43,897 nt of DNA. It comes from Dermatophilaceae bacterium. Lineage in GTDB: Bacteria; Actinomycetota; Actinomycetes; Actinomycetales; Dermatophilaceae. Position numbers and translations under genes: made by a program. Location: NCBI GenBank assembly GCA_014377705.1, contig JACMPC010000036.1, positions 1 to 43,897 of the forward strand, in the 5' to 3' direction. Shown piece by piece: positions 1 through 43,897 of the stretch (its first letter is position 1; each line of letters opens with the position of its first letter). The notes under the pieces were generated by a model. It saw only the letters and a list, made by a program, of their open reading frames with translations. It made no database searches and was not told the DNA's origin.

Positions 1-1
1 C

Positions 2-685
2 CTAGTAGCTGAAGTTGTTGGTGTCAGACATATTGTTGCCGGTGGCGATCAGGAGACCGAATCCCACGATGGCCAGGAGCACGACGATGCCGAAGTTGAC
101 ACCGAAGATGATCCACCCGGTCCTGGCCTTCTTGCGTGAGCCGGCCGGGTCAGTGCTGTTCGACGTCAGCGCCATGATCCCGAAGACCAGGCTCGGGATG
201 CCGACGATGAAGCAGGTGCTCAGCATGAAGACGCCGGACAGGATGGTCAGCACGATGGCCGAGCCGTTCGTCTCGGTCTGCGGCCCGGTTGGGTATGTCT
301 GCTGGCCGTATGCCGGGTACTGCGCCCCGGGCTGCTGGCTATAGGGCTGGCTGGGCGGCTGCTGGCCGTACGGCGGGGGCGGAGGCTGCTCGCCATGCGG
401 CTGAGGCGGCTGAGGCGGCTGCTGGGCGTAGGGGTTGCTCAGCGGTGGCGCGACAGGCGGGGTCGTCGGCTGGCCCGCTGCCGGCTGCTCGTCCTGGGGC
501 CGGGAGGCGCTCGGAGGAGTCGGCCGGGTGGGGATGGGTGCGGTGGGGTCCGCCCAGACCCGTGCCGTCGGGTCGCTGAAGACGGTGTCCGGGGGTGCGT
601 CCTGGATCTCGCCCTCATCCTGGCCGGGACTCTTGTCCGGGTCAGGCTCGGGCTTTTGGGTGCCGCCGCTGGTCGGCTCGCTCAT
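2..685 (-). CDS. Proline-rich DUF4190-like membrane protein
   Basis: A 227-residue protein of unknown function. The first ~140 residues are acidic and then rich in Pro, Gln, Gly and Tyr (repeated PPQPP and YGQQP-like units), typical of a disordered cytoplasmic arm. Two hydrophobic segments follow, around SAIVLTILSGVFMLSTCFIV and GWIIFGVNFGIVVLLAIVGF, separated by a short basic loop. This matches the small two-helix DUF4190 proteins common in actinobacteria. I chose the ATG at 685 because GGGGAGAGAG lies about 5 bases upstream; the longer open frame to 811 has no such site. The gene is complete, ending in TAG at bases 2-4, and is divergent from mvaB. Family assignment is by overall architecture, not by a catalytic motif. 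Confidence 0.75.
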   Translation of the reverse strand: MSEPTSGGTQKPEPDPDKSPGQDEGEIQDAPPDTVFSDPTARVWADPTAPIPTRPTPPSASRPQDEQPAAGQPTTPPVAPPLSNPYAQQPPQPPQPHGEQPPPPPYGQQPPSQPYSQQPGAQYPAYGQQTYPTGPQTETNGSAIVLTILSGVFMLSTCFIVGIPSLVFGIMALTSNSTDPAGSRKKARTGWIIFGVNFGIVVLLAIVGFGLLIATGNNMSDTNNFSY

Positions 686-825
686 CGACTCTCTCCCCAT
701 GTCGTTCTTGCCGCTCGTCACCTGTCGACGCAAAGATAGCAACTGTGCGCCGGCCGTGGCGCTTTGCCGCTGTTGACGGCTCGAGGCTTCCTGACACGAT
801 AGGTGCCTCAAGGCAGGAGGTACCT

Positions 826-1755
826 ATGCGACGACCACAGCGTGAAGCCCTCCCGGACATGCCCGGGCGGATCACCATCTATGAGGTCGGAGCTCGCGAC
901 GGGCTGCAGAACGAGAAGACCCTGGTCCCGGTCGAGGTCAAGGCCGAGTTCATCAGGCGCCTGGTGGCGGCCGGGCTCGACACCGTCGAGACGACGTCCT
1001 TCGTGTCGCCGGAGTGGGTTCCCCAGCTTGCTGACTCGGCCGCCCTGCTGGGCCTGCTCGATGAGGTGGGCCGAGGTCGCAACCGGCCGGTCCTGGTGCC
1101 CAACGAGCGAGGTCTGGACGAGGCGCTGGCCCAGGGTGCCCAGGCCATCGCCGTCTTCGGCAGCGCTACAGAGACCTTTGCGCGCAAGAACCTCAACCGC
1201 AGTCTTGAGGAGTCCGTCGCGATGTTCGCTCCCGTGGTGCAGCGAGCGCGCGACGAGGGCCTGTGGGTCCGCGGGTACCTCTCGATGTGCTTCGGCGACC
1301 CGTGGGAGGGGGATGTCCCGATCAGCCAGGTTGTCGATGCCGCTTTTCGGATCATGGATCTGGGCTGCGACCAGCTCAGCCTCGGCGACACCATCGGGAC
1401 CGGCACCACCGGACACGTCCACCGGCTGCTGGACGCGCTGGACGCCAGGGGTCTGGGGACCGACCGCCTTGGCGTGCACTTCCATGACACCTACGGCCAG
1501 GCCCTGGCGAACACCCTGGCAGCGCTTGCTCACGGGGTCACCGTCGTCGACTCCTCTGCCGGCGGTCTGGGTGGCTGCCCCTACGCGATGAGCGCGACCG
1601 GAAACCTGGCGACCGAGGACCTGGTCTGGGCCCTGGACGGCCTGGGGATCGAGACCGGGGTCGACCTTGAGGCGCTGGTGCAGACCAGCGTGTGGATGGC
1701 GGGGAACCTGGGGCGACCCTCCCCCTCCCGCGTCGTCAAGGCGCTGGCCGGATGA
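826..1755 (+). CDS. mvaB: Hydroxymethylglutaryl-CoA lyase
   Basis: A 309-residue TIM-barrel enzyme of the HMGL-like family, close to the usual length. It cleaves 3-hydroxy-3-methylglutaryl-CoA to acetyl-CoA and acetoacetate, the last step of leucine breakdown. The N-terminal motif GARDGLQNE carries the metal- and substrate-binding Arg-Asp. The C-terminal signature GGLGGCPYAMSATGNLATED contains the catalytic Cys at about residue 251. A metal-binding histidine pair sits in GVHFHDTYG. The ATG at 826 follows AGGCAGGAGG with a 5-base gap. An upstream in-frame extension to 595 would overlap the divergent neighbour and is rejected. The stop overlaps the next start (GGATGA), so the two genes are probably translationally coupled. 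Confidence 0.93.
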   Translation: MRRPQREALPDMPGRITIYEVGARDGLQNEKTLVPVEVKAEFIRRLVAAGLDTVETTSFVSPEWVPQLADSAALLGLLDEVGRGRNRPVLVPNERGLDEALAQGAQAIAVFGSATETFARKNLNRSLEESVAMFAPVVQRARDEGLWVRGYLSMCFGDPWEGDVPISQVVDAAFRIMDLGCDQLSLGDTIGTGTTGHVHRLLDALDARGLGTDRLGVHFHDTYGQALANTLAALAHGVTVVDSSAGGLGGCPYAMSATGNLATEDLVWALDGLGIETGVDLEALVQTSVWMAGNLGRPSPSRVVKALAG

Positions 1756-2117
1756 CCGATCCGATGCTGCCGGGCGAGGGACCACAGCCGGGCGAGGGAC
1801 CACAGAAGGGGCTCAAGGGCTGGATGGCCCGGCGGGCCGAGACCATGCTGCGCAAGCCCCGGCGGACCCTCCCCGCGCTGACGGAGCCGGGGGAGTGTCA
1901 GGTGGTCCTCCAGCTGACCGGAGCCAGCCCGGTCAGGGTCGTCACGGTGATCAGCGAGGCGACCGGGCTCGACCTCATGTCCGCCAGCGTCCTCGCGCAG
2001 GATGCGCCGGCGGTGGTGGTGTCGGGGGTCAGCCAGGCCAGCGCCGACCGTGTGGTCGAACGGCTCCAGAACGCCGGTGCGAAGGCCGTCGTCGGGGAGT
2101 CTTACCGGCCGCAGTGA
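1752..2117 (+). CDS. Ribosomal protein L7/L12 C-terminal-domain-like protein
   Basis: A 121-residue protein whose ATG overlaps the mvaB stop by 4 bases. Residues ~1-45 are polar, with a repeated GEGPQ unit and a basic patch. Residues ~50-118 (CQVVLQLTGASPVRVVTVIS, then ATGLDLMSASVLAQDAPAVV and ASADRVVERLQNAGAKAVV) have the beta-alpha-alpha-beta-alpha-beta pattern of the L7/L12 C-terminal domain, including the alternating Ala/Val helix that ends in the GA(K)A turn. It lacks the L7/L12 stalk dimerisation domain, so it is not the ribosomal stalk protein. Actinobacteria carry several such small paralogues of unknown role. Coupling to mvaB suggests only co-expression. Confidence 0.65.
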   Translation: MTDPMLPGEGPQPGEGPQKGLKGWMARRAETMLRKPRRTLPALTEPGECQVVLQLTGASPVRVVTVISEATGLDLMSASVLAQDAPAVVVSGVSQASADRVVERLQNAGAKAVVGESYRPQ

Positions 2118-2146
2118 TCCGGTTGTGCCTGTGATCAGGCTCATGG

Positions 2147-4438
2147 TCAGCTCACTGCTGCTCCAGTGATCCGGTGGATCGAGAAGGCGCGCTCGACATT
2201 GGATCCCTCGACCGAACCATAGGCACGGCCACCCTCGATTCGCCTGGGATAGAAGAGGACCCGGGTCGTCCGGCCATCGGCATCGGCATACCCGATCCAG
2301 ACCCCGAGACTGTCGGCCGCAGCCTCACGCAGGAAGGCGAGCGCGACGGCCGGCTCGGTGGACGGCAGCCTCGGCCCGGGCTGCGACTGGGCGCGCGCCC
2401 GCTCGTAGGCCGCGGACTCCTCCCCGGCGCGCAGGGCCGTGACCAGGGTGTGGGTGAGCTCGTCGTCGACGAACGACGTGGTCGTCGGTGTGGCCGGCGG
2501 CCGTCGGGCGGGGGTGCGGTGGTGCGCGACGCGCGGGATCTGGATGCCGCCCTCCGTCGTCTCGGCGACCGGCGCGAAGCCGTTCTCCCGCAACATCTCC
2601 AGGACCACGAGGGTGTGTGCCTGCGACACCACGACCGTGGGTGCGACCCTTCTGAGCTGGAGCGCGGCCAGCCCGCGGTCAGCCAGCATGGTGTCCAGCA
2701 CCGTTGTGTCGTCACTGCGGATGTATGCCAAGACCGAACCCACGCGCGTCTGGCCGTGGCGCCGTGCGACATCGCCCACCAGGTACTCCAGGGGCTGGGG
2801 GACCGGAGTACGGCTTGCGTCCTGCAACGCGGTGAGGACCTGCGCTGCCGACCATCCCGCGTCAAGACCCCGGCGCACACTTTGCGGGGAGAAGCGGTAG
2901 ACCGTCGCGCCGCCTCGTGACTCCACATCGGCGATCAGGCGCATGAACTGGGCGAGGCTGCCCTCGAGCCGACCGGGGGCGACAGCGGTCAGATCCGCCT
3001 GGAGCAGCACATGCTCGACCGGGGAGGGCAGGTGGGTGTTGATCGCCTTCTCAGCGGCAGCCGGGTCAGCGGTGCCCTTGAAGAGGAACCGGCCCGCGGT
3101 GCTGAGCGCCCCCCGACCGGTGATCCCCAGCCACTCCGCCTCACGCAACACGGCGGCGGTGACCGCTTCGATGATCTCCGCCCGGCGCATCGGCCTCCGC
3201 CAGCGGATGCGGGCAGCCAGGCTGGCCAGGTCCGGCGCCTGGCCTTCGGGCAGGGCGGCCAGCTCGGCCAGCACGTCACCGCGAAGCTGACGCATCGGCG
3301 GATAGACGACCTCCCCGCTGAGTGCGTTGGCGGGGCTTCCCCCACCTGGGGGAGCCGCACTGACCAGGTGCGGTGCGCGCCCCGAGGCTAGCCAGGCCCG
3401 GCTGAGCCGGATCCAGCGCTTTGCCGAGGGTCGCTGCTGCCAGTCGTCGTATCCCGGCGTCGGCGCCCACACCGGCTCCAGCGAGCCGTCGTCGGCCAGC
3501 AGGCCCGCGGCATATGCGGTCTCGACGACGAACGCGGCATGGGCAGAGTCGACGTCGAGGGTCGAGGCCAGGCGCTTGAAGTCGCGCACGGAGAGGCCGC
3601 CGGCGCGCAGGACCCGCGGCGGGCGGGGGCCCCAGTCGGCGGCGAGCTCGTCCACCAGGCCGAGCAGCTCGGAGGCCTGGCCCCCGGCCGCGTCATCCAC
3701 CGACGGCTGCTTGTGGGCGTTGAAGGTCAGCGTCGGCGCGGTCAGCTCGCTCTGGTGGTGCAGCCTGCCCCCGCGCAGCTGCAGGGCCACCTCGCGGGGC
3801 AGGGCGACGTGGTCACCCGACAGGGCGCTGATGAGCTGATGGGACAGCAGCCAGTCGCCTGCTGCGGCCATCGGGCCACCGGGTGACAGTGTCCCTACCG
3901 GAGGGCCCCAGGTGAGCAGGTCGAGAATGTTGCGGGCTCCTGCGGGCGCGGAGGCGATGACCGCGTCCAGCTCCCCGGGGGAGGTCGACCACCCAGGGGC
4001 CGAACCGGGCAGCTCGGCCATCGCCGGCCCCAGGCCGGCCGGATGGGGCCCGAGCACCTCGGAGACCGCCCGCACCACGTGGTCGCCGTCACCGCTGTGC
4101 CAGAGCAGGGCGCGATCCCAGAGCTCGCGGACGAACCCGTCCAGGGACCGGAGCGAGGTGCCGAGGAGCTTGGCCGTCACGGGCAGATCGACGGGGTCGC
4201 CGCTGACCACGAGCGTCTCGAGAACCTGCAGGTGCCCGCGGTCCAGCCCGTCCAGGGCCCGTTGGACGCTGGCCCGCGTGCTGGCCCGGGCGGCCAGCGA
4301 GGTCAGGTCGCTGGGAGCCGGCCGAGCGAGGTCAGGTCGGCGGCGGACCAGGGTGCGCAACTGCTCATCACTTCGGCTTCGGACGTCGTCGGCGAGGCTC
4401 CTGACGGCGGTGGCTGTACGGGACGAGGAGGTAGACAC
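2147..4438 (-). CDS. XPB/Ssl2 helicase C-terminal-like protein without a motor
   Basis: A 763-residue protein resembling the actinobacterial family typified by Mycobacterium Rv0862c. Residues ~1-200 look like winged-helix DNA-binding material. The middle, around SPVEHVLLQADLTAVAPGRL and continuing past ATVYRFSPQSVRRGLDAGWS, matches the Helicase_C_3 domain found in XPB/Ssl2 relatives. The C-terminal ~120 residues are a separate small domain (WIGYADADGRTTRVLFYPRR, a WYL-like strand pattern). I see no Walker A or DEAH motif, so it is probably an accessory or DNA-binding protein and not a helicase. The start is GTG at 4438; there is no clear ribosome-binding site, and an ATG 5 bases upstream is out of frame. 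The biological role is unknown. Confidence 0.78.
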   Translation of the reverse strand: MSTSSSRTATAVRSLADDVRSRSDEQLRTLVRRRPDLARPAPSDLTSLAARASTRASVQRALDGLDRGHLQVLETLVVSGDPVDLPVTAKLLGTSLRSLDGFVRELWDRALLWHSGDGDHVVRAVSEVLGPHPAGLGPAMAELPGSAPGWSTSPGELDAVIASAPAGARNILDLLTWGPPVGTLSPGGPMAAAGDWLLSHQLISALSGDHVALPREVALQLRGGRLHHQSELTAPTLTFNAHKQPSVDDAAGGQASELLGLVDELAADWGPRPPRVLRAGGLSVRDFKRLASTLDVDSAHAAFVVETAYAAGLLADDGSLEPVWAPTPGYDDWQQRPSAKRWIRLSRAWLASGRAPHLVSAAPPGGGSPANALSGEVVYPPMRQLRGDVLAELAALPEGQAPDLASLAARIRWRRPMRRAEIIEAVTAAVLREAEWLGITGRGALSTAGRFLFKGTADPAAAEKAINTHLPSPVEHVLLQADLTAVAPGRLEGSLAQFMRLIADVESRGGATVYRFSPQSVRRGLDAGWSAAQVLTALQDASRTPVPQPLEYLVGDVARRHGQTRVGSVLAYIRSDDTTVLDTMLADRGLAALQLRRVAPTVVVSQAHTLVVLEMLRENGFAPVAETTEGGIQIPRVAHHRTPARRPPATPTTTSFVDDELTHTLVTALRAGEESAAYERARAQSQPGPRLPSTEPAVALAFLREAAADSLGVWIGYADADGRTTRVLFYPRRIEGGRAYGSVEGSNVERAFSIHRITGAAVS

Positions 4439-4675
4439 ACGTCATACGGTAGTTGGCGCGGGAGTCCTTGCTTGCAGTGTGGCTGATCGGTGCCAAGAAA
4501 CCGACCACCCGACTCGTACCCGTGGAGGAACCTGTGCAGGCTCAGAGGCTCTCGTCCTATGGCCGCCGCGGAGATCCCCGCTCGGGCCGTCCGGCACTCG
4601 TAGGCGACACTCAGGGAGTTCCCCGACATTTCACCGGCTGATGATGGACCCTAGGAACGAAACGAAAGGAATGCC

Positions 4676-5473
4676 ATGACTGAGCAGCCGCCTGTGCCGC
4701 CGCCCCACCAGCCGTCCGGACTCCCGGCGGGGGACAGCCCGGTCACCCAGCCGATGCCTGCCACCGGCCCGCCTGTCGGGCCCCCTGCCGGATCCCCTGT
4801 TGGTTCGCCCGCCGGTCCGACTGCCGGGTCGCCTGCCGGTCCCCATGGCGGACCTCCGGTCGCAGTCCCGCCATCCCCGCCCAGCACGAATCTGTGGCGC
4901 CAGGCCACGTCCACCCATGGGGGGCGCTGGGCGATCGCCGTGGCCGCCGTGTCTCTGGCCGCCCTGTTGCTTCTTGGTGTCGTCGTTGCCGGTGTCGTGG
5001 TGCTGGGTGGTCATGACCGTGTCGCGATGATGGGCCAGCGGCAGGACGGCAACTCCCGTGACCAGGGTCGCCAGCGAGATGGCCAGAGCCCTGGTGCACG
5101 AGACAGGAACGGCCAGCAGCAGCCCGGTATGCCGGGTACCCCTGGAATGCGGGGTGGCCGGCATCAGGGCCAGGGCGGGCTCGAGGCCCTCCTTGGCGGC
5201 GCCTTGCACGGCAGCATGAGTGCGGAGGTCGACGGTTCGGTTCAGGCGCTGGTGTTCCAGCGTGGCGCCGTCACCGCGGTGAGCGCCACCTTGATCACCC
5301 TCAGGAGCTCGGACGGTTTTGTGGGCACCTACGGCCTTACTGCCGCGACGGCCGCCAGGATGGGAGCCCCCGTCAAGGGCGGGGACGCGTTCGTCCTGGC
5401 TCGTGCAGCCGACGAGGTGGCCCTCATGACCATGGCTTTGCCGACCGACGCGAATGTCACGCCGGTCAACTAG
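4676..5473 (+). CDS. Pro/Gly-rich single-pass membrane protein, DUF5666-like ectodomain
   Basis: A 265-residue protein of unknown function. Residues 1-70 are a low-complexity cytoplasmic arm built of short GPPAGSPVGSPAG-type units. A single transmembrane helix spans about residues 85-111 (GRWAIAVAAVSLAALLLLGV onward). Residues ~115-165 are a charged Gln/Arg/Gly linker. The C-terminal ~100 residues (GSVQALVFQRGAVTAVSATL, then DGFVGTYGL) have short beta strands with conserved-looking Gly and Thr, similar to DUF5666 ectodomains. The ATG follows GAAAGGA by 5 bases. It converges on the broken MFS gene, and the two stops are 28 bases apart. The DUF5666 link is a resemblance by eye only. Confidence 0.6.
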   Translation: MTEQPPVPPPHQPSGLPAGDSPVTQPMPATGPPVGPPAGSPVGSPAGPTAGSPAGPHGGPPVAVPPSPPSTNLWRQATSTHGGRWAIAVAAVSLAALLLLGVVVAGVVVLGGHDRVAMMGQRQDGNSRDQGRQRDGQSPGARDRNGQQQPGMPGTPGMRGGRHQGQGGLEALLGGALHGSMSAEVDGSVQALVFQRGAVTAVSATLITLRSSDGFVGTYGLTAATAARMGAPVKGGDAFVLARAADEVALMTMALPTDANVTPVN

Positions 5474-5500
5474 CCCGAGCCGTCCACCACGGGCCACGGC

Positions 5501-6413
5501 TCACGCCCGGCTGAGTGCGGGCGACGGAGACTGGACGCCGTTGACAATCGTCGCGGTGTTCGCGGCGAAGGCGTAGCCGATCGTTCGGGTCGAGACCTCA
5601 CCTACCAGCCGAGCGTATGCGGTGAATCCTGCCTCGGACTGCGCGTAGCCGACGAAGGCGGACAGGAAGGTCAGCGCGATCACCGGCACTATCGCCCTGT
5701 CCCGCAGGATGTCCAGGTACGACGTCCGCAACGGTGAGCCGTCCAGCTCGCTGACCGGGTGCTCGACCTTGCCGCTGACGTGTCGAAGCGGCCCGAGGAG
5801 AACCGCCAGCGGCGCCAGGAAGCTGACAGCGTTGCCCAGATAGATGGCTGTGAACGTGCCGGGCCGATTGATGTCGACGACAGACCCCGCCAGCAGTCCT
5901 CCGATGCCGATGCCGAGGTTGATCAGGGTGAAGTTGATCCCGAAGTAACGCTGCCGGATGGCGCTCGGCACCACCGCGCCGAGCATGGCATTGAAGCCAG
6001 GCCAGAAGACTCCGCTGGCGGCACCGAGCAGGCCCAGGGCCAACGCCGCCATCATCGGGGTCGAGGAGAACGCCAGCATCACGTTGCCCACCATCTGCGC
6101 CGCCATTCCGGTGAGGATGATGCGTCGCGCGCCAAGCCTGTCGATCAGGGCGCCGGCCGGCCCGACCACCGCCATACCGACGACGGCCGGCACCGCGAGC
6201 AGGCTGCCGGCCGTCGTCGGTGGTGAAACCGAGCACCTCATGCAGGTAGATGAAGCCGAACGGGAGCATCAGCCCCGTGCCCAGCGTCTCGATGGCGACG
6301 GTGGACAACAGGAGCTTGCCGTTGCGGGGCAGGTCGCTCCAGAACGAAGCCAGCGAGGGGCGAACAGGTGCGGGGAAGGTCACCGGCCTGAGTATGGCGA
6401 AGAAATCAGCCAC
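5501..6413 (-). pseudogene. MFS transporter, frameshifted and C-terminally truncated
   Basis: Remnant of a major facilitator superfamily efflux transporter. The N-terminal part starts at 6413 and reads SFWSDLPRNGKLLLSTVAIE, then GFIYLHEVLGFTT, before leaving frame near 6220-6226. The reading resumes one frame over as AGSLLAVPAVVGMAVVGPAG, followed by the cytoplasmic-loop motif DRLGARR and several more helices. Together the parts give about 300 residues, against ~400-430 for a full MFS protein. The last recognisable words are FAANTATIV, after which a short unrelated tail ends at 5501. So there are two lesions: a one-base shift and loss of the last four or so helices. A sequencing error could explain the shift but not the missing end. 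Confidence 0.75.
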
Positions 6414-6576
6414 TGCTCAAACGGGTTTCCGGTCCAGGAACGGCTCGGGGTCGGCCGGCGGGGTGGCTGGCGGTGCTGTTCTGTCGATAACCGTTAGCCT
6501 TGGTGCAGCGCAACGTGCGCGATCGCGCCGCCCCCTCTTCTGGGGTAACGACCGACGAGCGAGCAAGAGGTGGGCA

Positions 6577-6978
6577 GTGCCAACAGGCAAGGTCAAGTGG
6601 TACGACGCCGACAAGGGTTTCGGCTTCCTCAGCGACGACGAGGGTACTGACGTGTTCCTGCATGCGGACGCGTTGCCCGAGGGCCTCGTGACGCTGAAGG
6701 GCGGCACGCGGGTGGAGTTCGGCGTCGTCCAGGGCAGGCGCGGAGCGCAGGCACTGTCGGTGCGTGTCCTTGACCCCGCACCCTCGCTGTCCGCGTCCGT
6801 CGCTGCCAAGAACCGCACGTCGCCGGAGGACCTGACGGTCATCGTGGAGGATGTCATCAAGCTCCTCGACAGCGTCTCCACCACGCTGCGCCGCAGCAGG
6901 TATCCGGACAAGGCCACTGCAGCCAAGGTCGCCAAGGTGCTGCGTGGGGTCGCCGGACAGCTCGAGACGGGCGCCTGA
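6577..6978 (+). CDS. Cold-shock-domain protein with C-terminal extension
   Basis: A 133-residue protein. Residues 1-65 form a complete cold-shock (OB-fold) domain with the RNA-binding motifs KGFGFL (RNP1) and VFLHA (RNP2), so it should bind single-stranded RNA or DNA. Residues ~70-133 form a helical extension (TVIVEDVIKLLDSVSTTLRR, then KVAKVLRGVAGQLE), typical of a longer actinobacterial CspA-like group and absent from classical 67-residue Csps. The GTG at 6577 is preceded by AAGAGG with a 6-base gap, and the domain begins right at this codon, so the longer open frame to 6250 is rejected. The next gene starts 3 bases after the stop, indicating an operon. Confidence 0.85.
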   Translation: MPTGKVKWYDADKGFGFLSDDEGTDVFLHADALPEGLVTLKGGTRVEFGVVQGRRGAQALSVRVLDPAPSLSASVAAKNRTSPEDLTVIVEDVIKLLDSVSTTLRRSRYPDKATAAKVAKVLRGVAGQLETGA

Positions 6979-6981
6979 GGT

Positions 6982-7719
6982 ATGGCGACGACAAAAGCGG
7001 ACGCGATCCTGTACGCCGCGACGGACCTGGCCCGCGAGGGGGCCGAGGGCATCGCCGAACCGGGCACGGTCGGCGAGCACCAGGGTGTCGTGATGGATGG
7101 CGAGCGCCTGGCCACCCATTACTTCGCCTGCACGGCCAGGGCCTACCCGGGATGGCGGTGGGCGATCACCGTGGCACGGGTGCCGCGTGGCAAGACGGCG
7201 ACGGTCTGCGAGACCAGTCTGGTGCCCGGGGAGGGCGCGCTCCTCTCGCCCGAATGGCTGCCATATGACCAGCGGCTGGCTCCGGGTGACCTCGGGGCGG
7301 GTGATGTGCTGCCCTACATCGAGGAGGACCAGCGTCTCGAGCTGAGCCTGGAGGCGACCGGCGACGAGGACATCGACGAGGCGGCCCAGTGGGAGATCGG
7401 GCTGGGCCGCAAGAGGGTCCTGTCCGCGGAGGGCCGCGAGGAAGCAGCCGAACGCTGGTATCGCGGTGACGCCGGCCCCACCTCGCCGGTCGCCGAGAAG
7501 GCTACTGCGCCCTGCTCGTCGTGTGGTTTCTTCCTGCCCATGGCGGGTGCGCTGCGCTCTTTTTTTGGCGTATGCGCCAACGCCTGGTCGCCCTCAGACG
7601 GTCACGTCGTGAGCCTTGATCATGGTTGTGGTGCGCACAGCGAGGTTGATCTGATCCGCGAGGATCCCAAGCCCGCCGAGGTGCCTGTTCTCGACGAGTT
7701 CGCCTTCGATGTGGTCTGA
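6982..7719 (+). CDS. DUF3027 family protein
   Basis: A 245-residue conserved actinobacterial protein of unknown function. The conserved core is around HYFACTARAYPGWRWAITVA, followed by SPEWLPYDQRLAPGDLGAGD and ending in an Asp/Glu-rich block. Near residues 175-200 is CSSCGFFLPMAGALRSFFGV followed by CAN. The C..C and later Cys/His residues (DHGCGAH) could form a small zinc site. It starts 3 bases after the cold-shock gene's stop, so the pair is co-transcribed. Mycobacteria keep a homologue (Rv0883c) beside serC; here serC is 7 kb away. No enzymatic motif is visible and I do not propose a function. Confidence 0.85.
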   Translation: MATTKADAILYAATDLAREGAEGIAEPGTVGEHQGVVMDGERLATHYFACTARAYPGWRWAITVARVPRGKTATVCETSLVPGEGALLSPEWLPYDQRLAPGDLGAGDVLPYIEEDQRLELSLEATGDEDIDEAAQWEIGLGRKRVLSAEGREEAAERWYRGDAGPTSPVAEKATAPCSSCGFFLPMAGALRSFFGVCANAWSPSDGHVVSLDHGCGAHSEVDLIREDPKPAEVPVLDEFAFDVV

Positions 7720-7759
7720 AGCAGGCAAGCTCGCCCGTCCAGACCTGACATAGCAGGAG

Positions 7760-8032
7760 TCACTCTTCGCCGGAGAGGTCATCCGCCAGCTGCGGGGATC
7801 GCGCCGGCAGGCTGGCCCCTTCGGCGTTTCCGCGGCCACGTCGGATATACAACAGCGCGAGTCCGCCGCCTGCTAACCCCGCGACGCAGGTCCACGGCCA
7901 CCACTGCCGTTCGCCTTCGTGCAGAACGGGCAGCAGCAGGCTGACCACGAGGGCAATGCCCCAGAGCACCATCCCGATCTCGAGTATCCGGGCGGCGTCG
8001 CTGGCGAGGGGCGGGGGTTCTTCGGGGCTCAC
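7760..8032 (-). CDS. DUF2530 family small membrane protein
   Basis: A 90-residue protein with two hydrophobic segments: about residues 20-38 (MVLWGIALVVSLLLPVL) and 45-62 (WPWTCVAGLAGGGLALLYI). A basic RRGRG turn and an acidic tail follow. Size, topology and position beside a purine permease fit the actinobacterial DUF2530 family, whose function is unknown. I chose the GTG at 8032 because it gives the usual short N-terminus (SPEEPPPL); the in-frame extension to 8134 overlaps the start of the divergent permease. The ribosome-binding site is weak. Only 60 bases separate the two divergent starts, so they probably share a regulatory region. Confidence 0.75.
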   Translation of the reverse strand: MSPEEPPPLASDAARILEIGMVLWGIALVVSLLLPVLHEGERQWWPWTCVAGLAGGGLALLYIRRGRGNAEGASLPARSPQLADDLSGEE

Positions 8033-8092
8033 ATGTGCAATCCTATGCGTCTGCAGCCAGGGATTCGCTGCCGAGGCTCTACGCTTGGCGCC

Positions 8093-9586
8093 ATGCCTTC
8101 GACTGCCCCCACCAAGAAGATCGCCGGTCTGCACGGCGCGATCGACTCCTTCTTCCAGATCACCCCACGAGGTTCAACGGTCGCCCGGGAGATACGCGGT
8201 GGGCTGGTCACCTTCTTCACGATGGCCTACATCGTCGTCCTCAACCCGTTGATCATTGGCACCCAGGCCGACTCGACTGGCGTCTTCCTCGGTGGTGGAA
8301 AAACCCCGAACCTCGCGATGGTGGCCGCGACGACGGCTCTGGTGGCGGGGGTGATGACCCTTCTCATGGGCATCGTGGCCAACTTCCCGCTCGCGCTCGC
8401 GACAGGGCTGGGCCTGAACGCCTTCGTCACCTTTGGCATTGCCAAGCTGCCGGGGATGACCTGGCCGGACGCCATGGGCCTGGTGGTTCTCGAAGGCCTC
8501 ATCATCACAGTCCTGGTGCTGACCGGCTTCCGCAAGGCCGTCTTCCACGCAGTGCCGCCGGCGCTCAAGACCGCCATCAGCGTGGGCATCGGCCTCTTCA
8601 TCACGATCATCGGCCTGGTCGACTCCGGCATCGTCCGTAAGCCGGCGGCCGGTCCGGTGCCGGTCGAGCTGGGAGTCGGTGGCTTCCTGGCCGGCTGGCC
8701 GACGCTGGTCTTCGTCGTCGGACTGCTGTCGATCATCGTCATGCTGGTCAAGAAGGTCAAAGGTGCCATCCTCATCGGCATCGTTGGCACGACGGTGCTT
8801 GCCATCCTGCTGGAGGCGATGGTCGGCATCGGCGGCCAGACCAACCCGGCAGGCAAGCTCGTCAACCCGACCGGCTGGGGACTGAACATCCCCAGGTTCC
8901 CCTCGACGATGGTCGACATCCCCGACTTCGGTCTGCTCGGCCAGTTCTCCCTGCTCGGTTCCATCAGCAAGATCGGCGCTGTGTCGGTGGTCCTGCTCGT
9001 CTTCACCCTGTTGCTCGCCGACTTCTTCGACACGATGGGCACGATGGTCGCGATCGGCGCCGAGGCCGGCCTGCTCGACAAGGAAGGCACCCCGCCCAAC
9101 GCCCAGAAGATCCTGATCGTGGACTCGCTGGCCGCCGCTGCCGGAGGCGCGGGCAGCGTCAGCAGCAACACGGCATACATCGAGTCGGCCTCCGGAGTTG
9201 GCGAGGGCGCGCGGACCGGTCTTGCCTCGGTCGTGACCGGCCTGCTGTTCCTCCTTGCCACGTTCCTGGCGCCGCTGGTCTCGGTGGTCCCCTACGAGGC
9301 TGCGACCCCGGCCCTGGTGGTGGTGGGCTTCCTGATGATGCAGCAGGTCAGGGGCATCGAGTGGGAAGACCTCGAGATTGCGATCCCGGCCTTCCTGACG
9401 ATCGTCCTGATGCCGTTCACCTACTCGATCACGGCCGGGATCGGCGCGGGCTTCGTGGTGTTCGTCCTGCTCAAGATCGCGCTCGGCAAGGCCTCGGCGG
9501 TTCATCCGCTGATGTGGGGCATCTCCGGCGTGTTCGTTCTCTACTTCGCGCTCGACCCGATCAGGACGACGCTCGGCGTCGGCTGA
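8093..9586 (+). CDS. NCS2-family (AzgA-like) purine permease
   Basis: A 497-residue integral membrane protein of the nucleobase:cation symporter-2 family, AzgA-like branch, which imports hypoxanthine, guanine or adenine with protons. It shows the family N-terminus (EIRGGLVTFFTMAYIVVLNP), the motif GLGLNAFVTFGIAK in helix 3, and ADFFDTMGTMVAIG in helix 8. The signature SVSSNTAYIESASGVGEGAR lies in the helix 10 region, followed by PYEAATPALVVVGFLMM. About 13-14 hydrophobic stretches are visible, as expected. The ATG at 8093 marks the start of similarity; there is no clear ribosome-binding site. The gene ends shortly before a strong hairpin at 9616-9640. The exact purine specificity cannot be read from sequence. 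Confidence 0.92.
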   Translation: MPSTAPTKKIAGLHGAIDSFFQITPRGSTVAREIRGGLVTFFTMAYIVVLNPLIIGTQADSTGVFLGGGKTPNLAMVAATTALVAGVMTLLMGIVANFPLALATGLGLNAFVTFGIAKLPGMTWPDAMGLVVLEGLIITVLVLTGFRKAVFHAVPPALKTAISVGIGLFITIIGLVDSGIVRKPAAGPVPVELGVGGFLAGWPTLVFVVGLLSIIVMLVKKVKGAILIGIVGTTVLAILLEAMVGIGGQTNPAGKLVNPTGWGLNIPRFPSTMVDIPDFGLLGQFSLLGSISKIGAVSVVLLVFTLLLADFFDTMGTMVAIGAEAGLLDKEGTPPNAQKILIVDSLAAAAGGAGSVSSNTAYIESASGVGEGARTGLASVVTGLLFLLATFLAPLVSVVPYEAATPALVVVGFLMMQQVRGIEWEDLEIAIPAFLTIVLMPFTYSITAGIGAGFVVFVLLKIALGKASAVHPLMWGISGVFVLYFALDPIRTTLGVG

Positions 9587-9615
9587 CGACCCACTCGATC
9601 TGGACCGTCGCGATA

Positions 9616-9640
9616 GGCGGCTGGGATCTTCCCGGCCGCC
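9616..9640 (+). terminator. Hairpin terminator after the purine permease
   Basis: An inverted repeat of about 11 base pairs (GGCGGCTGGGA with TCCCGGCCGCC, one G-T pair) around a 3-base loop, 30 bases after the permease stop. It is followed by TGCCGCGTTT, so there is only a short T run. It probably ends permease transcription before the marR operon. Confidence 0.6.
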
Positions 9641-9675
9641 TGCCGCGTTTCCGGGGCTGACCCAGCTCGAGGAAT

Positions 9676-9703
9676 AGTTAGCATAGTTAATGAGTTAGGC
9701 TAA
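9676..9703. promoter_or_regulatory. Probable operator/promoter of the marR-MFS operon
   Basis: An A/T-rich island in high-GC DNA just before marR. AGTTA occurs three times on one strand (9676, 9685, 9693) with 9- and 8-base spacing. An outer inverted pair TTAGC (9678-9682) and GCTAA (9699-9703) frames the block. The element TTAGGCTAA also resembles the core of iron-repressor boxes of the DtxR family, so regulation by either MarR itself or the DtxR protein is possible. MarR autoregulation is the more usual arrangement for a marR-transporter pair. Confidence 0.45.
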
Positions 9704-9722
9704 GTAGGCAGGAAGGAACTCA

Positions 9723-10217
9723 TTGCCACCACGAATTCGAACAGCCCCCGCAGTCCCAGCTCCCACCCCAACAACAGCACGGACGCCCCACCACGGGCAC
9801 TCTCCGTCGCTCGCACTCCTTGCCAATGATCTGCGGCTGGCGTGCATGCGAATCAGCCGGAGGGTTCGATTCGAGAGCACCCAGCTGGTGGCGCCGCACC
9901 AGCTCAGCGTCATGGCGCGACTCGAGGACAGGGCCCTGACCCCGCGCGAGCTCGCCGGGATCGAGTGCGTCAGCCCACCGAGCATGACCCGTACCGTCTC
10001 GGGGCTGGTCGAGCGCGGGCTCGTCGCCCGGCAGGATGACCCGCTGGATGGTCGCCAGGTCTTCCTGTCCCTGACGGCGTTTGGACTCCTGACGCTCAAG
10101 GAGACTCGTCGCAAGCGCGACGCCTGGATGGCGAGCAGGCTCAGGGGAATCAGTGCCGAGGAGCGCGAGGTGCTGGTCCGAGCGACCGAGATCCTCACCC
10201 GGCTGGCCAGCGAATGA
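9723..10217 (+). CDS. MarR-family transcriptional regulator
   Basis: A 164-residue regulator. Residues ~30-60 are the N-terminal dimerisation helix (LANDLRLACMRISRRVRF). The winged helix-turn-helix covers about 62-125 (PHQLSVMARLEDRALTPREL, then CVSPPSMTRTVSGLVERGLV), with the wing at DDPLDGRQVFLSLT, where the DxRxxxxxLT pattern is conserved. The start is TTG at 9723 after GGAAGGAA with a 4-base gap; the first 25 residues are Pro/Thr-rich and could be trimmed if a later start is used. The stop overlaps the start of the MFS gene by 4 bases. It probably represses this operon until the exported compound binds. Confidence 0.88.
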   Translation: MPPRIRTAPAVPAPTPTTARTPHHGHSPSLALLANDLRLACMRISRRVRFESTQLVAPHQLSVMARLEDRALTPRELAGIECVSPPSMTRTVSGLVERGLVARQDDPLDGRQVFLSLTAFGLLTLKETRRKRDAWMASRLRGISAEEREVLVRATEILTRLASE

Positions 10218-11500
10218 GCCCCACGTTCGCCTCGTTGTCGATCTACAACTACCGCGTCTTCGCCGTCGGCGCCCTCATCTCGAACACCGGGACCTGGATG
10301 GGCAGGGTCGCCCAGGACTGGCTGGTTCTGACCGAGCTGACCCCGCACTCCTCGGTTGCCCTCGGCATCGTGACCGGGTTGCAGTTCGCCCCCCTGGCCA
10401 TCTTCGCCCCCGTCTCGGGAATGATCGCCGACCGCTTCCCCAAGCGCCGTATCCTCTTTGCCACCCAGAGCGCGCTGGCGCTGACCTCACTGCTCACCGG
10501 CGTACTGGTGGTGACCGGCGCCGTCCAGCTGTGGCACATCTATCTGCTGGCCTTCGTCCAGGGTGTGGCGGCGGCGCTGGACAACCCTGCCCGCCAGACC
10601 TTCGTCTCGGAGATGGTGCCGCACGAGTCGCTCAGCAACGCCGTCGGTCTCAACAGCGCGTCCTTCAACGCCGCCCGTCTCATCGGTCCAGGGGTCGCGG
10701 GTCTGGTCATCGCGGGGTTCGGCACGGGTCCCGCCTTCTTCCTCAACACGCTCAGCTTCGTGGCGGTGCTGTTTGCGTTGTCCAGGATGCGGCCGGCCGA
10801 GCTGAACATCACCCCACGCCACAGGGGGAAGGGACAGATCCGGGAGGGGCTTCGCTATGTCCGCGGTCGTCCGGACATCATCCTGATCATGGCGCTCGTG
10901 TTCGTCCTGGGCACCTTCGGGATGAACTTCCAGATGACGACCGCGCTGATGGCCACCGCGGTGTTCCACAAGGGTCCGGGCGCGTATGGGTTGCTGGGGT
11001 CCATCATGGCCGTGGGCTCGTTGTCCGCGGCGCTGCTCTCGGCGCGCCGGCCCAACCCCCGCCTCCGTATCCTGCTGGTCGCGTTCGCCGCCTTCGCCGT
11101 GGCCTCGGCAGCGGCGGCGCTGGCCCCTTCGTACATCTGGTTCGCGGTGCTGCTCATCCCGGTCGGGCTCACCGCCCTCACGGTCCTGACCACGGCGAAC
11201 TCCATGGTTCAGCTCAGTGTCGACCCGGCAATGCGCGGCCGGGTGATGGCGCTCTACATGGCGGTGTTCATGGGCGGCACCCCGCTGGGATCACCACTGA
11301 TCGGATGGATCGGCCTGGCCTGGGGTCCTCGCTGGACCATCCTGGTGGGCAGCGTGGCCACCGGCCTGGCTGTGCTTGCTGCCATGCTGTATCTCATGCG
11401 TAGTGGGAAGATGCACGTGAGGTACCACCCCCGTCAGTGGCCCCGGCTGAGCGTTGTCCGCGGAGAGATCAGCGAGCCGGTGCCGGAGGTGGCGAACTGA
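10214..11500 (+). CDS. MFS exporter, EntS/MFS_3-like
   Basis: A 428-residue transporter with about 12 hydrophobic segments. The loop motif MIADRFPKRRIL after helix 2 is the MFS D-R-x-x-x-R/K-R signature. The start LSIYNYRVFAVGALISNTGT resembles the enterobactin-exporter (EntS) branch, known for exporting siderophores and drugs. The ATG overlaps the marR stop (ATGA), so translation is coupled. The stop TGA overlaps by one base the ATG of a 29-codon ORF. The partner MarR suggests inducible export of a toxic or self-made compound; the substrate is not readable from sequence. Confidence 0.88.
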   Translation: MSPTFASLSIYNYRVFAVGALISNTGTWMGRVAQDWLVLTELTPHSSVALGIVTGLQFAPLAIFAPVSGMIADRFPKRRILFATQSALALTSLLTGVLVVTGAVQLWHIYLLAFVQGVAAALDNPARQTFVSEMVPHESLSNAVGLNSASFNAARLIGPGVAGLVIAGFGTGPAFFLNTLSFVAVLFALSRMRPAELNITPRHRGKGQIREGLRYVRGRPDIILIMALVFVLGTFGMNFQMTTALMATAVFHKGPGAYGLLGSIMAVGSLSAALLSARRPNPRLRILLVAFAAFAVASAAAALAPSYIWFAVLLIPVGLTALTVLTTANSMVQLSVDPAMRGRVMALYMAVFMGGTPLGSPLIGWIGLAWGPRWTILVGSVATGLAVLAAMLYLMRSGKMHVRYHPRQWPRLSVVRGEISEPVPEVAN

Positions 11501-11589
11501 TGACCCCCAGGTTCCGCCGCGCCGTCGTGCTCATCGCCCTGGTGGGAATGCTGGTGATGGTCCTGGGCGGACAGCTGGTCCGCCTGTGA
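11500..11589 (+). CDS. 29-residue membrane micropeptide coupled to the MFS gene
   Basis: A very short ORF whose ATG shares one base with the MFS stop (TGATG). It begins MTPRFRRAVVLIALVGMLVM and continues to a Val/Leu-rich end with a terminal Arg-Leu before TGA. It has a basic N-terminus and one hydrophobic helix of about 20 residues, so an inner-membrane peptide with its N-terminus in the cytoplasm is likely. The TGATG overlap makes termination-reinitiation plausible. Small single-helix peptides are known partners of transporters (AcrZ with AcrB, for example), but any link here is inference. It could also be a chance ORF; the amphipathic design and precise overlap argue against that. Confidence 0.55.
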   Translation: MTPRFRRAVVLIALVGMLVMVLGGQLVRL

Positions 11590-11607
11590 CCGATCGGCGC
11601 CCTGGCG

Positions 11608-12936
11608 TCAGGGAGTGGATCCAGGGGCCGTGACCCAGGTGGCCGCTGCCAGCGCCGGGCAGGCAGTCGCGGTGGCAGTGGCAGTCGGATCAGGGCCCGA
11701 TGCGCAGGGCGCCGGTGCGCAGGGCGTTGGTAATGCCGTGCTCGTTGCGCTCGTCGGTCTTGGCTCGGCCGTGGCGGGATCCGTGGTCGTGGGCGCCGGC
11801 GCACAGGTCACTGTCGTGGTGGACGCAGCCGTCGTGGTCGTGGTCGTGGGGACAGCCGTGGTGGGGACAGCAGTGGTGGGTGCGGCCTTAGTGGGGACAG
11901 CAGTGGTGGGTGCGGCCTTGGTGGGGACAGCAGTGGTGGGTGCGGCCTTGGTGGGGACAGCAGTGGTGGGTGCGGCCCCGACGGGTGCTCCGGAGACCGC
12001 GTGCACGGCCCGTGACGACACCGCGCGTGAGGTCGATCGGGCCACCTTGGCAGGGGCCAGGTCCGAGGCAGGCAGGGCACGGACCCCCTGGCGGTAGGCG
12101 GTGGCGATGTTCGTCACCATCTGGACGTAGGAGTCGGAGGCGTTGTAGCGCCAGATCGCTGCGCGCAGGGCATCCGGGCGGGTGAGGTCGCCGGGGCCGG
12201 AGCACAGGTAGACGGCGCTGGCGGTCGAGGCGTCCGCGATGTCCTGGGGGTTCTTGACCCCGTCGCCATCGGCGTCGATTCCTGAGACGCGCCAGGTGCC
12301 CGGGATGAACTGCATGGGACCGACCGCGCGGTCGTAGACGGTGTCGCGATCCAGCAGTCCACCGTCACTGTCGGTGATCCGGGCGGTCCCGTTGGACCCG
12401 TCCAGCGGGATGCCGATGATCCCCGGCTGGGCAACTCCTGCCGAGTCCAGCTGGTTTCCGCCGAAGCGGGCATGGTTGCTCTCGACTCGCCCGATGGCAG
12501 CCAGCAGTGCCCAGTCGAGATGACAGGTGGGGTCGGCAGAGTCGGTGAGGGTGGCGGCCTGTCGGTAGCCCTCGAGGGCCCGGACGGGGATCCCCGCGCT
12601 GTCCAGGGTGACCAGGGATGAGCTGCCGGGGACGGTGCCCGCAGGCAGCAGTTGTGCGAGCTTCTTGGCGGTCAGGCTCTCGGCCTCAGGTGCCTGGGGT
12701 CCGACCAGGCGTGAGGCATCGGCCACGGCGCCGGTTGCCGGGGGCCAGGTCAGTGCCACGTCCGGCACCACGATCGCGGGCGAGTCGCTTGCCACGGCGC
12801 CACCGCGAATGCTCTCGATGGGTGCGGCCGATGCGGAGAACACGATGCCACCGCTGATCAGCGCGACTGCAGGCAGCGCAGCGCAGATCTTGCGCAGAGG
12901 CACCCGAATCGTGTGCAGTCGCCCGTTGTTCGACAT
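11608..12936 (-). CDS. Secreted lytic transglycosylase with Thr/Ala/Pro repeat tail
   Basis: A 442-residue exported peptidoglycan-degrading enzyme. Residues 1-38 form a signal peptide (basic start, hydrophobic core, ASA-A cleavage). The SLT_2-like catalytic domain covers about 135-285, with the catalytic Glu152 in IGRVESNHARFGG and the motif VGPMQFIPGTW at ~206-215, followed by DADGDGVKNPQDIADA. Such enzymes cleave between N-acetylmuramic acid and N-acetylglucosamine, leaving 1,6-anhydro ends. The last ~150 residues are low-complexity Thr/Ala/Pro, including a 10-residue repeat encoded by 30-base tandem units, probably a flexible wall-spanning tail. The ATG follows AGGAGGGTC immediately. It converges on the MFS operon. 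Confidence 0.85.
   Translation of the reverse strand: MSNNGRLHTIRVPLRKICAALPAVALISGGIVFSASAAPIESIRGGAVASDSPAIVVPDVALTWPPATGAVADASRLVGPQAPEAESLTAKKLAQLLPAGTVPGSSSLVTLDSAGIPVRALEGYRQAATLTDSADPTCHLDWALLAAIGRVESNHARFGGNQLDSAGVAQPGIIGIPLDGSNGTARITDSDGGLLDRDTVYDRAVGPMQFIPGTWRVSGIDADGDGVKNPQDIADASTASAVYLCSGPGDLTRPDALRAAIWRYNASDSYVQMVTNIATAYRQGVRALPASDLAPAKVARSTSRAVSSRAVHAVSGAPVGAAPTTAVPTKAAPTTAVPTKAAPTTAVPTKAAPTTAVPTTAVPTTTTTTAASTTTVTCAPAPTTTDPATAEPRPTSATSTALPTPCAPAPCASGPDPTATATATACPALAAATWVTAPGSTP
11861..11980. repeat. Four 30-base tandem repeats in the transglycosylase gene
   Basis: Four head-to-tail units of 30 bases, each starting GTGGGGACAGCAGTGGTGGG and followed by TGCGGCCTTA or TGCGGCCTTG; the last unit ends differently (CCCCG). 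Read on the gene strand they encode TKAAPTTAVP repeats. Near identity between units implies recent slippage, so copy number probably varies between strains and changes the length of the protein's tail without breaking its frame. Confidence 0.9.
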
Positions 12937-13140
12937 GACCCTCCTATGCCGAACCTGTGGGTTCGACCGCGATACAGCGATGTGCTCGATCCAGGCCTTG
13001 GTACGTCAACCAGTGTTCATGGCTGACCCTATGGGGACCCTGTGGCGGAGGTAATCCGTCCTTCGGCACATATTGGGTACCCGGCTGCACCTGAAGGTAA
13101 CAGGTGAGCGGCGTTTCTGAGATCCGGGAGGATACGGCCT

Positions 13141-14176
13141 GTGACGTGCTTCACTTTTGTTGTGGACCTGAGCGCAGATCGACCTAGCGGCGGCTCTACG
13201 AGAGCCATTCAGGTGACTGCGGTCGCGCTGGCAGGTGCGCTCGTGGCGGGGGCTCTGGGTGGGTGCAGTGCTCACAAGCCAGCGGTGTCCAGCTCGCGGG
13301 CGCCGACCTCGAGAGCGGTGGCTGTCAACCCCCTGACCGGGATCCGGCCTGCGCCCAGCGGTCCTGTGGTGGCGGTCAAGCTGGACGACACCGCGGCTGG
13401 TCGTCCATCGCTGGGTGTGGACAAGGCCGACGTCATCTACATCGAGGAGGTCGAGGGCGGTCTGTCCCGGATGGTCGCCGTCTTCGCCAGCAGCAAGCCC
13501 AGGGCCCGGGCGGTCCGCAGCATTCGTTCCAGCGACCCGGAGCTCCTGGGCCAGTACGGCAAGATCATCGTGGTCGCCAGCGGGGGCGGGCGACAGGCGC
13601 TGAAGGTCCTGGACGCGTCGAGGCTGCACAGCGTGGTCAACGACCGCGGGCAGGTGGGCTTCACCCGGGACCCCTCACGGCCGGCGCCGTACAACCTGTT
13701 CTCGAACCTGGCCAAGGTGAGCGCCGCGGTCAAGGCGGACGGCGTGCGCAACGTCGGGTTCACCTGGGCGGCCCGCGACCCGCGGCTCGCCGCCGCCAGC
13801 CCTGCGAGGGCCGTGAGCACTCAGGTGGGATTCACCCGGGTGAGCTTTGTCTGGGACCCGGCCCTGGCCCGTTACGTTCGCACCGTCGATGGTCGGGCGA
13901 TCGTGACGGCCAATGGCGCTCCGGTCGCCAAGCCGAACGTGATCGTGCAGTACTGCCAGATCAAGGCGGACCTCAACGACCACGATGTCAACGGGAACCC
14001 CACGATGTTCACCAAGACCATCGGCTCGGGCCGGGTGGTGCTGTTCCGGGGCGGCAAGCGGATCGCCGGCACCTGGTCCCGGCCCAGCCTGGAGGCTGCC
14101 ACGACCTTCAAGGACGCCGCCGGCAAGCCTCTGCTGCTCGCCCCTGGCGGGACGTTCGTGGCTCTGGTCCGCCCTG

Positions 14177-14190
<14 letters not shown>
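13141..14190 (+). CDS. DUF3048 (YerB-like) lipoprotein
   Basis: A 349-residue predicted lipoprotein. The signal segment ~20-42 ends in VAGALGGC, giving a lipobox with Cys42 as the likely lipidated residue. The mature part matches the DUF3048/YerB family: NPLTGIRPAPSGPVVAVKLD at the start, then GVDKADVIYIEEVEGGLSRM and AVRSIRSSDPELLGQYG. In the second half are PNVIVQYCQIKADLND and VVLFRGGKRIAGTWSRP. The function of the family is unknown; it sits on the outer face of the membrane. The GTG start at 13141 follows GGGAGGA with a 9-base gap. Its stop lies inside a hairpin shared with convergent serC. Confidence 0.85.
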
Positions 14191-15347
<1,157 letters not shown>

Positions 15348-15401
15348 CTAGGGTTTGGAGAGGCTGACTGGTCATCGATCGCGGTCAGGATTGATGACCG
15401 G

Positions 15402-16523
15402 TCAGAGAGTGCGACCCGACGAGATGGCGTCGTCCCAGCCCATCACATCCTCCGGTCCGCGGGTGGGCGCGCCCACATAGCGGGAAGAGGGGCGGATGAG
15501 GCGACCGGTGGCCTTCTGCTCAAGGATGTGGGCAGACCAGCCGGCCGTGCGCGCGCAGGTGAACATGGGTGTGAACATCGCTGCCGGCACTTGGGCGAAG
15601 TCGAGCAGGACAGCCGCCCAGAACTCCACGTTGGTGGCCAGGACCCGGTCAGGGCGTCGGGACTGCAGCTCTTCGAGGGCGGCCTTCTCCAGCGCGGCCG
15701 CGACCGCGAAGCGCGGTGCGTCCAGGCGCTCACAGGTGGCCCGCAGCACGCGAGCGCGAGGGTCCTCCGCGCGATACACGCGGTGGCCGAAACCCATCAG
15801 GCGCTCGCCCTTGTCCAGCACATCCTTGACGTATGCCGTGGCGTCGCCGGTCCGCTCGACCCCCTCGATCATGTAGAGAACCCGCGAGGGCGCGCCTCCG
15901 TGCAGTGGCCCGCTGATGGCTCCGACGGCGCCGGACAGACAGGCTGCGACGTCGGCTCCGGTCGAGGCGATGACCCGCGCAGTGAAGGTCGAGGCGTTCA
16001 TGCCGTGCTCGGCGGCGGAGACCCAGTAGGCGTCGACTGCCTCGACGTGCCGGGGATCCGGCTCGCCGCGCCAGCGGATCATGAACCGCTCGACGATGGA
16101 GTGTGCCTTGTCGACCTCACGCTGGGGCACCATCGGGCGGTTCTGGCCGCGGGCGGACTGCGCGATGAACGACAGAGCCATCACCGACGCGCGCGCGAGA
16201 TCATCGCGAACCTGCTCCGCGTCGATGTCGAGCATCGGACGGAAGCCCCAGACCGGTGCGAGCTGGGCCAGGGCGCTCTGCACGTCCACCCGTACGTCAC
16301 CGGTGTGGACCGGCAGCGGGAAGGGCTCGGCGGGGGGCAGGCCGGGGTTGAACTCGTTGTCCACCAGCAGTCCCCAGACGTGACCGAAGGGCACCCGCCC
16401 GACGAGGCTGTTGATGTCGACGCCGCGGTATCGCAGCGCGCCGCCTTCCCTGTCGGGTTCGGCAATCGCCGACTCGAAGGCGATCACGCCCTCGAGCCCT
16501 GGCCTGAAAGTGCTGTCGCTCAT
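15402..16523 (-). CDS. citA: Citrate synthase 2
   Basis: A 373-residue citrate synthase, the same length as mycobacterial CitA. It condenses acetyl-CoA and oxaloacetate to citrate. Catalytic residues are visible: His208 in [12 protein letters not shown], His247 in [10 protein letters not shown], and Asp308 in [14 protein letters not shown], corresponding to His274, His320 and Asp375 of pig citrate synthase. The oxaloacetate-binding region [14 protein letters not shown] is at ~171-184, and [12 protein letters not shown] is near the C-terminus. The short N-terminus lacks the NADH-sensitive domain of Gram-negative type II enzymes. A methylcitrate role is possible because 2-methylcitrate synthases share this fold, but no prpB/prpD genes are nearby. 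Confidence 0.92.
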
Positions 16524-16618
16524 CTATGGACCCTCTCCCGTGCCGGCGTAGATCGCCGGGCCGCACGCCATTCTGCACGGTCCCCGGTGCTTCCTGGGCC
16601 TGATGTCCACGAAGTACG

Positions 16619-17269
16619 TCATGACCTGGGGTCCCGTTCGCCCTCGGGGGTGCTCCGGGGCTCGCGCCTGACAAAAAACGTCCTCAGCAGCAGGAGCACG
16701 ACGATGCTCCCGGCCAGGAGCCCCCACAGAGCGGAGGTGCCCCCTGTCGCGTCGGCGGGGGCGGAGGACGCGGGTGTCGCCGCTGCTGACGTTGTTGGTG
16801 CCGCGGATGGTGTGGTGATGGTCGGGGTGGCTGGCATCGCAGGGGTTGTGGCCGTGGCGCTGCCTCCCGGCGATGCCTTGGCGGCGGTGAAGGAGAACCT
16901 GCCGCTGACCGGGTGACCATCGGCGGAGGTTGCCCGCCACGTCACGGTGTACCCGCCCGCCGGGGATCCCGGCCGCAGCCGCTGGGTGATCGTGCTTCCG
17001 GACAGCGCGGCCTTGCCCGTCTGAACCGGTCCGGCGGGGCCGGTGACGATCACGGTGGTTCCCACTGCGAGGGCAGGCTGGCTCAAGGTCAGCGTGATCC
17101 CCCCCGGAGCGACCGCGGTGGTCGACCCGGCTTCCGGCGAGGTCCCGCGTAGGGAGTCGTGCGCCTCCGCCGTGCTTGCTGCCCCCATCAGGAGGGCGGT
17201 CACGGCCAGCGCGATGGCTAGCGCCCGGGGGCGCCGTCGGACTACCAGGTGGTGTCGGTGGTTTGTCAT
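16619..17269 (-). CDS. CopC-domain copper-binding membrane-anchored protein
   Basis: A 216-residue protein. A signal peptide ends at AEA before His37, so the mature chain begins with HDSL. This N-terminal His, together with Asp118 and His119 in TSADGHPVSGRFSFT, forms the CopC-type Cu(II) site. The beta-sandwich covers ~37-130 (LRGTSPEAGSTTAVAPGGIT). A Pro/Ala/Thr-rich linker follows at ~135-180, then one transmembrane helix (ALWGLLAGSIVVLLLLRTFF) and a basic-acidic tail. It should hold copper on the outer face of the membrane. There is no CopD here, unlike the common CopC-CopD fusion. The start has no strong ribosome-binding site. Confidence 0.88.
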   Translation of the reverse strand: MTNHRHHLVVRRRPRALAIALAVTALLMGAASTAEAHDSLRGTSPEAGSTTAVAPGGITLTLSQPALAVGTTVIVTGPAGPVQTGKAALSGSTITQRLRPGSPAGGYTVTWRATSADGHPVSGRFSFTAAKASPGGSATATTPAMPATPTITTPSAAPTTSAAATPASSAPADATGGTSALWGLLAGSIVVLLLLRTFFVRREPRSTPEGERDPRS

Positions 17270-17465
17270 CTGGCGTCAGTTCCCGGACAGCATCTGTGGC
17301 TACCGTTCGCGGCGACGCGCGCCTTGGGCAGGTCTGGCTGGACCGGGCGCAATCCGCGCAGGAACCCCCTGGTGGCCGTCATGGTGCGAAGCCTAGGTTG
17401 ATCGACACCCGATTGGGTGGTGAAAACATTCATGCTGCGGATCCGGGGGAGCTGCGCCTCGGTGG

Positions 17466-17843
17466 TTATCGTTTGCCGCGCAGTGCCTTCAACGGGTTCG
17501 TTTTCGGGCGCTGGTCGGTGGTGGGCCGGGTGCGCCTGGTCAGGTCGTAACCCTGGATCAGCAGTGCCAGTGGCGTCTCCACCGTGGGGTGACTGGCGAT
17601 CGGCTCGGCACCGTTGAAGACGACCCAGATCTGCTGGTCGTCCTTCCATACGGGCATGGTCGAGCCGTCCTGCAGGCCCTCAGCATGGGCGAGCGCCTGC
17701 TTGCGGGCGTTGAGCCTGCTCAGCTGGCGCTGGGCGAACTCCCTGGCCGGCTCCTTGCCGTGTTTGATCGCCTCGTAGGCCACCGGGCCGTACTTCACCC
17801 CGAGCTTGACGACCGTGGCCGCTGCCTTCGACTTGCCCGCCAT
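17466..17843 (-). CDS. Conserved small basic protein, function unknown
   Basis: A 125-residue basic protein with no recognisable catalytic motif. Residues ~10-60 are helical and charged (VKLGVKYGPVAYEAIKHGKE, then AREFAQRQLSRLNARKQALA). Residues ~62-100 have alternating hydrophobic residues and WKDDQQIWVVFNGAEPIASH, suggesting a small beta sheet. The tail is basic (RRTRP...KALRGKR). GGAGGT lies 5 bases before the ATG at 17843. Coding character and the strong ribosome-binding site support a real gene; it resembles uncharacterised actinobacterial proteins of the same length. It is divergent from the threonine-aldolase-like gene. Confidence 0.7.
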   Translation of the reverse strand: MAGKSKAAATVVKLGVKYGPVAYEAIKHGKEPAREFAQRQLSRLNARKQALAHAEGLQDGSTMPVWKDDQQIWVVFNGAEPIASHPTVETPLALLIQGYDLTRRTRPTTDQRPKTNPLKALRGKR

Positions 17844-17998
17844 AAAGACCTCCCGTTGCGCGTACGTCGCTCCAATCTAACCTCGTGCCATGACCGATGC
17901 GCTGAATCGGGAGAACATACGGTGGGGGGCCTGCACGAGTCGGCGCTGGCGGCCACCGCGTGGGAGCAGGCATGACTCTGGGTGGACGACGCGGCCCG

Positions 17999-18027
17999 TT
18001 GTCCTGTCAGGCGGCGGTGACTACAGT
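17999..18027 (+). promoter_or_regulatory. Promoter of the lyase gene, probably leaderless mRNA
   Basis: TTGTCC (17999-18004) and TACAGT (18022-18027) are spaced by 17 bases. The ATG at 18034 is only 6 bases after the -10 box, so the transcript should begin at or next to the A of ATG. The gene lacks a Shine-Dalgarno sequence, which fits leaderless translation, common in actinobacteria. Confidence 0.5.
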
Positions 18028-18033
18028 CGCGCC

Positions 18034-19161
18034 ATGACCGAACCTGAGCCGGCATCCTCTCTCGCGCAACGTCGTCTCCGGGCGATGCCCGGTCTGGAAC
18101 GAAGCCTGACGGGCAGGGCGCCGGTGTCGCCGCAGGATGAGCTGCGCAGCATCATCGCCGAGCTCGACAAGTGCGTTGAGACCGACCCGGCTCTCACAGG
18201 TTGGGATCGCTATGGCGACGGCGGCCAGGTGGCCGCGCTGGAGACCCAGGTCGCCCAGCTGCTCGGCAAGCCCGCCGCGGTGATGTTCCCCAGTGGCACC
18301 ATGGCCCAGCAGTCGGTGCTGCGGGTCTGGAGCGACCGGCTCGGCAGCCGGCGCATCGCCATACCGGCGTTGTCGCATCTGCTGCACCACGAGCAGGACG
18401 GCCCCAGGCTGCTCAACGGGTTTGAGTGGGCGCTGTTGACGACAGGAGGTGTCGTCCCATCCGTCGACCACCTGGCGGCCATCCCGGGCGTGCTCGGTGC
18501 GGCGCTGCTGGAGCTGCCCCTGCGTGACGGCGGTTACCTGTTGCCGTCCTGGGAGGAGCTCGAGGCGTTCTCGCGGGCCTGCAGCGATCGTGGCGTGCCA
18601 CTGCATCTCGACGGCGCCCGGATCTGGGAGTCAGCCCCCCATCTGGGGCACAGCCCCGCGGAGATCGCCGCGCTCGCCGACACGGTCTATGTGTCCTTCT
18701 ACAAGGGGCTGCGCGGGCTGGCCGGCGCCGTCGTCGCCGGACCCGAGGACGTCGTAGCCGAGGTGGGTCTCTGGCGCAGCCGGCATGGAGGCACCCTGTT
18801 CACGATGTTGCCGTATGCCGTGTCCGCACTTCGCGGTCTCCGGGACGAGCTGCCCCGGATGGCCGAGTACCACCAGCGGGCGGTCGAGATGGCAGAGCTG
18901 TTGGCAGTCAGGGGGATCCGCACCTTTCCCCGGCGGCCGCACTGCAACGCCTTCCGCATCTTCGTCGAGGCACCCGGCGATGTCGTCGCTGAGCGGGTCG
19001 TCGTCGTGATGGAGCGGGAGCGTCTCGCCGTGACCCCACCCTGGGGAGACTCCGAGGACGTGCCCGGCTGGTCCTGGACCGAGTTCACGGTGGGTCCGGC
19101 GACGATGGAATGGTCGGCGGCCGGCGCGGTCGACCTGCTCGTCCGAGTGCTGCACGGCTGA
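18034..19161 (+). CDS. Low-specificity threonine aldolase / beta-eliminating lyase family
   Basis: A 375-residue fold-type I PLP enzyme of the Beta_elim_lyase family, which splits beta-hydroxy amino acids such as threonine into glycine and an aldehyde. The family core is visible: YGDGGQVAALETQVAQLLGK (60-79), the cofactor-binding FPSGTMAQQSVLRVW (85-99), the PLP-ring aspartate Asp193 in LHLDGARIWES, and the Schiff-base lysine Lys224 in VSFYKGLRGLAGAVVAG. The ATG at 18034 is placed by a promoter whose -10 box lies just upstream; the in-frame ATG at 17890 adds 48 Arg-rich residues foreign to the family. The true substrate could be another beta-hydroxy amino acid. Confidence 0.85.
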   Translation: MTEPEPASSLAQRRLRAMPGLERSLTGRAPVSPQDELRSIIAELDKCVETDPALTGWDRYGDGGQVAALETQVAQLLGKPAAVMFPSGTMAQQSVLRVWSDRLGSRRIAIPALSHLLHHEQDGPRLLNGFEWALLTTGGVVPSVDHLAAIPGVLGAALLELPLRDGGYLLPSWEELEAFSRACSDRGVPLHLDGARIWESAPHLGHSPAEIAALADTVYVSFYKGLRGLAGAVVAGPEDVVAEVGLWRSRHGGTLFTMLPYAVSALRGLRDELPRMAEYHQRAVEMAELLAVRGIRTFPRRPHCNAFRIFVEAPGDVVAERVVVVMERERLAVTPPWGDSEDVPGWSWTEFTVGPATMEWSAAGAVDLLVRVLHG

Positions 19162-19166
19162 GCCCG

Positions 19167-19184
19167 GCGCGGCTCGGACCGCGC
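19167..19184 (+). terminator. Hairpin after the lyase gene
   Basis: GCGCGG (19167-19172) and CCGCGC (19179-19184) pair around a 6-base loop, 6 bases after the stop codon. There is no T run. It is a candidate terminator for the lyase gene. Confidence 0.4.
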
Positions 19185-19214
19185 AGAGCGCTTCAGGCGG
19201 GCGTGGGCATGGGA

Positions 19215-19417
19215 CAGCCCGTGAGGTCTGGGGGTACCAGGGTGCGTTGGACGGTCGCACATCCTCACGGGCTGCGGTGCCTGCATGAGATAGCGGTCAC
19301 CACACCTCGCCCGGCTTCCGATCGCCCGTGGGGGCGGTCGGCAACGGCTGGCCTAGCGCCCAGCCACCTCACTCGTCCGTTGGTCTGTCACTAGCGGACC
19401 ACCTCCTTCCATGTGCA
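19215..19417 (-). ncRNA. Candidate structured RNA of unknown family
   Basis: About 200 bases packed with inverted repeats between the lyase and nitroreductase genes. A perfect 12-base pair (CAGCCCGTGAGG 19215-19226 with CCTCACGGGCTG 19263-19274) closes two inner hairpins: CTGG/CCAG (19228-19240) and GTGCG/CGCAC (19242-19260). This makes a three-way junction. Further hairpins are at 19318-19341 (9 pairs, loop CGTGGG), 19346-19365 (GGCTGG/CCAGCC) and 19375-19399 (GTCCG/CGGAC). A promoter and a short leader ORF at the upper end suggest transcription on the minus strand. I do not recognise it as a known riboswitch, tmRNA, SRP or 6S RNA. Strand and function are inference. Confidence 0.4.
19353..19412 (-). 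CDS. Candidate leader peptide, 19 (or 12) codons
   Basis: A short ORF encoding MEGGGPLVTDQRTSEVAGR then TAG. Two starts are possible: the ATG at 19412, preceded by AGGAG, or the GTG at 19391, preceded by AAGGAGG with a 10-base gap. If the promoter just upstream is right, the transcript begins near 19416, excluding the AGGAG, and the internal GTG giving a 12-residue peptide becomes the better start. The last codons overlap two hairpins of the structured segment, as in attenuation leaders. No downstream gene on this strand explains it, and it could be chance. Confidence 0.35.
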   Translation of the reverse strand: MEGGGPLVTDQRTSEVAGR

Positions 19418-19422
19418 CTCCT

Positions 19423-19451
19423 ACGGTAGGTCGGCAGGTGCGCGGTCGCAA
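19423..19451 (-). promoter_or_regulatory. Candidate promoter for the structured segment
   Basis: On the minus strand TTGCGA (19451-19446) and TACCGT (19428-19423) are separated by exactly 17 bases, a good housekeeping-sigma arrangement for an actinobacterium. Transcription would start near 19416 and run into the leader ORF and hairpins. Confidence 0.4.
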
Positions 19452-19506
19452 TGGGTTTTCCAGGACATGATCTCCGGGAGCAATGATCCGTGGAGCACGA
19501 ACGGGG

Positions 19507-20157
19507 TCAGACCGTGCTCACGACCTCGTCGAAGTCCAGACGCGGCAGGCGGTCTTGCCAGGCATTCAGGCCCGGCTTGCCGATATTGACGACAGCCAGG
19601 ACCTTGCGCGTCCCGTCGGCGAAGAACTCGCTGTTCAGGGCGTCGGCGTCATACCCGGTCATCGGGCCCGCGGCCAGGCCGGCGGCGCGTACCGCGAGGA
19701 TGAAGTAGGCGACCTGCAGCGTGCCGTTCAGGTCGGCGGTCTGCGTGCGCAGGGCATCGTCGGCGGCAAACATGTCACGAGCGCCGGGGAAGTGCGGGAA
19801 CGTCTTGGGGAAGTTCTCGTGGAAGGCGTGGTCCGCGGCGAGGATGGCGACCAGCGGCGCGGCGGCCGTCTTGGCCTTGTTGCCGTCACCCAGGGTCTGG
19901 ACGAGTCGCGCACGAGCCGACGCCGAGCGCACCAGGACGATGCGCAGGGGCTGGTTGTTCATCGACGTCGGCGCCCACTTGGCCAGGTCGTAGATCGCCT
20001 TGACCTGCTCGTCGGTGACCGGCGCATCGGTGAACGCGTTCGCGGTGCGGGCCTGGCGGAAGAGCAGGTCCTGAGCGTCCTGGGACAGGTCGAGGTGGGC
20101 GGTGAACTCGGTCTCGAGGTCATAGACGTCAGCGGAGCTTTGCAGTGAGATGGTCAT
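19507..20157 (-). CDS. Nitroreductase family, malonic semialdehyde reductase (RutE/HadB)-like
   Basis: A 216-residue FMN-dependent oxidoreductase. The N-terminal part contains DLLFRQARTANAFTDAPVTD and the FMN-phosphate-binding block WAPTSMNNQPLRIVLVRS. GLAAGPMTGYDADALNSEFF in the second half is typical of the RutE/HadB subgroup, and VVNIGKPG is near the end. RutE reduces malonic semialdehyde to 3-hydroxypropionate in uracil breakdown; relatives act on quinones or nitro compounds, so the substrate is not certain. The rest of a rut pathway is absent. The start is the ATG at 20157 (a TTG at 20175 is the alternative). Neither has a ribosome-binding site, and a palindrome lies directly upstream. 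Confidence 0.8.
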   Translation of the reverse strand: MTISLQSSADVYDLETEFTAHLDLSQDAQDLLFRQARTANAFTDAPVTDEQVKAIYDLAKWAPTSMNNQPLRIVLVRSASARARLVQTLGDGNKAKTAAAPLVAILAADHAFHENFPKTFPHFPGARDMFAADDALRTQTADLNGTLQVAYFILAVRAAGLAAGPMTGYDADALNSEFFADGTRKVLAVVNIGKPGLNAWQDRLPRLDFDEVVSTV

Positions 20158-20162
20158 GTACC

Positions 20163-20176
20163 GTTGAACTGTCAAC
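20163..20176. promoter_or_regulatory. Palindromic operator before the nitroreductase gene
   Basis: GTTGAACTGTCAAC is a perfect 5-base inverted repeat (GTTGA/TCAAC) with a 4-base centre, ending 5 bases before the ATG. The arrangement fits a repressor site covering the transcription start. The binding protein is unknown; redox- or quinone-sensing regulators often control such reductases. Confidence 0.45.
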
Positions 20177-20306
20177 TAGTAGTCGTCATTCCGGATTCCT
20201 CTGTGTCCCGGGTCACACGGCGATCCAGACCGCGTGTGCCTGGGCACGCCGTCGACCGCCGGCGTCGGTCCCGCCATCTTCGTCCCAGGGGTGAGAGGCT
20301 AAGCGT

Positions 20307-21005
20307 GTGACGGACCTGATTGACACCACCGAGATGTACCTCCGGACGGTCTACGAGCTCGAGGAGGAGGGGACGATCCCGCTGCGGGCTCGCATCGCCG
20401 AGCGCCTGGGCCATTCCGGTCCCACGGTCTCCCAGACCGTGGCACGGATGGAGCGCGACGGGCTGCTCACCCTGGCCGACGACCGGCATCTGGAGCTGTC
20501 TGTTCAGGGGCGCCAGATCGCGACCCGGGTCATGCGCAAGCACCGGCTGGCCGAGCGGCTGCTCGTCGACGTCATCGGTCTCGAGTGGGAGTACGTCCAC
20601 GACGAGGCATGCCGGTGGGAGCACGTCATGAGTGAGCGGGTTGAGCGCAAGATCCTGGCCATGATCGGCGAGCAACGTGAGAGCCCCTACGGCAACCCGA
20701 TCCCGGGGCTCGACGAGCTGGGCGAGGCGCCGAGCGAGGACTTCCGCCGCGGGGTGACCAACCTCGTCGAGCTCGTGGACCAGGGAACCGGCACCGTGAC
20801 CGTGCGTCGGATCGGCGAGCCCGCCCAGGTCGACCCAGACGCGCTGAACCTGCTGACCCGGGCCGGCCTGATGCCGGGACGACGCGTTCGCGCTCGCCGG
20901 GACGGGGCCCGGATCATGGTCGTGCGCGACGGCGCCGAGGAGTCGAGCGAGATCTCCCTGCCCGAGGACGTGGCCCTTCATGTGTTCGCGGACACCCCTG
21001 ACTGA
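20307..21005 (+). CDS. dtxR: DtxR/IdeR-family metal-dependent repressor
   Basis: A 232-residue regulator with the full three-domain build. The winged helix covers 1-73 (EMYLRTVYELEEEGTIPLRA, then GHSGPTVSQTVARMERDGLL). The dimerisation and metal-binding domain covers 74-140, and an SH3-like domain ends the chain from ~150. With DtxR numbering every ligand is present: Met10, Cys102, Glu105 and His106 (primary site), and His79, Glu83 and His98 (ancillary site). The Cys at 102 favours an Fe(II)-sensing DtxR/IdeR over a Mn-sensing MntR. It should bind iron boxes and repress uptake genes when iron is plentiful. The start is GTG at 20307 after GAGAGG. Confidence 0.92.
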   Translation: MTDLIDTTEMYLRTVYELEEEGTIPLRARIAERLGHSGPTVSQTVARMERDGLLTLADDRHLELSVQGRQIATRVMRKHRLAERLLVDVIGLEWEYVHDEACRWEHVMSERVERKILAMIGEQRESPYGNPIPGLDELGEAPSEDFRRGVTNLVELVDQGTGTVTVRRIGEPAQVDPDALNLLTRAGLMPGRRVRARRDGARIMVVRDGAEESSEISLPEDVALHVFADTPD

Positions 21006-21204
21006 CCCGGGTCTGGACGGCGTCTCTGCGTCGTGACTCTTCTCACGGCGCCGGTGATGGGTCTCTCGCCTTGTTCGCGAGCCCCTTCGTGCTCATCGGG
21101 TCCCGCTCGCCCGGGATCGCACCGGATCAGTCGGCCGGGAACCATCGTTGTGGCCCTGTTCGTGACCACCGAACTGGCTGTTTGTCCCATCATCGGAATA
21201 TGAC

Positions 21205-21233
21205 TTGTGAGCCCCCCGTGTGTACGGTGTAGA
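21205..21233 (+). promoter_or_regulatory. Tentative promoter of the riboswitch-NlpC transcript
   Basis: TTGTGA (21205-21210) and TGTAGA (21228-21233) are separated by 17 bases, about 60 bases upstream of the riboswitch. The -10 match is weak, and other hexamers nearby could serve. The rest of the stretch from 21006 shows no gene. Confidence 0.3.
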
Positions 21234-21293
21234 GGCTTCGTCACTTCTGCCGGAGCACTTGGTGCGGTCCGCCTAGTCCTGTCACCGCATCGG

Positions 21294-21466
21294 GACTCTC
21301 AACATCCGCTTGGCAGGAGCGGGGGACCCAAATCTGGGGCGTCGAAAGACGTTCCTTGGGGTGAAGCCCTCCTGGAGATGGACGACGTGAGTCGCCCGTC
21401 GATGTGAGGGCCGGGTGCAATCTCCCTCCCGAACCCGACAGCTGACCTCGTAGGCGCCTGGAGAGG
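21294..21466 (+). ncRNA. ydaO-yuaA (c-di-AMP) riboswitch
   Basis: This leader carries the conserved blocks of the ydaO-yuaA class, the cyclic di-AMP sensor: GGAGCGGGGGACCCAA, CCTTGGGGTGAA, GAGGGCCGGG, CCTCCCGAACCCGACAGCT, then GACCTCGTAGGCG and a final GGAGAGG. CTCTC (21296-21300) can pair with GAGAG (21461-21465) as the closing P1 helix. That 3' arm, GAGAGG, is also the only Shine-Dalgarno-like sequence before the NlpC/P60 start, 10 bases downstream. Ligand binding would stabilise P1 and hide it, so a translational OFF switch is a reasonable reading. In actinobacteria this class commonly precedes cell-wall hydrolase genes. Confidence 0.92.
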
Positions 21467-21476
21467 TTTCTTCACC

Positions 21477-22256
21477 ATGTCGAGCCAAATTCCCGGTCGC
21501 CATCGCGCACCAAGCCCCTTGAGCTCCGCGACATCCTTGTCGTCGGTCTTCTCACGTTCCGCAAAGCCCGCCACCAAGACGTCTGCCGTGATCGTCATCT
21601 CCGGCGCGATGGTGGCATCCCTGGCACTGCCGGCATCTGCCGGCAGCCCCGTAGCGGACGTGAAGGCCGCCGTTCCGGTTGCTCTGTCCGTTGCGGTCGC
21701 AGGGGTCGCTCCTGCCGCTGCCCAGGCACCGCTGGCTCCCCGCAGCTTCGGAGACATCGCCTTCACCGGTGTGGTCAAGCCGAAGCCGAAGCCCAAGCCC
21801 AAGCCGAAGCCGGTCGTCGTTGCTCCGCGCACGGACATCTCCGTCAGCCGCTCGACCACCCGCTCACCGATCTCGCAGCCGTCCACCCCGACGCGCAAGG
21901 CACCCGCTGTCGCGCCGTCTTCCAACGCGGGGGGTGTCCTCGGCATCGCTGCCAGCCTGGCCGGGATCTACTACGTCTACGGCGGCACCACGCCTTCCGG
22001 ATTCGACTGCTCCGGTTACACCCAGTACGTTTTCGCAAAGGTCGGCATCGACCTGCCCCGCACCGCCGAGCAGCAGCGACAGGCCGTGACTCCCGTGTCC
22101 GACCCGCGGCCGGGCGACCTCGTGTTCTTTGGCTCGCCGGCCTACCACATGGGCATCTACGCGGGTAACGGCAAGATGTGGGACTCCCCGCGCACCGGCA
22201 AAGCCATTGCGTTGCGCGACATCTGGTCATCCACCCCGACCTACGGGCGCCCCTGA
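21477..22256 (+). CDS. Secreted NlpC/P60 peptidoglycan hydrolase
   Basis: A 259-residue exported D,L-endopeptidase of the NlpC/P60 family. The signal segment spans ~34-56 (SAVIVISGAMVASLALPASA). A Lys-Pro repeat (KPKPKPKPKPKP, about residues 101-112) follows as a rigid, wall-binding spacer. The catalytic domain occupies ~150-259: SLAGIYYVYGGTTPSGFDCS with nucleophile Cys178, and YHMGIYAGNGKMWDSP with His224. These enzymes cut between D-Glu and meso-DAP in stem peptides. The ATG is 10 bases after GAGAGG, the 3' arm of the c-di-AMP riboswitch, so synthesis is probably tied to osmotic and cell-wall state. It is shorter than RipA-type proteins and has no coiled coil. Confidence 0.92.
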   Translation: MSSQIPGRHRAPSPLSSATSLSSVFSRSAKPATKTSAVIVISGAMVASLALPASAGSPVADVKAAVPVALSVAVAGVAPAAAQAPLAPRSFGDIAFTGVVKPKPKPKPKPKPVVVAPRTDISVSRSTTRSPISQPSTPTRKAPAVAPSSNAGGVLGIAASLAGIYYVYGGTTPSGFDCSGYTQYVFAKVGIDLPRTAEQQRQAVTPVSDPRPGDLVFFGSPAYHMGIYAGNGKMWDSPRTGKAIALRDIWSSTPTYGRP

Positions 22257-22522
22257 CCGGACCGCCGGACTGGTGGGCCGCCCGAATCGTCGGTCGGCCA
22301 CCAGAGCCAGGTCAAAGGGCTAGGCAAGACCCCGGTGCTTTCGCGGCAGAGCCGTGCGCACAGGTCCCGGACCTGGGCTGGAGCGCAACGCCCCCTGGCT
22401 GGCGGAGCGGGGTTACCGGGTCAACGCGGGGGACCCGTCCGCCGTGGCGCTCGACAGAGGGGCTCGCTGGCCGTCGGTGCCGGGTTGACCGACAACGTCG
22501 CTGTTGTTCTCCGCAGTGCCGG
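22257..22522. other. Intergenic stretch between NlpC/P60 gene and tRNA-Arg
   Basis: No convincing gene. CTGGTGGGCC near 22269 and GGCCACCAG near 22297 can pair with one bulge and may end the NlpC/P60 transcript. An open frame on the plus strand reads GLERNAPWLAERGYRVNAGD before a TGA near 22487; it has actinobacterial codon character but no start signal and is too short to assign, so it may be a gene fragment. Confidence 0.4.
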
Positions 22523-22595
22523 TGCCCTCGACTGGATTCGAACCAGCGACCTACCGCTTAGGAGGCGGTTGCTCTATCCCCTGAGCTACGAAGGC
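22523..22595 (-). tRNA. tRNA-Arg (anticodon CCT)
   Basis: A complete cloverleaf of 73 bases on the minus strand. The acceptor arm GCCTTCG pairs with CGAGGGC (one G-T pair), the D arm contains AGCTCAGGGGATAGAGC, and the anticodon stem ACCGC/GCGGT holds the loop CTCCTAA, giving anticodon CCT for the AGG codon. The T arm is GCTGG-TTCGAAT-CCAGT. The discriminator is A, and CCA is not encoded in full (ACCG follows). Confidence 0.95.
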
Positions 22596-22770
22596 GGGGC
22601 GCGTCTGGATCCGGGCGGAACCGGGCGCGGCTGCCTAGTCTGGCAGGGGGTTGGCCGCTGATGTTCGCTGGGTTCCATCTCACCCGCCCGGTGCCTGAGG
22701 AACATTGGCCAGGTAAAGGCAATGGGTGCCCGTCCAGGACCCATCTGGCACGGAGGTTCGTTAGCCTGCT

Positions 22771-25700
22771 GTGGTGAGTCAGACCCAGCAGGATCCCGCC
22801 CAACAACCAACTGCCGCGCCGCCCGGTCTCACGCCCTCCTTGCCCGGGCCACAGCCTGGGTCTGGGGTGGCCCGACCGTCGGAGAGCGGCGACCCGCGCG
22901 CGGATCGTGTTGCCGCGGCGGTGCGGACCTGGCAGCGGCACCTCGTCGACCTGGGCGGCCGCAATACTCTGCTCTGGCATCGCGACCTACCGTCCGGAAC
23001 CCTGGACCTGACCACCGCACACCCGGGCGGGATGGCCATGCTGCTGGCCGGGCGGCCGACCAGACTCTCCGACCTCGTGCGCGAGCCGACGGCGCTGGAG
23101 GAGGCCCGTCGCCGGGTTCGCACTATCCGGGCCAAGACCCTCGAGCTCCGCGAAGAACGTGGGATCAACGCCGGATACTTGGCGGTCGGCATGGCGACGT
23201 GGCGGGTCCCAGGCGCCCATCGGCCGCCCTGTGCGCCGGTGCTGCTGCGTTCCTGTGTGCTCAGGCCCACCGGCGCCGCGCACCTCGACTTCGATATCGA
23301 CCTCGGCGAGGAGGTGGAGCTCAACCCGGTTCTCGAGCACTATCTGCGCTCCGAGCAGGGCATTGAGATCGAGCGGGACATCCTGGAAGAGCTGGCCACC
23401 TTCACCAAGGGTTTCGACCCGCAGCCGGTGTACGCCGCACTCACCCGGATGTGTCGGGAGATCCCGGCCTTCCAGATCGCGCCGCGGCTGGTTCTGGGAA
23501 CCTTCTCTTACGCCAAGCTTCCGATGGTCGCCGACCTTGCCGCACAGCTCGAGACCCTGGCCGACCATGATGTCGTGGCAGCGCTGGCCGGCGACCCCGG
23601 GGCGCTGCGGGCCGTGCGCACCACCGTCCCGGCCCTCCATCCCGATGCCGACCCGTCCCGCGAGCACCTTGTCCTGGACGCCGACTCCTCCCAGCAGGCC
23701 GTCATCGACGCGGTGCGTTGCGGGGCCAACCTCGTTATCAAGGGCCCGCCCGGCACCGGCAAGAGCCAGACCATCGCCAACCTGATCGCGTCCCTGGCCG
23801 GCGAGGGCAAGCGGATCCTTTTCGTTGCTGAGAAGCGTGCCGCCATCGACGCGGTGGTCGGGCGGCTAGGGCGAGTCGGCCTGGGCGACCTGGTCCTGGA
23901 CGTCTACGACGGTGCGACCAACAAGCGAGCACTGGCGCAGGAGCTAGGCCGGACCATGGACAGCGCCAGGGGCGCCAGGGACCCGGACATCGCGGGCATT
24001 GATCGCACGGTGGTGGACCGGCGCGACCGTCTGGTCAGGCACTGTGCGGCGATGCACGACAAGCGCGATCCCTGGGGGGTCAGCGCCTTCGACGCGCAGG
24101 TCGCCCTCGCCAGGTTGTGGGCCCGGCGCACTCCGTCGATCTCCCGGGTCCGTCTGCACGGTGATGTCCTGCGCGGCATCAGCCATGGCCGGGTCGTCGA
24201 GCTGAGCCAGTCCCTGACCGAGGCCGCCTCGCTCGGTGCCTGGATGGCGGGGAAGGCTGCCGCCGACGACCCCTGGTACGGCGCCCGTGTCACCTCCCCG
24301 GATGAGGCGGTCAAAGCCCTCGAGATCGCCGACCGGCTGGGCGCTGAAGGCATGGACACCGTCCGGCAGCGCCTCGTTGCGGCCATGCGCGAGGTGGGCC
24401 TGCCCGACGCCCAAACCGTGGCGGACTGGGGGCGCGCCCTGGTCGTGGTGCAGCAGGTCCGCCAGACGCTGGAGATCTTCCGGGCCGACGTGTTCGACCT
24501 GTCGCTGACCGAGATGGTGGGGGCCACCGGCGGCAGAGAGTACCGCGATGCCCATGGCCTCCGGCCTGGCCTGTGGTCGCGGATGCGGTTGCGGCGTCAG
24601 GCCCGTGGCCTTCTGCGTCCCGGCCCCCCGCCGGTTGACCTGCACTCGGCGCTCATCGTCGCCCAGGAGCAGCGCACGACCTGGGCGCGACTGGCCGGTA
24701 CCGGTGGGCGTCCGGCGGTGCTCAGCGAGATCGACGAAGCCCAACAGGCCTACGACGCCCTGGCCGATGACCTGGGCTGGCTGGGCGGGCGGCTGGCGAC
24801 GACGGTGGACGGTGGCGATCTGCTGGACACTCCGCTGGTCGAGCTTCAGGATCGCTGTGCGGCGCTGGCCAGGCGGCGGGATCGGCTGGCGGTCCTGCCC
24901 AGGGTGGTCTCCCTGATCGACGAGCTGCGCGACTGCGGGATGGGTGCGCTGGTCGACGACCTCGCGGCACGGGGGGTGGCGCCGATCGACGTTGCCCCGG
25001 AGATGGACTTCGTCTGGTGGACCTCACTGCTTGATGCCGTGAGCGTGCGGGACAGCGACTACGGCGCTCACGACGGTGACTTCCTGCGTCGAGTCGCGGC
25101 TGAGTACGTCGAGGCCGACCATGCTCATCTGGCCGGGACGGTTGACCGGGTGCGTGCCGCGGTGGGGCGCCGGCTCCGCGAGGTCCTCGACGACCACCCT
25201 GAGCAGGAGGCGGTGGTGCGCGCCGAGGCGGTCAAGTCGCGACGGCACCGTCCCCTGCGCGACCTGCTGCCCCGAGCTGGTGAGACCCTGACCGCAATCA
25301 AGCCCTGCTGGGCGATGAGCCCGCTGGTGGTCGCCTCGATCCTGCCGGCCGGTCGATGGTTCGACGTGGTGATCTTCGACGAGGCATCTCAGATCCCGCC
25401 TGCCCAGGCGGTCTCGGCCATCTCCCGCGCCACCCAGGTGGTCGTCGCCGGTGACGAGCGTCAGCTCCCGCCCACCAGCTTCTTCACCGCGGCCCTTGAC
25501 GAGGACGGGGCAGCGGACCCGGCCGACGAGTCGCTGACCGATGGGTTCGAGTCGATCCTGGACGTGCTCTCGGCTGCGTTGCCGATCCGCCGGCTGACCT
25601 GGCACTACCGTTCGCTGGACGAGCGACTGATCTCCTTTGCCAACGCCCAGATGTATGACGGGACGCTGGTCACCTTCCCCGGAACCAGCGACGAGTCCGT

Positions 25701-27018
25701 GGTGCGGCTCGAGGTTGTTGACGGCTCGGCTCCGGTCCGGCCGGGGCTCGAGGCGATCGAGTCGACTCAGGCCGAGGTGGACCGGGTCGTCGACCTCGTG
25801 CTCGCTCACGCGCGCACCAGACCGCGAGAGTCGCTGGGAGTCATCGCGCTGGGCATCAAGCATGCGGCCCGGATCGAGGACGCCCTGCGCGTGGCCCTGA
25901 CCCACGGCGCGGCGCTCGGCGTCGGCGACTTCTTCGACGAGGACCGCGACGAGCGCTTCTTCGTCAAGAACCTGGAGCGGGTCCAGGGCGACGAACGCGA
26001 CGCGATCATCCTGTCGATCGGATATGGCAAGACCCCCCACGGCAGGGTGCTGCACCGCTTCGGGCCGCTCAACCTCGAGGGGGGCGAGCGCCGTCTCAAC
26101 GTCGCGATCACCCGTGCCCGCCGGAGGATGACCGTTGTGTCGTCCTTCACCGCGTCCGACCTGGACCCGACCCGGCTCAAGGCCCGTGGCACCCTCATGC
26201 TGCGCGACTTCCTGTTGTATGCCGCGCAAGGTGGCGCCCAGGCTGTCGCCGAAGGTCGTGCCCGTACTGCCGCACAGGTTCCCTCCCGAGGTAGCGTCCA
26301 ACCTGCCCCGCAGCCTCAACCAGGGCCGGACTCTCAGGGTGAGGTCGATGCGATCGGACACGAAGAGGCACGCAGGGGCTACCTGGATCCGTTGGTGGCC
26401 GATCTGGCGTACCGGCTGCGGGCCGAGGGTTTGGTGGTTCACACCGGGTATGGCGCGTCGGCCCAGCGCCTTGACCTCGCTGTCGAGGACCCGCAGCGAC
26501 GCGGCAGGGTGCTGGTGGCGGTGGAGACCGACGGCCTGCGGTACGCCGCGATGTCGAGCACCCGGGATCGCGACCGTCTGCGCGTTGAGCAGCTTCGTCG
26601 TCTCGGATGGGAACACGTGCGTGTCTGGAGCACCGACCTGTTCCGCGACCCCGCGCGCGACGTGGCCCGGATCAGCGCCGCCGTCCGCGCAGCGTCGGCT
26701 GCCAGGCCGGCCCTGACCAGACCAGACCAGACCAGGCGCACCGATGTCGGGCTTCCGGAGATCCAGCTTCCCGACAACAAGCCCGCCGCCACGAATCCCG
26801 GCGCCGCGAAGCCCGAAGACGCCAAGCCCGAAAGCGTGGAGATGGAAAAGCTGGACACTGAAGACGGGGCAACTGAAGACACGAAGCCGGCCGTCGCCCC
26901 CGCGCGGTCCAGGCCCGAGCAGACCCGCGATGATACCGACGCGGGGTGGGGAGAGCGGAGCGATGAGGATGCGAAGGATCAGTGGCTGCGCGACCAGCGA
27001 CCCCCGCACTGGGGTTGA
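22771..27018 (+). CDS. DUF4011 / SF1 helicase / Vsr-like (DUF559) nuclease protein
   Basis: A 1415-residue multidomain protein. Residues ~45-220 match the DUF4011 N-terminus (TWQRHLVDLGGRNTLLWHRD). The helicase core follows: Walker A GPPGTGKSQ at 325-333, Walker B FDEAS at 869-873, motif III VVVAGDERQLPPTSF, motif V VQGDERDAIILSIGY and motif VI RRLNVAITRARRR, an SF1 Upf1-like set. From ~1200 is a restriction-endonuclease-like domain with Asp1235 in RLDLAV and Glu1252/Asp1254 in AVETDG, then RDRDRLR and LGWEHVRVWSTD, as in DUF559/Vsr nucleases. The tail from ~1320 is Lys/Pro/Glu-rich and disordered. It should unwind and cut nucleic acid; this architecture has been linked to phage defence. The start is GTG (GTGGTG, either codon), without a ribosome-binding site. 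Confidence 0.88.
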   Translation: MVSQTQQDPAQQPTAAPPGLTPSLPGPQPGSGVARPSESGDPRADRVAAAVRTWQRHLVDLGGRNTLLWHRDLPSGTLDLTTAHPGGMAMLLAGRPTRLSDLVREPTALEEARRRVRTIRAKTLELREERGINAGYLAVGMATWRVPGAHRPPCAPVLLRSCVLRPTGAAHLDFDIDLGEEVELNPVLEHYLRSEQGIEIERDILEELATFTKGFDPQPVYAALTRMCREIPAFQIAPRLVLGTFSYAKLPMVADLAAQLETLADHDVVAALAGDPGALRAVRTTVPALHPDADPSREHLVLDADSSQQAVIDAVRCGANLVIKGPPGTGKSQTIANLIASLAGEGKRILFVAEKRAAIDAVVGRLGRVGLGDLVLDVYDGATNKRALAQELGRTMDSARGARDPDIAGIDRTVVDRRDRLVRHCAAMHDKRDPWGVSAFDAQVALARLWARRTPSISRVRLHGDVLRGISHGRVVELSQSLTEAASLGAWMAGKAAADDPWYGARVTSPDEAVKALEIADRLGAEGMDTVRQRLVAAMREVGLPDAQTVADWGRALVVVQQVRQTLEIFRADVFDLSLTEMVGATGGREYRDAHGLRPGLWSRMRLRRQARGLLRPGPPPVDLHSALIVAQEQRTTWARLAGTGGRPAVLSEIDEAQQAYDALADDLGWLGGRLATTVDGGDLLDTPLVELQDRCAALARRRDRLAVLPRVVSLIDELRDCGMGALVDDLAARGVAPIDVAPEMDFVWWTSLLDAVSVRDSDYGAHDGDFLRRVAAEYVEADHAHLAGTVDRVRAAVGRRLREVLDDHPEQEAVVRAEAVKSRRHRPLRDLLPRAGETLTAIKPCWAMSPLVVASILPAGRWFDVVIFDEASQIPPAQAVSAISRATQVVVAGDERQLPPTSFFTAALDEDGAADPADESLTDGFESILDVLSAALPIRRLTWHYRSLDERLISFANAQMYDGTLVTFPGTSDESVVRLEVVDGSAPVRPGLEAIESTQAEVDRVVDLVLAHARTRPRESLGVIALGIKHAARIEDALRVALTHGAALGVGDFFDEDRDERFFVKNLERVQGDERDAIILSIGYGKTPHGRVLHRFGPLNLEGGERRLNVAITRARRRMTVVSSFTASDLDPTRLKARGTLMLRDFLLYAAQGGAQAVAEGRARTAAQVPSRGSVQPAPQPQPGPDSQGEVDAIGHEEARRGYLDPLVADLAYRLRAEGLVVHTGYGASAQRLDLAVEDPQRRGRVLVAVETDGLRYAAMSSTRDRDRLRVEQLRRLGWEHVRVWSTDLFRDPARDVARISAAVRAASAARPALTRPDQTRRTDVGLPEIQLPDNKPAATNPGAAKPEDAKPESVEMEKLDTEDGATEDTKPAVAPARSRPEQTRDDTDAGWGERSDEDAKDQWLRDQRPPHWG

Positions 27019-27317
27019 CCTGCAGGGTTGGCGCGAGGGGTTTCAGGGTTTGGCCAGCGTTGGCTCAGAGGGGTCAGATCGAGGCGGGGGTTGCGGGGCG
27101 TCATACTTCTAGGGACGCCGCTGAAGATGACGGTCCGCTTGACGGCGGCTGGGTCTGACGCGCTGTGTTGACAGTTGCGGTGGAGAGACGGCCATCGGGG
27201 TGCGCAAGCGCAGGCCGGTGGAGTCCCGTCGCTCTCGAAATGTCGACGGCACAGCCAGCATTCAAGCGCGACAACAGTCGGCGCTTCGCATGATCGTGGA
27301 AAAGGTGAACTACACGG
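27019..27317. other. Intergenic stretch before the CoA-transferase gene
   Basis: No gene, tRNA or convincing promoter is visible. TTGACA occurs at 27168-27173, but no -10 box stands at the right spacing. Short hairpins such as GCCA/TGGC near 27050 may end the helicase transcript. Confidence 0.4.
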
Positions 27318-28838
27318 ATGACAGACCAGTCGCAGATTCGGATCAAGGCTTTCGCTGACAAGATCATGTCGGCTGAGGCAGCCGCCGAATTCATCCCCGC
27401 GGGTTCGAATGTCGGGATGAGCGGGTTCACCGGTTCTGGCTATCCCAAGGCAGTGCCCGGGGCAATGGTGGCACGCGCGCGGGATGCGCGGGCAGCCGGG
27501 GAAAGCTATGCCGTCAGTGTCTGGACCGGCGCCTCGACCGCCCCGGAGCTGGACGGTGCGATGGCGGAGGTCGACGGCGTCCACCTGCGCATGCCCTACC
27601 AGTCCGACCCGATCAGCCGCTCCAAGATCAACGCCGGGTTGATGGAGTACACGGACATCCACCTGTCCCACGTTGCGCAGATGGTGTGGGAGGGCTTCTT
27701 CGGGCACATGGACGTCGCCGTGGTTGAGGTGGCCGGGATCACCGAGGAGGGCGAGCTGATCCCCTCGACCTCGGTCGGCAACAACAAGACCTGGATCGAC
27801 CAGGCCGACAAGGTGATCCTCGAGGTGAACTCCGCGCAGCCCCTTGGGCTTGAGGGCATGCACGACATCTACTACGGCACCGCGCTGCCCCCGAACCGCA
27901 AGCCGCTGCTGATCAGCAAGGTCGCCGATCGGGTCGGGGTGCCCTACCTGCACGTCGCCCCGGAGAAGGTCATCGCGGTCGTGGAGACGAACAACCCGGA
28001 CCGCAACACGCCGTTCAAGGAGCCGGACGCCGACTCGGAGAAGATCGCTGGCCACGTCCTGGAGTTCCTCACCCACGAGGTGGACAGGGGCCGGTTGCCC
28101 GCAACGTTGCTGCCGATCCAGTCGGGCGTCGGCAACATAGCCAACGCGGTGCTGATGGGGCTCGACAAGGGACCGTTCCGGCCGCTGACCTCCTACACCG
28201 AGGTCATCCAGGACGGCATGCTGCAGATGCTTCACAGCGGCACGGTGAGCATGGCCTCGGCCACAGCGTTCTCGCTCAGCGAGGCTGGTCTGGCCGACCT
28301 GATCGAGAACATCGACTTCTTCCGCGAGCGGATCATCCTGCGCCCGCAGGAGATCAGCAACCACCCCGAAGTCATCCGGCGCCTTGGCTGCCTGGCGATG
28401 AACGGCATGCTCGAAGCCGACATGTACGGCAACGTCAACTCCACCCACCTCATGGGCTCGAGCATGATGAACGGCATCGGCGGGTCAGGCGACTTCGCCC
28501 GCAATGCCTACATCTCGATGTTCCTGTCGCCGTCCACCGCAAAGGGCGGGAAGATCTCCTGCATCGTGCCGATGGCCAGCCACGTCGACCACACCGAGCA
28601 CGACACCCATGTCATCGTCACCGAGCAGGGGCTGGCCGATCTGCGAGGCTTGCCGCCGCGTCGCCGTGCCCAGCAGATCATCGATCACTGTGCGCACCCG
28701 GACTACCGCCCGGCGCTGCAGGACTACCTTGACCGGGCGACGGCCACCGCGAAAGGCAAGCACACCCCGCACATCCTCGGCGAGGCTCTGTCGTGGCATG
28801 AGCGGTTCCTCAAGGACGGCACGATGCAGCCCGTCTGA
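27318..28838 (+). CDS. Succinyl-CoA:acetate CoA-transferase / acetyl-CoA hydrolase family
   Basis: A 506-residue class I CoA-transferase of the Cat1/AarC/Ach1 family. It moves CoA between succinate and acetate (or propionate), linking acyl-CoA overflow to the TCA cycle. GMSGFTGSGYPKAVPGAMVA starts the N-terminal domain. The catalytic glutamate is Glu295 in LTSYTEVIQDGMLQ, matching Glu294 of AarC; it forms the glutamyl-CoA thioester. NSTHLMGSSMMNGIGGSGDF and ASHVDHTEHDTHVIVTEQGL lie in the C-terminal domain, all typical. The ATG has AAGGTGA 9 bases upstream. It ends at a strong hairpin shared with convergent mscL. Hydrolase against transferase activity cannot be decided from sequence, but the conserved core favours transferase. 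Confidence 0.92.
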   Translation: MTDQSQIRIKAFADKIMSAEAAAEFIPAGSNVGMSGFTGSGYPKAVPGAMVARARDARAAGESYAVSVWTGASTAPELDGAMAEVDGVHLRMPYQSDPISRSKINAGLMEYTDIHLSHVAQMVWEGFFGHMDVAVVEVAGITEEGELIPSTSVGNNKTWIDQADKVILEVNSAQPLGLEGMHDIYYGTALPPNRKPLLISKVADRVGVPYLHVAPEKVIAVVETNNPDRNTPFKEPDADSEKIAGHVLEFLTHEVDRGRLPATLLPIQSGVGNIANAVLMGLDKGPFRPLTSYTEVIQDGMLQMLHSGTVSMASATAFSLSEAGLADLIENIDFFRERIILRPQEISNHPEVIRRLGCLAMNGMLEADMYGNVNSTHLMGSSMMNGIGGSGDFARNAYISMFLSPSTAKGGKISCIVPMASHVDHTEHDTHVIVTEQGLADLRGLPPRRRAQQIIDHCAHPDYRPALQDYLDRATATAKGKHTPHILGEALSWHERFLKDGTMQPV

Positions 28839-28845
28839 CCCGGCC

Positions 28846-28890
28846 TGACGAAGGGTGCCGACTCCGGCTCGGGGTGGGTGCCCTTCGTCA
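28846..28890. terminator. Bidirectional terminator between CoA-transferase gene and mscL
   Basis: Perfect 10-base arms TGACGAAGGG (28846-28855) and CCCTTCGTCA (28881-28890) with a 25-base loop, 8 bases after the CoA-transferase stop and 23 bases from the mscL stop on the other strand. The stem is symmetrical and can serve both genes. Confidence 0.6.
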
Positions 28891-28912
28891 TACCGCCTCG
28901 GTCAGCCCTGGC

Positions 28913-29269
28913 TCAGTCGCGAGCCCGCAGGGAGTCTCGGATCTCGGTCAGCAATACGATCTCTGCGCCGGTGGCCTTCGGATGGGCAGTGCCGGAACGC
29001 TCCTTCGCCGCCTCGTAGGGCTTGACCACGAAGAAATAGACGATCACAGCCAGGATGACGAAACCGACGAGCGCCGTGATGAAGACGCCGATCGGCACGC
29101 CGCCGGGCGTGATGTCGTCGAAGTTTGGCTGACCGCCGATCTTGCCTATCAACGACATGATGACGGCCACGAAAGCCTTGACCACGGTGCCGAAAGCGGC
29201 CGCCATCACGAAAGCGACGGCGAGCTCGACCAGATTCCCCTGCATCACGAACTTCCTGAGTCCACTCAT
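28913..29269 (-). CDS. mscL: Large-conductance mechanosensitive channel
   Basis: A 118-residue MscL, a pentameric pore that opens under membrane tension to release solutes during osmotic downshock. The N-terminal amphipathic helix and first transmembrane helix read GLRKFVMQGNLVELAVAFVM then AAAFGTVVKAFVAVIMS, with the Gly/Ala-rich gate. The periplasmic loop has DDITPGGVPIGVF. The second helix is ALVGFVILAVIVYFFVVKPY, and the C-terminal helical bundle starts with GAEIVLLTEIRDSLRAR. Length is slightly shorter than the E. coli protein and like other actinobacterial forms. It converges on the CoA-transferase gene. Confidence 0.95.
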   Translation of the reverse strand: MSGLRKFVMQGNLVELAVAFVMAAAFGTVVKAFVAVIMSLIGKIGGQPNFDDITPGGVPIGVFITALVGFVILAVIVYFFVVKPYEAAKERSGTAHPKATGAEIVLLTEIRDSLRARD

Positions 29270-29375
29270 GATCTGGGTCCTTCCTGGGTTGGATGTTGGG
29301 ACGCGGAACAGATTAGCCAGGGTCCGGTCCCCGAAAGTGCCTGCGGTAGCTGTGGTCTGAACGTCATCGCCCTGA

Positions 29376-30098
29376 TCAGGCAGTGGGGGCCCTCAGGACG
29401 AGACCGAAGGTGAGGTCGGACGGGCCGGACGGGCCGGACGGGTCGGTTGTGGCGAGCGAGGCCGCAGTGCTGGTCGAGACGGCCACGGTCACCCCGCCAG
29501 GAAGCCGGGACTCTGAGGTCGCCGACCAGGTGCCGCCGCCCGTCGGGCTGGAGTCCACCGCGAGCACCACGACGTCTGTGGCCACGAGCTTGCCTGCCGA
29601 GCTGATCAGATCCACGTGGTCGCCCGGGGTGGTGATCGCGGCCATTGCCGGGTCGGTGAGCCTGACGTGGGCGGCCACCAGCCCGGGTTGCGCCCCCGTC
29701 AAGAGCCCCGGGCCTGCGAGCCGAGCCGCGGTGATCGGCTCGCCACGTGACATCCCGGCGCCCAGTGACCTGCCCACGAGTGCCCCGGGGTCGGCCACGG
29801 CGCCCTCAGGTCTGAGGTCCGTGGGCCAGTCCGCCACCGCGAGGTCGCCCTGCGCCAGAACGTGCCCGGCCGTCAGGTCGTGGGCGACGATCACGATGGG
29901 GACACCTCGCGGAGTTGGATGTGGGAGGAAGGCGCTCATGGCCAACCCGGCGGCGATGGCGACCAAGCCGGCGGAAACGGCTCTGCGAAGCCGGGTTCGC
30001 TGCCAGGCAGGTCGCCGTCCGGGACCGATCAGACGGGCAGGCAGGAGGCGTTCGAGGCCCTCCCGGCGGTCGCTGCCGCTCTCTTGGTCGCTTGTCAC
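29376..30098 (-). CDS. SAF-domain membrane protein (CpaB/RcpC-like)
   Basis: A 240-residue protein. Residues 1-38 are polar and basic, ~40-58 form one transmembrane helix (AVSAGLVAIAAGLAMSAFL), and ~66-130 form an SAF domain (VPIVIVAHDLTAGHVLAQGD, then GRSLGAGMSRGEPITAARL). The rest is beta-rich (AAITTPGDHVDLISSAGKLV). This is the layout of CpaB/RcpC Flp-pilus assembly proteins, which sit outside the membrane. No tad or flp gene is near, so the pilus role is doubtful. The start is GTG at 30098, overlapping the mtnP stop by 4 bases (GTGA), so it is probably made by coupled translation. A longer frame inside mtnP is rejected. Confidence 0.78.
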   Translation of the reverse strand: MTSDQESGSDRREGLERLLPARLIGPGRRPAWQRTRLRRAVSAGLVAIAAGLAMSAFLPHPTPRGVPIVIVAHDLTAGHVLAQGDLAVADWPTDLRPEGAVADPGALVGRSLGAGMSRGEPITAARLAGPGLLTGAQPGLVAAHVRLTDPAMAAITTPGDHVDLISSAGKLVATDVVVLAVDSSPTGGGTWSATSESRLPGGVTVAVSTSTAASLATTDPSGPSGPSDLTFGLVLRAPTA

Positions 30099-30967
30099 CT
30101 GGGCAGGGCGAACGGCAGCCGCAGACCATCTAGAGATCGCCTGCACGAACACAGCGCAGATTCGTCGTCCTCGGGGGCAGGCATCGCCCCGATTGCCGAC
30201 TTCAGCAGCGACTTCAGCCCTTCGAGGCTCCTGGCGAACACCTGGAGCACCTCTTCGTGGGTCACTGCCCCGCCGGCATCGACCCCTGCATCGTGATCGG
30301 TGACCAGAGCGACCGTCGTGAAGCACAGGGCGAGCTCGCGGGCGATGGCGGCCTCGGGCATGCCGGTCATACCGACGACCGTCCATCCGGCCTGCTGGTG
30401 CCAGGTCGACTCTGCACGTGAGGAGAACCGAGGGCCGTTGATGACGACCAGAGTGCCCTCGGCGACCACGTGCTTGTTCGCCGCACGACCGGCGTCGACG
30501 ACGGCCTCACGACCTCGCGGGCAGTAGGGGTCGGAGAATCCGACGTGCACCACGGGGCCGACCGCGTCATAGATCGTGTGGTCACGACCCCAGGTGCGGT
30601 CGACGACCTGGTCGGGCACCACGATGGAGCCGGGTCCGTGCTCTGGCCTCAGGGAGCCGACAGCGCAGGGTGCCAGGACCTGCCGGACCCCGACCGAACG
30701 AAGTGCCCACAGGTTGGCGCGGTAGTTGACGTGGTGCGGCGGGATTCGGTGCCCCTGCCCGTGACGAGCCAGGAAGGCCACCCGACGGCCCCCGAGATCC
30801 CCGATGAGGACGTCGTCGCTGGGGTCCCCGAACGGCGTGCTGATGCTGAGACGCTCGGTGTCGGCGAGGAACTCGTAGAACCCTGAGCCACCGATGACCC
30901 CGATATCGGCGCGAGCTGAGCCTGTCCCCGTCCCGGGAAAGGCGGATGTGTCTGTGCCTGGTGTCAT
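30095..30967 (-). CDS. mtnP: S-methyl-5'-thioadenosine phosphorylase
   Basis: A 290-residue purine nucleoside phosphorylase (PNP_UDP_1 superfamily) of the MTAP type. It splits methylthioadenosine with phosphate into adenine and methylthioribose-1-phosphate, feeding methionine and adenine salvage. It shows the phosphate loop IGVIGGSGFYEFL, ARHGQGHRIPPHHVNYRANL (the MTAP/PNP signature), the base site NGPRFSSRAES, the sugar-site GMTGMPEAAIARELAL and VTDHDAG. The DHDAG form with Asp residues favours adenine-type substrates. The final ~25 residues (EDDESALCSCRRSL onward) are an unusual Ser/Cys/Arg tail. It starts 25 bases after a short extension rich in Gly/Thr. The SAF-domain gene overlaps its stop. 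Confidence 0.92.
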   Translation of the reverse strand: MTPGTDTSAFPGTGTGSARADIGVIGGSGFYEFLADTERLSISTPFGDPSDDVLIGDLGGRRVAFLARHGQGHRIPPHHVNYRANLWALRSVGVRQVLAPCAVGSLRPEHGPGSIVVPDQVVDRTWGRDHTIYDAVGPVVHVGFSDPYCPRGREAVVDAGRAANKHVVAEGTLVVINGPRFSSRAESTWHQQAGWTVVGMTGMPEAAIARELALCFTTVALVTDHDAGVDAGGAVTHEEVLQVFARSLEGLKSLLKSAIGAMPAPEDDESALCSCRRSLDGLRLPFALPR

Positions 30968-31076
30968 ACGCCGAGACTAGCCGCGGGTCCGGTCTGGCCA
31001 GAAGCCCCTGTGAGGCGTGTGGACAGTGGGGCGATGGCCCGCACAGATGTGGACAAGCCCCGCCGGATGGGCAGCC

Positions 31077-31526
31077 TCAGGCCGCGGAGCCTTCGGACTT
31101 CGAGGCTGACCTGGTGGCCGTCTTGGTGGTGGCGGAGCTCGAAGACGAGTCAGCAGAGGTCGTGGAGGACGAGCTGCCCGACTCGCTCGACACCGGGGCA
31201 GTGCTCGTGGAGCCGGAGCCTTGGGAGTCCTTGTCCGAACCATGTGACGATCCCTGGCGCGAATCCTTGCCAGAGCTCTTGTCCGAGCTCTTTTCCGAGT
31301 TCTTGTCGGACCCATGCTCACTGCTGCGGCGGGAGCTACCACGGGAGTCGTTGCGGGAGTCGTTGCGATAGAAGCCCGAACCTTTGAACACGACGCCGAC
31401 GGCGTTGAACACCTTGCGCAGGCGCCCCTGACACTCGGGACATTCGGTCAGCGAGTCGTCCGCGAAAGACTGAACGATCTCAAAGCGGTGTTCGCACGCG
31501 GTACACGCGTAGGCGTACGTAGGCAC
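31077..31526 (-). CDS. FmdB-type zinc ribbon protein with long Ser/Asp tail
   Basis: A 149-residue protein. Residues 1-50 form the FmdB/CxxC_CXXC_SSSS zinc ribbon: PTYAYACTACEHRFEIVQSF with Cys8 and Cys11, then ECPECQGRLRKVFNAVGVVF with Cys29 and Cys32, and FKGSGFYRND closing the domain. Everything after ~56 is low complexity, built from Ser, Asp, Lys, Gly and Thr (NDSRGSSRRSSEHGSDK and similar), about 90 residues, several times longer than in most relatives. The GTG at 31526 follows GGAGGAACT directly. FmdB ribbons are abundant, and their function is largely unknown. The neighbouring antiporter is on the same strand, 97 bases upstream. Confidence 0.88.
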   Translation of the reverse strand: MPTYAYACTACEHRFEIVQSFADDSLTECPECQGRLRKVFNAVGVVFKGSGFYRNDSRNDSRGSSRRSSEHGSDKNSEKSSDKSSGKDSRQGSSHGSDKDSQGSGSTSTAPVSSESGSSSSTTSADSSSSSATTKTATRSASKSEGSAA

Positions 31527-31623
31527 AGTTCCTCCGTTGGCACTCTCAGGGTCTGACTGCCAAGTGTACGGCAGGCTGCCGGGGCAGGCCCTGCTGTACG
31601 TGGCCGGACCCTTCGGGGAGGGT

Positions 31624-33147
31624 CTAGGTGGCGCCCTGGCCGTCAGTCGAGTTGTTCCATCCGGCGAGGCGTCCGAGCCGGCTGACCTCACGAACCCGCA
31701 GATCGGTCGCGAGCCGGGTCTCGGCCGTCGCGACGATCAGCAGCTGGTCACCGTGGCGCAGGGTTGTCCGCGGGGACGGGACGAAGCCCTTGCCGCCCCG
31801 GACGACCAGCGTGACGTTGGCGCCGGGAGGCAGCCGCAGCTCGAACACCTCGACGCCGTGCAGCCTGGAGCTGATGCCGATGGTCATCTGCAGGATGTCT
31901 GCCCTGAGCTCGTCCAGAGGCGTTGACTCGACCTCGAGGTCGACTGCCCGGTCGCTGTCCGTCACGCCGAGCCGGCGCGCCACCCAGGGCAGCGCGGGGC
32001 CCTGAACCAGTGTGAAGACCACGACCAGGACGAAGACGAGGTCGAACAGCCGCTGGGCGTCCGGTGTCTTCATGGTCAACGGCACCGTGGCCAGAACGAC
32101 CGGCACCCCGCCACGCAGCCCCGCCCAGGAGAGGAACGCCTGGTCCCGCCAGGGCACCCGGAACGGGGTCAGCGAGAGCAGGACCGACAGCGGCCTGGCC
32201 ACCAGCAGCAACACCAGCCCAATCACGATCGCGGGCACGACCTGAGCCCACAGCCGGCTGGGCGAGACCAGCAGGCCCAGCAGGACGAACAGTCCGATCT
32301 GGGCCAGCCAGCCCAGGGCCTGGGCAAAGCCGCGCACCGCGGTCCGGTGCGGTAGCCGCATGTTCCCCAGCACGAGTGCAGAGAGGTATGCCGCGAGGAA
32401 GCCGCTGGCGTGGAGCAACGCGCCTGACGCGTACGCCAGCACCGTCAGTGACACCACCCCGATCGAGAACAGGGCTGACGAGGACAGCCCGATCCGGCGC
32501 ATCAGGCGCCCGCCGCCATACCCGATGAGCAGTCCGACGGCGGCACCGCCGGCCAGCTCTGCGATGGCTATCAAGAGCAGCTGCCACCAGACGGGGTGGC
32601 CCGATCCCGGGGTGGCCTGAGCGGCAAGGGCCACCACCAGGATCACCACCGGAGCGTCGTTGAAGCCGGCCTCAGCCTCCAGCATGCCGGTGAGCCGTCG
32701 GGGGAGCGGGACGCGGCGCAGGACGGAGAACACCGCTGCCGCATCGGTGGAGGCGAGCACGGCGCCGATGAGCATCGCCGCGGTCCACGACAAGTCGAGC
32801 ATGAGGTTGGCGGCCACGCCCACGACCGCGACGCTGACCACCACCCCCAGGGTCGACAGCAGGGCAGCCGGCGCGACCGACTCCCGGATGTCGGTCCAGG
32901 AGGTGGTGAGTCCGCCCTCGGCCAGGATCAGCACCAGCGCGCTGTAGCCGAGGACCTGGGTCAGCTCAGCCGAGGTGAAGCGGATGCCGAAGCCGGCCTC
33001 ACCGATGACCATGCCGATGCCGAGATAGATCAGCAGCGAGGGCAGGCCGCTGCTGCCTGACAGACGCACGGCGGCGACCGCGAAGAGCAGAACGAGAGTC
33101 CCGACCAGAAGCGAGAGGTCGAGGTTGGAGACGGTGACGGCAGCCAT
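31624..33147 (-). CDS. CPA1 cation/proton antiporter with TrkA-C domain (CvrA/NhaP2-like)
   Basis: A 507-residue membrane protein. Residues 1-400 hold 12-13 hydrophobic helices of the Na/H exchanger fold, including GVAANLMLDLSWTAAMLIGA followed by STDAAAVFSVL (the conserved ND/DA region) and EAGFNDAPVVILVV. From ~400 a cytosolic TrkA-C (RCK_C) domain is visible (ILQMTIGISSRLHGVEVFEL, then RLPPGANVTLVVRGG and GDQLLIVATAE). This fits K+/H+ antiporters of the CvrA/NhaP2 type that expel potassium and regulate cell volume; Na+ cannot be excluded. The ATG has no clear ribosome-binding site and is only 27 bases from the divergent acylase-like gene. Confidence 0.9.
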   Translation of the reverse strand: MAAVTVSNLDLSLLVGTLVLLFAVAAVRLSGSSGLPSLLIYLGIGMVIGEAGFGIRFTSAELTQVLGYSALVLILAEGGLTTSWTDIRESVAPAALLSTLGVVVSVAVVGVAANLMLDLSWTAAMLIGAVLASTDAAAVFSVLRRVPLPRRLTGMLEAEAGFNDAPVVILVVALAAQATPGSGHPVWWQLLLIAIAELAGGAAVGLLIGYGGGRLMRRIGLSSSALFSIGVVSLTVLAYASGALLHASGFLAAYLSALVLGNMRLPHRTAVRGFAQALGWLAQIGLFVLLGLLVSPSRLWAQVVPAIVIGLVLLLVARPLSVLLSLTPFRVPWRDQAFLSWAGLRGGVPVVLATVPLTMKTPDAQRLFDLVFVLVVVFTLVQGPALPWVARRLGVTDSDRAVDLEVESTPLDELRADILQMTIGISSRLHGVEVFELRLPPGANVTLVVRGGKGFVPSPRTTLRHGDQLLIVATAETRLATDLRVREVSRLGRLAGWNNSTDGQGAT

Positions 33148-33174
33148 GGGTTCGATGTGTCATAGTCTCGCAGG

Positions 33175-35802
33175 GTGTCTAGAGCCAGGCTGGTCCGCCG
33201 TTTTTCCCTGTCCGTCGTTGTCGTGGTCGTCATCGCCATCGTGGTCGCCACCGTCCTCGGCGTCAGTCTGGTCAGGCGGACCTTTCCGCAGACCGCCGGT
33301 CAGCTTGCCGTCTCGGGCCTGACCGCGAACGTGACGGTGCTTCGCGACGACCGGGGTGTGCCCCAGATCTACGCCGAAAACTCCCAGGACCTCTTCCGCG
33401 CCCAGGGCTACGTGGCCGCACAGGATCGCTTCTTCGAGATGGACGTGCGACGGCACATCACCGCCGGCCGGCTTTCGGAGATGATCGGCAAGGACGGCGT
33501 CCAGACCGACCGGGTCATCCGGACCATGGGCTGGCGCAAGATCGCCGAGGCGGAGCTGCCGACCCTGGCGGCCTCGACCCGGCAGTACCTCCAGGCCTAT
33601 GCCGACGGGGTCAACGCCTACATCAGCAAGGCGGGCAGCCCGGACAAGATGGCCCTGGAGTACTCGGTCCTGGGGCAGAACTTCCCTGACTACCGGGTGG
33701 AGCCCTGGTCGCCGGCGGACTCCCTCGCCTGGCTCAAGGCGATGGCCTGGGACCTGCGAGGTGACTACGACAACGAGCTCACCCGGGCCAGGCTCGCGGG
33801 GACCATCACCCCTGCCCGGCTGGCGCAGATCTTCCCGCCATACCCCATCGGGACGCACCACCCGATCCTCTCGAACGCTGACTGGCAACCGGGCCCCAGG
33901 TCGAGCAGCGTCCCGGTCAAGGACCCGACCAAGAGCGCAGCCTCGGCGATACCGGCGGCTGCCAAGGCCGTGGACCAGTCGGATGCCCTGACCGACAAGT
34001 CAGCCCGCAGGGTCTACTCAGCGGTGTCGAAGGCCCTCGCCGAGCTACCGGTGCTGGTCGGGCGGGGTGACGGCGTCGGGTCCAACTCCTGGGTCGTGGG
34101 TCCGGGGCGTTCGTCGACCGGCAAGCCGCTGCTGGCCAACGACCCGCACCTCGGAGTGGGCATCCCCGGGGTGTGGTACCAGACCGGCCTGCACTGTCGC
34201 ACCGTGTCGGCAGCCTGCCCCTTCGACGTCGCGGGCTTCTCCTTCGCCGGGCTGCCCGGCATCGTCATCGGGCACAACCAGAACATCGCCTGGGGTATCA
34301 CCAACCTGGGCCCCGACGTCAGCGACTTCTATCTCGAGCAGGTCCGTGGCCGCACCTACCGGCGGGGCAAGGACTACAAGCCGCTCAAGGAGCACACCGA
34401 GACGATCAAGGTGGCCGGTGGCTCGGACGTCACCGCGACCGTCCGGGAGACCGTGCACGGACCGCTGCTCTCCGACGTGATCCCGTCGGTGGCCCAGGCG
34501 GGCAAGTCGGCCCCGGTCGAGGGCAGGCCCGAGACCACCTCGTATGACGTGTCGCTGGCCTGGACCGGGCTGTTGCCGGGGCACACCGCCGACGCCATCT
34601 TCAAGATCAACATCACGTCGAACTTCGCCCAGTTCCGGGAGGCGGCAAAGGATTTTGCGGTCCCGGCACAGAACCTTCTGTACGCCGACACGAAAGGCCA
34701 CATCGGCTACCAGGCGCCTGGCCAGGTGCCGATCCGTGCCTCGTCGACGCAGGGAGCGCCGGCGGGCTACTGGCCTGCCCCGGGGTGGGACGCGAAGTTT
34801 GACTGGAAGGGCTTCGTGCCCTTCACCCAGATGCCGACGTCGTACGACCCGTCGCAGGGCTACATCGTGGCGGCCAACCAGGCGGTGACAGCCAGCAAGG
34901 GGCCTTTCCTGACCACCGAGTGGGACTACGGTTTCCGCAGCGAGCGGATCCGGGCCCTGATCACCGCGACGCCCAAGGTCACGCCGGCCCGGATGTCCCA
35001 GATCCAGGGGGACACCACCAACGGGTTCGCGCCGGTGCTGGTCAAGTCCCTGCTTGCGGTCGATCTCGAGAAGGACTCGTTCAACGAGGATGGCCAGGAG
35101 CTCCTGCGCTCCTGGAACTTCACCCAGCCCAGCGGCAAGTCGCCGTCGGCTGCAGCCGCGGCGTTTTACAACGCGGTCTGGAGCAACACCCTGAGGCTGA
35201 CCTTCGACGACGAGCTCGGCGACATGAAGGCAGATGGTGGTTCACGGTGGATGCAGGCCCTTTCTGGGCTGCTGGCCAGTCCGCGTGACCCGTGGTGGGA
35301 CAACAAGCTGACGCCCGGGGTGATCGAGGGTCGTGACGAGATCTTGCGCCAAGCCATGGTCGCCGCCCGCAGGGAGCTGACCACCAAGCTGGGCAAGCAG
35401 CCTGTGACGTGGCAGTGGGGCCGGCTCCATCAGCTCACCCTGGAGAGCAAGATCCTGGGTGGTGACACCCTGCCCGCCCCCGTCCGGGCGATCTTCAACC
35501 GGGGCCCGTGGCAGATGCCCGGTGGATCGTCCATCGTCAACGCGAACGGGTGGGACTCCAGCAAGGGCTACCAGGTCAACTGGGCTCCCTCGATGCGCAT
35601 GATCGTCAACCTGGGCGACCTGGATCGTTCTCGCTGGGTCAACCAGACCGGTAGCTCGGGCCATCCCTTCGACGATCACTATGTCGACCAGACAGATGCC
35701 TGGGTCAACAACCTGACCTATCCCTGGCCGTTCTCCTCGCGGGCGATCCGCGCCGGCGGGGGTGAAGAGCTGACGCTGACCCCGGACGCCTCAGGCAACT
35801 GA
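33175..35802 (+). CDS. Penicillin acylase family protein (Ntn hydrolase)
   Basis: An 875-residue membrane-anchored N-terminal nucleophile hydrolase. Residues ~8-32 form a signal anchor (RRFSLSVVVVVVIAIVVATV). The alpha chain follows (TVLRDDRGVPQIYAENSQDL, then FRAQGYVAAQDRFFEMDVRR). A spacer peptide precedes the autoproteolytic site GSNSWVVGPGRSSTGKPLLA, where Ser303 becomes the free N-terminal nucleophile of the beta chain. NDPHLGVGIPGVWYQTGLHC and the oxyanion Asn in the late beta chain are also typical. Substrates may be beta-lactams, acyl-homoserine lactones or other N-acyl amides; sequence does not decide. The start is GTG at 33175 with CATAGT just upstream. Confidence 0.9.
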   Translation: MSRARLVRRFSLSVVVVVVIAIVVATVLGVSLVRRTFPQTAGQLAVSGLTANVTVLRDDRGVPQIYAENSQDLFRAQGYVAAQDRFFEMDVRRHITAGRLSEMIGKDGVQTDRVIRTMGWRKIAEAELPTLAASTRQYLQAYADGVNAYISKAGSPDKMALEYSVLGQNFPDYRVEPWSPADSLAWLKAMAWDLRGDYDNELTRARLAGTITPARLAQIFPPYPIGTHHPILSNADWQPGPRSSSVPVKDPTKSAASAIPAAAKAVDQSDALTDKSARRVYSAVSKALAELPVLVGRGDGVGSNSWVVGPGRSSTGKPLLANDPHLGVGIPGVWYQTGLHCRTVSAACPFDVAGFSFAGLPGIVIGHNQNIAWGITNLGPDVSDFYLEQVRGRTYRRGKDYKPLKEHTETIKVAGGSDVTATVRETVHGPLLSDVIPSVAQAGKSAPVEGRPETTSYDVSLAWTGLLPGHTADAIFKINITSNFAQFREAAKDFAVPAQNLLYADTKGHIGYQAPGQVPIRASSTQGAPAGYWPAPGWDAKFDWKGFVPFTQMPTSYDPSQGYIVAANQAVTASKGPFLTTEWDYGFRSERIRALITATPKVTPARMSQIQGDTTNGFAPVLVKSLLAVDLEKDSFNEDGQELLRSWNFTQPSGKSPSAAAAAFYNAVWSNTLRLTFDDELGDMKADGGSRWMQALSGLLASPRDPWWDNKLTPGVIEGRDEILRQAMVAARRELTTKLGKQPVTWQWGRLHQLTLESKILGGDTLPAPVRAIFNRGPWQMPGGSSIVNANGWDSSKGYQVNWAPSMRMIVNLGDLDRSRWVNQTGSSGHPFDDHYVDQTDAWVNNLTYPWPFSSRAIRAGGGEELTLTPDASGN

Positions 35803-36423
35803 CCCGGGATACGCGATCGGCGAGAGGCCGCCGCAGGGGGTGATGACGGCGTCCACGCGCACGTCGTGAGCGTCATGCGGCAGTGGCGACCCGGCATACT
35901 CCTGGTCGTTGACGATGGCGACGACGAGGGCGTCGGTGCGCCGCCGGGCAAGAGCCCGGTCATAGCAGCCACCACCCTGCCCCAGCCTCGTCCCGCTGTG
36001 GTCTATCGCGAGCGCCGGCGCCAGGATCACCCGCGCGGCGGCAATCCCGTCAAGGCCGAGCCGTGGACCCTCGCTTCCGTCAGCCCGTAGCTCGCGCCAT
36101 TCCAGGTCCAGGTCGGGCAGCGTCTCGGGCACGATCACCAGGGCGCCGCGGCCGTGCAACATCTCGGCCAGCGCCTCGGTGGGCGGCTCATGGGGCAGTG
36201 AGCGATAGATCGCCACGCAAGGCTGATCGTCGTATGCCGGGTGCCCACCCGGTGTCGGGGGGGTCGGCGCGATGGTGTTCAGGAGAGCCTCCGCGGTGGC
36301 CGCGATGGCGGCCGCGTCGGCATGCCGATCCCTTTGCGGGAGACGGGATCGGCGCTCCGCGCGCAGCTGGCGTCGGAGTGACTTCTTGTCGGGCTGGACT
36401 GCGGGGTCGGCGCCGTGGCTCAT
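35791..36423 (-). CDS. 5-formyltetrahydrofolate cyclo-ligase
   Basis: A 210-residue member of the 5-FTHF cyc-ligase family (YgfA/MTHFS). It uses ATP to convert 5-formyl-THF to 5,10-methenyl-THF, recycling a folate that inhibits one-carbon enzymes. The basic N-terminus DKKSLRRQLRAERRSRLPQR is typical. The substrate loop is PALAIDHSGTRLGQGGGCYD, with the invariant GxGxGxYD pattern, and EWRELRADGSEGPRLGLDG lies in the middle. I chose the ATG at 36423 as the first Met before conserved sequence; an extension to 36720 covers the start of galU and is rejected. The C-terminus overlaps the end of the convergent acylase-like gene by 12 bases. Confidence 0.9.
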   Translation of the reverse strand: MSHGADPAVQPDKKSLRRQLRAERRSRLPQRDRHADAAAIAATAEALLNTIAPTPPTPGGHPAYDDQPCVAIYRSLPHEPPTEALAEMLHGRGALVIVPETLPDLDLEWRELRADGSEGPRLGLDGIAAARVILAPALAIDHSGTRLGQGGGCYDRALARRRTDALVVAIVNDQEYAGSPLPHDAHDVRVDAVITPCGGLSPIAYPGSVA

Positions 36424-36486
36424 GGCCAAATTGTGCACCCTAGCTCCTGCGGGGCGCCGACGATAGTGAGCGGCGCCCTTCCCGGC

Positions 36487-36492
36487 TACTGT
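36487..36492 (+). promoter_or_regulatory. Possible -10 box of galU (leaderless start)
   Basis: TACTGT stands 7 bases before the ATG of galU, which has no Shine-Dalgarno sequence. The -35 region (TAGTGA at 36464-36469, 17 bases upstream) is poor. The geometry fits transcription starting at the ATG. Confidence 0.35.
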
Positions 36493-36499
36493 CGGGGCC

Positions 36500-37468
36500 A
36501 TGACATCGACCGAGCACCGCGCCGCATCCGTGCCGACCCGCGGCACTGTCACCAAAGCCGTGATTCCGGCAGCAGGGCTGGGAACCCGCTTCCTGCCTGC
36601 GACCAAGGCGACCCCCAAGGAGATGCTGCCGGTCGTCGACAAGCCGGCCATCCAGTATGTCGTCGAGGAGGCCACCCGTGCCGGCCTGCGGGATGTCCTC
36701 ATGGTGACCGGCCGCAACAAGGCTGCTCTGGAGGATCACTTCGACCGTCACTGGGAGCTGGAGAAGGCGCTGGAGGCCAAGGGCGACCAGCTTCGCCTTG
36801 CCCGGGTGCGCAAGTCCAGCGACCTCGGCAACATTCACTACGTACGCCAGGGCGAGCCCCTGGGCCTGGGCCACGCGGTCCTGTGTGCCGCGGATCACGT
36901 CGGCAACCACCCCTTTGCGGTGCTGCTCGGTGACGACCTGATCGACAACCGAGATCACCTGCTCGAGGCGATGATCGAGGTACGGGAGGCCATGGGCGGC
37001 AGCGTGATCGCCCTGATGGAGGTTCCGCCGGAGTCCGTGCAGCTCTATGGGTGCGCCGCGGTCGAGCCCGGCTGGCAGGAGAACGGTGACGGATCTGTGC
37101 TCCGGGTGACCGGCCTGGTGGAGAAGCCCGATCCTGCCGACGCCCCGAGCAACCTGGCCGTCATCGGTCGCTACATCCTCGACCCGTCGATCTTCGAGAT
37201 CCTGGCCAAGACCCCTCCCGGTCGCGGCAACGAGATCCAGCTGACGGACGCCCTGCAGCAGTGCGCTTCGTCGACCGAGCCAGGCGGCGGCGTGCACGGC
37301 GTGATCTTCCGTGGTCGCCGGTATGACACCGGCGACCGGCTGGACTATCTCAAGGCCGTGGTCCGGCTGGCTGTCGACCATCGCGAGCTCGGCTCGGACT
37401 TCTCGTCGTGGCTCACCGGTTTCGTGGCCGAGAAGGATGCTTCCGCGCTGGACTCAGCAACGTCGTGA
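36500..37468 (+). CDS. galU: UTP-glucose-1-phosphate uridylyltransferase
   Basis: A 322-residue nucleotidyltransferase making UDP-glucose from UTP and glucose-1-phosphate, precursor of glycolipids, polysaccharide and trehalose. The nucleotide loop is AAGLGTRFLPATKATPKEML, and VVDKPAIQYVVEEATRAGL follows. The metal Asp lies in FAVLLGDDLIDN, then VTGLVEKPDPADAPSNLAVI and VIFRGRRYDTGDRLDYLKAV. All are standard GalU motifs, at the usual length. The stop overlaps the moeA start by 4 bases (GTGA), so galU leads the molybdopterin run, as in mycobacteria (galU-moeA). Confidence 0.95.
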   Translation: MTSTEHRAASVPTRGTVTKAVIPAAGLGTRFLPATKATPKEMLPVVDKPAIQYVVEEATRAGLRDVLMVTGRNKAALEDHFDRHWELEKALEAKGDQLRLARVRKSSDLGNIHYVRQGEPLGLGHAVLCAADHVGNHPFAVLLGDDLIDNRDHLLEAMIEVREAMGGSVIALMEVPPESVQLYGCAAVEPGWQENGDGSVLRVTGLVEKPDPADAPSNLAVIGRYILDPSIFEILAKTPPGRGNEIQLTDALQQCASSTEPGGGVHGVIFRGRRYDTGDRLDYLKAVVRLAVDHRELGSDFSSWLTGFVAEKDASALDSATS

Positions 37469-38718
37469 TCACCGTCCAGGAACATCTTTCGCGTATCGTC
37501 GCTACCGTGCAGCGGCTCCCGCCGATCGGTCTCGACCTGCTCGACGCGCAGGGCTGCGTGCTCGCCCGGGACGTGACCAGCCAGGTCGCCCTCCCGGGTT
37601 TCCGGAACTCGGCCATGGACGGGTATGCCGTGTACGCCGCGGATGTCGCGGGCGCCAGCGTCACGGCCCCGGTCAGCCTGCCGGTGGCCGGTGACATCGC
37701 CGCAGGGAACACCGAAGCACTCCGGCTGGCTCCCGGTCAGAGCATGCGGATCATGACCGGCGCCCCGATGCCGGACGGAGCCGATGCCGTCGCTCCCGTC
37801 GAGGACACCGACGGTGGTCTGAGCAGGGTCACCATCTCCGCGCGGGTGCACGCCGGCACGCATGTTCGCGAGGCCGGCGAGGACGTTGCGGCCGGCAGCC
37901 TGGTGATGACCGACGGCACGCGTCTGGAACCTCGTCAGATCGCCCTGCTCGCCGCCGTCGGCACGGGTGAGGTCAGGGTGACCCCCCGGCCCCGGGTGGT
38001 CGTCATCTCCACCGGCGACGAGCTGATCGAGCCGGGCACCCGCCCCGGGTTCGGCCAGGTCGTCGACAGCAACGGCCTGATGCTGACCGCGGCCGTCCGG
38101 GCTCTCGGCTGTATCCCCGTCCGGGTCGGTTGCGTGCGCGATGACGCGGCGACCTTTCGGTCCACCATCGAGACCCAAATCCGGCAGGCTGACGCCGTGA
38201 TCACGACCGGGGGAGTCAGCATGGGCGCCTATGACACGGTCAAGGAGGTGCTCTCCAGCGTCGCCGCGATGCGTTTCGACAAGGTCGCCATGCAGCCTGG
38301 CATGCCGCAGGGCTTCGGTGTCCTCGGCGAGCACCAGATCCCGGTGTTCACCCTCCCCGGCAACCCGGTCAGCGCGATGGTCTCGTTCGAGGTGTTCGTG
38401 GCCCCGGCGCTGCGACTGATGGCGGGTCGCCCCCAGCGGGAGACTCCGCTGGTCACCGCGGTGGCCGCAGACGCCTGGACCGCGCCGGCGGGCAAGGTGC
38501 AGTTCGCCCGGGTCGTGCTGTCCCGCAACGGTTCCGCTGTCCGGGCCGGGGACCAGCCCGGCCATACGGTGTCCATCGCCGGGCTGCAGGGCTCGCACGC
38601 GCTCGGCTCTCTGGCGAGGGCGAACGCGCTGGCCGTCATACCGGCTGAGGTGACCTCGGTGCGGGTTGGTGACCAGGTCAGCTGCCACCCGCTGGGACCG
38701 ATCCCGGAGGCGCCATGA
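37465..38718 (+). CDS. moeA: Molybdopterin molybdotransferase
   Basis: A 417-residue MoeA, which inserts molybdate into adenylylated molybdopterin to finish Moco. Its four domains are visible: FRNSAMDGYAVYAADV (domain I), the beta-rich domain II around IMTGAPMPDGADAVAPVEDT, the MPT-binding domain III with VVISTGDELIEPGTRPGFGQ and VITTGGVSMGAYDTVKEVL, and QIPVFTLPGNPVSAMVSFEV leading into the C-terminal barrel IV. The start is the GTG at 37465, overlapping the galU stop; an upstream extension inside galU is rejected. The stop overlaps moaC by 4 bases. Confidence 0.94.
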   Translation: MITVQEHLSRIVATVQRLPPIGLDLLDAQGCVLARDVTSQVALPGFRNSAMDGYAVYAADVAGASVTAPVSLPVAGDIAAGNTEALRLAPGQSMRIMTGAPMPDGADAVAPVEDTDGGLSRVTISARVHAGTHVREAGEDVAAGSLVMTDGTRLEPRQIALLAAVGTGEVRVTPRPRVVVISTGDELIEPGTRPGFGQVVDSNGLMLTAAVRALGCIPVRVGCVRDDAATFRSTIETQIRQADAVITTGGVSMGAYDTVKEVLSSVAAMRFDKVAMQPGMPQGFGVLGEHQIPVFTLPGNPVSAMVSFEVFVAPALRLMAGRPQRETPLVTAVAADAWTAPAGKVQFARVVLSRNGSAVRAGDQPGHTVSIAGLQGSHALGSLARANALAVIPAEVTSVRVGDQVSCHPLGPIPEAP

Positions 38719-39200
38719 CCGATAGGCCGAACACCACGTTCACCCACCTGCGAGCCGACGGATCGGCGCACATGGTCGATGTCTCGGCCAAGGACGTGAC
38801 AGTCCGTACGGCGTCCGCGGCAGGCCGGGTGCTGCTGTCGGCGGTGGCTGTGGCCGCCCTGCGGGAAGGGACGATGCCCAAGGGTGACGCGTTGTCGGTC
38901 GCCCGCATCGCCGGGATCCAGGCGGCCAAACGCACTCCCGACCTGATCCCGCTGGCTCATCCGATCGGGGTGCACGCTGTCGAGGTCGACCTGGTGGTGG
39001 TCGACGACGGGGTGGACCTGACGGCGACCGTCCGTACGGCAGACCGGACCGGTGTGGAGATGGAGGCGCTCACCGCGGTCTCGGTGGGAGCACTGGCCCT
39101 GGTCGACATGGTCAAGGCGGTGGACCGGCACGCCCGGATCACCGACGTGCGCGTGACAGCGAAGTCCGGCGGCAGGTCCGGGGACTGGTTGGAGTCATGA
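38715..39200 (+). CDS. moaC: Cyclic pyranopterin monophosphate synthase
   Basis: A 161-residue MoaC. It turns 3',8-cyclo-7,8-dihydro-GTP made by MoaA into cyclic pyranopterin monophosphate. The family core is present: FTHLRADGSAHMVDVSAKD, VRTASAAGRVLLS, the catalytic KRTPDLIPLAHPIGVHAVEV with its His, and EMEALTAVSVGALALVDMVK followed by AVDRH. The ATG overlaps the moeA stop and the stop overlaps the next start, both ATGA, so the four proteins of this run are probably made in a fixed ratio. moaA, moaD and moaE are not in the window. Confidence 0.95.
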   Translation: MTDRPNTTFTHLRADGSAHMVDVSAKDVTVRTASAAGRVLLSAVAVAALREGTMPKGDALSVARIAGIQAAKRTPDLIPLAHPIGVHAVEVDLVVVDDGVDLTATVRTADRTGVEMEALTAVSVGALALVDMVKAVDRHARITDVRVTAKSGGRSGDWLES

Positions 39201-39679
39201 CGGTGGAAGGCTCGGCAGTGGTCATCACCTGCTCGACCCGGGCGGCGGCCGGGGCCTATCCGGACCGGTCGGGGCCGATCATCGTGGAGGCGCTGCGTCG
39301 CTGGGGCCTGTCGGTGCGTGACGCCGTCGTGGTCGCGGACGGCCCTGACGTGGGAGCGGCCCTTCGCACGGCGATCTCGTCAGGGGCTGCGCTGGTGGTG
39401 ACCACCGGCGGCACCGGGCTGACCCCGACCGACCGCACGCCTGAGGCCACCGCGGAGGTGGTGGACCGGTCGGTCCCCGGCATCGCGGAGGCGATCCGAG
39501 CGGTCGGCGTGGCGGCCGGCATACCCTCTGCCATGTTGTCGCGTGGTATCTGCGGCGTTGCGGCCAGAACGCTGGTGATCAACCTGCCGGGGTCGATGGG
39601 GGGGGTGAGCAACGGGCTCGAGGTGCTCGAACCCGTGGTGGAGCACGCTCTGCAGCAGATCAAGGGGGGCGACCATTGA
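39197..39679 (+). CDS. moaB: MogA/MoaB-type molybdenum cofactor protein
   Basis: A 160-residue protein of the MogA/MoaB family, which adenylylates molybdopterin before molybdate insertion by MoeA. Motifs are VVITCSTRAAAGAYPDRSGP, then VVTTGGTGLTPTDRTPEATA (the MPT-binding TGGTG and the catalytic Asp in TPTDRTPE), SRGICGVAARTLVINLPGS and EVLEPVVEHALQQI. Length and sequence resemble the actinobacterial Mog proteins. The ATG overlaps the moaC stop. The stop overlaps a TTG that starts the acetyltransferase gene. Confidence 0.9.
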   Translation: MTVEGSAVVITCSTRAAAGAYPDRSGPIIVEALRRWGLSVRDAVVVADGPDVGAALRTAISSGAALVVTTGGTGLTPTDRTPEATAEVVDRSVPGIAEAIRAVGVAAGIPSAMLSRGICGVAARTLVINLPGSMGGVSNGLEVLEPVVEHALQQIKGGDH

Positions 39680-40293
39680 GGGACGGGCTCTGGCCGGTGT
39701 CGCTCACCGCCCGTCGGTTCGGCGGCGCGCCGGTGATCCTGCGGCCCCTTCACGGCAGGGACCGGCGCCAGTGGGAGGCGTTGAGAGCCGGGAACAGCGA
39801 ATGGCTCCGGCCGTGGGAGGCCACCTCGCCGCATCCGATGGTGGCGGGTCCGGCGTTCCGTCAGGTGGTCAGGCAGTTCGACCGGGAGGCTGCGGAAGGT
39901 CGCCTGCAGCCCTTCGTCATCCAGACCGAGGGGCAGCTGGTCGGCCAGATGCACCTGTTCGGGATCGCCTGGGGCTCCCTGCGTTCGGCGTGCGCGGGCT
40001 ACTGGGTTGCCGAATCCGTTGCGGGACAGGGGATTGCGCCCCTTGCGCTGGCGGTCGCCTGTGACCACGCTTTTCTGATGCTGGGTCTGCATCGAGTAGA
40101 GGTCAACATCCGGCCAGAGAACAGCGCCAGCCTTCGGGTCGTCGAGAAGCTGGGTTTCCGCGAGGAAGGCCTGCGACGCCGCTACCTGCATATCGACGGC
40201 GAGTGGCATGACCATCGCTCCTTCGCCATGACGACTGAGGATCTCGGCGCCACCTCGCTCGTCGAGCGCTGCAACCTCTCTCAGGGACTGTGA
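39676..40293 (+). CDS. GNAT-family N-acetyltransferase, RimJ-like
   Basis: A 205-residue acetyltransferase of the Acetyltransf_3 (RimJ/RimL) type. LRPLHGRDRRQWEALRAGN begins the fold. GQMHLFGIAWGSLRSACAGY carries the central strands. The acetyl-CoA loop is YWVAESVAGQGIAPLALAVA, where the Q/R-x-x-G-x-G/A pattern is present as AGQGIAP. VEVNIRPENSASLRVVEKLG and FREEGLRRRYLHIDGEWHDH close the fold as in RimJ. It would acetylate an N-terminal amine of a protein or a small molecule. The start is TTG at 39676 overlapping the moaB stop, after AAGGGGGG. Mycobacteria also keep a rimJ gene beside moeA. Confidence 0.88.
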   Translation: MRDGLWPVSLTARRFGGAPVILRPLHGRDRRQWEALRAGNSEWLRPWEATSPHPMVAGPAFRQVVRQFDREAAEGRLQPFVIQTEGQLVGQMHLFGIAWGSLRSACAGYWVAESVAGQGIAPLALAVACDHAFLMLGLHRVEVNIRPENSASLRVVEKLGFREEGLRRRYLHIDGEWHDHRSFAMTTEDLGATSLVERCNLSQGL

Positions 40294-40377
40294 GATGAGG
40301 GACACCGAACCGCGACATCAGCGACACACCGGGGCGCGTCCATCGTTAGTGCGGCAGACGCCTCTAACTTTGAGTTT

Positions 40378-41316
40378 GTGCAGCCGAGCAGCCTGATCTT
40401 CCTCGTTCTCATTGCGATTTGGGCTGCCTATCTGCTTCAGCACTGGGTTTGCCGGCGTGAGCACCTGGCCACGGCCCGGTCGGTCGACCGTTTTTCGGCT
40501 GCCATGCGAGTCCTGGAGCGTCGCAGTCCGCTGTCCGAGTTCGACCTTTCGGTGACACGCCCGCGCTCGTATGCCCTCAGCCCTGCGCGCCCTTCTCGCC
40601 CTTCTCGCCGGGAGGTTGTCGTGAAGCAGGCTCAGTCTCCGCGAGTCACGGCCCCGCCCGTCCCCGCGATAGCGGTGCGATCCACCCGGATCTTCCACCT
40701 CCTGGCCGGGGTGTCGGCTCGTCGGGCTCGCGGCCTCTCGTTGCTGACCTCTCTGTTGCTCGTGCTCGTGATGTCACCGCTGGCTGCCTTCTCGGTCCTG
40801 CCCTGGTGGAACGTGGCGGTCGCCTTCGCCGTTCTGGCGGCTGACCTGAGCTGGCTGCGCCAGGCTGCCGTGGCTGAGCGCGCCAGCACCCGGGCACGTG
40901 AGCCGGGGCGCAGATCCGCGGAGAGTTCCGGTCGCACCCCGGCGGTGTACTCCGCAGAGTCCGGAACGCGCCGCAAGACCCAGGCCAGGCCTGTGCGCCA
41001 CCCCGAAGGCGAGGCCGACGTCGACGGCGAGGGCGAGGATGAGGACGAGCGTGTCGGCCCGGTCCCGCTGGTTGCTGCCACCGAGGTCCCGGAGCCGGTC
41101 GCGCCGCCGGTTGAGGTGGATCCGTCCGCCTGGGACCCCGTACCGGTGCCGCCGCCCACGTACACGCTGAAGGCCAAGGCGGCAGACCCCGTGCCCGTGC
41201 AGGTGCCCGCCGGGGTCCCCGAGCTCGGTACGAGCGAGCGCTGGAGCCTGGATGGAATGGTCTACGACTGTGACCTCGAAGAGCTCGTCGAGCGGCACGC
41301 CGCCACCGGCGCCTGA
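40378..41316 (+). CDS. sepX: SepX/GlpR-like actinobacterial cell-division membrane protein
   Basis: A 312-residue protein. Residues 3-21 form a transmembrane helix at the very N-terminus (SSLIFLVLIAIWAAYLLQHW). A conserved patch follows (REHLATARSVDRFSAAMRVL), then two more helices at ~125-155 (LSLLTSLLLVLVMSPLAAFS and PWWNVAVAFAVLAADLSWLR), and a long acidic, Pro/Val-rich cytosolic tail. The last ~25 residues (SERWSLDGMVYDCDLEELVE) form a short conserved end. Architecture and the position after galU-moeA-rimJ match SepX (GlpR, Rv0996), shown in Streptomyces to act with the divisome. The GTG has no ribosome-binding site, but TAACTT stands 7 bases upstream, so a leaderless mRNA is likely. Confidence 0.75.
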   Translation: MQPSSLIFLVLIAIWAAYLLQHWVCRREHLATARSVDRFSAAMRVLERRSPLSEFDLSVTRPRSYALSPARPSRPSRREVVVKQAQSPRVTAPPVPAIAVRSTRIFHLLAGVSARRARGLSLLTSLLLVLVMSPLAAFSVLPWWNVAVAFAVLAADLSWLRQAAVAERASTRAREPGRRSAESSGRTPAVYSAESGTRRKTQARPVRHPEGEADVDGEGEDEDERVGPVPLVAATEVPEPVAPPVEVDPSAWDPVPVPPPTYTLKAKAADPVPVQVPAGVPELGTSERWSLDGMVYDCDLEELVERHAATGA

Positions 41317-41454
41317 TCCCCGGGCTCACTCTCTCCCTGAACAGCGTCAACACCCTTGGCTGCCATGCGGTGAAAGCGCAACAATCGACTCAAAATGTCC
41401 GCCGTTGCATCGATTTGTGCGCTCTCACTACCGTGCAGAACGGCTCTGGTGAAG

Positions 41455-41480
41455 TCCCGGCCGGCTGCGACCGGCCGGGA
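41455..41480. terminator. Strong GC hairpin between sepX and tRNA-Ala
   Basis: Perfect 10-base arms TCCCGGCCGG and CCGGCCGGGA with loop CTGCGA, about 140 bases after the sepX stop and 60 bases before tRNA-Ala. There is no T run. A role as sepX terminator is likely; a barrier isolating the tRNA gene is possible. Confidence 0.5.
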
Positions 41481-41539
41481 TACGGCCTGGCGCGTTTCTG
41501 CCTTGGCGGGCCACGGTGTTATCGTTTCGTCCGCAGCAT

Positions 41540-41612
41540 GGGGCTGTGGCGCAGCTGGTAGCGCACCTCGTTCGCAACGAGGGGGTCAGGGGTTCGAGTC
41601 CCCTCAGCTCCA
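41540..41612 (+). tRNA. tRNA-Ala (anticodon CGC)
   Basis: A complete cloverleaf of 73 bases. The acceptor arm GGGGCTG pairs with CAGCTCC (with G-C and G-T pairs), the D arm is GCGC-AGCTGGTA-GCGC, and the anticodon stem CCTCG/CGAGG holds loop TTCGCAA, giving anticodon CGC for GCG (Ala). The T arm is AGGGG-TTCGAGT-CCCCT. The discriminator is A; CCA is not fully encoded. Confidence 0.95.
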
Positions 41613-42155
41613 CCGACATCACCGCAGGCCAGAGGCTCTGTCCCGATCCGGGATGAGGGCCTTTGGGGTGTCTGGAGGCAAAGTACAGCAGCAAAGTACA
41701 GCAGTTGATCGCTGGACCGCAGTCATGCAGCCTCTCCCACCAGGTCCGCAGTCGGTCGGAAGGCGTCGCGTCAACTTCGCCCAGAAAGACGCAATGGGGT
41801 CCCTCAGGCCAGTGTGCTGGCCGGCCCTACGGGGGCCGTGAGCAGACTCGTACCGACCATTTGCTGGCCGCCACTGATTACCTGGGCTGGAAGTCTGCGC
41901 CCGCTGCCGGGTGGCGGCCAAGGAGTGGGAGGAGTTCGTGGCGTGCCGGGCGATGGAGCACGATTCCCCGTCGCTGCTGGTGCCGGCGTGCCCCCGGTCC
42001 ATGTCGCCTCCTCGCTCGGAGGATCCGGGCGTGATTGACGCATAGGCATCCCTCGGTGGCACCTCATGCCCATGTGGTTCCCTGGCAGCCGTCACGAGGT
42101 GAGCAGCTGACGGATCCGATCCGAGGGATTCTTTGCCTTGGCCCGGGAGGTGGTG
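41613..42155. other. 543-base region without a recognisable gene after tRNA-Ala
   Basis: No open frame here has a convincing start, ribosome-binding site or protein pattern. The first 60 bases hold small palindromes (CAGAG/CTCTG near 41630, TCCCG/CGGGA near 41641-41653) that may terminate the tRNA transcript. A 13-base direct repeat follows at 41679. Around 41900-41990 one frame reads CARCRVAAKEWEEFVACRAM, perhaps a scrap of a protein, and another, near 42066-42100, reads HLMPMWFPGSRHEVSS then TGA. Together with the decayed ATPase genes beyond, this looks like degraded DNA. Confidence 0.5.
41679..41704. repeat. Two 13-base direct repeats
   Basis: CAAAGTACAGCAG occurs twice head to tail (41679-41691 and 41692-41704), 67 bases after tRNA-Ala. 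The unit is A/T-richer than its surroundings. It may be a slippage product or a scar of an insertion. Confidence 0.7.
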
Positions 42156-42895
42156 TCAGCCTGCGGCCAGGCTGGTTTCGACAGAGCGCAATCCGTTGAG
42201 GTCGTGGACGCCGGTCGCCTGGGCTGCGGCTCGGGCAATGGGGACGTGTGGGAAGCCGGCTTTGAAGTGTTGCGTCAGGTGAGTCCCCTGGCGGATGCGC
42301 TGCATGCGTTTCGCGTGCACCCGCAGGACACGTTCGGTCAGTCCGTGTTCGGGTAGGTCGGCCAAGTTCAGGGCCCCATCAGGCTGCGCTCGACGGTGAG
42401 GTTCGGGGCGTCGGTGGTGTGGACCCGGTTGAGCACGGGCCCTGCCAGTGCCATCCGATCCTGTTCCAGTCTCTGGGTGAAGTAGGCCGCTTCGCGCAAC
42501 GCGTCGGGTTCTGGGGTGGCCACGACCAGGAATCTGGTCCCGGGTGGAAGGAACCCAGCCGCTGTGGGGCGTCGAGGAAGTCGAGAGCGGAACGCGAGGG
42601 TGGCGTGTCCACGATGATCAGGTCCCAGCGCCCATCCACATCGGCCTGGGCACGCAGTTGGCCCAGTTTCTCCATGGCCATGTAGTCCTGGGTGCCGGTG
42701 AAGGAGGAAGACATGGATTGGTAGAAAGGGTTGGCGAAGATCGCCTGGGCCTGGTCGGGGGCTGCGTGGGTCTCTACGGTCTCGTCGAAGGTGCGCTTCA
42801 TGTCCAGCATCATTGCCTCGAGGAGGCCGCCGGCCGTGAGGTCCACGTCGGGTACCACGCGTGGGACGTTGTCCAGGTGCTCAAGGCCCATCGAC
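42156..42895 (-). pseudogene. Remnant of second ArsA/Get3-type ATPase (Rv3680-like)
   Basis: Pieces of a second anion-transporting-ATPase-type protein in different frames. From ~42895 down: [20 protein letters not shown], then [17 protein letters not shown] and [20 protein letters not shown], with the Walker-B/switch region [20 protein letters not shown] at ~42600. At ~42545 the frame breaks and a stretch of ~70 codons expected in the family is absent; reading resumes as [20 protein letters not shown] and ends in a stop at 42368. The C-terminal end (LTERVLRVHAKRMQRIRQGT to VHDLNGLRSVETSLAAG) is in yet another frame, ending at 42156. The N-terminal P-loop is missing: the sequence runs directly from the end of the first ATPase. 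It cannot make a working enzyme. Confidence 0.82.
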
Positions 42896-43779
42896 TGGGT
42901 GGGCCGACCCAACGATGCCAGGGCGGCGCGCTCTGCTGCTTCCAGGGCGACCCGGTTCGCGGCGTCGACGGCCTCACCGACCAGCGCGTCGACGACCGCG
43001 GCTGAGGTGGGCAGACCCGCGGCCGTCAACCCGGTGGTGATCTCGGCCCGAGGCAACTGCCGGCGCTGGGCCTGGTGAGGTCCCCGGCGCTGAGAACGGG
43101 CTTTCGCACCATGTTGATCAGCACCCCACCGACCGGCAGGCCGCTCCCGCGCAGCTCCGCCACCACGTCCACGGTCTCCTGGGTGGGCATCTCCTCGAGC
43201 AGGGTCACGACATGCACCGTGGTCTGCCCCGAGCGCAGCACCTCCATGATCGATTCGGCCTGTTCGCGCACGGGCCCGACCCGAGCCAGGCCGGCGACCT
43301 GCTGGTTGACGTTGAGGAATCGCGCGACGCGCCCAGTTGGCGGGGCGTCCACCACGACGGCGTCGTACCGGGCGCCGTCCGACTGGGACGTTTGCAGGGC
43401 TTGGCAGATCCTGCCGGTCAGGAATACGTCGCGAAGTCCTGGGGCGATGGTGGTGACGAAGTCCAGGAGGCCCAGTCTGCCCAGGGCCCACCTCGCCCGA
43501 CCGAGGTGGTAGACGGTCGGCAGGTACTCCAGCAGGGCATCCTCGACGTCAACGGCCAGAGCATAGACCCTCACCACCACCCCCGACGACCGCGACGGGA
43601 CGCTCGGCGTAGGGCAGCGGCGGGCAGCCGAACAACTGCGCGATGCCTTGGCGGCCCTCCACCTCAATAAGCAGCGTGCGCCGGCCCCCCGAAGCCAGCG
43701 TGATCGCGGCAGCCGCCGCCAAGGTCGTCTTGCCGGCACCTCCCATGCCGGTCACCACATGCAGTCGGGCGCCAAGCTA
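42896..43779 (-). pseudogene. Remnant of first ArsA/Get3-type ATPase (Rv3679-like)
   Basis: A first ATPase relative, broken into three frames. It starts near 43758 with VVTGMGGAGKTTLAAAAAIT; the P-loop GxGGxGKTT is intact, but the signature Lys of this family (GKGG) is Met. An in-frame TAG at 43777-43779 sits just before it, where GDQLGARLHVVTG would be natural, suggesting a Gln-to-stop change. After RPVAVVGGGGEG an extra G in GAGGGTC (~43573) shifts the frame; reading resumes as [20 protein letters not shown] with [21 protein letters not shown] third frame begins near 43075 ([20 protein letters not shown]) and ends at LASLGRPTQ, where it runs into the second ATPase. In mycobacteria the intact pair sits beside whiB4. 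Confidence 0.82.
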
Positions 43780-43897
43780 GTCGCCGGGGTCTGAGGGCAC
43801 GTCCTCGACCCTCAACCTCATCGGGCACCACGGCTCGCCACCGGTTCAGCGGCTGATGATGACGCTGGCATTCAGGCTGAGCACCATAAGGGCAGCA
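43780..43897. other. Window end upstream of the decayed ATPase genes
   Basis: Only 118 bases are available. On the minus strand an ATG near 43821 opens a frame reading MRLRVEDVPSDPGD into the TAG that precedes the first ATPase, possibly the original N-terminus of that gene. Nothing else can be supported. Confidence 0.35.

Follow-up and report, generated by a model that had tools for sequence, protein, structure and literature searches.

The locus studied here raises the question of what a promoter-like element, a short ORF and a cluster of hairpins are doing on the minus strand between two ordinary genes, with no gene in sight for them to serve. It is part of a 43,897-nucleotide stretch of DNA from a Dermatophilaceae bacterium (GCA_014377705.1, contig JACMPC010000036.1), which in its entirety is referred to as the window, and it is flanked by a nitroreductase gene upstream, on the same strand as the RNA, and by a convergent beta-eliminating lyase gene. 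The original prediction took the segment for an attenuation leader or a regulatory minus-strand RNA of about 200 nt starting near position 19416, and did not recognise an Rfam family in it. This last point was overturned by cmscan against Rfam 15, which identified positions 19416 to 19209 of the minus strand as a full-length match to RF02471 (Ms_IGR-5) with 60.3 bits against a gathering cut-off of 45, covering model positions 1-184 of 184 with both ends present and not cut off. The match is the sole one in its genome and is intergenic, and Rfam at E values up to 1 reports RF02471 alone for this RNA, with the 6S and tmRNA models giving no match. The 5′ end of the family falls at 19416, the predicted start, and the predicted size, strand and regulatory type fit both the match and the conserved pairing described below. 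As to identity there is nothing unusual about the window element: it belongs to a known family, which it resembles in the full-length match above the cut-off, the intergenic site and the 5′ end, and its anatomy is the new part. The Rfam model contains neither the short ORF nor the match to 16S rRNA that were found by the present comparison, and its consensus line lacks the P2 stem and the pseudoknot, both of which show compensatory changes here.

The primary paper on Ms_IGR-5 is reportedly a study of M. smegmatis. According to the available parts of the respective reports, homologues were detected by RNA-seq in S. lividans (PMC8079986), S. avermitilis (PMC8780764) and M. smegmatis (PMC10454040), and 4 of 58 conserved Streptomyces sRNAs could code for a conserved protein (Moody et al., PMC3765725). 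In the accessible text of the papers found, no function, ORF or 16S pairing is assigned to Ms_IGR-5.

The promoter-like element is present in the sequence as described, with TTGCGA (19451-19446) and TACCGT (19428-19423) separated by a 17-nt spacer on the minus strand (19423-19451), and its -35 region is moderately conserved in relatives, where T, T and G reach frequencies of 0.71, 0.75 and 0.62 at positions -36 to -34 of 209 loci. A generic consensus scan of the window segment found 0 promoters and 0 terminators. The minus strand is predicted to fold more stably than shuffled sequences, both over 19215-19451 (z -2.68; 2 of 200 shuffles equally stable) and over 19202-19416 (z -3.29; 0 of 200 as stable), while the plus strand folds less well (z -1.55; 15 of 200). 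The perfect 12-base helix enclosing two hairpins that had been noted earlier is indeed in the sequence (19274-19263 with 19226-19215), as are the further hairpins beside it. This helix, here called P3, is a perfect 12-bp stem that, judging from folding and covariation, closes a three-way junction (19215-19274, minus strand) with the hairpins P3a (19260-19242) and P3b (19240-19228), both read from the minus-strand sequence. An alternative hairpin, GGCUGGGCGCUAGGCCAGCC, can be drawn on the same strand around the stop codon of the short ORF (19346-19365). Elsewhere in the window, Rfam places a c-di-AMP riboswitch (RF00379, 61.7 bits) at 21297-21470 (+), just 5′ of an NlpC/P60 gene (21477-22256), and two tRNA genes at 22523-22595 (-) and 41540-41612 (+).

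Does this RNA serve a downstream gene? The reading as an attenuation leader draws on a leader-like anatomy, as the strong Shine-Dalgarno, short ORF and mutually exclusive stems of the window RNA are also found in the trp, leu and ilv attenuation leaders; however, Ms_IGR-5 differs from these in having no conserved downstream gene. The gene downstream is convergent in the window. A crude ORF call on the 144 loci that span 6.5 kb or more placed the nearest downstream gene on the strand opposite to the RNA in 76 and on its own strand in 57, and gave no gene in 11. Among the genes within 700 nt that were examined (50 of 50 on the same strand, 60 of 63 on the opposite one), the commonest Pfam family on the same strand was citrate synthase, with just 5 of 50. 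Besides, the ORF contains no run of a single amino acid, and most of its residues vary. DtxR, citA and serC occur near the RNA in 30, 21 and 21 of 212 loci, which differ in length, on either side of it and in either orientation. Because the same-strand downstream neighbours have no family in common, Ms_IGR-5 looks like a stand-alone gene and not like a leader. The strand mix and the missing common family led us to reject the attenuation leader, which we regard as very improbable, and they bear out the earlier remark that there is no gene for the RNA to serve. As a separate observation, 25 of the 60 opposite-strand downstream genes encode THAP4-like heme-binding proteins and face the RNA.

At E values up to 0.001, RF02471 was found in 36 of the 58 genomes searched as relatives, 247 of 393 genomes of the class and 56 of 296 genomes of the phylum, with the window's own genome counted each time; 31 of the 56 phylum genomes are outside the class, and in 24 of these the match is under the family cut-off. 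As about 37% of the class genomes (146 of 393) give no match, Ms_IGR-5 is not universal in the class. A pattern scan of named genomes returned at least 120 stretches, and Mycobacterium, Mycolicibacterium, Nocardioides, Cellulomonas and Blastococcus are among the matches listed. Of 31 genomes that gave no hit with a pattern blind to GGAAC variants, some contain weak model matches, and a separate search recognised a reduced variant in three (G017 and G018, both with weak model matches, and G028). A reduced variant with GGAAC was also observed in the window's own family (loci L306-L309 and L318), with a shorter 3′ part in L306-L309; these loci nonetheless retain the 16S match and an ORF of 12 or 13 codons. 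Four genomes (G003, G126, G362 and G420) have two matches apiece, reflecting either duplication or mixed assemblies. With the window copy as query, no phage copy was found at E 0.01, and a search of a plasmid collection with L031 gave one relative, on a 2.66-Mb Nocardia farcinica sequence (NZ_LN868939.1, 77% identity). Taken together, Ms_IGR-5 is a widely kept orphan sRNA of actinobacteria.

For the comparison, 240 loci were reduced to 212 by removal of one locus without the core motif (L029) and of 27 duplicates; 112 of the 212 had been collected by a pattern fixing AGGAGGTGGTCC and the other 100 by the covariance model. The core motif was present in 119 of the 120 loci L001-L120. The 194 loci with full ends were clustered to 105, of which 57 were aligned.

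The most extensive match near the 5′ end is to the ribosome itself. A block of 16 letters is complementary to the entire 3′ tail of 16S rRNA, GGATCACCTCCTTTCT, when G-U pairs are counted, with all 16 positions pairing in 197 of the 212 loci and all but one in the remaining 15. The covariance-model loci, taken separately, behave alike (91 of 100 at 16/16, 9 at 15/16), and so do 36 divergent loci (33 at 16/16, 3 at 15/16). When the block is shifted by 1-3 nt, the mean drops to 7.5-10.6 pairs and 16 is never reached; apart from the 15 unpaired letters, the block varies just between A and G opposite U and between C and T opposite G. In the window this very long Shine-Dalgarno, UGGAAGGAGGUGGUCC (19396-19411, minus strand), pairs with GGAUCACCUCCUUUCU at 15 of 16 positions. 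The good internal Shine-Dalgarno noted earlier in the short-ORF region is present in the sequence. An exact copy of the 16S tail was found in 8 of the 9 genomes checked for it and none in the window's own draft genome, so that the pairing rule is established in relatives. The computed duplex energies with the 16S tail are -25.8 to -30.6 kcal/mol over the 212 loci and -28.6 kcal/mol for the window copy, a value that none of 289,051 sampled 22-nt windows from the loci reached, the best being -24.9 kcal/mol (only the 19,786 with a Shine-Dalgarno-like word were folded). The 13-mer AAGGAGGTGRTCC occurs 28 times in nine genomes, namely as the antisense of 16S tails, in the sRNA of 8 of the 9 genomes, G104 having a variant instead, and at 5 further sites that resemble coding DNA on visual inspection. 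Another anti-16S-like site, in L076, was likewise judged by eye to be an ordinary hairpin and discarded. By complementarity across these loci, the family is shown to possess a 5′ block predicted to pair with the whole 16S 3′ tail.

Downstream of this block, the earlier description of a 12-19 codon ORF stood as to the presence of a short ORF, while its length is narrowed by the comparison, which best supports 12 codons at 19391-19353 on the minus strand (GTG ACA GAC CAA CGG ACG AGT GAG GTG GCT GGG CGC TAG). A stop codon lies three codons past the core GAGGTG in all 211 complete loci (198 TAG, 8 TAA, 5 TGA), and a start codon lies twelve codons before the stop in 207 of 212 loci (103 TTG, 65 ATG, 39 GTG). 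Three further loci (L166, L218, L222) have one extra codon and a TTG one codon upstream, which brings loci with an ATG, GTG or TTG start to 210 of 212; the exceptions are L052 (ATT) and L164 (TCG), and CTG is absent from the start position of the 212 loci. Another one-codon, frame-keeping insertion is found in L318. The pattern behind 112 of the 212 loci fixes GGACRYGTGAGGTG and leaves start and stop free, and the 100 loci collected without it have 99 canonical starts and 100 stops. All but two (L295 and L302) of the 36 divergent loci keep the stop, and at the expected start position these 34 have a canonical start in 22, CTG in 6, ATT in 2, ATC in 3 and none in 1. Possible non-standard starts (ATC, ATT, CTG) were thus observed in 11 loci outside the class (L280, L284, L286, L287, L292, L279, L290, L293 and L296-L298). 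The distance from GGAGG to the start is 10-12 nt, which exceeds the usual optimum. Comparison of these loci shows that a predicted 12-codon ORF with conserved start and stop is a property of the family. Within it, codons 2-4 are the most variable, and codons 8-9 (Glu-Val) are invariant, though the core motif required them.

We then compared the pairing of the RNA in relatives, which had been proposed as a check of the original prediction and was borne out. RNAalifold on the 57 diverse sequences recovered three stems, P1, P2 and P3, with compensatory changes in 13 of 25 pairs, and together these stems beat all 500 shuffles on five measures. P2, formed in the window by GGUGGCUGG (19368-19360) and GCAGGCACC (19284-19276) with 7 of 9 pairs canonical (19276-19368, minus strand), on its own beats all 500 shuffles on four measures, the fifth being reached by 2 of 500. 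Both sides have changed in 5 of 9 pairs of P2 and in 8 of 10 pairs of P3, and covariation of P2 and P3 in the family is thereby shown, as far as aligned sequences can tell. P1 would pair GGUCC (19400-19396) with GGAC of the ORF (19378-19375), placing the start codon in its loop (19375-19400, minus strand). In the 57 sequences 99.6% of its cells pair, yet there is no compensatory change; the 16S match fixes the same letters as well, and we infer P1 as a candidate helix. P0, a pairing of the 5′ CAC (19415-19413) with GUG of the ORF (19372-19370) that comprises 3 bp in the window copy (19370-19415, minus strand), was fully paired at four positions in 193 of 212 loci when the offset was left free, with G-U in 8 and a mismatch in 11. 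On fixed columns, 102 of 500 shuffles reached the combined count of doubly changed pairs in P0 plus P1, and a slide by +2 gave a slightly higher covariation score, 0.100 versus 0.089 unshifted. A P0 helix linking the 5′ end with codons 7-8 is likely, though the comparison supports it only modestly. The residue at codon 7, Arg or Cys, mostly goes with a 5′ end of CACG or CACA. Rfam's own 5′ helix, which joins the Shine-Dalgarno GGUGGU to GCUGCC, pairs in 91.8% of cells of the 57 relatives with 0 compensatory changes and is no better than shuffles. This result questions the drawn structure and leaves RF02471 membership by score intact. The window copy is a weak member of the family, with 15 of 16 positions matching 16S, a 3-bp P0 and two G-G mismatches in P2. 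Many relatives conserve an unpaired GAAUCCA-like stretch just ahead of the 3′ strand of P2, from which the window copy deviates.

A further pairing connects the ORF to the 3′ half of the RNA. In the window, GGAC of the ORF (19378-19375) can form a pseudoknot with GUCC in the P3a loop (19252-19249), spanning 19249-19378 on the minus strand. A P3 stem was obtained for 208 loci, and after exclusion of three with a misplaced P3 (L033, L167, L212), GGAC was present in the ORF of 203 of 205 loci and GUCC behind it in 202 of these 203; the search for GUCC covered all of the 37 nt that follow the eighth letter of the P3 arm, a stretch for which the shuffle rate is 23%. A stricter test is provided by the aligned columns and the folded loops. 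The four pseudoknot columns pair in 57 of 57 aligned sequences, one with a double change. Two departures from GGAC/GUCC suggested pairing, and therefore 341 genomes of one family were searched for GGAU with a pattern that fixed GGTCC. GGAU was found in 26 genomes, confined to three genera (g94, g137, g161) of that family, and upon folding, 25 of the 26 show AUCC in the P3a loop, with the remaining one still able to pair through G-U; as all of them belong to one family, the 25 GGAU/AUCC loci do not stand for 25 events. With GGAU, codon 6 changes from Thr to Met or Ile, and the pairing is therefore kept at the expense of the peptide. The letter before GGAC does not covary with the P3a loop by eye, so that within the class the claim is limited to four pairs, while outside the class five or six pairs are seen by eye, L275 combining CGACC with GGUCG and L276 having a similar pairing with one G-U. 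Covariation across the family thus shows a predicted pseudoknot that joins codons 5-6 of the ORF to the P3a loop.

These results bear on whether the peptide is what the gene is for. A tiny protein gene, whose product would be the 12-residue peptide, with the RNA structure adjusting how well it is translated, would account for a start and stop that lie in frame at almost every locus, for a stop that varies just among TAG, TAA and TGA, for codon insertions that stay in frame and for the invariant Glu-Val, with the reservation on the core motif given above. However, codon 6 tracks the GGAU/AUCC pairing, codon 7 mostly tracks the 5′ end, and codons 2-4 vary most. Since the codons change in step with the RNA pairing, the main product is probably something other than the peptide, and we consider the tiny protein gene unlikely.

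Alternatively, Ms_IGR-5 may be a classical trans-acting sRNA of dual function, with the P3a loop (UCGUCCA), a freed GGCAGUCACC strand or the GAAUCCA-like stretch as its seed, and with the mini-ORF and the long Shine-Dalgarno serving only to couple activity or stability to translation. A stand-alone gene, a stable terminal stem, a GUCC loop in nearly all aligned loci and a conserved, unpaired GAAUCCA-like stretch would all suit such an RNA, but the GUCC loop is already accounted for by the intramolecular pseudoknot, and the longest conserved 5′ match, that to 16S, is not predicted by a seed model. We hold this alternative to be rather unlikely. A structured actinobacterial sRNA of about 200 nt might also bind RNA polymerase in the manner of 6S or Ms1, and Ms1, 6S and CoRP (PMC9130861, PMC11077062) are, in the available parts of these papers, structured actinobacterial sRNAs as well. 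They differ from Ms_IGR-5, which has no Rfam 6S match and carries a conserved ORF; in addition, the polymerase-bound RNAs named in the accessible text of PMC11077062, on S. coelicolor and C. glutamicum, are scr3559, scr0792 and CoRP, the last of which sits between tRNA genes. A role of this kind is highly improbable in our estimate. As for other RNAs that meet the ribosome, tmRNA is a structured RNA with a pseudoknot and a very short ORF, two features in which the window RNA resembles it, and the latter gives no Rfam tmRNA match. The E. coli tisB ribosome-standby mRNA is comparable in that a 5′ structure and a pseudoknot affect 30S engagement, as described in the available part of PMC7708055; tisB is a toxin mRNA, whereas Ms_IGR-5 is a short structured RNA with a 12-codon ORF and a direct 16-nt match to 16S.

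We tentatively favour, at somewhat less than even confidence, the reading that the window RNA is a stand-alone Ms_IGR-5 sRNA that engages 30S subunits, or ribosomes in the act of translation, and has its fold switched by them. GGUCC is common to P1 and the 16S match, and GGAC is common to P1 and the pseudoknot; P1 would therefore be exclusive with both. In the free RNA, the 5′ GGUCC may pair with GGAC of the ORF, holding the start codon in the hairpin loop. A 30S subunit pairing with the 16-nt block would remove GGUCC from P1, and the released GGAC could then form the pseudoknot with the P3a loop. Translation of the twelve codons would subsequently open the pseudoknot and P2, since both use letters of the ORF. 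Ribosome binding and translation would in this way set the fold, and hence the stability or partner-binding of the 3′ half, and the output would be ribosome-dependent, with the RNA either retaining 30S subunits or signalling their availability. Our inference from the shared letters comprises P1, the sequence of steps and what the switch puts out. In the accessible text of PMC4974804, ribosome-protected reads are reported on the M. smegmatis and M. abscessus homologues of Ms_IGR-5, together with the authors' cautions that most characterised E. coli ncRNAs show footprints too and that sedimentation isolates RNPs as well.

A broader and more doubtful proposal is that Ms_IGR-5 is a phylum-wide ribosome-docking RNA. 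The start codon is often weak, being TTG in 103 of 212 loci and CTG, ATT or ATC in some loci outside the class, and pairing with the 16S tail might capture the 30S subunit on a start that is weak in many lineages, while the switch between P1 and the P3a-loop pseudoknot would turn 30S occupancy or translation into a change of RNA state, making the RNA a sensor or buffer of free ribosomes. If true, this would be a kind of riboregulator absent from the available text of the papers found. Should the ribosome reading itself hold, actinobacteria would maintain an RNA devoted to engaging the 16S tail. The comparison yields a corrected structure of Ms_IGR-5 and three testable predictions, namely the 16S pairing, the 12-codon ORF and the pseudoknot, and this new anatomy turns an orphan sRNA into a testable, putatively ribosome-engaging RNA.
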